DNA from: Candidatus Omnitrophota bacterium
Lineage (GTDB): Bacteria > Omnitrophota > Gorgyraeia > 2-01-FULL-45-10
Reading direction: 5' to 3'
DNA: 36,179 nucleotides
NCBI GenBank assembly: GCA_003142795.1
Contig: PLNN01000025.1
Span: forward strand, 1-36,179
Shown: piece after piece, positions 1 to 36,179 of the stretch
Numbering within the stretch: position 1 is the first letter of the stretch
Layout: every line of letters begins with the position of its first letter
Position numbers and translations under genes: made by a program
Notes under the pieces: model-generated
The model's database searches: none
The model's input: the letters and a program-made list of their open reading frames with translations, nothing else
What the model was told of the DNA's origin: nothing

Positions 1-69
1 GAGGCGCTGGACGAAGAGGCAATCCTGGCAGCACATAGATACGCGCCTAGCTTTATCACGATATTGTAA
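1..69 (+). CDS. C-terminal tail of an unidentified protein (partial)
   Basis: Frame 1 is open from the first base of the window to a TAA stop at 67-69 and would encode the last 22 residues of a protein, ending in SFITIL. The piece is too short to assign to a family, and no start is visible because the gene begins outside the window. It could also be a chance open frame. The stretch after it, up to the cupin gene at 157, contains a small GNRA-type hairpin (CGCC-GAAA-GGCG at 90-101) with no T-tract, and no recognisable promoter or RNA family. Confidence 0.35.
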   Translation, partial: EALDEEAILAAHRYAPSFITIL

Positions 70-156
70 ACCCGCTTCGGCCGAAAAAGCGCCGAAAGGC
101 GACCGAGGACAGGACCCATCCAGCTATAAAAGGGAACAGCAGGACCCGAAAAATTT

Positions 157-474
157 ATGATAAAAAAATCCGTAGTAAAGAGCCTTGATGAGTTGATGGA
201 ATTCCCGAAAGAAGGGATATTCAGTACTGTCCTTGCGAGCGGGGATGTCTCGAACCATACGCTGATGTGCCTTAAGAAAGGTACGGACATTTCTGAACAC
301 ACATCGACGCGTGAGGCGGCGGTTACGGTACTCAAAGGTAAAGGCATCTTTGTCTTGAAAGGTAAATCGATCAAGATGAAACCGGGCGTATTCATATTTA
401 TGCCAAAGAACGCGCCGCATTCATTAAAGGCGAGCGAGGATCTCGCGATCCTGTTAAGTCTATCAGGGAAATGA
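157..474 (+). CDS. Small single-domain cupin protein
   Basis: This 105-residue protein is a single cupin (Cupin_2-type) beta barrel. The first cupin motif is visible as H48...E53, followed by a turn at GKG, and the second as the PKNAPH segment with H88. These are the usual places for metal-ligand residues, so a metal-binding barrel is likely. Stand-alone cupins of this size range from sensors to isomerases and dioxygenases, and nothing here fixes the substrate. The Shine-Dalgarno upstream of the ATG is weak (AGCAGGA). The next gene is a secreted metal-binding-type protein 34 bases downstream, so the two may be co-transcribed. Confidence 0.8.
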   Translation: MIKKSVVKSLDELMEFPKEGIFSTVLASGDVSNHTLMCLKKGTDISEHTSTREAAVTVLKGKGIFVLKGKSIKMKPGVFIFMPKNAPHSLKASEDLAILLSLSGK

Positions 475-508
475 AAGACATTCAGTTTTGCTAAAAAAAG
501 GAGAAAGC

Positions 509-826
509 ATGAGTAAGAAAAATGTTATGATTATTGCGATTACAGGCCTTATCTGCCTGGCATTGGCGACGGCGTTTGCGGGGATAGGGATGTGCCAGAG
601 CGAGACAAAGGCTAAAGAATTCGTAGGTATCGGTGCGCCCGTGAAAGTGAATAATACGATCTGTCCGGTTATGGGCAATAAGGTCGATATGAATAATCCC
701 ATTACGGTTACGTACAAGGGAAAGATATATAATCTCTGCTGCCCAATGTGCCCGGCGGTGTTTAATGGAAATCCGGAAAAGTATTCCAAGATCGCTGAAG
801 ATCAGGCCAAGGGAATTGGTAAATAA
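509..826 (+). CDS. Secreted YHS-like, cysteine-rich metal-binding protein
   Basis: The protein has an N-terminal signal peptide (residues 1 to about 24, positively charged start then a hydrophobic core) and a short mature domain resembling the YHS/TRASH type. Key residues are C52 in the CPVMG segment and the cluster C77, C78, C81 around a YNLCCPMC core, followed by a helix ending in PEKY. YHS and TRASH domains typically bind heavy metals, so a periplasmic metal-binding role is inferred. The ATG at 509 is chosen because it follows AGGAGA at good spacing; an in-frame TTG at 488 lacks this. The metal cannot be read from the sequence. Confidence 0.75.
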
Positions 827-833
827 TAACGAA

Positions 834-1250
834 ATGAAACCATATACACAATATCTCTGGATGAATACGCGGAAGCGTCAGGAGATAGTGAATATCACTT
901 CTGAGGTTGAAGGAGCTATTGGAAAAAGCGGAATTAAGGATGGCCTGTGCCTCGTCAATGCGATGCATATAACGGCAAGCGTATTCATAAACGATAACGA
1001 AGGCGGGCTGCACGAAGATTTTCTCGAATGGGTCGAAAGATTAGCGCCATACGGCAAGAATAAGTACAAACATAATCTCACCGGCGAAGACAACGGCGAC
1101 GCGCACCTGAAGAGGACGATAATGGGCAGGGAAGTTGTCGTTGCGATCACCGGAGGGAAACTCGACTTCGGGCCGTGGGAGCAGATATTCTACGGAGAAT
1201 TCGACGGCCAGCGCAAAAAGCGCGTCTTGATAAAGATATTAGGAGAGTGA
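834..1250 (+). CDS. YjbQ/UPF0047 family protein (secondary thiamine-phosphate synthase type)
   Basis: This 138-residue protein matches the YjbQ (UPF0047) family along its whole length. The hallmark stretches are [39 protein letters not shown] and a C-terminal FDGQRKKRV. Family members have been linked to weak thiamine-phosphate synthase activity, but the physiological role is unsettled. The ATG at 834 is used because it gives the usual family N-terminus; the frame remains open upstream into the previous gene. Its stop overlaps the start of the next gene (TGATG at 1248-1252), which implies translational coupling. Confidence 0.88.
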
Positions 1251-1570
1251 TGTTCAGATTAAATTTAGCGGGTGTGCTATTATTGCTTTCGACGATCTGC
1301 GGAACTGTAGTGTGGATATATTCTTTTGTAGTGATAATGGGCTACCTGGGATGGGTCGCCATCTTTCTTCTATTTATATTCAGGTTTGTCGCGCCGATCG
1401 CTATTATCGGATTATTGTTCACGGGGCAATGGGCCGCAGCAGGTTTAATAGCGGCAGGGTTATTTTTCACATACGGCATGCGTTTTTACGCGGTCAGGCT
1501 GGGGCAGCCATCGGTTAAAAAAGAACAGCCAAGATCCGATTTTATCGATGTATCATATACTGTGGAGTAA
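1250..1570 (+). CDS. Small integral membrane protein of unknown function
   Basis: The predicted product has 106 residues with three hydrophobic segments (about 5-28, 30-50 and 52-75) and a short hydrophilic tail. I do not recognise a family. The ATG at 1250 overlaps the preceding stop by one base and begins directly with a membrane segment, which supports this start over an upstream in-frame one that would read through the YjbQ gene. It sits between YjbQ and a sugar kinase in a tight run of + strand genes. Confidence 0.65.
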   Translation: MFRLNLAGVLLLLSTICGTVVWIYSFVVIMGYLGWVAIFLLFIFRFVAPIAIIGLLFTGQWAAAGLIAAGLFFTYGMRFYAVRLGQPSVKKEQPRSDFIDVSYTVE

Positions 1571-1582
1571 GAGAGGATATAG

Positions 1583-2482
1583 ATGAGCATATTAGTAGTC
1601 GGTTCGGTCGCTATAGATTCGGTCAAGACGCCGTTCGGCGAGCGCAAAGAGGCGCTCGGCGGTTCAGCCACCTACTTTTCTATGGCCGCGTCGTTCTTTA
1701 ACAAGGTGAACATCGTCGCGACCGTGGGCGAGGATTTCCCGAAGAAATATATTTCTTTATTCAAGTCCAGGTCTGTCGGGGTCGAAGGCTTGCACGTCGC
1801 CCGGGGAAAGACCTTCAGATGGAAAGGCTGGTACGACTATGATCTCAATACTGCCCATACTGTCTACACCCATCTTAATGTATTTAAAGATTTCAAACCC
1901 GAAGTCCCTCGCGACCTGCGAAAATCCAAAAACGTATTTTTAGCCAACATCGACCCGGAATTACAGTATAATGTCCTGAAGCAGGTGGATCGCCCGAGGC
2001 TTGTCGCGTGCGATTCAATGAACTACTGGCTTGAGCACAAGAAGAAAGCATTCGAGAAGCTTCTGGACAAAGTGGACATACTGCTTTTAAATGACTCGGA
2101 GGCGCGCCAGTTCAGCGGCGAATCGAATCTTGTGAACGCGGCCAAGTTCATAGTTTCGGTCGGGCCAAGGGCGGTAATAATAAAGAAGGGCGAGCACGGC
2201 GTAATATATTTCTCGAAGAAGTCGCACTTCATCGCGCCGGCGTATTTGCTGGAAACGATATATGACCCGACAGGCGCTGGCGACACGTTCGCCGGAGGGC
2301 TGATGGGGTATTTGAGCAAATGCCCAAAGATCGACGAAGCAAGTATACGCAAGGGCATAATATACGGCAGCATCCTCGCGTCGTTCGCGGTCGAGGATTT
2401 CAGCGTAAATAAATTGCTGGAGATATCGCTCGACGATATAAACGCGCGATACCGCCATTTCAGGGAGATAACGCGGTTTTAG
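1583..2482 (+). CDS. PfkB-family carbohydrate kinase
   Basis: This 299-residue protein is a ribokinase/PfkB-fold sugar kinase. The N-terminus has a GSVAID strand and a GGSATYF substrate-binding segment (about residues 6-35). The C-terminal signature DPTGAGDTFAGG starts at D228, with D234 as the expected catalytic base and the GAGD anion hole. The middle region (SVGVEGL, FRWKGWYDYDLN) may form the lid and substrate-specific part. The sugar or nucleoside substrate cannot be named. A GAGAGGA Shine-Dalgarno precedes the ATG. The gene is the last before tRNA-Gly, 20 bases downstream. Confidence 0.88.
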   Translation: MSILVVGSVAIDSVKTPFGERKEALGGSATYFSMAASFFNKVNIVATVGEDFPKKYISLFKSRSVGVEGLHVARGKTFRWKGWYDYDLNTAHTVYTHLNVFKDFKPEVPRDLRKSKNVFLANIDPELQYNVLKQVDRPRLVACDSMNYWLEHKKKAFEKLLDKVDILLLNDSEARQFSGESNLVNAAKFIVSVGPRAVIIKKGEHGVIYFSKKSHFIAPAYLLETIYDPTGAGDTFAGGLMGYLSKCPKIDEASIRKGIIYGSILASFAVEDFSVNKLLEISLDDINARYRHFREITRF

Positions 2483-2502
2483 ATAGGAAAATATGAGAAG
2501 AC

Positions 2503-2576
2503 GCGAGCGTAGTTCAATGGTAGAATACCAGCTTCCCAAGCTGGCTACGGGGGTTCGATTCCCCTCGCTCGCTCCA
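2503..2576 (+). tRNA. tRNA-Gly (anticodon CCC)
   Basis: A full cloverleaf can be drawn. The acceptor stem GCGAGCG pairs perfectly with CGCTCGC at 2566-2572. The anticodon stem CCAGC/GCTGG encloses loop TTCCCAA, with anticodon CCC at 2535-2537. The T-arm GGGGG-TTCGATT-CCCCT is present, and discriminator T is followed by an encoded CCA at 2574-2576. The next coding region starts six bases after the CCA, so tRNA and mRNA are probably made from one transcript. Confidence 0.96.
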
Positions 2577-2582
2577 GCTTTA

Positions 2583-3083
2583 ATGATGATCGTGATGTTG
2601 ACTTTGGCTGGCTGCGCGACGGCGCCGGCAACGTATACGACGACAGCTCCCACCGCCGAGATCACTACGCGCTCGACAGGGAGGGTCTTCTGGCATCCTG
2701 CTAAGCCGGGATTATTTGCATGGCCTGTGAGGGGGCCGATAACTTCTTATTTCGGCACTATCACACGAAAGGTCAAGAATAAAGGTATAGATATAAAAGC
2801 AATCGAAGGCTCGGGCGTACGGGCGGCGAAGGCCGGCAAGGTCGTATTTTGCGATACGCAGTTAAAAGGATTCGGCCAAACCATAATACTGGACCACGGC
2901 AATAATTTTCAGACGGTCTATTCGTATAATTCCGCGATATTGGTGCGTGTGGGTGAAGCGGTGGAACAGAATATGGTCATAGCAAGGGTCGGCCGATCGG
3001 GCCGCGCAACGGCACCGAGCCTGCATTTCGAGATACGCAAAAACGGAGTGCCTCAGAACCCTGTTTATTATATGAAACAGTAA
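2583..3083 (+). CDS. Lipoprotein with degenerate LytM (M23-like) domain
   Basis: The product is a short lipoprotein, with lipobox LAGC about ten residues in, followed by a linker and a LytM/peptidase-M23 fold. Catalytic zinc ligands are largely lost. The usual H-x-G-x-D reads N66-K-G-I-D70, the usual H-L-H reads S146-L-H148, and the YGHL-like motif reads YSYN. This resembles NlpD/EnvC proteins, which activate cell-wall amidases rather than cut peptidoglycan. The start is uncertain. ATG 2583 has no Shine-Dalgarno and lies six bases after the tRNA; an in-frame ATG at 2493 would translate through the tRNA. The signal peptide from 2583 is unusually short and uncharged. Confidence 0.78.
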   Translation: MMIVMLTLAGCATAPATYTTTAPTAEITTRSTGRVFWHPAKPGLFAWPVRGPITSYFGTITRKVKNKGIDIKAIEGSGVRAAKAGKVVFCDTQLKGFGQTIILDHGNNFQTVYSYNSAILVRVGEAVEQNMVIARVGRSGRATAPSLHFEIRKNGVPQNPVYYMKQ

Positions 3084-3099
3084 AGGATACTAACCTGAT

Positions 3100-4731
3100 A
3101 TGTTCAGCGAACCGGCAATAGGCGAGAAATTCTTCGGACGGGAAGACGTCCTGGAGCTGTTGACTAAAAGGGCGGCCGCCTTAAAAGATGGCTACAGGCA
3201 GAACGTGGCTCTTACCGGGCAGAGCCTTTCCGGGAAATCCTCTATCATACTCCAGTTCTTATATACGATAAAAGAGGAAGGGTTCGTTCCGGTATACGTC
3301 GAGGTCGTCAAAGAGCCATTCAGGTCTTTCGCAAACAAGTTTGTAGCTACCATGCTTTATAATTCACTGATCAAAATGGGTGAGGCCCCGGGCATAGAAA
3401 TGGAAGCGCTCATGGAGAAGGCCAGGGGGAAACTTCCAAAGACCCTTGCTGCCATAAAGACGGTCAATAGCCTCGTAGAGCGCGGCGACCTGGACGAGGC
3501 CTATCTTAATCTGCTGGCATTGACCTCATCGCTGAAAGACGAGACAGGGCTATCGTGCATTGTCATGCTGGATGAATTCGACAATCTCGAGAGCCTGGGC
3601 ATAAGAAATCCGTTCCTGGGTTTCGGCAAGATCATCATGGTGCAGAAAGATACGATGTACATCGTATCGAGCTCCAGGAATGAGGCGATAAAGAAGATAA
3701 TTTCCGAAAAGCTGTCGCTTTTATTCGGCAATTTCGAAGTAGTGAACGTATCGAATTTCGACCTGGAGACGGCGGCGAGATTCATAGATTCTAAATTATC
3801 CGGCTTTGACATCGATATGACGATCAAGAGATTCCTCATAGCCTTTACCGATGGCAACCCGTTCTATCTGGATAAGATAGCCGGCCGCACCAAAGAGATG
3901 GCGCTGGGCCGGATGAAGAGCTATATAGAGAAGGAAGATGTGACTGGGGCCATACTGGACCTGGTTTACGATTCGGGCGGCTCTCTTCATCAGTATCTTT
4001 TGAATTACCTGCTGGAACTACTGGATACGAAGAATAAAGATATCCTCCTGGGCGTATTGTGCGCCATAGCGAATGGCCATAACAAAACGACGGAGATCGC
4101 GCGCAGCCTTAAAGTCAAACAGGCGGATGCCGCGAAGGGTATGCTCCGCCTTGTCGAGCTGGGCCTTATTTCAAAGAACGGCGTATTTTACAATATAGAC
4201 GATTCCATGCTCGAATTCTGGTTAAAATATGTATACCAGAGAAAAAAAGCTTTTCTCATCGACGGCATGATAGACAAGCGTTCTGTGTTCGCCGGGGAAG
4301 TGGACGCGTACCTGTCCGCTTTTATCGAAGAGCTCTCGATGCCGATCACTGCCAGGATAGCGGAGCTATTCAATCTATTCTCCAATGAACTTTTCTTTGT
4401 CGAATCGCGCAACATAAAGCTTCCGCATTTTACAAAAGTGGAGATAATGGAATCCGAAAATTCCAAGACGTACATCGCGGCGTCTTTCAGGGGGAATTTC
4501 TGGATCGCCCAGGCATATGAGGCCGCTGTAACGGAAAACGATATTGTTAATTACGTCAGGAACGTAAAAAATATGGGCCATAAACTGTCGAATAAGATCA
4601 TAATGCCTTTAAAAGGGATGGATGAGAACGCCAGGCTCCTGGCAAAGGAACTGAAGATATCAATATGGGAAGGCCAGGCGCTTAACAGGCTGCTTAAGGC
4701 GTACGGAAAGAAGAGGGCGGCAATATTATGA
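3100..4731 (+). CDS. AAA-type ATPase of the archaeal ATPase_2/DUF234-like kind
   Basis: This 543-residue protein starts with FFGRE, typical of STAND/ATPase_2 proteins. It has a Walker A (GQSLSGKSS, about residues 40-48) and a Walker B (VMLDEFDN, D158-E159). A winged-helix region follows (about 300-370, with a TTEIARSLKVKQADAAKGM segment), then a C-terminal part like DUF234/PD-(D/E)XK-like tails of these ATPases. Family members are poorly understood and may be NTP-driven regulators or defence-type switches. An AAAGGA sequence lies 11 bases before the ATG. It overlaps the next gene by four bases, indicating one operon. Confidence 0.8.
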   Translation: MFSEPAIGEKFFGREDVLELLTKRAAALKDGYRQNVALTGQSLSGKSSIILQFLYTIKEEGFVPVYVEVVKEPFRSFANKFVATMLYNSLIKMGEAPGIEMEALMEKARGKLPKTLAAIKTVNSLVERGDLDEAYLNLLALTSSLKDETGLSCIVMLDEFDNLESLGIRNPFLGFGKIIMVQKDTMYIVSSSRNEAIKKIISEKLSLLFGNFEVVNVSNFDLETAARFIDSKLSGFDIDMTIKRFLIAFTDGNPFYLDKIAGRTKEMALGRMKSYIEKEDVTGAILDLVYDSGGSLHQYLLNYLLELLDTKNKDILLGVLCAIANGHNKTTEIARSLKVKQADAAKGMLRLVELGLISKNGVFYNIDDSMLEFWLKYVYQRKKAFLIDGMIDKRSVFAGEVDAYLSAFIEELSMPITARIAELFNLFSNELFFVESRNIKLPHFTKVEIMESENSKTYIAASFRGNFWIAQAYEAAVTENDIVNYVRNVKNMGHKLSNKIIMPLKGMDENARLLAKELKISIWEGQALNRLLKAYGKKRAAIL

Positions 4732-5210
4732 GGATACTCGTACTGTCCGATACGCACATGCCTCGGATCACGCACGACCTGCCACAGGCGATATACGATG
4801 AGATACCGAATGTCGACCTGATCATTCACGCCGGCGATTTTGTCGAGAAAGAAGTGCTCGACAAGCTGAAGACGCTGAAAGAGACGAAGGCGGTTTACGG
4901 CAATATGGATTCGAGCAACATGCATAACAGCCTGAATCAGAAAGAGATCATACAGGTCGGGAAGTTCAAGATAGGCCTGATACATGGCCACGGCGTGCCG
5001 CGCGACATAATCGAAACGGTTCGCGGGGAATTCACCGGGGTGGACGCTATCGTTTTCGGGCACACGCATGCGCCCATAAATATTGTCAAAGATGGTATAT
5101 TGTTCTTTAACCCGGGGAGCCCGACGGACAAAATATTTGCTGAATACAATTCTTACGGGATACTCGAAATAGACGATAAAAAAATAGAAGGAAAGATAAT
5201 AAAAATATGA
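4728..5210 (+). CDS. YfcE/MJ0936-type metallophosphoesterase
   Basis: This 160-residue protein carries the full calcineurin-like phosphoesterase motif series: SDTHM at the N-terminus, HAGDF, GNMD, HGHG and GHTHAP. These supply the two-metal active site. Members of this subfamily are small phosphodiesterases acting on model substrates or cyclic nucleotides, and the natural substrate is unknown. Start and stop overlap both neighbours by four bases (ATGA), so it is coupled to the ATPase before it and the thymidylate synthase after it. Confidence 0.9.
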   Translation: MRILVLSDTHMPRITHDLPQAIYDEIPNVDLIIHAGDFVEKEVLDKLKTLKETKAVYGNMDSSNMHNSLNQKEIIQVGKFKIGLIHGHGVPRDIIETVRGEFTGVDAIVFGHTHAPINIVKDGILFFNPGSPTDKIFAEYNSYGILEIDDKKIEGKIIKI

Positions 5211-6019
5211 AGGAGATACCTGTCATAAAGGTGGAAGGCCAGACCCTGCCGGAGGCGTGGGAAAAAGCGGTCATAGCGACATGGGAAGACGGCCTTAGCA
5301 TAAAGACGGAGTATGATAAGCCGGGCGATCCGCCGAGTAAGGATTGCACGATGGTGATGGTAGTCAATGATCCAATGAAAGAGCCGCGCATACACAGGGC
5401 TTTCCCGGGCGGGCTTGAAGATCTTGAAGTTTACAGGCAGGAGGTCGTTTTTGGAATACACGACCATTGGATAAAACCGGAAGAAGGCAAGTGGACATAC
5501 ACCTATCACCAGAGGCTCGCCAATTTTCAAATAGAAGGGAAGGCGATAGACCAGATACGTTATATTATCGAAAAGCTGAAGTCGACGCCGTATTCGAGGA
5601 GGGCGCAGGCAATAACATGGAATCCCGGGTCCGATCCTGTGACCGATGATCCTCCGTGCCTTCAGCGCATATGGTGCCGCCTCGTGAAAGACGGATCGCT
5701 TTACTATCTTAATATGAACACGCACTGGCGTTCGCGCGATGCCTACAAGGCAAGCTTCATGAATATATTCGCCCTGACAGACCTGCAGAGGACAATAGCC
5801 GAAGAGATCTCCAGGGGGCTGGGCAACCCCGTCAAAGTAGGTAGATACGTCGATATAAGCGACAGCTTTCATATTTACGGCAGTTATCACGAAGAGTTCA
5901 AAAATTTCCTGAAGATGGTGAAGGAACGGTCGTTCGAGGAGAGAACGTGGGCAAGCTCGTTCGCGGAACCCTTTTTCGAAGACGCAAAAGTTAAGATAAA
6001 AAATGAGGATAATGCATAG
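5207..6019 (+). CDS. thyA: Thymidylate synthase, divergent (methanogen-like) ThyA
   Basis: The product (270 residues) has a thymidylate-synthase fold and should methylate dUMP to dTMP using methylene-tetrahydrofolate. The catalytic cysteine C151 lies in PPCLQRIW. RRAQAITW and the dUMP-binding stretches SRDAYKASFMN, FALTDLQ and DISDSFHIYGSYH are present. These differ from E. coli-type ThyA, which has PPCH and RS.D..LG.PFN, and look closer to the archaeal/methanogen form. dCMP hydroxymethylase-like activity cannot be ruled out. It overlaps the previous gene by four bases and is followed by nucleotide-hydrolase genes, which fits a nucleotide-pool operon. Confidence 0.85.
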   Translation: MKEIPVIKVEGQTLPEAWEKAVIATWEDGLSIKTEYDKPGDPPSKDCTMVMVVNDPMKEPRIHRAFPGGLEDLEVYRQEVVFGIHDHWIKPEEGKWTYTYHQRLANFQIEGKAIDQIRYIIEKLKSTPYSRRAQAITWNPGSDPVTDDPPCLQRIWCRLVKDGSLYYLNMNTHWRSRDAYKASFMNIFALTDLQRTIAEEISRGLGNPVKVGRYVDISDSFHIYGSYHEEFKNFLKMVKERSFEERTWASSFAEPFFEDAKVKIKNEDNA

Positions 6020-6038
6020 GTCGAATAAGGAGGCTATA

Positions 6039-6503
6039 GTGGATAAGTTATGGGCTCCATGGCGCAGCAAATATTTATATCTGAGAAAACATAAAGAGTG
6101 CATCTTCTGCGGCAACAGGAGATCGAAAGGCAAGAAGCGTTACATCATCGAGCGCTCAAAATATTCCTTTGCCATGCTGAATCTCTATCCTTATAATAAC
6201 GGCCATGTTATGGTCGCCCCCTACAGGCACGTGAAAAGTCCGGAGCTGTTAACGGATGCGGAGCTTCTGGACGTGATGAAACTGGTGAATAAAGTAAAGG
6301 TCCTGCTTGGTAAAAAATTAAAACCTCACGGATTTAATATCGGGATGAACATCGGCAAGGTAAGCGGCGCCGGATTTGCCGGCCATATCCATATGCATAT
6401 CGTGCCGCGATGGATAGGGGATACCAACTTCATGCCCATGACGGCTAATACAAAAGTCGTCTCGGAATCGCTTGAGGCCATGCTCAAACTTCTAAAGATA
6501 TAA
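6039..6503 (+). CDS. HIT-family nucleotide hydrolase (Ap4A-phosphorylase-like)
   Basis: The protein has the histidine triad HIHMHIVPRW near its C-terminus and a zinc-type CIFC motif near the N-terminus. This is typical of the HIT branch whose members begin with LWAPWR and act on dinucleoside polyphosphates or nucleotidyl-phosphoramidates. I choose the GTG at 6039 because it follows a perfect AAGGAGG at six-base spacing and gives the family-typical first residues; upstream in-frame ATGs at 6003 and 6012 have no such signal. It sits between thymidylate synthase and dGTPase, and its stop overlaps the next ATG by one base. Confidence 0.9.
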   Translation: MDKLWAPWRSKYLYLRKHKECIFCGNRRSKGKKRYIIERSKYSFAMLNLYPYNNGHVMVAPYRHVKSPELLTDAELLDVMKLVNKVKVLLGKKLKPHGFNIGMNIGKVSGAGFAGHIHMHIVPRWIGDTNFMPMTANTKVVSESLEAMLKLLKI

Positions 6504-7654
6504 TGCTAAAAAGACAAGATCTCAAAAAAACCGAAGAACTCCTTGCGCCATATGCTCAGAAGAGCAAGATGACCAGGGGCAGGGTCTATAAAGAAGAAGA
6601 GCACCCTTACAGGTCCTGCTACCAGCGCGATAAGGACAGGATCATCTATTCCACCGCCTTCAGGAGGCTTGAGTATAAGACCCAGGTCTTTGTCAATCAT
6701 GAAGGCGACTATTATCGGACCCGTCTTACTCATACGCTCGAAGTCAGCCAGATAGCGCGGTCTATCGCGCGCGCCCTGCGCCTTAATGAGGACCTTGTTG
6801 AAGCGATAAGCCTGGCTCACGACCTCGGACATACGCCGTTCGGCCATTCCGGAGAAGACGCGCTTCGCGAGATAATGCGCGATCATGGCGGTTTCGATCA
6901 CAATGCGCAAGGCCTGCGTGTCGTAGATTACCTCGAAGAGCGATATCCTGATTTCCCGGGCCTTAATCTCACCTATGAAACGAGAGAGGGGATAATAAAA
7001 CACTCGACGCCATTTGATCGTCCCCGGCCTGTCATACCTTTCGAGATGAAGGGCTCGCCCATACTTGAAATACAGGTGGTAGACATAGCCGATGAAATAG
7101 CATACGATAATCATGACCTCGATGACGGCATAACCAGCGGCCTGATCAAAGAAGAAGACCTGAAAAAAGTCAAGCTTTGGCGCGACCACGATGCCGTGAT
7201 AAGGAAGCGTTATCCCCGTATAAAAGACGAGGTGAGGAAGTTCCAGGTGATCAAGTCCATTATAAATGAGCAGGTAACGGACGTCCTGGGCCAGACAGAG
7301 ACAAATATACGCCGGTTCAAGATACAAAAAGCGCAGGATGTCGCAAAGATCCCGGAGCGCATAGTGACCAGTTCTAAAAATATGCGTTCCCTGAGAATGC
7401 CCATGCGGGAATTCCTTATGGCAAAGCTCTATCAGCACTACAGGGTCGTCAGGATGTCCAATAAGGCGCGGCGCTTCATAGAGAGCTTATTTAAGAATTA
7501 TCTGGACAATTCTGAGCAGCTGCCTCCCACGACGCAGGAGAGGCTGAAGAAAGACGACAGGTACCTCGTCATATGCGATTATATCGCAGGTATGACCGAC
7601 CGCTACGCCCTCGATGAATATAAGAAGTTTTTTGAACCCTACGAAAGAGTATAA
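6503..7654 (+). CDS. dgt: Deoxyguanosinetriphosphate triphosphohydrolase-like HD enzyme
   Basis: This 383-residue HD-domain protein matches bacterial dGTPases, which split dNTPs to nucleoside plus tripolyphosphate. The N-terminal signature CYQRDKDRIIYSTAFRRLEYKTQV is followed by metal ligands H77 in THTLEVSQ and H106-D107 in AHDLGHTPFGH, then IVDIADEIAYDNHDLDD. Length is that of the shorter dGTPase-like branch rather than the 505-residue E. coli Dgt. Start TAATG overlaps the HIT stop. With ThyA and HIT it forms a run of genes handling deoxynucleotide pools. Confidence 0.9.
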   Translation: MLKRQDLKKTEELLAPYAQKSKMTRGRVYKEEEHPYRSCYQRDKDRIIYSTAFRRLEYKTQVFVNHEGDYYRTRLTHTLEVSQIARSIARALRLNEDLVEAISLAHDLGHTPFGHSGEDALREIMRDHGGFDHNAQGLRVVDYLEERYPDFPGLNLTYETREGIIKHSTPFDRPRPVIPFEMKGSPILEIQVVDIADEIAYDNHDLDDGITSGLIKEEDLKKVKLWRDHDAVIRKRYPRIKDEVRKFQVIKSIINEQVTDVLGQTETNIRRFKIQKAQDVAKIPERIVTSSKNMRSLRMPMREFLMAKLYQHYRVVRMSNKARRFIESLFKNYLDNSEQLPPTTQERLKKDDRYLVICDYIAGMTDRYALDEYKKFFEPYERV

Positions 7655-7655
7655 A

Positions 7656-7805
7656 ATGAAAAGGCTTATCGGAATAACTTTACTGATCATAGCTATTTCA
7701 GGATGTGAGAGCATGCCTATAAAAGACGGCGGAGTGGCCATAGGAAAAAATTCGACTGCCACCATTGACGGCGTAGGAACGGGCAAGATAGTCAACAAAT
7801 TTTAA
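7656..7805 (+). CDS. Very small lipoprotein (49 residues)
   Basis: The ATG lies one base after the dGTPase stop and encodes a charged start, a hydrophobic core and a lipobox-like AISGC. About 30 mature residues follow, rich in Gly, Lys and Ile. The short size and lipid anchor suggest a membrane-anchored peptide of unknown role. No family is recognised. A frame extending upstream to 7614 would overlap dGTPase and would bury the signal peptide, so the 7656 start is preferred. A strong promoter for the next gene begins ten bases after its stop. Confidence 0.65.
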   Translation: MKRLIGITLLIIAISGCESMPIKDGGVAIGKNSTATIDGVGTGKIVNKF

Positions 7806-7814
7806 ACAACCTTA

Positions 7815-7843
7815 TTGACACCGCCATAAAACAGCTTTATAAT
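7815..7843 (+). promoter_or_regulatory. Consensus sigma-70 promoter before the HD-GYP gene
   Basis: TTGACA at 7815-7820 and TATAAT at 7838-7843 match the sigma-70 consensus exactly, with a 17-base spacer. The predicted start of transcription is about 7850, only two or three bases before the ATG at 7853, and there is no Shine-Dalgarno. The mRNA is therefore predicted to be leaderless. Confidence 0.85.
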
Positions 7844-7852
7844 CATAGTTTA

Positions 7853-9373
7853 ATGGAAGAATCAAAGAATAAAGAATACCAACAGGAACTATTCGATAAG
7901 CTCAGGAAGAGCACCAGCTTAAAGAAAGAAGAAGAGTGTTTCGGGTGTTATATGAAGCCTGCCGCATGGTGGCTTCTGGAGAAACCAAACCCGAAAATGT
8001 CCGACCTGCAAAAGCTCATCTCGAATAATTGTCCCCATTTCAAAAAAGGCCCTCTTCCCGCAAAAAATACATGTTCAGCTTCCATCTTCGATGTGGTAAA
8101 AAAGGCCGCCAAAGAGAAGAAACTTGTTCGCTTTGACTGCATAGCGAACCTTCATGGCTTTGTCTATCCGATCGTACAAGGCGACAAGCTTTATGGTTAT
8201 ATAGGGGCGTGTTATTCTAAGAAAGACGTATCGGCCGAAGTGCTGGACATATTCGCCGCGTTCACCGATGCCATAGTGCGCGAGACACAAAAGGAGTTGG
8301 AGCTGTCCAAGCTGTACGAAACTATCCGCCCGCGCGCTATAGCGCTTTCCACCGTCCATACGGTCCACAGGCTTATAAGCTCGACGCTGGATCTCGCCGA
8401 ACTGCTGCCGCGCATAGCTAGATTATCGCTTCAGATACTCAGGGCGAACCGGTGTTCGATAAAACTGGTCGACGCCAAGCGCAAACTACTTCTTCCTAAA
8501 GCGACCGTCGACCTGAGGGAAAAGAAGGTCCGGCTCAAGAAGGTAAAGATCGGTAAATGGGCGCCGGGCAAGGCCTTTAAGCAGGGCAGGCCCATACGCG
8601 GCGATGACTTTCTTGCCATCCCGCTGATAGACGAGGACGTCATCGGCGTAATTACCATGTATGACAAGATAGACAAAAAACCGTTCACCGCTTTTGATCA
8701 GGAAATAATGTCTACCCTGGCGGAGCAGGCGGTCATCGCGATAAAGAACGCGCAGCTTTATAAGGAGCAGGAAAAGCTCACTATGGGAAGCATAAAGAGC
8801 CTGGCGAAGGTCCTCGATACCCGGGCCCCGGGCACTTACGTGCCGCGCGCGTCATTTTTGAAAATAGCGCTTGCGATCGGCCAGGAGATGCGCCTGACAA
8901 CTAACGACCTTAAAAGCCTGGAGTATGCCGCCATCCTGCACGACGCTGGTGAGATAATAGTCCCGGACGAGGTTTTGACGAAGCCTACGAAACTTACGGG
9001 AAAAGAATACGCGATCGTCAAAGAACATCCGGCTGTCGGAGTTGAGATAATAAAACACATGAAGGCGCTGAAATCTGCGACGCCCATAGTGCTTTATCAT
9101 CATGAGAAATACGACGGTTCCGGTTATCCGCGAGGCCTGAAAAAAGACCAGATACCGCTCGGCGCAAGAATAATGGCGGTTGTCAGCGCGTTCGAGGCGA
9201 TGGTGACAAAGAGGCCTTACAGGACCATAAAAAGTATAGAGGAAGCTATGGAAGAGATAAAAAATAACGCAGGCACCCAATTTGATCCGAAAGTAGTAGA
9301 TGTCTTTCTAAAGATCATGGCGCGCAAGGACATTCACCTTATGATGGAGAGAGAACTGTATGGACATCAATAA
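7853..9373 (+). CDS. PocR-like/GAF sensor with degenerate HD-GYP domain
   Basis: The 506-residue protein has an N-terminal cysteine-containing sensory region (C29-x2-C32 and a DC...GFVYPIV...GYIGAC stretch) that resembles the PocR ligand domain. A GAF domain (about 170-300) and an HD-GYP domain (about 305-500) follow. HD is kept (H363-D364), as are the KEHP and HH motifs (H416-H417) and GYP (424-426). However, the first ligand histidine (usual HSxRV) is Arg/Ala, the GK is GE, and the late Asp (aDvfDA) is Ser. Cyclic-di-GMP hydrolysis is doubtful, so it may be a receptor or a regulator. It has its own consensus promoter and is predicted to be leaderless. Confidence 0.85.
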   Translation: MEESKNKEYQQELFDKLRKSTSLKKEEECFGCYMKPAAWWLLEKPNPKMSDLQKLISNNCPHFKKGPLPAKNTCSASIFDVVKKAAKEKKLVRFDCIANLHGFVYPIVQGDKLYGYIGACYSKKDVSAEVLDIFAAFTDAIVRETQKELELSKLYETIRPRAIALSTVHTVHRLISSTLDLAELLPRIARLSLQILRANRCSIKLVDAKRKLLLPKATVDLREKKVRLKKVKIGKWAPGKAFKQGRPIRGDDFLAIPLIDEDVIGVITMYDKIDKKPFTAFDQEIMSTLAEQAVIAIKNAQLYKEQEKLTMGSIKSLAKVLDTRAPGTYVPRASFLKIALAIGQEMRLTTNDLKSLEYAAILHDAGEIIVPDEVLTKPTKLTGKEYAIVKEHPAVGVEIIKHMKALKSATPIVLYHHEKYDGSGYPRGLKKDQIPLGARIMAVVSAFEAMVTKRPYRTIKSIEEAMEEIKNNAGTQFDPKVVDVFLKIMARKDIHLMMERELYGHQ

Positions 9374-9614
9374 AATATTTCAATCGGAGATCCACAGGAA
9401 GATAGTTAAATTTTTCCATGAGAACCAGTCCTCTCTGGACACGCCCAGGGGTGTTGCGACATGGATAGGCGAGGACAGGGCAAAGGTAAAGACCGCCCTT
9501 GAAGATCTGGTCAAGGCAAGGATATTGATAGCCAACAGGTCCACTTCCACCACAGGCTATAGCTACACCCGCGATACGAGGCTCATTTCGCGTATCGATA
9601 AGCTGCTTAAATAA
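9360..9614 (+). CDS. Small winged-helix DNA-binding protein
   Basis: This 84-residue protein has a helix-turn-helix/winged-helix pattern: IHRKIVKFFHEN as a first helix, then GVATWIGEDRAKVKTALEDLVKARIL as the recognition part, then a wing-like strand (GYSYTRD). It starts 14 bases inside the end of the HD-GYP gene behind a GGAGAG sequence, so translation is probably coupled. It could regulate the upstream sensor operon or the helicase gene that follows 25 bases downstream. No named family is recognised. Confidence 0.75.
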   Translation: MDINKIFQSEIHRKIVKFFHENQSSLDTPRGVATWIGEDRAKVKTALEDLVKARILIANRSTSTTGYSYTRDTRLISRIDKLLK

Positions 9615-9639
9615 GACCACCTGAAAAATCTATTAAACC

Positions 9640-12600
9640 ATGAAAGATCATTCCGGCTTCTATAAAGAGTTGAACGCGCAGCAAAAGCTCGCCGTCGATA
9701 TGATAGACGGGCCGCTCCTGGTCCTCGCAGGGCCCGGCACCGGTAAGACACAGCTCTTATCAATACGCGCTGCCTCAATACTCAAACACGCCGATGTCAG
9801 GGCAGGCAACATCCTCATATTGACCTATACCAATTCCGCGGCCAAGGCCATGAAAGAGAGGCTTGCCAGGATACTCGGGCCTTCCGGCTACGACGTGGAA
9901 GTCGGGACTTTTCATAGTTTTGCCAATTCCATAATACAGGACTCGATCGAGGCAGCCAACTATGTCGGCGACAAGATCCAGATGACGGACGTGGAAAAGA
10001 TGCGCGCCTTTGAATTCATCCTAGACAATACGCCGGGGTTGGACGAGATACGGCCGTTCAGAGCGCCGTATACCTACGTCAAAGAGGCGATAACCAAGAT
10101 AAGCGAAATGAAAAAGGACGGCATAGCGCCTGCCGACTTCGAAAAATATTTGCACAGCGCTACAAGCCAGTACCATGATCTCGACGATAAGTATATCAAG
10201 CGCCTGCGCGCCCTCTCGATAGTGTATAAAAGATATGAAGACCTGAAGAGCGGTAAGACCGAAGGCATATTTGATGAGCGCGGGAGATACGATTTCGATG
10301 ACATGATAATCTTCGCTACAGAGGCGCTTAAAAAAGAACCGGGCCTCAAGGACGAATACGCTAAACAATACAGTTACGTCATGGTGGACGAATTCCAGGA
10401 TACGAACGGTTCGCAGATGGCGCTTCTCTTCACGCTCCTCGACTCTAAAAAACCCAACCTCTGCTGCGTGGGCGATGACGACCAGTCTATATACCGTTTC
10501 CAGGGCGCGAGCGTCGGGAATTTCAAAATGTTCACACAGCGTTTCCCCGGCATGAAGACCATATCCCTGAAAGACAATTACCGCTCATCCAAAGAATTGA
10601 TAGGAGTTGCCGCCAGGTTGATAAGCCTTATCCCTATTAAGGAACGGGCCGGCCAGAAGACGCTTGAGGCCGTGAAGGATTATAATGACAAAGAGATCGT
10701 TTTTAAAGAATTCACCACTGAAACGGAAGAGCTCATATGCATCATAGATAAGGTCAGGGACCTGAAAGAAAAAATAGAGAAAGATAAGTCCTTGAGCGCG
10801 GAAGACAGGGCCGATCCTTATAGTAACATCGCAGTGCTCGTCAGGAAGAGGAGCGACATCCTGAAGGTGATAGACGCTTTCCTGCAGGCGGGCATTCCGT
10901 ATGCTACGGACGGCAAGGAAGATATAAGCGGTGAGCGGCGCGTCAAACAGCTCATGGACGTGCTGGAACTTGCCCACATAGACCCTAAAGAGCACGAACA
11001 GAAAGACCTGAGCCTCTATAAAGTCCTGACGGCGGACTATTTTCAGATACCGCAGGCGGATGTCCTGAGGTTCATAAGTTTTGTGAATAATAAAAAAAAG
11101 ACCGCTGCGGACAAGGATATGACTATCCTCGGAGAATTTTTAAATTATTTCGGCTCCCGGAAGACCGACATAAAACTCGAAAAGCCGGACAGGATGCGGC
11201 AGGCAGCTGAAGTCATATCCCATTTACTGGATGACGCTAACGCCAGGCCCGTCCATTCGATGCTTATGGATTATATCAAGAACGCGGGGCTGTTCAAATA
11301 TATCCTGAGAGAGTACCGCGCAAATGCCGTTCTGAGGATACGCCAGATAAGAGGGCTGACAAGCTTTGTCAATATGATAAAGGCCAGTGACCTGGCGCGG
11401 CCGGCCATAAGATTGGACGAGTTTATGGAGGAGCTCAAAGTCCGGAAAGATCATGATCTTCCGGTCCAGGGGAGCCTCGTAACACTTACTCAGGCCGGCG
11501 TGAGGGTATATACTGCGCACGGTTCGAAGGGGCTTGAATTCCACACTGTCATAATACCGTTCTGCCTGCATAACAAAAATTGGCCGGCGAGACGCATCCC
11601 GGAAAAGATACAATTACCCTCCGACCTGTTCAAGACAAAAGAACGCATCAAAGAGAAAGAGACGATGAGGCAGCTCGCGATCCAGGATGAAACCCGGTTA
11701 TTCTACGTTGCGATGACGAGGGCGAGATCCAGCCTGATATTTACGGCAAGCCCGACTGAAGATACGGTCTCGAGCCTGTACCTGAATGAGCTTGATATAG
11801 AAAAAGACAGTCCGGAGCTTGTCGAAGAAGAGGTGGCTTCGAAATCCCTCGAGATGACAGACGCCGAAGATCCTTTTATCGGCACGGAGGCGGTGCTCAA
11901 GGACATGATCTCGAACATGTCTTTAAATCCCACCAGGCTTAATACCTATATAAGCTGCAGGCGGCGGTTCCTGTATAACGATGTGCTTAAACTTCCGGCG
12001 GCAAAGAAGAAGAGCCTTGTCTTCGGGAATTGCGTCCATAAAGCGCTCGAGGATACATATACCGAATATATGAACAAAAAGAAATTCCCGTCATTCCGGT
12101 TCTTTAAAGATTCCTTTGATCGTGAATTGAAATTCCAGGGCGTGGATCGGACCATGGAGCGCGAGCTCTTGAACAAGGCGGAGACGATAAAAGACTGGTT
12201 CGCCGGCGCTTCGAAGGACCCGATCATGCCTGTAAGCCTGGAAAGAAAATTGGTAATAACCGTCGGGGATAACATAATATTTACCGGAAAATACGATAAG
12301 GTCGAATGGGCAGATGAAGACAAGGGGCTGGTGAGAATAGTTGATTACAAAACCGGCAAGCCGGATCACCACCTAAAGACCATAGACGAGGTCAAGGATC
12401 TTGCGAGCGGCGATTGCGACGGGTATCTGCGTCAGCTGGTATGCTACAAGCTTCTTTTTGAAAAAGACAAGAAAGAGTCGAAGGGAAGACGGGTTCACAG
12501 CGGCGCGCTCGTATTTATAGAGCCGGTATCCGCAGACCTGCGCAAGCAGGGATACAAAAAAGGCCAGCATGCGGTCAAAAGCGTCGACATAACCGAAGAG

Positions 12601-12750
12601 ATGGTCTGGAGCCTGGAAGATGTCATAAAAGATGCGTGGCGGAACATAATGGAGCTCAGGTTCGAGCAGCTGCCGGAGCGTGATGATGATAAATGCAGGA
12701 CCTGCGATTTTGACGGGTTGTGCTGGGGGAGGCAGGATGCGCAGAAATAA
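9640..12750 (+). CDS. UvrD-like helicase fused to RecB/AddB-type iron-sulfur nuclease
   Basis: This 1036-residue protein has all superfamily 1A helicase motifs: Q-motif LNAQQKLAV, Walker A GPGTGKT (31-37), DEFQDT (D250-E251), GDDDQSIYRFQGA, DNYRSS, TAHGSKGLEF and FYVAMTRAR. The C-terminal third is a PD-(D/E)XK nuclease with FGNCVHKALED, VDYKTGKP and a QL.CY motif. Cysteines C773, C1019, C1022 and C1028 match the AddB/Cas4 iron-sulfur pattern. It probably unwinds and degrades DNA ends in repair. No AddA/AddB or RecC partner lies nearby, so it may act alone. The next gene starts 14 bases before its stop. Confidence 0.92.
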   Translation: MKDHSGFYKELNAQQKLAVDMIDGPLLVLAGPGTGKTQLLSIRAASILKHADVRAGNILILTYTNSAAKAMKERLARILGPSGYDVEVGTFHSFANSIIQDSIEAANYVGDKIQMTDVEKMRAFEFILDNTPGLDEIRPFRAPYTYVKEAITKISEMKKDGIAPADFEKYLHSATSQYHDLDDKYIKRLRALSIVYKRYEDLKSGKTEGIFDERGRYDFDDMIIFATEALKKEPGLKDEYAKQYSYVMVDEFQDTNGSQMALLFTLLDSKKPNLCCVGDDDQSIYRFQGASVGNFKMFTQRFPGMKTISLKDNYRSSKELIGVAARLISLIPIKERAGQKTLEAVKDYNDKEIVFKEFTTETEELICIIDKVRDLKEKIEKDKSLSAEDRADPYSNIAVLVRKRSDILKVIDAFLQAGIPYATDGKEDISGERRVKQLMDVLELAHIDPKEHEQKDLSLYKVLTADYFQIPQADVLRFISFVNNKKKTAADKDMTILGEFLNYFGSRKTDIKLEKPDRMRQAAEVISHLLDDANARPVHSMLMDYIKNAGLFKYILREYRANAVLRIRQIRGLTSFVNMIKASDLARPAIRLDEFMEELKVRKDHDLPVQGSLVTLTQAGVRVYTAHGSKGLEFHTVIIPFCLHNKNWPARRIPEKIQLPSDLFKTKERIKEKETMRQLAIQDETRLFYVAMTRARSSLIFTASPTEDTVSSLYLNELDIEKDSPELVEEEVASKSLEMTDAEDPFIGTEAVLKDMISNMSLNPTRLNTYISCRRRFLYNDVLKLPAAKKKSLVFGNCVHKALEDTYTEYMNKKKFPSFRFFKDSFDRELKFQGVDRTMERELLNKAETIKDWFAGASKDPIMPVSLERKLVITVGDNIIFTGKYDKVEWADEDKGLVRIVDYKTGKPDHHLKTIDEVKDLASGDCDGYLRQLVCYKLLFEKDKKESKGRRVHSGALVFIEPVSADLRKQGYKKGQHAVKSVDITEEMVWSLEDVIKDAWRNIMELRFEQLPERDDDKCRTCDFDGLCWGRQDAQK

Positions 12751-13432
12751 AATTTTGAGATATCTTATTTTGCTGGCGCTGGGGGCGGCCGTAGTTTATT
12801 CGTCCCTGGACCGTATTGCCGTATACCTTTTCGCAAAAAGCCGCAACTTGGAGATATCGTATAAAAAATCTTTTCCTTTCTATACCGGAGAACTGAAATG
12901 CCGTAGCCTGACCGTGCTCGATCGCGCGACGGGCATGGGATTTTTTTCTGAATCGGCAGTATTTAAACCGGGATGGAACAATGGATTGAGCTTAGGCTTC
13001 GCTCTTAAGAGGGTGCATTTTATCAAGAAGGACACAGAAAAGCCTGCCGAGGACTATGACGATCTTATGCAGATGGTTGCTATGCCGTTCAATAGCCGCT
13101 GGCTATACAAAGAGATATCCGGCGAGATCGCTTTTTTTGACGGCGGCGTGAAAGTAAGAAAATTTAATGCCGCGAACGAGGAGCTGAAACTGTCGTTTAC
13201 CGGGGACATATATGATAATAATACGGTGAAGTCCGATATAACCATATATTTTGCCGATAGCGTTGTCAGCAAGATCCCGGCAGGCCTGACGAAGGTCATC
13301 CTCGCCGATGAAAATAACGGATGGAAAAGTTTATCCGTACATCTCGAGGGTAATTATAAGGCTCCGTCCATCCAGGTCTCGAGCAAAAGGTTCCGGTTAA
13401 ATATAAAGACCGTTGTAGAATCAAAAACCTGA
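12737..13432 (+). CDS. Membrane-anchored protein of unknown function (AsmA/GspN-like shape)
   Basis: The 231-residue protein has one N-terminal membrane anchor (about 8-27) and a beta-rich extracytoplasmic domain. It has the general look of AsmA- or GspN-type proteins, but there is no motif that proves it. ATG 12737 is chosen because a GGGGGAGG sequence sits just upstream; this start overlaps the helicase gene by 14 bases. Its function in the helicase operon is unclear, and it may simply share the transcript. Confidence 0.6.
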   Translation: MRRNKILRYLILLALGAAVVYSSLDRIAVYLFAKSRNLEISYKKSFPFYTGELKCRSLTVLDRATGMGFFSESAVFKPGWNNGLSLGFALKRVHFIKKDTEKPAEDYDDLMQMVAMPFNSRWLYKEISGEIAFFDGGVKVRKFNAANEELKLSFTGDIYDNNTVKSDITIYFADSVVSKIPAGLTKVILADENNGWKSLSVHLEGNYKAPSIQVSSKRFRLNIKTVVESKT

Positions 13433-13434
13433 AG

Positions 13435-13463
13435 TTGCATTTAAGATTATCTCATGTTATAAT
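13435..13463 (+). promoter_or_regulatory. Sigma-70 promoter before the SPOR gene
   Basis: TTGCAT at 13435-13440 and TATAAT at 13458-13463 are separated by 17 bases. The predicted start is near 13470, about 12 bases before the ATG at 13482, and no Shine-Dalgarno is present in that interval. Confidence 0.8.
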
Positions 13464-13481
13464 AACACTTCTATAAGATTT

Positions 13482-14078
13482 ATGGACGAAGAAAAATATC
13501 AAAAAGAACTTTTTGAGTTTGAGAAGCCGAAGAAGGCCTTTCCCCGGCTGTCGGACCTATTTCCTAAAGCCGATTTCGAGAATAGGATAGCGATAACATT
13601 GACGCTGGAGAGGGTGGTTTTCATAGCCATAGGGCTCATTATGGTCATGGTGGTCATATACGCCCTCGGCGTGGAGGCCGGTAAGCGGGCTGCCGATACT
13701 GCCTCGTCGGAGACGAGGATATCGTTAGTAAAGCCGCCCCAAATACCGGTTACGGTCAACCCGGCGGCTAATATTACGCCTGCGCGTCAGCTTATGCCGC
13801 AGCAGGCGCAAAAGACCGCGGCAGGATCGCCGGTTATTACAGCGCCGAAAGCAATGCCCGGCAAGCCGTACACGATATTTGCTGCATCGTTTTCGCGGCA
13901 GGAGTACGCGACTCTGGCAGTGAATAAGATGAAAGGCGCGGGGTTCGACGCATTCATGGTCCCGAGCGGCAAGCTTTTCAGGCTTTGCGTCGGTTCCTAT
14001 CCGAACGCGCAAATTGCGCAAAAAGATCTGTTAAAAGTAAAGCATATATATATAGACGCTTTTGTTAAAACGAGATAA
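13482..14078 (+). CDS. SPOR-domain membrane protein
   Basis: The 198-residue product has a cytoplasmic start of about 43 residues, one membrane segment (about 44-66), a Pro/Ala/Gln-rich linker and a C-terminal SPOR domain (about 125-196, beginning KPYTIFAASF and including FRLCVGSYPNAQIAQKDL). SPOR domains bind denuded glycan strands at the division septum, so a role in cell division or wall remodelling is likely. It has its own promoter and a very short or absent leader, and the small basic protein gene follows 18 bases later. Confidence 0.85.
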   Translation: MDEEKYQKELFEFEKPKKAFPRLSDLFPKADFENRIAITLTLERVVFIAIGLIMVMVVIYALGVEAGKRAADTASSETRISLVKPPQIPVTVNPAANITPARQLMPQQAQKTAAGSPVITAPKAMPGKPYTIFAASFSRQEYATLAVNKMKGAGFDAFMVPSGKLFRLCVGSYPNAQIAQKDLLKVKHIYIDAFVKTR

Positions 14079-14096
14079 AAAGAAAGGGGTAACTAA

Positions 14097-14417
14097 ATGT
14101 CACAGCATCCAAGTTTACGCTCATCGGATAAGGATACAAAACACAGATCTGTTTTGAAACGGTATGAGCGGCTCAAAATCCTAAAAGACAAGGAAAAGTG
14201 GAAAGATGGCGAGTCGGTCTATGGATTGTCGAAAGTAAAGATAGTTAAATTCAAGATAAAGAAAGAAAAGGCAGCAGCAGCCGAAGGCGAGGAAACAGCG
14301 GCGGGAGCTCCGGGCGCGGCAGCCGCAACACCTGCTCCGCAGTCCAAGGCAGCGCCTCAGGCCAAGGCAGCGGCGTCGGCAAAGGGAGCAGGCGCTAAGC
14401 CGGAAGCCAAAAAATAA
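14097..14417 (+). CDS. Small basic protein, Chlamydiae/Verrucomicrobia type, with Ala/Lys-rich tail
   Basis: The first ~55 residues (MSQHPSLRSSDK, HRSVLKRYERLKILKDKEKW, SVYGLSKVKIVKFKIK) match what I know as the TIGR04137-type small basic protein of Verrucomicrobia and Chlamydiae, which is thought to be ribosome-linked. The last ~50 residues are low-complexity Ala/Pro/Gln/Lys, longer than the core family. An AAAGGGG Shine-Dalgarno sits upstream. Its presence supports a PVC-superphylum origin. The family identification is from memory of conserved residues, not from a search. Confidence 0.75.
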   Translation: MSQHPSLRSSDKDTKHRSVLKRYERLKILKDKEKWKDGESVYGLSKVKIVKFKIKKEKAAAAEGEETAAGAPGAAAATPAPQSKAAPQAKAAASAKGAGAKPEAKK

Positions 14418-14427
14418 CTGAAGGCGC

Positions 14428-15519
14428 ATGAGAACTATAAAGGTCCACCTGAAGGATAGGTCATACGATATATTGATCGGCCGCGGCCTGCTGAAGAAGA
14501 GCGGCGCGATAATAAAAAGGCTGGATGTTGGGAATTATGCCGTTTGCATAACCAACGCCAGCCTTTTAAAATTATACGGGAACGTTTTAAGAAAGACGCT
14601 TGAAAAAAGCGGCATTCCGGTCAGGTTCGAGATGGTGCCGGATTCCGAGAAGGCGAAGTCGGAGGGCGTCGCAACTTCCCTGATCAGGCGGATAAGCTCC
14701 TACGACAAGCGTAAAAATATATTCATTATCAATTTCGGCGGCGGCGTTGTGGGCGATGTAGGCGGCTTTGTGGCATCGGTCTATAAGAGAGGTATCCCGT
14801 ATGTGCAGATACCTACGACATTATTGGCTCAGGTCGATTCGGCTATTGGCGGAAAGGTGGCGATAGACCTGCCTATAGCCAAGAATCTGGTAGGTTCTTT
14901 TTACCAGCCCAGACTAGTAATATCCGATACAGGCCTGATCTCTTCGCTTCCGCATAGACAAATAAGTAGCGGGCTCGCCGAGATAATAAAATACGGCGTC
15001 ATAAAAGATAGGACCCTGTTCGCATTTTTGGAACGGAACCATAAAAAGATCTTGCGGTGCGACAATGCCTCGCTTGAATATATCGTTTCAGCTTCCGCCC
15101 GCATAAAAGCGAAAGTTGTCGAGCAGGACGAATTTGACAGGACCGGAAAGCGTGCCATACTGAATTTCGGCCACACGATAGGCCATGCAATAGAAGCCGC
15201 AGCAAAATATTCCAATCGTTACAATCACGGTGAGGCCGTTGCGATCGGCATGTCCGGGTCCTGCGGGATAGCGCGGCGGCTCGGGCTTATAAGCCAAAAA
15301 GATGCAGGACGTATAATCTCTCTTATCGCGGCGCTCGGCCTTCCGACAAAGGCCAAGGGCGTGAGGCTGCAGGCAGTCTATAATGCGCACCTGCATGATA
15401 AAAAATTTATTCATGGCAAGAACCGCTTTGTGCTTCCGGTCCGGGTCGAAAAAGTGAAAATAGTTGAAGGCGTCCCGGATGCGGTCATACGGGCAGTTTT
15501 AAAAGAGGAGATACTATGA
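14428..15519 (+). CDS. aroB: 3-dehydroquinate synthase
   Basis: This 363-residue protein matches AroB, which converts DAHP to 3-dehydroquinate in the shikimate pathway using NAD and a divalent metal. Conserved blocks are GGGVVGDVGGFVAS, RGIPYVQIPTTLLAQVDSA, GGKVAIDLP.AKNLVGSFYQP, and the metal-site motifs LNFGHTIGHAIE and NHGEAVAIGM. GAAGG precedes the ATG. It overlaps the acetyltransferase gene by four bases. No other shikimate gene lies in the window. Confidence 0.97.
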   Translation: MRTIKVHLKDRSYDILIGRGLLKKSGAIIKRLDVGNYAVCITNASLLKLYGNVLRKTLEKSGIPVRFEMVPDSEKAKSEGVATSLIRRISSYDKRKNIFIINFGGGVVGDVGGFVASVYKRGIPYVQIPTTLLAQVDSAIGGKVAIDLPIAKNLVGSFYQPRLVISDTGLISSLPHRQISSGLAEIIKYGVIKDRTLFAFLERNHKKILRCDNASLEYIVSASARIKAKVVEQDEFDRTGKRAILNFGHTIGHAIEAAAKYSNRYNHGEAVAIGMSGSCGIARRLGLISQKDAGRIISLIAALGLPTKAKGVRLQAVYNAHLHDKKFIHGKNRFVLPVRVEKVKIVEGVPDAVIRAVLKEEIL

Positions 15520-15977
15520 GCCATTCTTTACGTCCGTTCAGGAACGAAGACCAGGAAGGCGTAAAAGCCTTGATATTGGCGATACTGGAGAAAGAATATC
15601 CGTTCGATAAATCCGCCTATTCGGACAGTGATCTTTTAAAAATCGGGGAGACGTATGGCGGGAGCCGCAACACTTTTCTTGTTATAGAAGAATCCAGCAG
15701 GATCGTAGGCACCGTGGGGGTAAAGGAAGATGCGAAGGGGGAAGCCCTCATCCGAAGGCTTTTCGTAGACGCCTCTCACCGGGGGCACGGTTACGGCACG
15801 GCACTTTTGAATAGGGCGGTAGATTTTTGCAGGGAGAGAGGCTATAAACGCATATATTTTCGTTGCACGGACAGGATGTCCGAAGCAATGAAGCTTTGCC
15901 TCAAAAAAGGTTTTAAAGAGACCGAAAAGCTCGAGATCGGCGGGTTTAATATTCACAAGCTGGAGTTCCTTATATAA
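15516..15977 (+). CDS. GNAT-family N-acetyltransferase
   Basis: This 153-residue GNAT protein contains the acetyl-CoA binding region VDASHRGHGYGTALLNRAVDF (R/Q-x-x-G-x-G/A pattern) and a C-terminal KGFKETE strand-helix. The substrate cannot be inferred; GNAT enzymes acetylate amines on small molecules or protein N-termini. ATGA overlap with aroB and a two-base gap to the thioesterase indicate co-transcription. Confidence 0.88.
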   Translation: MSHSLRPFRNEDQEGVKALILAILEKEYPFDKSAYSDSDLLKIGETYGGSRNTFLVIEESSRIVGTVGVKEDAKGEALIRRLFVDASHRGHGYGTALLNRAVDFCRERGYKRIYFRCTDRMSEAMKLCLKKGFKETEKLEIGGFNIHKLEFLI

Positions 15978-15979
15978 AA

Positions 15980-16378
15980 ATGAGCATGAAACCATTCGAG
16001 ACCGACATCAGGGTCAGGTACCAGGAGACGGACAACATGGGCGTTGTCTATTACGCCAATTATCTTGTCTGGTTCGAAGTGGGCCGGACCGAATACTTGA
16101 GGAATCTGGGCCTGGTCTATACGAGGATAGAGGAGAAAGGCTTTTACCTGATGGTTGCGAGCGTCTCCTGCCAATATAAGTCGCCCGCAAAATACGATGA
16201 CCTTGTGCGTATCCGGACGTGGGTATCGGAGATGAAACATTCCAGTATGAAGTTCGAATATAAATTATTTGTCGGCGAGAAATTGATAGCGACCGGCGAG
16301 TCAGTTCACGTTTGCACTAACAGGTCCGGACGTCCCGTCAGGATGCCGGAAGAGATAAAGAAACTACTCCAGCCCTAG
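15980..16378 (+). CDS. YbgC-type acyl-CoA thioesterase
   Basis: This hotdog-fold protein of 132 residues carries the 4-hydroxybenzoyl-CoA thioesterase/YbgC signature RVRYQETDNMGVVYYANYLVWFE, including the Asp (D18) that acts in catalysis. A typical C-terminal KLIATGESVHVC segment is also present. It likely hydrolyses short or medium acyl-CoA or acyl-ACP; YbgC proteins often work near the Tol-Pal envelope system, but no tol gene is seen here. Its 3-prime end overlaps the convergent GspB-like gene by 15 bases, with no terminator between. Confidence 0.88.
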   Translation: MSMKPFETDIRVRYQETDNMGVVYYANYLVWFEVGRTEYLRNLGLVYTRIEEKGFYLMVASVSCQYKSPAKYDDLVRIRTWVSEMKHSSMKFEYKLFVGEKLIATGESVHVCTNRSGRPVRMPEEIKKLLQP

Positions 16379-16834
16379 CGCTATTTCCGAATCCCTTTTC
16401 TTCAAAATAACGCCGTTCTTATCGATCTTCATGACCTTGGCGCCGTTAACCACGTCGCCTACGCCCACCATGACGTTGTTTATTATTGCCCGGGGGCCGT
16501 CTACCAGCTGCATTACGCCGCTCAATATATAATCTGGAAAGCCCCGCCGTTTTGCCTTAGCGGCAGCTGCCTGAGCAGGTTCTGCTGTCTGGGCATCTGC
16601 GCTCGATATCGGTTTATATATGCTTTGCAGGAGAGAGTTATAGTTTACGCCGCTCGATTGATCGGATGCAGTATTGAAAAATTGTTTTAGGCCAAAATAA
16701 GCCAGCACGACAAAAATAATGAATATATAGATAGCAGGCCTCGTTATTTTTTTGGAAGCATGTGATATGTCCGGGCGTGTTTTTGAGTCACCCCGGTACC
16801 CGACTTTTTTAAGGGCGTCCTGTATTATGCTCAT
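16364..16834 (-). CDS. GspB-like general secretion pathway protein
   Basis: The 156-residue product starts MSIIQDALKK, typical of GspB/ExeB-type proteins. It has one membrane segment (about residues 34-50), an Ala-rich periplasmic linker, and a C-terminal domain with the GspB/PilP-like pattern IINNVMVGVGDVVNGAKVMKI. With ExeA it should help insert the outer-membrane secretin of a type II secretion system or type IV pilus machine through the peptidoglycan. I chose the ATG at 16834 because it overlaps the ExeA stop (ATGA) and gives the family N-terminus; longer reads would overlap exeA. Confidence 0.82.
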   Translation of the reverse strand: MSIIQDALKKVGYRGDSKTRPDISHASKKITRPAIYIFIIFVVLAYFGLKQFFNTASDQSSGVNYNSLLQSIYKPISSADAQTAEPAQAAAAKAKRRGFPDYILSGVMQLVDGPRAIINNVMVGVGDVVNGAKVMKIDKNGVILKKRDSEIALGLE

Positions 16835-17646
16835 GATCTCGTATCTCCTTCCAGTTCTTTGATACCTTTTTCGATAAGCGGCAATGTTATATCCCTGGTT
16901 TCGGTAACAAATGCCGCGAGAAGGGCTTTGTCGCATACCATATTTATGATCCTCGGTATCCCCCCCGAGTATTTGTAGATGCGCTCCATGGTTTCGGGAT
17001 TGAAGCGGACCTGTCCGTTCGACCCGGCTACCGCCAGCCTGTGGATTATGTAAGCGGCAACCTCGTCTTTCTCCAGGGCGGTAATGTGGAACCTTACGGC
17101 TATGCGCTGTTTCAGCTGTTTCAGGTTCGGAGAATCGATCTTGTTCTTGAGTTCAGGCTGGCCGACCAATATTATCTGAAAAAGTTTTTCTTTATCGGTC
17201 TCCAGGTTAGACAGCATGCGTATCTCTTCGAGTATCGCAGGTTTTAAATTCTGCGCCTCATCTATGATCAGTACGACGTTATTGCCTCTCGACAATTCCC
17301 CGATCAGAAAGTTATTCAGCTGGCGCAGGAGGGAGACCTTGTTCTTTTTTTCGCTGGGTAACCCGAAGTCGTCCACTATACATTGCAGGAGCTGCATTTC
17401 CGGCAACGTGGAATTAAAGATAAAAGCGGTTTTGGTGTTTTTATCGAGTTGAGTAAGAAGGGCCCTGCAAAGAGTAGTTTTGCCGGCGCCGATCTCTCCG
17501 GTTATTTCGAGAAATCCTTTTCTTTCTTTTATACCGTAGAGGAGGTGAGAAAGCGCATCCTTGTGGACGCGGCTCAAAAACAGAAAATTCGGGTCGCTCG
17601 TGACGTTGAAGGGGTTCTCTTTAAAGCCGAAGAATTTTTTGTACAT
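16831..17646 (-). CDS. ExeA/GspA-type AAA ATPase
   Basis: The 271-residue protein begins MYKKFFGFKENPFNVTSDP and has Walker A GEIGAGKTT and a Walker B-like VVLIIDEAQNL. This is the classic ExeA/GspA layout. The C-terminal peptidoglycan-binding domain seen in Aeromonas ExeA is absent, giving a shorter form. It should power secretin assembly with GspB, which is coupled downstream by four bases. A promoter on the - strand (17659-17687) places the transcription start about five bases before its ATG, and no Shine-Dalgarno exists. The gene is divergent from the PilZ gene at 17754. Confidence 0.9.
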   Translation of the reverse strand: MYKKFFGFKENPFNVTSDPNFLFLSRVHKDALSHLLYGIKERKGFLEITGEIGAGKTTLCRALLTQLDKNTKTAFIFNSTLPEMQLLQCIVDDFGLPSEKKNKVSLLRQLNNFLIGELSRGNNVVLIIDEAQNLKPAILEEIRMLSNLETDKEKLFQIILVGQPELKNKIDSPNLKQLKQRIAVRFHITALEKDEVAAYIIHRLAVAGSNGQVRFNPETMERIYKYSGGIPRIINMVCDKALLAAFVTETRDITLPLIEKGIKELEGDTRS

Positions 17647-17658
17647 ATTTCGAGCTTA

Positions 17659-17687
17659 ATTATACATCCGCAGGAGGGGTTTTGCAA
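17659..17687 (-). promoter_or_regulatory. Minus-strand promoter for exeA/gspB
   Basis: Read on the - strand, TTGCAA (17687-17682) and TATAAT (17664-17659) are spaced by 17 bases. The start is expected near 17651, about five bases before the ATG at 17646, which predicts a leaderless message. Confidence 0.78.
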
Positions 17688-17695
17688 ATAAAATC

Positions 17696-17724
17696 TTGCA
17701 TTTTTAAAATAAGTTATGTATACT
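17696..17724 (+). promoter_or_regulatory. Plus-strand promoter for the PilZ gene at 17754
   Basis: TTGCAT (17696-17701) and TATACT (17719-17724) have a 17-base spacer. The -35 box lies eight bases from the -35 of the divergent exeA promoter, so two polymerases could interfere with each other. A GAGGAGG Shine-Dalgarno follows at 17737-17743. Confidence 0.78.
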
Positions 17725-17753
17725 AACATATCTAACGAGGAGGAAGATGCACC

Positions 17754-18128
17754 ATGTGGGACGGTATAAATAGAAGGAAGTTTCCCAGGGCGAATTACAA
17801 GTGCCTTATAACTATAAAAAAGAGGCTCACGTCAAAAACCATATCCACCCAGACCGAGAATATCGGCGCCGGGGGCATATGCGTTCTTATAAAAGATGAC
17901 CTGGGCCTGTTCCAGGGCGTAGATCTCGAAGTATTCATCGAAGACGGCAGCAGGCCTCCGATGAAATGCGGCGGGACGGTCGTTTGGGTGGTAAAGAAGA
18001 CAACGGCGAAAAAAGGCGCCTACGTTTACGATACAGGTATAGAATTCATAGATATGCGGCCCGAAGACAGGGACAGGATATCGGAAGTAGTCGAGGAAAT
18101 ACTGAAAAGTCAGAGACGGAGTAAGTAA
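17754..18128 (+). CDS. PilZ-domain protein with altered second motif
   Basis: The 124-residue protein has the first cyclic-di-GMP motif RRKFPR (R12 included). The second motif, normally (D/N)xSxxG, reads NIGAGG, with Gly in place of Ser, so binding may be weaker. It could regulate motility or secretion; the neighbouring ExeAB pair is divergent with back-to-back promoters. ATG 17754 is chosen over an out-of-frame ATG at 17747 that only gives an eight-residue peptide. Confidence 0.85.
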   Translation: MWDGINRRKFPRANYKCLITIKKRLTSKTISTQTENIGAGGICVLIKDDLGLFQGVDLEVFIEDGSRPPMKCGGTVVWVVKKTTAKKGAYVYDTGIEFIDMRPEDRDRISEVVEEILKSQRRSK

Positions 18129-18145
18129 TAAAAAGTTAGAATACC

Positions 18146-18174
18146 TTGACAAACCGCAGTTCATATGTTATACT
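18146..18174 (+). promoter_or_regulatory. Strong promoter for the TIGR04073-like gene
   Basis: TTGACA (18146-18151) and TATACT (18169-18174) are separated by 17 bases. A 5-prime leader of roughly 30 bases follows, containing an unusually strong Shine-Dalgarno (AAGGGGGGTGA). Confidence 0.85.
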
Positions 18175-18212
18175 TCAATCAAATTAATAGTGAAGGGGGG
18201 TGAATTGTAAAG

Positions 18213-18548
18213 ATGAAGAAATTACTGAAGGGTATTATTATATGTGTTGCTGTATTAATGGTGTTGAATATGGCGACATCAAGCTATGCTCAGGATATGG
18301 GCAAGAAACTCTACAGAGGAGTTGCTAATATAGTTACGGGATGGATTGAGCTTCCGAAGAATGTTTACGACACTTGGGTAGAAGATAATCCTCTCTCAGG
18401 TCTTACGGTCGGATTAGCTAAAGGTGTTGGGATGACAATCGTGAGAACGGGCGCTGGCGTATACGAGACAGTGACGTTCCCATTCCCAATTCCGGAAGGT
18501 TATAATCCGGTGTTAGAGCCTGAATTTGTATTCAATAAAGGCAAGTAA
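18213..18548 (+). CDS. Exosortase-system-associated secreted protein (TIGR04073-like)
   Basis: The 111-residue protein has a signal peptide (about 1-26, cleaved near SSYAQ) and a mature region with RGVANIVTGWIELPKN, a Gly-rich segment, and YETVTFPFPIPEGYNP...PEFVF. This matches the TIGR04073 family, which co-occurs with exosortase genes in some Gram-negative bacteria. No exosortase or PEP-CTERM gene is in the window. A strong promoter, a near-perfect Shine-Dalgarno and a tight terminator suggest high expression of a single gene. The function is unknown. Confidence 0.75.
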   Translation: MKKLLKGIIICVAVLMVLNMATSSYAQDMGKKLYRGVANIVTGWIELPKNVYDTWVEDNPLSGLTVGLAKGVGMTIVRTGAGVYETVTFPFPIPEGYNPVLEPEFVFNKGK

Positions 18549-18570
18549 GCCTCTGTCCGTTTTTGGATGG

Positions 18571-18613
18571 AAAAATAAGGGGATCGAAAAGAGATTTTCA
18601 TCCCCTTATTTTT
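18571..18613 (+). terminator. Rho-independent terminator after the TIGR04073-like gene
   Basis: The arm 18571-18583 (AAAAATAAGGGGA) pairs perfectly with 18601-18613 (TCCCCTTATTTTT), with further GAAAA/TTTTC pairing inside the loop. The long A/T ends make it effective in both directions, but its clear role is to end transcription from 18146. Confidence 0.92.
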
Positions 18614-18633
18614 ATACATATTTTAGAATTTAG

Positions 18634-18662
18634 TTGCTTTTTCCCCGGAATCATAATATAAT
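18634..18662 (+). promoter_or_regulatory. Promoter for the PilZ gene at 18683
   Basis: TTGCTT (18634-18639) and TATAAT (18657-18662) lie 17 bases apart. The leader is about 13 bases and contains AAGGAG before the GTG start. Confidence 0.75.
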
Positions 18663-18682
18663 CCCTAAAAGGAGTCGGAAGC

Positions 18683-19027
18683 GTGACAGAACGAAGAAGA
18701 TTCTTGAGGTTTCAGACAGCTCTCAACGCATTGTGCGATATCTTTAGCGATAAGTGCAAAGCGCCTGTAAAGAATATATCAAAAGAAGGGGCCCTTCTCG
18801 TTCTCGACAAGAGGCTGAAAGAAGGGACAGAGCTGAGCCTGTCAATGGACGTTCCCGGCGATAATGTCCCTATATTCGCATCGTGTGAAGTCGCATGGCA
18901 AAATGGGCCGCTTCATGACGATACGTATGAAACAGGGGTAAGGTTCATAAAGATAGATAATAGCGATAAGGGAAGGCTCCTGGAATATATCTATCTTCAA
19001 TGGTTAAGGTTGATAGACAAAACATAA
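18683..19027 (+). CDS. PilZ-domain protein (GTG start)
   Basis: The 114-residue protein consists almost only of a PilZ domain, with RRRFLR at the N-terminus and the second motif NISKEG, both complete for cyclic-di-GMP binding. GTG 18683 is the start because AAGGAG lies nine bases upstream and no in-frame ATG precedes the RRRFLR motif. It has its own promoter and follows the terminator at 18571-18613, so it begins a new transcription unit. Confidence 0.88.
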   Translation: MTERRRFLRFQTALNALCDIFSDKCKAPVKNISKEGALLVLDKRLKEGTELSLSMDVPGDNVPIFASCEVAWQNGPLHDDTYETGVRFIKIDNSDKGRLLEYIYLQWLRLIDKT

Positions 19028-19045
19028 GGCGAACGGTGGTATAAT

Positions 19046-19399
19046 ATGGCTGAAGAAAAAAAAGAAGAACCGAAAAAAGAAGAACCAAAGGTTGAAGTCC
19101 CGCAGACACCTGCGCAAGCACCTGTACCTGCTCCGGCTCCCGAAGCGAAACCGGCAGCCGAAGTAAAGGCCGAGGCAAAACCCGCAGCCGAAGTGAAACC
19201 CGCTGCTGCTGTAGCCGAGAAGGCGCCGGCTGAGGTGAAAAAAGAGAAGCCTGCGAACTGCGCATCGTGCAACAAGTCCATAAAGAACAAACGCTGGTAT
19301 TACAGGAGCGGTAAATTCTATTGCACGAAAAGGTGCTGGAAGACGGCAGCTAAGAAGGAAGAAAAGCCGGCAGAAGCGGCCGGCCAGGAAAAGAAATAA
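19046..19399 (+). CDS. Ala/Pro/Glu/Lys-rich protein with C-terminal zinc-ribbon-like motif
   Basis: About 70 N-terminal residues form a charged low-complexity region of Glu/Lys/Pro/Ala with repeated units such as KPAAEVK. A compact CASC...YC...RC motif (C-x2-C-x17-C-x3-C) follows, of the kind that holds one zinc ion, then a short Lys/Glu tail. No signal peptide is present, so it is probably cytosolic. The family is not recognised; a disordered spacer plus a nucleic-acid- or protein-binding zinc knuckle is a reasonable inference. Confidence 0.75.
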   Translation: MAEEKKEEPKKEEPKVEVPQTPAQAPVPAPAPEAKPAAEVKAEAKPAAEVKPAAAVAEKAPAEVKKEKPANCASCNKSIKNKRWYYRSGKFYCTKRCWKTAAKKEEKPAEAAGQEKK

Positions 19400-19411
19400 T
19401 TACAGTATAAA

Positions 19412-19969
19412 ATGGCAAAGATAAAACTTCCTCCAAGCGAAGGCCTGTTCCCTGTTCCCGTTGTCCTCGTAAGCTGCCTCGACAAAAAAACCAAAAAAAC
19501 GAATATAATAACCATTGCATGGTGCGGTGTAGTATGTTCGAATCCGCCTCTCTTAAGCGTATCGATACGCCCTTCAAGGTATTCCCATGAGATCATTTGC
19601 CGGTCCGGCGATTTTGTCATAAACATACCCACGCGTGATATCTTAAAACAGGCCGATGCGTGCGGGATCAAATCGGGCAGGGATATGGATAAGTTCAAAG
19701 AATGCTCTTTTACGAAGATCTCTTCTTCGGAGATATCTTCGCCAATGATAAAAGAATGTCCTGTCAACATAGAGTGCAGGTTGAAAGATACGGTCAAGCT
19801 GGGAGCTCATGATATGTTCATAGCCGAAGTAGTTGCAATCCACGCGGACGCGGCAGTCACTACTTCCGGCAGACTCGATTTTAATAAGATAAAACCTTTC
19901 GTTTATAATCAGGGAGAGTACTGGAGCCTGGGCGAACAGATCGGGGCCTATGGTTTTTCGGCCCGGTAG
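19412..19969 (+). CDS. Flavin reductase family protein
   Basis: The 185-residue product resembles the DIM6/NTAB flavin reductase fold. It has PVVLVSCLDKKT, the ITIAWCGVVCSNPPLLSVSIRPSRYSHEII region that binds FMN, and FVINIPTRD. Such proteins supply reduced flavin or bind FMN as electron carriers; the partner is not obvious. It follows the zinc-motif gene after 12 bases with no strong Shine-Dalgarno. Confidence 0.88.
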   Translation: MAKIKLPPSEGLFPVPVVLVSCLDKKTKKTNIITIAWCGVVCSNPPLLSVSIRPSRYSHEIICRSGDFVINIPTRDILKQADACGIKSGRDMDKFKECSFTKISSSEISSPMIKECPVNIECRLKDTVKLGAHDMFIAEVVAIHADAAVTTSGRLDFNKIKPFVYNQGEYWSLGEQIGAYGFSAR

Positions 19970-19995
19970 GCCGGGAAACGAATATCCGAAAACTA

Positions 19996-20025
19996 TTGAA
20001 AACCCGCAGGTCCGGGTGGTAGAAT
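19996..20025 (+). promoter_or_regulatory. Possible promoter for the HIT gene at 20048
   Basis: TTGAAA (19996-20001) and TAGAAT (20020-20025) with an 18-base spacer are near consensus. This is weaker evidence than for the other promoters listed. Confidence 0.55.
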
Positions 20026-20047
20026 AGCTAGAACGACAGGGATATGT

Positions 20048-20398
20048 ATGGGTGAGGGCGGGTGTATTTTTTGCAAAATAGCCAAAAAAGAGATACCATC
20101 CAGGATAGTCTTCGAAGATAGCAGGATATTGGCGTTCGAAGACCTGCGGCCTCAGGCGCCCGTCCATATACTGATCATACCGAAGCATCACATAGAAAAG
20201 ATCGCCGACATAGAAGAAGATGACCTGGGCCTGATAGGCGATCTTGTTCTTGCCGCCAGGAATATAGCCAAGGAAAAGGGCGTGGATAGGTCCGGGTATC
20301 GTATAGTCATTAATTGTAATAAAGACGCAGGACAGGAAGTACTTCATCTGCATTTGCATCTTTTAGGCGGGCGCAAGTTTACCTGGCCGCCCGGTTAA
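20048..20398 (+). CDS. HinT-type histidine triad protein
   Basis: The 116-residue protein has CIFCKIAKKEIPS at the N-terminus and the triad HLHLHLLGGRKF near the C-terminus, the pattern of HinT/PKCI-type purine nucleoside phosphoramidases. It is clearly distinct from the LWAPWR-type HIT protein at 6039. A moderate promoter lies upstream, and the PilZ gene at 20433 follows after 34 bases. Confidence 0.93.
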   Translation: MGEGGCIFCKIAKKEIPSRIVFEDSRILAFEDLRPQAPVHILIIPKHHIEKIADIEEDDLGLIGDLVLAARNIAKEKGVDRSGYRIVINCNKDAGQEVLHLHLHLLGGRKFTWPPG

Positions 20399-20432
20399 AA
20401 TAAACGGAATTTAAAGGAACAGGAGCATTAAA

Positions 20433-20792
20433 ATGGTAGATCAAGAAAGAAGGACTTTCCCGCGGATAACCGACGAAGGGCTATCTTTAAAACTGAATAC
20501 CGGCGATTTTGACACCATAACTCATACGCTTAACTTAAGCGCCTCCGGGATATATTGCAAAGTGGATAAGGAGATACCGCTCATGTCGCGGGTGAATCTC
20601 ATGCTGATGCTTCCCGGCGCGACAAAAGATGATAAGATCGCCCTGGAAGTAAGCGGTGTAGTTGTAAGGGAGCATCCTGTGATAATCGATGGTGCGACCA
20701 AGCACTATGATGTAGCAATATTTTTTGAAGACCTTTCTCCGAAAAATCGCGAGATCATCTTGAGTTATATTTCAAACAGGGAAAAGGATTGA
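20433..20792 (+). CDS. PilZ-domain protein
   Basis: The 119-residue protein has RRTFPR near the N-terminus and NLSASG as the second motif, so both halves of the cyclic-di-GMP site are intact. No other domain is present. An AAAGGAACAGGAGC stretch upstream supplies the Shine-Dalgarno. It is one of three PilZ genes within 2.7 kb. Confidence 0.88.
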   Translation: MVDQERRTFPRITDEGLSLKLNTGDFDTITHTLNLSASGIYCKVDKEIPLMSRVNLMLMLPGATKDDKIALEVSGVVVREHPVIIDGATKHYDVAIFFEDLSPKNREIILSYISNREKD

Positions 20793-20822
20793 TATTAAAG
20801 AACGTTAGCATTCGGAGAACTT

Positions 20823-21305
20823 ATGATTCTTGTGGTAGAAATATTATTTATCGCATTGCTGATCTTTCTATTAACTATAGTTAATAGAAATGAGCGCCTG
20901 TCGGCGAAGACCTGTCTGTCGCATGCCGTTATTGAGCAATACTGGGATGGGAAGAACCGCAGAAAATACAGTCGATTCAAAAAAGAGCTAAAAGTCATTT
21001 ATTCCATCGAGAAGAAACAACATCTAAAAAATAATGCATGCACAGTCGATATATCCGAAGGCGGTATGAAGCTTCTTCTTGATAAAAAACTTTCTAATGG
21101 TTCGGTCCTGGGCCTGAAAGTGGAGATGCCTGATGTGCGCGACACTGCGGAAGTGGAATGCCGCGTTGTCTGGTCGGAAGAGTTAAAGGGCGATAACGCT
21201 GATGGCAAGAGGCTGTTCTATACGGGTCTTGAATTTTGCGCAATAAGAGAACCTCATGGTATGCCGCTCGTCAATTATATCCGTTCACTCGTAGACGAAT
21301 CCTAA
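20823..21305 (+). CDS. Membrane-anchored PilZ-domain protein
   Basis: An N-terminal membrane segment (about residues 2-22) is followed by a short linker and a PilZ domain with RRKYSR and DISEGG, both motifs complete. The protein would sense cyclic-di-GMP at the inner membrane; its target is unknown. A CGGAGA Shine-Dalgarno precedes the ATG. The next gene, a DUF4416 protein, starts 16 bases downstream. Confidence 0.87.
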   Translation: MILVVEILFIALLIFLLTIVNRNERLSAKTCLSHAVIEQYWDGKNRRKYSRFKKELKVIYSIEKKQHLKNNACTVDISEGGMKLLLDKKLSNGSVLGLKVEMPDVRDTAEVECRVVWSEELKGDNADGKRLFYTGLEFCAIREPHGMPLVNYIRSLVDES

Positions 21306-21321
21306 TGCAGGGAGCCTGAAT

Positions 21322-21855
21322 ATGGGCAGCCTCCGCCTTCCGGAAGATGTCAAGCTGATCATCGGCCTCCTTTCCCGCAATGCCGGGATTTTTATTGAAG
21401 TAAAGAACAGGCTGGAAAAGATATTCGGGCGGGCCGATTACGAAAGCGATGTCCTGGATTTTACTCATACCGGATACTACGAAGAAGAGATGGGCAGCTC
21501 CCTAAAACGGGTATTTTTAGGCTTTGCGAGATCGATCGGCCCCGGAGACGCATATAAGACTAAGCTGGAGACAAATAAACTGGAGCAGAGGTTTCTGGAG
21601 GGCGCCAGGCGGACCATAAACATAGACCCTGGATATCTGGACCTTGCAAAACTTGTTCTTTTTTCGACAAAAGACTATACTCACAGGATATATTTAAATA
21701 AAGGCATTTTTGCGGAAGTAACGCTGTTTTACAAAGATAACAGCTTCCAGGCATGGCCCTGGACTTACCCGGATTACAAGAGCGCTGAATATATAAGTAT
21801 CTTCAATCAGATCAGGGAGAGATACAAGGACGAGATCAGAAAAGGATCGCGCTAA
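21322..21855 (+). CDS. DUF4416-family protein
   Basis: The 177-residue protein matches the DUF4416 pattern: KLIIGLLSRN at the N-terminus, DFTHTGYYEEEMG, RRTINIDPGYLDLAKLVL, then FAEVTLFY and WPWTYPDYKS near the C-terminus. The function of this family is unknown; it is found in several deep bacterial phyla. It lies between a membrane PilZ protein and an anchored protein of unknown role. Confidence 0.87.
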   Translation: MGSLRLPEDVKLIIGLLSRNAGIFIEVKNRLEKIFGRADYESDVLDFTHTGYYEEEMGSSLKRVFLGFARSIGPGDAYKTKLETNKLEQRFLEGARRTINIDPGYLDLAKLVLFSTKDYTHRIYLNKGIFAEVTLFYKDNSFQAWPWTYPDYKSAEYISIFNQIRERYKDEIRKGSR

Positions 21856-21856
21856 A

Positions 21857-22438
21857 ATGATAATAAAAAAGAAAAGTCTCATAGTGGCGCTCGTATCAAG
21901 CGTTGTAATAGCCGCCGTTCTTGTGCCCACGCTTATCGGTTATGTCGTATATATAGAATTCAAGGGTAAAGAAGCCAGGATGATCTATCAGGACCTTCTG
22001 CAAAAAATGAACGCACGGACCTATTCCAAATATATAGAGATATCGAATCTCGACGCAAAAGTAGAGCCGTCCGGCGTTCTTAAAGGGAAGCCTGTCATAG
22101 AAGGGGTCGTAAAGAATAAAGGGACCAGGGATATGTCGGGCCTTATCGTGAAAGTGAATTTTTTGGATAACGATGGGGCAATTATATACGATGCGATCAT
22201 CCGTCCTCAGGAGCCATCGCTTGGCAGCTCCGGGCTTACCCAGATAGCCATCCCGTATTTATCGAGCTCGCCGAAGAGCGTCCTGAAGTCCGGCAAAGAG
22301 CTGCCTTTTAAGAGGATACTGTCGAACTGCCCGGATGAAATTATTATTGAATTGCAGGCCGGCCGGGGATCCGCTAAAGGGACATTCAGGTGGTCCGGCA
22401 AATTTACCTACGACGTTCTGACTGTCGATTTCCAATAA
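21857..22438 (+). CDS. Membrane-anchored protein with a beta-sandwich-like domain (unknown)
   Basis: A lysine-rich start and a membrane segment (about 8-32) are followed by a domain with EGVVKNKGTRDMSGLIVKVNFLD, a pattern seen in FxLYD/DUF2393-type beta-sandwich domains of secreted or anchored proteins. No catalytic residues can be pointed out. It begins one base after the DUF4416 stop and precedes the anchored hydrolase gene, so the three may form one operon. Confidence 0.65.
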   Translation: MIIKKKSLIVALVSSVVIAAVLVPTLIGYVVYIEFKGKEARMIYQDLLQKMNARTYSKYIEISNLDAKVEPSGVLKGKPVIEGVVKNKGTRDMSGLIVKVNFLDNDGAIIYDAIIRPQEPSLGSSGLTQIAIPYLSSSPKSVLKSGKELPFKRILSNCPDEIIIELQAGRGSAKGTFRWSGKFTYDVLTVDFQ

Positions 22439-22455
22439 AATAAGGGTTATTTAAG

Positions 22456-24114
22456 GTGAGGAAACTTTATATCATAGTGGCAATATCGTTTTTAATAGCG
22501 ATATTTTTGTTCATTGCCTCTTTCGTATACCTGGATAAGTCCAAACATGCGACCTATTTTTATGTGATCAATCGCGATGGCGCTGACGTCGGCACGATCA
22601 AGGTCGACAAGTTTGAAACCGAGGACATGGTCGTATACAAGTCGTCTTCCGCGACCCCGTTCGAACAGGATTATTCCGAATCAAAAACGAAGATAGAGCT
22701 CGACAGAAAATACGATCTTCAAAGCTACGTCAGGGAACGCCGCGGAACGGGATCGTCGGAGATGCTTCTCCTGGAAAGCAGGAAAAACGGCCTGTCTTTC
22801 CTGGAAAGATCGCGCTTATGCTTTACTTATCTTGACGATATGCAGGCTAAGAACGACTCTTTCGTATTCGAAGAAAAGGACATCTTGACCTATCTTCCTA
22901 TCATAGACAACTATAATTTTAAAAAAGGAAGGGCGCAGGGTTTTAACGGCCTTGTTATTTTCTCATCTAAACTCCCGCCGATGAAAAAACTTATTACACT
23001 GACATCCATCAAAGATGAATATCTGAAGATCGGTTCGATGAAAATAAAAACAGAAAACCTTATTGTAAAAATACGCAACTACCCCCAGGCTGCGGTCTGG
23101 GTCGCGAAATCCGATAGGAGCGTGGTTAAGCTGGAGATACCCCAGGAGAAGATCAGGATCACCAGGATGGCCAAGCCCGTGAGCTTCGAGGCAAAGAAAC
23201 TTGAATTGGTCGCGGACGGCTATTCATCAAAGGATGTGGTTTTCAACAGCAAAAAATTGCGTTTTTCGGGTACGATGACGTTCCCAAATGCGCAGGGCCC
23301 TTTTCCCACTGTGCTTTTGATACCGCCTCCTGGTCCGGAAGACCGGGAATATTGCGGGCTTTTTACGTTCATTGCGGATTATTTATCCAAGAACGGGTTT
23401 TGCACATTGAGGTTTGACAAGCGCGGCACGGCTCAAAGCACCGGAGATGCTTCGTCGCATACGTTTAACGATGAGCTGGAAGACCTGGGCACCGCTCTTA
23501 GCTTCCTGGGAGAGCAAAAAGAGGTTGATGTAAACAGGATCTCCGTGATAACTCATTCCGGGGGGGCGTATTACGCATTAAGGCTGGTTTCCGAGAAGCC
23601 TGTTATCAGGACCGCAATTTTGATGTCTCCGTCACCCTATATCAGCTGCGGGGGAGATTATGTCGCAGATAACCTGAAAAACCTCGCATTAAAACATGCG
23701 TGGAGTGACGATTACCTAAAACTTGCTCTCAAATGTGTCCAGGAAACCGAGGAAAAAGCAAAAAATGCGCCCCATAACTGGACTTTCCTGCTCGGCAAGA
23801 TATGCTTCGCAAAGAATTTAAAAGAAGAGATGGCTATTGATCCTATGGATGTTATCAAAAACGTTAAAATACCGGTCCTTATACTGCAGGGCAAGAACGA
23901 TGCAGATGAATTGACCGATGCTGCATCCATCCTTGATAAAACATTGACCAATGCCGGCAACAAGGACCATGTGGTTCGGTATTATAGTTATTTAGGCAGT
24001 TTTTTGGGGGAAAAGATCGATGACGGGGTGCATAAGACGTATTATGAGGCAGATAAAGAGGTGTTGGATAACATAAGGACGTGGCTCGACGCCAACGCCG
24101 GTGTTCCAAAATAG
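22456..24114 (+). CDS. Membrane-anchored alpha/beta hydrolase
   Basis: The 552-residue protein has an N-terminal membrane anchor (about 4-25) and a ~240-residue region of unknown, mostly beta, structure. A C-terminal alpha/beta hydrolase domain follows, with PPGPEDR (oxyanion region), LRFDKRGTAQS, and the nucleophile motif THSGGA (Ser). A late Asp in GKNDADEL and a His in DDGVHKTYY are good candidates for the rest of the triad. It may act on an envelope ester or peptide. The GTG at 22456 is the start that gives a proper signal anchor, after a modest AAGG sequence. Confidence 0.82.
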   Translation: MRKLYIIVAISFLIAIFLFIASFVYLDKSKHATYFYVINRDGADVGTIKVDKFETEDMVVYKSSSATPFEQDYSESKTKIELDRKYDLQSYVRERRGTGSSEMLLLESRKNGLSFLERSRLCFTYLDDMQAKNDSFVFEEKDILTYLPIIDNYNFKKGRAQGFNGLVIFSSKLPPMKKLITLTSIKDEYLKIGSMKIKTENLIVKIRNYPQAAVWVAKSDRSVVKLEIPQEKIRITRMAKPVSFEAKKLELVADGYSSKDVVFNSKKLRFSGTMTFPNAQGPFPTVLLIPPPGPEDREYCGLFTFIADYLSKNGFCTLRFDKRGTAQSTGDASSHTFNDELEDLGTALSFLGEQKEVDVNRISVITHSGGAYYALRLVSEKPVIRTAILMSPSPYISCGGDYVADNLKNLALKHAWSDDYLKLALKCVQETEEKAKNAPHNWTFLLGKICFAKNLKEEMAIDPMDVIKNVKIPVLILQGKNDADELTDAASILDKTLTNAGNKDHVVRYYSYLGSFLGEKIDDGVHKTYYEADKEVLDNIRTWLDANAGVPK

Positions 24115-24116
24115 AT

Positions 24117-24145
24117 TTGACATTGATATCTGCGTATGTTATGCT
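24117..24145 (+). promoter_or_regulatory. Promoter for the PilZ-lipoprotein-panD-def operon
   Basis: TTGACA (24117-24122) and TATGCT (24140-24145) are spaced by 17 bases. The leader to the ATG at 24174 is about 22 bases and contains AAGAGG. Confidence 0.72.
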
Positions 24146-24173
24146 TTTTATTCAAAAAAAAGAGGCATGATCG

Positions 24174-24578
24174 ATGGCAAAGACAGAGCCGAAGCCTTCA
24201 GAGAGGCGAAAGTACATCAGGCTTTTTGCCCCTATGGAGATAGCTTACAGCAATCTTGCTGACGGAAAGGTCCATAGCGCCGAGACCAGGGACATTTCCC
24301 CGGAAGGGATGCGGTTCCGCGCAGCCGACAAGGTCTTGAAGTCTCCGGATGAGCTCGAGCTAAAATTAAATATCCCCGGGGCTGCCAATCCCGTGCATGC
24401 TACCGGTAAAATCGTATGGAAAGAGAAGGTGACACTTGAGGATAATTCACCTTTCGATTTCGGCTTGGAATTCCTGGAAATAGAAGAAGATAATAAAAAT
24501 ACTTTCTTGAAGTTTTTGTGCGATCTTATATACAAACTACCGGAGGATAAAAAACATGCAGAAAAGAAGAGCTCTTAA
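24174..24578 (+). CDS. PilZ-domain protein
   Basis: The 134-residue protein has RRKYIR and DISPEG, an intact cyclic-di-GMP binding pair, with a short charged tail (KKHAEKKSS). It starts a likely operon that runs through the lipoprotein, panD and def, and it overlaps the lipoprotein gene by 23 bases. The promoter at 24117 lies directly upstream. Confidence 0.88.
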   Translation: MAKTEPKPSERRKYIRLFAPMEIAYSNLADGKVHSAETRDISPEGMRFRAADKVLKSPDELELKLNIPGAANPVHATGKIVWKEKVTLEDNSPFDFGLEFLEIEEDNKNTFLKFLCDLIYKLPEDKKHAEKKSS

Positions 24579-24912
24579 GCCCGGGATATTTGCGTCAGCT
24601 TTTATGTTTATCGGGTTAGCGGGATTGTTATGCGGATGTTCGGCCATAGAGATACCGAACGCGGATGACGTCATTAAACACCCCCTCGGCACGGAATCGA
24701 TAAAGATCGGCATGACTAAACAACAGGTAGAGGCATTGTGGGGCAAGCCGAACGAGACCAAGACGGTAGAAAACAAAGAAAAATGGGCTGGTCCCCGCGA
24801 GATGTGGGTTTACAGATCGCAGTATAACGCCATACCGGTCGATGCCGGCTATTTGTCTAAAACCAAAAAGCTGTATTTCGACGGCGAAAATCTCACCGAT
24901 ATAGGCGATTGA
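24556..24912 (+). CDS. SmpA/BamE-like outer-membrane lipoprotein
   Basis: A basic start, a hydrophobic core and the lipobox LLCGC identify a lipoprotein. The mature part has the SmpA/OmlA (BamE-like) pattern: IKIGMTKQQVEALWGKPNETK, then a WVYR strand and a KLYFDGE end. BamE helps assemble outer-membrane beta-barrels, but many SmpA-fold lipoproteins have other roles. It overlaps the PilZ gene by 23 bases and is followed directly by panD. Confidence 0.8.
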   Translation: MQKRRALKPGIFASAFMFIGLAGLLCGCSAIEIPNADDVIKHPLGTESIKIGMTKQQVEALWGKPNETKTVENKEKWAGPREMWVYRSQYNAIPVDAGYLSKTKKLYFDGENLTDIGD

Positions 24913-24926
24913 GGAGCAATATTTAC

Positions 24927-25277
24927 ATGCTGAGGATGATGTGTAAGTCTAAGATCCACAGGGTCAAGATAACAAAAGTAAATCTTCATTACGAAGGCAG
25001 TATCGGAATAGATAAAAGGTTGCTGAAGAAAGCTGATATATACCCTGGCGAGATAGTCCAGGTCGTAAATATAGATAACGGGTCGCGTTTCGAAACGTAT
25101 GCTATCGAAGAGAGGGCAGGGTCAGGCGAGATCGGATTGTACGGCGCAGCCGCGCATCTCGGCAAGGCAGGGGATTTGGTGATCATCCTTTCTTACGGAT
25201 TGGTCGAGGACCGAAAAGCCCGAACGCTTGCGATGAAGATCGTCAAAGTGGATTCGGAAAATAAAATAAAAAAATAA
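24927..25277 (+). CDS. panD: Aspartate 1-decarboxylase precursor
   Basis: The 116-residue protein starts MLRMMCKSKIHR and has the self-cleavage site G24-S25 in YEGSIGID, where Ser becomes the pyruvoyl cofactor. LYGAAAHLGKAGDLVIILSYG is also diagnostic. It makes beta-alanine for pantothenate and CoA. ATG 24927 is used rather than the in-frame 24909 start because a GAGGAG sits ten bases before it and the family N-terminus begins there. Confidence 0.95.
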   Translation: MLRMMCKSKIHRVKITKVNLHYEGSIGIDKRLLKKADIYPGEIVQVVNIDNGSRFETYAIEERAGSGEIGLYGAAAHLGKAGDLVIILSYGLVEDRKARTLAMKIVKVDSENKIKK

Positions 25278-25278
25278 G

Positions 25279-25767
25279 ATGGACACGTTGAAGATAAGGG
25301 TATTCCCGGATGTTTGTTTGAAGAAGAAGGCTGCAAAAATCTCCAGTGTAGGAGAAAAAGAAAAAAAGATGCTGGATGAAATGGCCGCGACGATGTATCT
25401 GAATAGCGGCGTAGGACTTGCGGCCGTCCAGGTGGGAATAGACAAGCAGCTCGCCGTGATAGATGTGGGCACCGGCCTTATAAAGTTGATAAATCCCGAG
25501 ATAATAAAATGCGAAGGTTCCCAGTCCGAGGAAGAGGGGTGCCTGAGCGTTCCGGGCGTTGCCGTCAAGGTCAAGCGGGCAAAGAAGGTAACGGTCCGGT
25601 TTTTGAATGAGGAAGGTTTGACGGTCCAGGTTCGCGCCGAGGGGCTGCTCAGCCGCGCGATGCAGCACGAGATAGATCATTTGTGCGGGATCCTTATCAT
25701 AGATCGCCTTAATCCCATCAAGAAAATGTTCCTAAAGAAAAAGGCTCCGAAAGCCTCAAGGCCTTGA
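25279..25767 (+). CDS. def: Peptide deformylase
   Basis: All three deformylase motifs are present: GVGLAAVQVG (motif 1, GxGxAAxQ), EEGCLSVPG (motif 2 with the metal-binding Cys) and QHEIDHLCG (motif 3, HExxH-like). The enzyme removes the formyl group from new proteins. It begins one base after panD and ends at the csp promoter. Confidence 0.96.
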   Translation: MDTLKIRVFPDVCLKKKAAKISSVGEKEKKMLDEMAATMYLNSGVGLAAVQVGIDKQLAVIDVGTGLIKLINPEIIKCEGSQSEEEGCLSVPGVAVKVKRAKKVTVRFLNEEGLTVQVRAEGLLSRAMQHEIDHLCGILIIDRLNPIKKMFLKKKAPKASRP

Positions 25768-25792
25768 CAAAATACCTGCTATATGATATAGT
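25764..25792 (+). promoter_or_regulatory. Strong promoter for the cold-shock gene
   Basis: TTGACA (25764-25769) and TATAGT (25787-25792) are spaced by 17 bases. The -35 box overlaps the def stop codon. The start is expected near 25799, giving a 5-prime leader of about 124 bases. Confidence 0.82.
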
Positions 25793-25860
25793 AAATAGAC
25801 AATTAGTTAAGTTATCAGGTAAATTTTTAGTGCAAAACGGAATAACAAATAAAATTTAAT

Positions 25861-25899
25861 GCCATTCGAAGCTTGATGAAAGCTTTGGGTGGCTTTTTT
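25861..25899 (+). terminator. Terminator-like hairpin inside the csp leader (candidate attenuator)
   Basis: A 14-base arm at 25861-25874 pairs along its full length, using some G-T pairs, with 25880-25893. The loop is GATGA and six Ts follow (25894-25899). It lies only 23 bases before the csp ATG and no promoter fits between, so transcripts must read through it. It may act as a temperature-sensitive attenuator, or as a partial terminator for def. Confidence 0.75.
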
Positions 25900-25922
25900 G
25901 ATGAAAGGGGGTGAAAGGTTAG

Positions 25923-26123
25923 ATGGCACAGGGAACAGTAAAGTGGTTCAATGATAAGAAGGGCTTTGGTTTCATAGTCGCCGACACGGGTAAAGACGTA
26001 TTCGTTCATCATTCCGCAATAGAAGGTGAAGGATATAAAAGCCTGAAAGAAGGCGATAAGGTCCAGTTTGAAATCGTAAGCGGTCCAAAGGGAGAACAGG
26101 CTACGAAGGTTGTAAAGCTGTAG
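25923..26123 (+). CDS. CspA-family cold-shock protein
   Basis: This 66-residue protein is a complete cold-shock domain. It has the RNP1-like KGFGFI and RNP2-like DVFVHHSAI motifs, starting [10 protein letters not shown]. It binds single-stranded RNA and DNA. The leader is long, contains a strong hairpin plus T-run (25861-25899) and ends in a very strong Shine-Dalgarno (AAGGGGGTGA). All of this fits post-transcriptional control by temperature or growth state. Confidence 0.97.
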
Positions 26124-26200
26124 AAGGTTTCAAATCTTCTAGTATCTTCCCAATTCGAAACTATTACCAGGACGTATATAGTAAAGGACGGAGTATTTTT

Positions 26201-26647
26201 ATGACTCTACATGAGAAGCTCGAGAATGAGATGAAGAGCGCCTTGCGGGGCGGCGAAACAGTGAAATTATCTGTTTTGCGCATGGTTATCTCGGCTGTCA
26301 AAATGATCGGGATAGAAAAAAATATTAAAGAGATCGGCGATGCCGATGTTCTGCAGATATTACAAAAACAGATAAAGCAGCGGAAGGAATCAATGGTCCA
26401 GTTCGAGAAAGGCAACCGCAAGGACCTGGTTGATAAAGAAGCAGCCGAGCTTTTGATCCTAGAGTCTTATATGCCGAAGCAGTTAACCGAAGAAGAGCTT
26501 CTGGGGATCGTTAAAGAAGCCATAGCCGAAACCGGGGCAGCTGTCCGGTCCGACATGGGAAAAGTCATGAAGATCATCATGCCTAAAGTAGCGGGCAAGG
26601 CAGACGGCAAAACGGTCAATCAACTGCTGATGCAGTTTTTAAAATAA
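26201..26647 (+). CDS. GatB/YqeY domain protein
   Basis: The 148-residue protein has the helical YqeY fold: LHEKLENEMKSALR at the N-terminus, the RKESMVQFEKGNRKDLVDKE middle, ESYMPKQLTEEEL and a C-terminal GKVMKIIMPKVAGKADG. The domain also occurs at the end of GatB and is thought to contact tRNA. No catalytic activity is known. A GGACGGAG sequence precedes the ATG. Confidence 0.92.
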   Translation: MTLHEKLENEMKSALRGGETVKLSVLRMVISAVKMIGIEKNIKEIGDADVLQILQKQIKQRKESMVQFEKGNRKDLVDKEAAELLILESYMPKQLTEEELLGIVKEAIAETGAAVRSDMGKVMKIIMPKVAGKADGKTVNQLLMQFLK

Positions 26648-26658
26648 ACGGAGGATAT

Positions 26659-27036
26659 GTGGATAAAAAAGTGACAAGAATAGCACTTGTTGTATTGGCA
26701 TTGTGCTTTATATTTACAACGATCTCTTATTCAGCCGAAAGCCAGACTGCAGGGCAGAAAGTAAAGGGATTCTGGCAGAAGCTTTTTAATTATCCGGCTA
26801 ATGTTACGCAGGAATCCGCAGCAGTAGTAGCGGACACAGCCAAGGGAGGCGTCGGAGTAGTTACAAAAGAAGTCAAGACGCTGGGGCAGGTCACTTCAGG
26901 CGATGTTGAAAAGACAAAAGATCTGGTAATAGAACCGGTCACCGGCACAGCCGATGTTACGGTGAAGGCAGTGCAGGCGACAGCCGCAGTCCCGGCTAAT
27001 GCCGCGAAAGAAGAAACGCCGAAGGCTAATCAATAA
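26659..27036 (+). CDS. Secreted helical protein of unknown function (GTG start)
   Basis: The 125-residue product has a signal peptide (about 1-26, cleaved near SYSAES) and a long helix-forming mature region rich in Ala, Val, Lys and Glu, with KVKGFWQKLFNYPANVTQES and repeated V-K-T-type turns. No domain is recognised; the FWQKLFNYP part is loosely similar to surface proteins near exosortase genes. GTG 26659 is used because GGAGGA lies five bases upstream; an overlapping ATG at 26657 would give only five residues. A rho-independent terminator follows at 27064-27090. Confidence 0.7.
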   Translation: MDKKVTRIALVVLALCFIFTTISYSAESQTAGQKVKGFWQKLFNYPANVTQESAAVVADTAKGGVGVVTKEVKTLGQVTSGDVEKTKDLVIEPVTGTADVTVKAVQATAAVPANAAKEETPKANQ

Positions 27037-27063
27037 GGCGAAGGCACGCTAAAAGGGGAAAGC

Positions 27064-27090
27064 CATATTTTTAAAGAGATATGGTTTTTT
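27064..27090 (+). terminator. Rho-independent terminator after the secreted helical protein
   Basis: CCATAT (27064-27069) pairs with ATATGG (27079-27084) and is followed by six Ts. The stem is short but the loop is compact and the T-run is good. Confidence 0.75.
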
Positions 27091-27097
27091 CTGCAAT

Positions 27098-27103
27098 TAT
27101 AAT
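27098..27103 (+). promoter_or_regulatory. TATAAT -10 box close to the M23 peptidase start
   Basis: TATAAT lies eight bases before the ATG at 27112 and follows directly after the terminator T-run. No good -35 box is seen at the right spacing. If used, the message would start within a few bases of the ATG, and no Shine-Dalgarno is visible. Confidence 0.5.
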
Positions 27104-27111
27104 CCATCTAT

Positions 27112-27627
27112 ATGAAAAAGATATTTTTATTTCTCGCAACGGCGTTATTGGCATCTTCTGCCACCGTTATATTATATGAACCGGCCTCTATCGCGATATA
27201 TAAGATCACCGAACCGTATTTCAGCCTTCCGATAAAGTCCGGCTCCGGCGGTATTATTATAAGAAATGATCTGTACGGGGAGGGCGATTTCGGCGCTAAG
27301 CGCCACGGGCGCTCCCATTCAGGGATCGACATAGAAGCGGCTGTCGGCACGCCGGTATATGCCTCGAAAAGCGGCTTAGCATTTTGCGGAAATGTTCCCA
27401 CGGGATATGGCATATATGTTATGATATATCACCCCGATGGCATGCAGTCCTTTTACGGCCATCTGTCTGCATCATGCATTTCTTCGGCGCGAAAAGTACG
27501 CCGGGGCGACATTATAGGATTTGTCGGGAAAACCGGCAATGCGGCAGCTAAGGATATGGCGCCGCACCTGCATTTCGAGATACGCAAAGACGGGGAACCG
27601 CAGGATCCCCGGGATCTTATGAAATAA
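27112..27627 (+). CDS. M23-family peptidoglycan endopeptidase, intact active site
   Basis: The 171-residue protein has a signal peptide or anchor (about 1-20) and an M23/LytM domain with all zinc ligands: H69-x3-D73 in SHSGIDI, the YGHL histidine, and H152-L-H154 in PHLHFEI. It should cut peptide cross-links in peptidoglycan. This is the active counterpart to the degenerate LytM lipoprotein at 2583. The start has a -10 box only eight bases upstream and no Shine-Dalgarno. Confidence 0.93.
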   Translation: MKKIFLFLATALLASSATVILYEPASIAIYKITEPYFSLPIKSGSGGIIIRNDLYGEGDFGAKRHGRSHSGIDIEAAVGTPVYASKSGLAFCGNVPTGYGIYVMIYHPDGMQSFYGHLSASCISSARKVRRGDIIGFVGKTGNAAAKDMAPHLHFEIRKDGEPQDPRDLMK

Positions 27628-27642
27628 AGGAGAATGCCTACT

Positions 27643-27780
27643 ATGAGGAGCGTGGCCCTGGCGATAATAATGATCGGTCTGTTTCTCGGATTGGCCGGTT
27701 GCGGAGAAACGGTATCGGGCGTAGGAAAAGACGTTAACAGGATGGGCAGGGGCGTAAGTACTTTCTTTTTCAGACAGTAA
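27643..27780 (+). CDS. Entericidin-like small lipoprotein
   Basis: A 45-residue product has a hydrophobic core, a lipobox-like LAGC and a mature part CGETVSGVGKDVNRMGRGV, which matches the entericidin (EcnA/EcnB) pattern of tiny envelope lipoproteins. The ATG at 27643 is preferred over the in-frame ATG at 27634 because the AAGGAG is nine bases upstream of it. It sits between the M23 peptidase and the STAS-PilZ gene, with 15 bases before the peptidase stop and 12 after its own. Confidence 0.75.
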   Translation: MRSVALAIIMIGLFLGLAGCGETVSGVGKDVNRMGRGVSTFFFRQ

Positions 27781-27792
27781 TAAGGATAATAG

Positions 27793-28506
27793 ATGGCGAT
27801 CAGGATAAGAGACGTCAAGGACATACATATATTGGACATGGATGGAAAGATAGATATCAATTCTTCGGATATCATCGAAACAGTCGGGTGGCTGGTCAAT
27901 ACCGGGAAGATAAATCTTATATTCAATCTTGAAAATGTCGATATGGTCGATTATAACGGCTTGTCGATACTCGCCATAGCCTACAAGAATATAGTCAATC
28001 ATAAAGGAAAGCTGCGTTTCCTGAACGTGCCGCTTTCGGTCGTAGAGCTCTTTAAAGTCGTAAAACTGGAAAATGCATTCGAGGTCTATTCTGACGAGGA
28101 GACTGCCATTGACAGTTTCTATAACGAAGCCATCTCTGATCTTCATTTAAGAAGGAAATTCGCCCGTCTCGACATCCATCTTGTAGTGAAATACAAGCTC
28201 GCAGCCGCCCAAAAGAAAGCGAAAACCTTCGAAGGCCGCGTACTGAACATCAGCGCGGCAGGCTTGTATATATATACGGTAAACACCCTTCCTATGAACA
28301 CGCCCCTCGATCTTGAATTTAACCTGCCCAATTCATCTTCCGGGCTCGAAGCAAGCGGCAGAGTAAGCTGGGTGGCCGATAAAGAGATACAACCGCACGC
28401 ATATCCCGGAATGGGAGTATCGTTCGTTCATCTGACTACGGAAAAAGAGCAAGCGATAATAGATTTTATTGAGAAGAACATAACTCACCGCGCAGACCCC
28501 TTATGA
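27793..28506 (+). CDS. STAS domain fused to PilZ domain
   Basis: Residues 1 to about 110 form a STAS domain like anti-sigma-factor antagonists, and residues about 117-237 form a PilZ domain. In the STAS part, the usual phosphorylation site (D-S-S-G) reads D53-Y-N-G56, so the switch serine is missing. In the PilZ part, R120-R125 (RRKFAR) and NISAAG are complete. The pairing suggests that cyclic-di-GMP binding may control a STAS-type protein interaction. It follows an entericidin-like gene and precedes a radical SAM gene. Confidence 0.88.
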   Translation: MAIRIRDVKDIHILDMDGKIDINSSDIIETVGWLVNTGKINLIFNLENVDMVDYNGLSILAIAYKNIVNHKGKLRFLNVPLSVVELFKVVKLENAFEVYSDEETAIDSFYNEAISDLHLRRKFARLDIHLVVKYKLAAAQKKAKTFEGRVLNISAAGLYIYTVNTLPMNTPLDLEFNLPNSSSGLEASGRVSWVADKEIQPHAYPGMGVSFVHLTTEKEQAIIDFIEKNITHRADPL

Positions 28507-28537
28507 CCTGTTTATTCAAAACCCGCACACAAATCCA

Positions 28538-29497
28538 GTGGCTAAAAAAAATAATAAGCTAGATCTGATAAAAAAAGCTAACGCCATATTGAAAGACGCC
28601 CTAAAAGGGTGTTCTATCTGTCCGCGCAAATGCCGCGTAGACAGGACCGGCGGTAAGACCGGCTATTGCAGAGCGCCGATCAATCCCGTGGTGTACAGCT
28701 ATGCGCCGCATCATGGCGAAGAACCGCCGTTATCAGGGACAAAAGGTTCCGGCACAATTTTCTTTTCGCATTGCAATATGAAATGCGCCTATTGCCAGAA
28801 TTATTACTTCAGCCAGCTCGACAAAGGCGAGGATGTGAGCGTAGAAACTCTCGCCAAAATGATGCTTTATCTGCAAAAGGTCGGCTGCCACAATATAAAC
28901 CTAGTAAGTCCCACACACTTTGTTCCTCAGATACTGCTGGCGCTTGAGGACGCAATCGGACAAGGTCTGGACATGCCGATCGCGTATAATACGAGCGGGT
29001 ACGATTTGCCCGAAACGATAAAATTATTAAAAGGAATAGTCGATATCTATATGCCCGACATGAGATATTCAGATGATAGAATGGCAAAACGATATTCTGA
29101 TGCGCCCGATTACGTGGAATATAACACTGCCGCCATAAAAGAGATGTGGGGGCAGGTCGGCGATCTTGCTCTTGACGCTAACGGCATAGCGTTGCGGGGG
29201 ACCATTATACGATTGCTGGCGATGCCTGAAGGCATATCGGGCACTGAAAAGAGCTTAAGGTTTATTAAAGATAATATTTCCAAATCGGCATATTTAAGCA
29301 TCATGAGCCAATATTATCCGACCTTCAAAGCTTATAATTATAAAGAGCTCTCACGGTCCATATTGCCGGATGAATATAAGAATATCATTGACGTGGCCCG
29401 GGAATTAGGGTTAAATAATGGGTGGATACAGGAAGAGCCGAGCGGCGCTGACCCGAAATTCCTGGGAACCAACATTCCCCCTAAAACGAAAATTTAA
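28538..29497 (+). CDS. Radical SAM protein of the PflX/COG1313 type
   Basis: The 319-residue enzyme has an N-terminal four-cysteine zone (CSICPRKC and later GYC) and the radical-SAM motif C-x3-C-x2-C in HCNMKCAYC. PHHGEEPPLSGTKGSGTIFF and later blocks match the uncharacterised PflX-like family, which is related to pyruvate-formate-lyase activating enzymes. The reaction is unknown. The GTG at 28538 has no Shine-Dalgarno, but it is the first possible start in a frame closed by an upstream stop. Confidence 0.87.
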   Translation: MAKKNNKLDLIKKANAILKDALKGCSICPRKCRVDRTGGKTGYCRAPINPVVYSYAPHHGEEPPLSGTKGSGTIFFSHCNMKCAYCQNYYFSQLDKGEDVSVETLAKMMLYLQKVGCHNINLVSPTHFVPQILLALEDAIGQGLDMPIAYNTSGYDLPETIKLLKGIVDIYMPDMRYSDDRMAKRYSDAPDYVEYNTAAIKEMWGQVGDLALDANGIALRGTIIRLLAMPEGISGTEKSLRFIKDNISKSAYLSIMSQYYPTFKAYNYKELSRSILPDEYKNIIDVARELGLNNGWIQEEPSGADPKFLGTNIPPKTKI

Positions 29498-29500
29498 TTT

Positions 29501-30217
29501 ATGACGAAAAAAAACAGAAAATCCATAACGCATGCCAAGCAATTGGAGGCCATAACAAAAGTAAGCCAAACCATAACCTCCGACTTGTATCTGGAGGACA
29601 TCCTTAAGCTGATCGTGACCGTCACGGCCGAGACTATGGATTCCAAGATATGCTCTCTCATGCTTATAGACGATAAGACGAAGGAGCTTGTGCTCAAGGC
29701 CACCCAATCTATCAGCGAGGGGTATAATAAAAAACCAAATTTCAAAATAGGGGAAGGCATTGCAGGAAGGGCCGCTCTTGAAAATAAGCCTAAGGCTGTC
29801 TATGACCTGACAAAAGAATCCGAATACAAATCCAAAGACATAGCCGCTAAGGAAGGACTAAAATCGTTACTTTCCGTGCCGCTTGCGGTCAAGGGCAAAG
29901 TTATCGGCGTATTGAATAATTACACTTCATATCCGCATAAATTCACAAAAACAGAAATTGATGTTATGACGACTGTTGCGAACCAGGCAGCCATAGTTAT
30001 CGAGAATGCCGCGCTCATGGTCAAGACAAAGGGCATACAGGAAGAGCTGGAAACGAGAAAAACTGTCGAGAGGGCGAAGGGTATTTTGATGCGCGAACAA
30101 GCCCTCTCCGAAGAAGACGCTTTTCGCAAGATACAGAAGCAGAGCATGGACCTGAGAAAATCGATGAGGGAGATCGCGGAGGCAATAATACTGATCGAAA
30201 AAATGGGGAAAAAGTAG
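29501..30217 (+). CDS. GAF-ANTAR RNA-binding antitermination regulator
   Basis: The 238-residue protein has an N-terminal GAF sensor (about 10-170, with KIGEGIAGRAALENKP and LLSVPLAVKGKVIGVLNNY) and a C-terminal ANTAR domain (about 183-235) with ERAKGILMREQALSEEDAFRKIQ, as in AmiR/NasR/EutV. ANTAR dimers bind paired RNA hairpins with six-base loops and prevent termination. The next genes have leaders with such hairpins and terminators. There is no receiver domain and no kinase nearby, so the GAF domain likely senses a small molecule. It starts three bases after the radical SAM stop and has no clear Shine-Dalgarno. Confidence 0.94.
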   Translation: MTKKNRKSITHAKQLEAITKVSQTITSDLYLEDILKLIVTVTAETMDSKICSLMLIDDKTKELVLKATQSISEGYNKKPNFKIGEGIAGRAALENKPKAVYDLTKESEYKSKDIAAKEGLKSLLSVPLAVKGKVIGVLNNYTSYPHKFTKTEIDVMTTVANQAAIVIENAALMVKTKGIQEELETRKTVERAKGILMREQALSEEDAFRKIQKQSMDLRKSMREIAEAIILIEKMGKK

Positions 30218-30218
30218 C

Positions 30219-30246
30219 TTGACAAAACCCGTCAATATGGTATACT
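30219..30246 (+). promoter_or_regulatory. Promoter for nadE and its leader
   Basis: TTGACA (30219-30224) and TATACT (30241-30246) have a 16-base spacer. The -35 box starts one base after the ANTAR gene stop. The predicted start (about 30252) coincides with the first base of hairpin P1. Confidence 0.82.
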
Positions 30247-30251
30247 TAATA

Positions 30252-30311
30252 TGTTAAAGATGACAAGAGGACTCAGGCGTCCAAATCCAAAGTGAGGATT
30301 GGGCGCTTTTT
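30252..30311 (+). ncRNA. nadE leader: two hexaloop hairpins and a terminator (candidate ANTAR target)
   Basis: P1 is TGTT/GACA around loop AAAGAT (30252-30265), P2 is GGAC/GTCC around loop TCAGGC (30269-30282), with a three-base linker. The terminator pairs 30277-30288 (one bulged A) with 30296-30306, loop AAAGTGA, followed by TTTTT (30307-30311). P2's 3-prime arm (30279-30282) is part of the terminator's 5-prime arm, so the two folds exclude each other. Both loops have G at position 4; only P1 has A at position 1. Confidence 0.8.
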
Positions 30312-30328
30312 CGTTTTAAGGTGACTTT

Positions 30329-32005
30329 ATGAAGAAAAATATACGTTTAGCGATAGCTCAGATCAATTGCACGGTAGGCGATCTCGAAGGAAATTGCCGG
30401 AAAATGCACGAATATCTACATAGGGCTAAAGGCATGGGGGCGGATATAGTATCATTCCCAGAGCTCGCTGTAACCGGTTATCCGCCCGAGGACCTGTTGC
30501 TGAAAACCGGGTTCGTTGACGCTAACCTGGACGCCCTTAAAAAATTGGCAAAGTCCGTGAATGACATCGTTGCCGTAGTTGGATTTGTTAATAAAAAAGG
30601 AAAAGACATCTATAATGCGGGCTCCGTAATATACAAAGGCGAAATAAAGGGAATATATCATAAAATATTCTTGCCAAACTATGGTGTTTTTGATGAAAAA
30701 CGGTATTTTAAAGCCGGGACCGAAGAGCAGGTGTTTAAGATAGGCGATATTATTTTTGGGGTAACAGTGTGCGAAGACATATGGCATAAAGACGGGCCCG
30801 TTGCGAGACAGGCATCCATGGGAGCGAAACTTATCATAAATATCAATTCCTCGCCTTATTATGCAGGCAGGATACGCGAACGCGAAGAAGTCGTCCGTGA
30901 TCAGGCAAAGGCAAACGGCGTGGTAATCTCTTATGTCAACCTGGTAGGCGGACAGGACGAGCTCATCTTTGACGGGCAGAGCATGATAGCCGATAGCAGC
31001 GGAAAAATAATCGGAAGGGCAGAGCCTTTCAAAGAAGACCTTTTCTTTATGGATGTCGATATCCCCACAGGAGAAACGGAGACATTGAAAAAAGCGGTTG
31101 CTGTCAGCGACGAATTCAGCTCTAAAGCAAAGATGGCGCTGCTGCGGCGCGATGCAAAGCCGCTCGAAAAAGTCGCTGAGATATACAATGCGCTCGTCCT
31201 GGGTTTAAAAGACTATGTAACAAAGAACGGTTTCTCAAAAGTCGTCATAGGGCTTTCCGGAGGGGTCGATTCCGCGCTTGTTGCGGCGCTGGCGTCCGAC
31301 GCTCTCGGCAAAGAGAATGTCATGGGTGTGTTCATGCCAACGCGTTATTCGTCAGCCCGGTCAGAGGCGGATGCCAGGTTAACGGCGTCGAACCTTGGAA
31401 TAAAGTTCATAGTGATCCCCATGGACCCCTTATTTAAGTTATATCTCATGGCGCTTGAATCTCATTTTTCGGGGCTTGGCAGGGACACCACAGAAGAGAA
31501 CCTGCAGGCGCGCATACGGGGGAATATGCTCATGGCGTTATCGAATAAGTTTAACTGGATGGTCCTCGCGACCGGCAATAAGTCGGAGATGAGCACGGGC
31601 TACGCCACATTGTACGGCGATATGGCAGGAGGTTTTGCCGCAATAAAGGATGTTTTTAAGACCCTGGTCTACAAATTAGCCAAATATAGGAATTCACTGG
31701 GAATGGTTATACCTGAATCGGTGATCACGAAAGAGCCGACAGCGGAGCTTAAGCCGGACCAGAAAGACAGCGATACTCTTCCACCCTATAGCCTGCTCGA
31801 TGAGATACTGAAGGCATATATAGAGAAAGATAAAACCCTTGATGAGATAATAGAGGATGGCTTTGATAGCCAGACCGTTAAAAAAGTGGTCGATATGGTC
31901 GATAAGAGCGAATACAAAAGGAGACAGGCGCCTCCGGGTATCAAGATCACGCCCAAGGCGTTCGGTAAAGACAGGAGAATGCCGATAATCAATAAGTACA
32001 AATAG
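30329..32005 (+). CDS. nadE: Glutamine-dependent NAD+ synthetase
   Basis: The 558-residue enzyme has an N-terminal glutaminase (nitrilase-fold) domain with the catalytic triad E45, K112 and C148 (FPELAVTGYPPED, YHKIFLPNYGVFDE, VTVCEDIW). Its C-terminal synthetase has the ATP loop SGGVDS at 310-315, plus ATGNKSE and KEPTAELKPDQ. It makes NAD+ from deamido-NAD, ATP and glutamine, so it consumes glutamine nitrogen. AAGGTGA precedes the ATG. Its leader carries a candidate ANTAR-controlled terminator, which ties it to the upstream GAF-ANTAR gene. Confidence 0.97.
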   Translation: MKKNIRLAIAQINCTVGDLEGNCRKMHEYLHRAKGMGADIVSFPELAVTGYPPEDLLLKTGFVDANLDALKKLAKSVNDIVAVVGFVNKKGKDIYNAGSVIYKGEIKGIYHKIFLPNYGVFDEKRYFKAGTEEQVFKIGDIIFGVTVCEDIWHKDGPVARQASMGAKLIININSSPYYAGRIREREEVVRDQAKANGVVISYVNLVGGQDELIFDGQSMIADSSGKIIGRAEPFKEDLFFMDVDIPTGETETLKKAVAVSDEFSSKAKMALLRRDAKPLEKVAEIYNALVLGLKDYVTKNGFSKVVIGLSGGVDSALVAALASDALGKENVMGVFMPTRYSSARSEADARLTASNLGIKFIVIPMDPLFKLYLMALESHFSGLGRDTTEENLQARIRGNMLMALSNKFNWMVLATGNKSEMSTGYATLYGDMAGGFAAIKDVFKTLVYKLAKYRNSLGMVIPESVITKEPTAELKPDQKDSDTLPPYSLLDEILKAYIEKDKTLDEIIEDGFDSQTVKKVVDMVDKSEYKRRQAPPGIKITPKAFGKDRRMPIINKYK

Positions 32006-32009
32006 TATC

Positions 32010-32090
32010 CCGTTTCACTGACGAAACGGTAATACAAGGACATTGTCGCCCTTTATGCACTAAGGATAGTGTGTAAGGGGCTTTTGTTTT
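32010..32090 (+). ncRNA. Intercistronic leader of the sigma-like gene: P1 hairpin and hexaloop terminator
   Basis: P1 pairs CCGTTTC (32010-32016) perfectly with GAAACGG (32023-32029) around loop ACTGAC. A 14-pair stem (32048-32061 with 32068-32081, including G-T pairs) has loop AAGGAT and is followed by TTTTGTTTT (32082-32090), a terminator. Both loops have A at position 1 and G at position 4, as expected for ANTAR targets. A smaller hairpin (ACAA/TTGT, 32034-32046) lies between them. The first stem begins four bases after the nadE stop. Confidence 0.8.
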
Positions 32091-32124
32091 AAGCAAAATA
32101 TGGACCGAGAGGCAGGTGATATCA

Positions 32125-32664
32125 ATGAAGCTAAATTTCGAAGAGATGGTGGACAGGCTTTCCCCGACGCTTAAAAGGATAACCTATAAGCTTAACGGCC
32201 ATTTCACGTACTTTGATGATGACGATCTGTTCCAGGAAGCGCTGGAACATTTATGGCTTGCTTTTCGGAACGGATCCCTCAGCGATAAGACCGACAGCTA
32301 TGTACTGCAGGGGTGTTATTTTCACCTTAAAAATCATATCCGGAAGATGATGGATCGGGCAAAATTGATGAGCTTGAACGCTATCATGGATGAGGACGAT
32401 ACGAAGCTCGAGGATTTTTTGGCTGTCAAGGATACGCATTTTGACGAAGCGGTTGAAAAGTCTTTTATCGAGGAATCGCCAGCGATAAATTCGCTTTCAG
32501 CGCGCGAAAAAGAAGTAATTAACCTGTCGCTAAAAGGCATGACCGTCCGGGAGATGGGCAAACAGATGGGTATCTCACATGTCATGGTAGTAAAGATAAA
32601 GAAATCCATTAAAGACAAATGCAAAGAACTGAGAGGAGGGAAAAGGACGGGTTACCAAAACTGA
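32125..32664 (+). CDS. Sigma-70-family RNA polymerase sigma factor-like protein
   Basis: The 179-residue protein has a region 2-like core (DDDDLFQEALEHLWLAF and a DRAKLMSLN segment) and a region 4-like helix-turn-helix (LSAREKEVINLSLKG, VREMGKQMGISHVMVVKIKKSIK). It looks like a short ECF/SigF-type sigma factor; no anti-sigma gene is adjacent. ATG 32125 is used, with AGGTGAT just upstream; the in-frame GTG at 32116 would lie inside that sequence. It is the second gene downstream of the ANTAR regulator and carries a terminator-bearing leader of its own. Confidence 0.82.
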   Translation: MKLNFEEMVDRLSPTLKRITYKLNGHFTYFDDDDLFQEALEHLWLAFRNGSLSDKTDSYVLQGCYFHLKNHIRKMMDRAKLMSLNAIMDEDDTKLEDFLAVKDTHFDEAVEKSFIEESPAINSLSAREKEVINLSLKGMTVREMGKQMGISHVMVVKIKKSIKDKCKELRGGKRTGYQN

Positions 32665-32693
32665 CCTGTTTTTACTTGTAACAATGAAGGCAA

Positions 32694-32709
32694 TACACAT
32701 AGCAGTGTA
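32694..32709 (+). ncRNA. Hexaloop hairpin upstream of the permease terminator
   Basis: TACAC/GTGTA pair around loop ATAGCA, with A at position 1 and G at position 4. It stands 12 bases before terminator 1 of the permease leader and does not overlap it. A partner hairpin was not found in the upstream part. Confidence 0.6.
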
Positions 32710-32721
32710 AATACGACAAAG

Positions 32722-32751
32722 GCGTTCTTAAATTTTAAGAACGCTATTTTT
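32722..32751 (+). terminator. Terminator 1 in the permease leader
   Basis: GCGTTCTTA (32722-32730) pairs with TAAGAACGC (32736-32744), AT-rich at the tip, followed by TATTTTT. This perfect inverted repeat could end the sigma-like gene or be part of the control of the permease. Confidence 0.85.
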
Positions 32752-32758
32752 ATTAAAT

Positions 32759-32813
32759 GACATAGGTGTCCTGTTGATCCGCAGATGGATCTACGAGGCA
32801 CCTTAATTTTTTT
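32759..32813 (+). ncRNA. Permease leader: second hairpin pair and terminator 2
   Basis: A three-pair GAC/GTC hairpin with loop ATAGGT (32759-32770; a four-pair tetraloop form is also possible) is followed by GATCC/GGATC with loop GCAGAT (32776-32791). Terminator 2 pairs AGGTGTC (32764-32770) with GGCACCT (32797-32803), encloses the second hairpin, and is followed by TTTTTTT at 32807-32813. The first hairpin and the terminator compete for 32764-32770. Both loops have G at position 4. Confidence 0.7.
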
Positions 32814-32854
32814 ATAGCAGATGGTTATTCAACTGAAAATAGGAGGGTCTGAAT

Positions 32855-34729
32855 ATGTATGATAAAGGAATAGAGATAACTCCGGTAAAGCCCAAACTTG
32901 GGCTATTAGGCGCAACCATGAATGCTATGGCGCTGATAGCGCCGGGAGCTTTCTTGTGGATCACCTATCAATTACAGGCTGCGGCAACGGCGCCGAACGG
33001 CACGTCTGTAGCAAACGATATGTGGGCGGGTATAGTGGTAGCGCTGATCGTAGCATTCCTTACAGCGCTTTCATATGCCCAGCTTGCGAAGATATATCCT
33101 GAGGCCGGATTCGCGAGCTGCTGCTATTTCGCGGAGAGGGCTTTCCTGGATAAGGAAGGCGAGAATAAGAGATTTACTACACCGTATTCATTAGCCCGCG
33201 TCGCAAAGCTTGTTACGGGGTGGGCTGCTCACCTCTTCTATTGGGTATATCCTGGGATCATGGTCGCTTTCATGGCCACAATGATAGGTTACATCTATAC
33301 ACAGTTTACAGGGCATACGCTAACTATCGCAAACCTGATTGTTATAGGAGCAGTCTTTGCGATCGTAACGGGTTACGTTGCTTTTCGCGGGATAACAGGT
33401 TCAACGGTTACATCTATCTGGATCAATATAATCCAGCTTGTCACGTTAGTCATATTTAGCGGCCTGGCTATCGGCTACCGCATTCTAAATCCACAGCATG
33501 CCTCCCAATGGTCTTTTGGCGGAGCTTGGGATGTGGTAAAACCGCATAGTTTCCAAGGCGTCCTGGTCCAGTCAACACTGGCTATCCTTATATTAGTAGG
33601 CTTTGAAAGTTGCACCGCACTGTCTGCTGAGACTAAGGACCCCGAGAGAACTATACCAAAGGCGATCATATTGTCTCTTATCATTCAGGGAATATTTGCT
33701 TATCTATTGGAGTATTTTGCTGCGGGTTTTATGATCAGTGATAAATTGGTTGGCACAGCTTCCGGAGCGCAAGTCTTTGGAATAGCGGCTGCGGCAGCGT
33801 CAAGCGCACCGATAGGAGACCTCACGAAACTTATCGGAGATAGCATGCTCGGAGGTATCGGGTTCGGCCTGATGATCACCATGGCAATCACGGTAGCTAT
33901 AGCTATAATAGGTACGACCTTAAGTTGTATGAACACAGCCGTGCGGGTAACCTGCGGCATGGCAGAGCATAGGGAACTACCCAGCTTCTTAAGTTTTATG
34001 CATGGTGAATTTGTGACGCCTCATATGGCAATTGTAGTGTTAGTGATAGTCTCCTCTATAATAGCGGCCGTAGGAGTACAGTCGGTCGTAGGCCTTACGG
34101 GCATAACACTTGCCTCAAACCTGGGGACATTTGTGCTTTATGGGCTCACTTGTTTTTGGACAATAGTTGCATTTAAAAGAAGGGCAGATTTCAATATTTT
34201 AAAGCATGGGATCATCCCAGCTTTAGGCATCATAACCAACGTGGTCATGACAGCAGCGATAATATACCTATATATCATCGGCAACGCCGATGCGAAGGCG
34301 GAAGCGAAGATATGTTTTATCATTGCAGGCGCGTGGGCCCTCATAAGCCTTGCCTATATAGGTATAACCACATTCAGGAAGACCAACTCTCTCAAGATGG
34401 TCTCAGCCATGATACGACCTGAAGCGCTCGACATATTGGTCGAGATACTTAAGGACGAAGAGATGATAGAGGGCATGACAGTAACGAAGGTAAAGGGATT
34501 TGGCAAACAAAGAGGCCGGACAGACGACGGTTCGCCGACAAACAGGATCTCTTTTGTGCCGAAAGTAAGAGTCGATGTGGTTGTCAGGGAGTGGGATGTG
34601 CCTCATATCATGGCTGTCATAAGAGACGCTACGAATACCGGACAGGTAGGCGACGGAAAGATATTTGTTCTTAATGCAACAGAGGCTATGCGCGTCCGGA
34701 CAGGAGAAAAAGGCATCAACGCCGTATAG
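32855..34729 (+). CDS. APC-family amino-acid permease fused to a PII domain
   Basis: Residues 1 to about 510 form an APC-superfamily transporter with about 12 membrane segments (GATMNAMALIAPGAFLWITYQLQ near the start; AETKDPERTIPKAI after segment 6, a typical amino-acid/polyamine antiporter motif). Residues 513-624 form a full-length GlnB-like PII domain (KGFGKQRG, FVPKVRVDVVV, TGQVGDGKIFV, MRVRTGEKG). Its T-loop is one residue shorter than in GlnB and has Arg where the uridylylated Tyr51 should be, so it probably responds to nucleotides and 2-oxoglutarate without uridylylation. Fusion could gate transport by nitrogen or energy status. AGGAGGG precedes the ATG. Confidence 0.9.
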   Translation: MYDKGIEITPVKPKLGLLGATMNAMALIAPGAFLWITYQLQAAATAPNGTSVANDMWAGIVVALIVAFLTALSYAQLAKIYPEAGFASCCYFAERAFLDKEGENKRFTTPYSLARVAKLVTGWAAHLFYWVYPGIMVAFMATMIGYIYTQFTGHTLTIANLIVIGAVFAIVTGYVAFRGITGSTVTSIWINIIQLVTLVIFSGLAIGYRILNPQHASQWSFGGAWDVVKPHSFQGVLVQSTLAILILVGFESCTALSAETKDPERTIPKAIILSLIIQGIFAYLLEYFAAGFMISDKLVGTASGAQVFGIAAAAASSAPIGDLTKLIGDSMLGGIGFGLMITMAITVAIAIIGTTLSCMNTAVRVTCGMAEHRELPSFLSFMHGEFVTPHMAIVVLVIVSSIIAAVGVQSVVGLTGITLASNLGTFVLYGLTCFWTIVAFKRRADFNILKHGIIPALGIITNVVMTAAIIYLYIIGNADAKAEAKICFIIAGAWALISLAYIGITTFRKTNSLKMVSAMIRPEALDILVEILKDEEMIEGMTVTKVKGFGKQRGRTDDGSPTNRISFVPKVRVDVVVREWDVPHIMAVIRDATNTGQVGDGKIFVLNATEAMRVRTGEKGINAV

Positions 34730-34765
34730 AGCAATAGACAAAGATTTTTAACGGAGGATATTAAT

Positions 34766-35104
34766 ATGAAAAAAATAGAAGCGATAATTCGCCCGTCTAA
34801 AGTAGGCGATGTGTGTGACGCCTTGGAAAAGGTCGGCCATCCCGGAGTAATGATCACCGAGATCGAAGGTCATGGAAAACAGAAGGGCATAGAGACGCAG
34901 ATACGCGGCAAAACGTACAAAGTGGAATTGATGACCAAAGCACGGATAGAGATCGTGGTAAAGGATGGTGACGCAGAAACAATAGTTAAAGCTATCCGCG
35001 AAGCCGCTTTTACCGGTCAGGTAGGAGATGGGAAGATATTTATCTCGCCGGTAGCCGACGCTGTCCGGATACGCACCGCCGAACGGGGCGATGTCGCAGT
35101 ATAA
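34766..35104 (+). CDS. Free PII nitrogen-regulatory protein
   Basis: This 112-residue protein is a canonical GlnB/GlnK-type PII. Q39, Tyr51 in RGKTY, K58 and the C-terminal RIRTAERG match the positions that bind ATP/ADP and 2-oxoglutarate, and the T-loop tyrosine is present for possible uridylylation. It follows the permease-PII gene after 36 bases with a GGAGGA sequence, so it is likely co-expressed and could form mixed trimers or compete with the fused domain. The glnK/glnB choice cannot be made without context, so no symbol is given. Confidence 0.95.
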   Translation: MKKIEAIIRPSKVGDVCDALEKVGHPGVMITEIEGHGKQKGIETQIRGKTYKVELMTKARIEIVVKDGDAETIVKAIREAAFTGQVGDGKIFISPVADAVRIRTAERGDVAV

Positions 35105-35137
35105 AAAGTATTGTCAAAAACGAGAGGAGAGTATAAA

Positions 35138-36179
35138 ATGCGTAAAAAAGAAACAGAGGGGGTATATATGAAGATACTAAGATTCATTGTTATTGTATGC
35201 TGTGCGCTCGCGGTAACGTTCAGTAACGCATCATTGCGCGCTGACGAAAATACACCAGCGGCTACTACTCCGTCGGCGACTCAACCGCCGCGTGCTCCAT
35301 TGATGAACGTTTTGGACAAGGTAGGACTGGCTAAGCCTTTAGATAAGATGGGGATCAATATATATGGTTATGCCGAAGGCGGCTGGTTTTATGATGCCAC
35401 CTCGCCTCGTAAAGGATCAGGCCCGACCTTTATCGGGTATAACAATTTCAAAAGCGACGTTACCCTTGACAAGGTTGACCTGAGTATTGAGCGTACGGTC
35501 GATGCCACAAAGAAGCAGTTCGATGTTGGCTTCCACATGGAAGGCATCTATGGCGCGGATGCCGCGTTTATACATTCAAATGGACTATGGGATACGCAAG
35601 TAGGCCATGATCAATGGGATCTTATTCAAGCCTATGCCGACATAGCTTTTCCTTATATACCGGTACGGCTGCGGGTGGGCAAATGGATCGAGTTGGCCGG
35701 CTTCGAGCAATTTAGCGCCAACATATACGGAGCTTTTGGCGATCCCATGAGAGCGCTCTATACGTATAGTTATCAATTCCTCTATGCCGAGCCCGGCACG
35801 CAGACCGGCGCTTTTGCCACTTATGTATTGAACCCTCAATGGACATTTGATGGCGGCTTTACGATGGGGTGGAACCAATCGCTGCGGGACGCCAACAGTG
35901 CTATCGATTTTTTAGGGCGTGCAACCTTTACGCCCAGCGATAAAACCACTGTGATTTTTGTAATGACTGAAGGTCCTGAATTTCCATTTAGCTTTGGACA
36001 CAATATACCGCCAGGTGACCATAAAGACTATTGGACTGCCTTGGACCTGGTCGTTACGCAGAAGATCAATGACAAATTGAGTCTTGGTTTGGGCGCTGAC
36101 TATGTTATAGCTCCGGCAATACCGGGTCTAACGACCAAGCCTAAGGCATGGGGAGGCGTGGCCGGCTACGCCAGCTATG
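35138..36179 (+). CDS. OmpL-like (BBP2-type) outer-membrane porin, partial
   Basis: The frame runs off the window end. It starts with a signal peptide, a Pro/Thr/Ala-rich linker, then KPLDKMGINIYGYAEGGWFYD and a series of alternating strands with LSIERTVD-like, HMEGIYGADAAFIHSNGLWDTQ and many aromatic ends. This fits the putative beta-barrel porin-2 (BBP2/OmpL-like) family. Similar porins sit beside PII/ammonium or permease genes in other PVC bacteria, by my recollection. Two in-frame starts have Shine-Dalgarno sequences: 35138 (GAGGAG) and 35168 (GAGGGGG, giving MKILRF). A TATAAA at 35132 leaves the choice open. Confidence 0.82.
   Translation, partial: MRKKETEGVYMKILRFIVIVCCALAVTFSNASLRADENTPAATTPSATQPPRAPLMNVLDKVGLAKPLDKMGINIYGYAEGGWFYDATSPRKGSGPTFIGYNNFKSDVTLDKVDLSIERTVDATKKQFDVGFHMEGIYGADAAFIHSNGLWDTQVGHDQWDLIQAYADIAFPYIPVRLRVGKWIELAGFEQFSANIYGAFGDPMRALYTYSYQFLYAEPGTQTGAFATYVLNPQWTFDGGFTMGWNQSLRDANSAIDFLGRATFTPSDKTTVIFVMTEGPEFPFSFGHNIPPGDHKDYWTALDLVVTQKINDKLSLGLGADYVIAPAIPGLTTKPKAWGGVAGYASY

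Follow-up and report, generated by a model that had tools for sequence, protein, structure and literature searches.

A PII domain fused to an APC-type permease among nitrogen genes of Omnitrophota and other phyla

Control of transporters by PII has been reviewed for Amt, NrtABCD, UrtABCDE and SbtA only, and the use of PII is seemingly restricted to transporters able to be trimers (PMC10710835). In the AmtB-GlnK and cyanobacterial Amt1-PII systems, PII is directly coupled to a nitrogen transporter within one nitrogen regulon. In the SbtA-SbtB pair, a non-Amt transporter, a bicarbonate carrier, is locked by a PII-type regulator that is PII-like rather than a canonical PII. Within the APC superfamily, the transporter KimA carries at its C terminus a cytoplasmic domain that senses a ligand (c-di-AMP in structures 8b70 and 8b71), and the prokaryotic CAT/LAT-type permeases GkApcT, MjApcT, BasC, AdiC and BcaP have no regulatory domain.

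The gene described here, from an Omnitrophota bacterium, lies in a window of 36,179 nt, that is, the whole stretch of DNA that was analysed. Its product is an APC permease fused to PII. AmtB and GlnK are two proteins coupled by T-loop plugging; the fusion is one polypeptide, belongs to another transporter superfamily and lacks the PII residues Arg47 and Tyr51. SbtA and SbtB are likewise separate proteins. KimA is a dimer that moves K+ and carries a different sensing domain, the domain of the fusion being PII. The CAT/LAT-type permeases have the same permease fold and a distant sequence similarity, but the fusion differs from them in TM1 and TM5 as well as in its added domain. Known control of transporters works via separate PII proteins, and a covalent APC-PII fusion, which departs from that, would bring the amino-acid permease superfamily under PII control. 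We found no published APC-PII fusion in the open-access literature, and PII is unmentioned in the Omnitrophota survey paper.

The fused protein and its junction

The reading frame is unbroken from ATG to stop, contains no internal stop codon, and is preceded by an AGGAGGG ribosome site at 32841-32847. The gene and its domains are listed below.

32855-34729 (+): APC-PII fusion gene, 624 aa; coordinates include the stop codon
32855-34390 (+): APC permease domain, residues 1-512 (Pfam PF13520/PF00324, AF2 secondary structure, Foldseek)
34391-34729 (+): PII domain of GlnB/GlnK type, residues 513-624 (PF00543, AF2, Foldseek, constant spacing)
34496-34558 (+): T-loop region between PII beta-2 and beta-3 (approximate), without Arg47 and Tyr51

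Both domains score above the curated Pfam cut-offs, AA_permease_2 and AA_permease over residues 32-483 (E values of 5e-16 and 3e-15) and P-II over residues 514-618 (1.5e-19). The AF2 model of the PII domain alone (pLDDT 86) matches solved PII/GlnK chains with a TM score of about 0.83 in Foldseek, and the full-length model, built on 28 sequences, is of moderate confidence only (pLDDT 75, pTM 0.75). The initial annotation, which placed a complete 112-residue PII domain at the C terminus of an APC permease, is thus confirmed by both Pfam and AF2. A frame break or assembly error, which it had named as a concern, is excluded, and so is a chance joining or chimeric assembly, as genomes from several phyla, assembled independently of one another, contain this fusion with the same 33-residue junction.

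For the permease, no NCBIfam profile of a named transporter family is matched over its curated cut-off; matches to BcaP, CAT and urea-carboxylase permease all fall far below. The best solved relatives are xCT, CAT1, CAT4, MjApcT and GkApcT by profile, and SLC7A10, AdiC, BasC, y+LAT1, GkApcT and ApcT by fold (Foldseek; TMt of 0.72-0.79 to SLC7A10, AdiC, BasC and ApcT). The domain thus shows both the profile and the inverted-repeat fold of the APC superfamily. The substrate is most likely an amino acid or amine. The proton-coupling TM5 lysine of ApcT and GkApcT is absent, an invariant glutamine (Gln194) occupying the aligned place, and the TM1 motif is A-P-G instead of G-x-G; coupling and substrate may consequently be unusual.

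In the full-length AF2 model, the last helix (residues 478-511) is followed by PII strand beta-1 at residues 513-520, so that TM12 and PII are joined by at most two linker residues. In 28/28 sequences, two of which are copies of one contig, 33 residues separate AG[GA]W, a TM12 motif, from RP[ED], a PII motif. The T-loop tip ranks with the least conserved stretches of the fusion, in sequence and in length, and a spacing that stays constant while T-loop length varies points to mechanical coupling. Within the PII fold, which is ferredoxin-like, beta-1 runs parallel to beta-2, and beta-2 ends in the T-loop. This topology would place the membrane anchor away from the T-loop, at the other end of the sheet.

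Residues of the PII domain were numbered on, and aligned to, E. coli GlnB. Arg47 and Tyr51 are lost from every fused copy; the two are class features, Tyr51 of the uridylylated classes and Arg47 of the Amt type, and membership of the PII family does not require them. Relative to E. coli GlnB, the T-loop of the 624-residue protein lacks Tyr51 and is one residue shorter, as initially reported. The conclusion drawn from this, a permanent gate independent of uridylylation, does not follow from the loss of Tyr51. No match to GlnD was found in the genome carrying the fusion (92% complete), in a search that detects GlnD in E. coli, Caulobacter and Corynebacterium. Moreover, in the Amt-linked GlnKs of the fusion-carrying genomes, this one included, Arg47 is retained but Glu replaces Tyr51. 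The uridylylation argument therefore carries little weight.

Distribution and origin

A protein search of relatives recovered 27 distinct fused sequences from four phyla. The fusion thus recurs in other phyla, and is rare, as the initial annotation supposed. Among Omnitrophota, a full-length fused gene is present in 14/384 genomes, with a contig-end fragment in two more. In the phylum of genome G384, 8/45 genomes carry the fusion, G416 having two copies and G384 more than one. It is found in 2/295 genomes of the phylum of G388 and in a single genome (G657) of about 300 in the phylum of G385 and G386; three further matches, in G702, G722 and G733 of the latter phylum, lie outside this count. 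In that phylum, the permease occurs without PII in G385, G386, G554, G582 and G654. A plasmid search returned no relatives. A contig filed as Methanothrix (L008/L093) features a 91% identical fusion and is probably a misbinned piece of Omnitrophota.

In a tree built from PII domains, all 27 that come from fusions fall into one clade (SH-aLRT 97). Their permease domains likewise form one clade in the permease tree (100/98), outside of which fall the unfused permeases L089, L011 and L086-L088; the L011 protein, which is split over two frames, was merged for tree placement only. A fused PII clade and a fused permease clade with the unfused proteins outside indicate that the fusion arose once. The two unfused permeases nearest the fusion terminate close to the fusion point; PII was thus added once to a pre-existing permease. 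The fused gene has since moved among phyla, whether by inheritance or by transfer. Two unfused close relatives of the permease (L009 and L011) are followed by PP2C phosphatase-like and Ser/Thr kinase-like genes, recognised by eye in the translations.

Neighbouring genes and expression control

Two genes follow the fusion in the window.

34766-35104 (+): separate PII gene whose 112-aa product has Arg47, Tyr51 and Lys58 (Pfam); 36 bp downstream of the fusion
35111-36179 (+): gene for a BBP2 beta-barrel porin, truncated where the contig ends (PF07642, E value of 6.5e-28)

A BBP2 porin beside the fusion recurs across loci. The neighbourhoods include amt-glnK pairs, a second PII, porins, genes for glutamine synthetase I or III, and gltB and carAB, the last two identified by the starts of their sequences; most neighbourhoods contain amt, PII, glutamine synthetase, gltB or carAB. 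For instance, the gene order in L068 is amt-PII-amt-PII-fusion-porin-PII-glutamine synthetase-gltB. Four PII matches occur in the 1.94-Mb genome of the fusion described here, namely, the fusion, its neighbour and two GlnKs adjoining amt on contig C48.

Further PII-related sequences, and one cation ATPase, were noted near some copies. PII-like proteins in which the T-loop is mostly deleted lie between the fusion and the porin in L066 (6878-7198, minus strand) and L067 (about 6387, plus strand), and a degenerate PII-like frame lies between amt-glnK and the fusion in L010 (5246-5560, plus strand). Near the fusion in G069, a P-type cation ATPase carries an N-terminal PTS EIIA-2 domain (L066, 1413-4667, minus strand).

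Upstream of the fusion, the following elements were identified.

29501-30217 (+): GAF-ANTAR regulator (PF03861, E value of 1.1e-20), the sole ANTAR protein found in the genome
32116-32664 (+): ECF-like sigma factor; its matches to sigma-70 region 4 are weak and narrowly miss the cut-off
32650-32680 (+): promoter-like element GGTTACC-N16-TACTTGTA, with four genome copies, all before nitrogen genes
32694-32709 (+): hexaloop hairpin P1 (UACAC-AUAGCA-GUGUA), of ANTAR type (A1, G4; definition per PMC8934654)
32715-32726 (+): hexaloop hairpin P2 (GAC-AAAGGC-GUU), whose 3' side doubles as the 5' arm of terminator 1
32721-32751 (+): intrinsic terminator 1
32759-32770 (+): another hexaloop of P2 type (GAC-AUAGGU-GUC), which overlaps terminator 2
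32764-32813 (+): intrinsic terminator 2, 42 nt upstream of the ATG

The GGTTACC-N16-TACTTGTA element occurs at only four places in the 1.94-Mb genome, before the fusion, two amt genes and GSIII, and a control pattern occurs at none; the other three sites are on contig C48 at positions 298, 2352 and 4130. In relatives, the element precedes amt, glutamine synthetase, porin, GAF-ANTAR and hybrid-cluster protein genes, as read from the protein starts. It may be the promoter of the ECF-like sigma factor, which (as cluster c4) is present in 10 loci and in Omnitrophota is often found upstream of the fusion.

In the EutV layout, a dual hexaloop is arranged such that the second one overlaps a terminator (PMC8934654). 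The Omnitrophota leaders resemble it in their two hexaloops, with position 1 being A or G and position 4 being G, in the overlap with a terminator and, in the window, in a GAF-ANTAR gene that ends 2.6 kb upstream. Position 1 is A in both P1 and P2 before the 624-residue fusion, where two terminators stand in tandem. A strict dual-hexaloop test identified 21/26 leaders, compared with a mean of 0.1 in shuffles, and in 24/26 an intrinsic terminator has a 5' arm that overlaps the second hairpin. An Rfam scan of 27000-36179 returned no family, only three weak, chance-level matches. The Omnitrophota leaders differ from the EutV system in that they govern a nitrogen regulon and in that ANTAR binding is putative. 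Judged from these sequence patterns, the regulon is apparently run by the one GAF-ANTAR protein via dual-hexaloop leaders.

In other lineages, sigma-54 promoters lie 15-77 bp ahead of the fused gene. Promoters of the form TGGCAC-N5-TTGCT scoring 10 or 11 of 11 were found 15-95 bp upstream in the f53 family, the phylum of G384 and unfused relatives, and RpoN is present in G066, G412, G416 and G384. No sigma-54 promoter was detected in the window (best score, 5 of 11), and RpoN has no match in the genome of the fusion, nor in G005 and G018. Hence, ANTAR antitermination probably switches on the fusion in its own genome, and sigma-54 does so in other lineages. Two unrelated controls of nitrogen type on one gene family support a nitrogen role, and the tie to nitrogen status suggested initially is borne out by the neighbours together with the leader or sigma-54 promoter. 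A by-product of this analysis is a nitrogen regulon comprising four leader sites and a single ANTAR protein, in a genome without an RpoN match.

How the fused PII domain may act

A rigid fusion that recurs across phyla, has a single origin and lies amid nitrogen-uptake genes is probably a self-regulating transporter, turned on or off by the nitrogen or energy status that it senses. We give about even chances to its being an APC transporter of the nitrogen regulon that is allosterically gated by the fused PII through TM12. The PII domains would trimerise and gather three permease units, and binding of ATP or ADP (and of 2-oxoglutarate where Gln39 is kept) would alter the PII core. The change would travel via the continuous TM12/beta-1 joint and favour or block transport of an amino acid or amine, such that uptake would run when nitrogen is short and stop when it is plentiful. 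The neighbouring free PII may add a second layer, through mixed trimers or T-loop docking. Only tentatively do we hold to the wider picture, in which PII acts via its N terminus and core and not via the T-loop, three LeuT-fold permeases sit on one PII trimer and are gated by adenylates, together with 2-oxoglutarate in the forms that retain Gln39, and the gene, fused once, has spread across at least four phyla. To our knowledge, the APC transporters of solved structure are monomers, dimers or heterodimers and none is trimeric, which counts against a trimer model. A fusion that joins the two parts rigidly and dispenses with the T-loop would put PII to a new use, and ligand binding in a one-chain system would be readable directly as transport.

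Three other modes of action are conceivable. In one, taken up from the gate suggested in the initial annotation, the fused PII would insert its T-loop into the permease in the manner of GlnK and AmtB; PII and SbtB do bind Amt and SbtA directly (PMC10710835), and the fusion has a T-loop region. However, the tip varies in sequence and length, and by fold topology the chain enters PII at beta-1, opposite the T-loop and tied to TM12 without slack. Arg47, the T-loop residue known to plug Amt pores, is lost throughout the fused copies. Plugging by the fused PII is thus unsupported and quite unlikely. The same rigid joint would aim the T-loop away from the membrane, where it would be free for partners if the protein were a transceptor whose permease reports an outside substrate and whose PII signals to other targets; the tip is unconserved, unlike a partner site, and we regard this role as very improbable. 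Rather doubtful, too, is that the fused PII serves as a docking platform on which the free neighbour PII, with Arg47 and Tyr51 intact, gates by mixed trimer or plugging. A free PII gene is found directly or almost directly 3' of the fusion in most Omnitrophota copies, and in the tree these PIIs group with other permease-neighbour PIIs in a clade of their own, apart from Amt-linked GlnK. In contrast, L079, L080, L083 and L084 of the G384 phylum have no adjacent free PII, yet keep the fusion.

The substrate could instead be a cation (K+ or ammonium-like), with PII tying cation uptake to nitrogen or energy status. The replacement of the TM5 lysine by glutamine would fit, as would the genes adjoining several copies: KimA-like transporters in L064, L067, L076 and L083 (E values of 1e-59 to 1e-65 against the KimA structure), kdpA in L070 and L072, and KdpD/KdpE-like genes in L072, L082, L083 and L085. 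Against this, the permease profiles point to the amino-acid carriers BcaP, CAT and xCT, the window has no K+ gene beside the fusion, and the leader of the fusion is common to amt and glutamine synthetase, all of which makes a cation unlikely.

Returning to allosteric gating through TM12, the ligand residues differ among the fused copies. The PII domain of the 624-residue protein keeps Thr29, Gly37, Gln39, Gly41, Lys58, Gly87, Lys90, Arg101 and Arg103. The ATP/ADP site (Gly37, Gly87, Lys90, Arg101 and Arg103) is kept in nearly all fused copies, L079 having Ser for Arg103. Gln39 and Lys58, the Mg-2-oxoglutarate residues, are kept in Omnitrophota forms. Gln39 is retained in most fused members, but Thr replaces it in L079 and in the G384-type subgroup, which probably respond to adenylates only; judging from this residue, 2-oxoglutarate sensing is not universal among the fusions.
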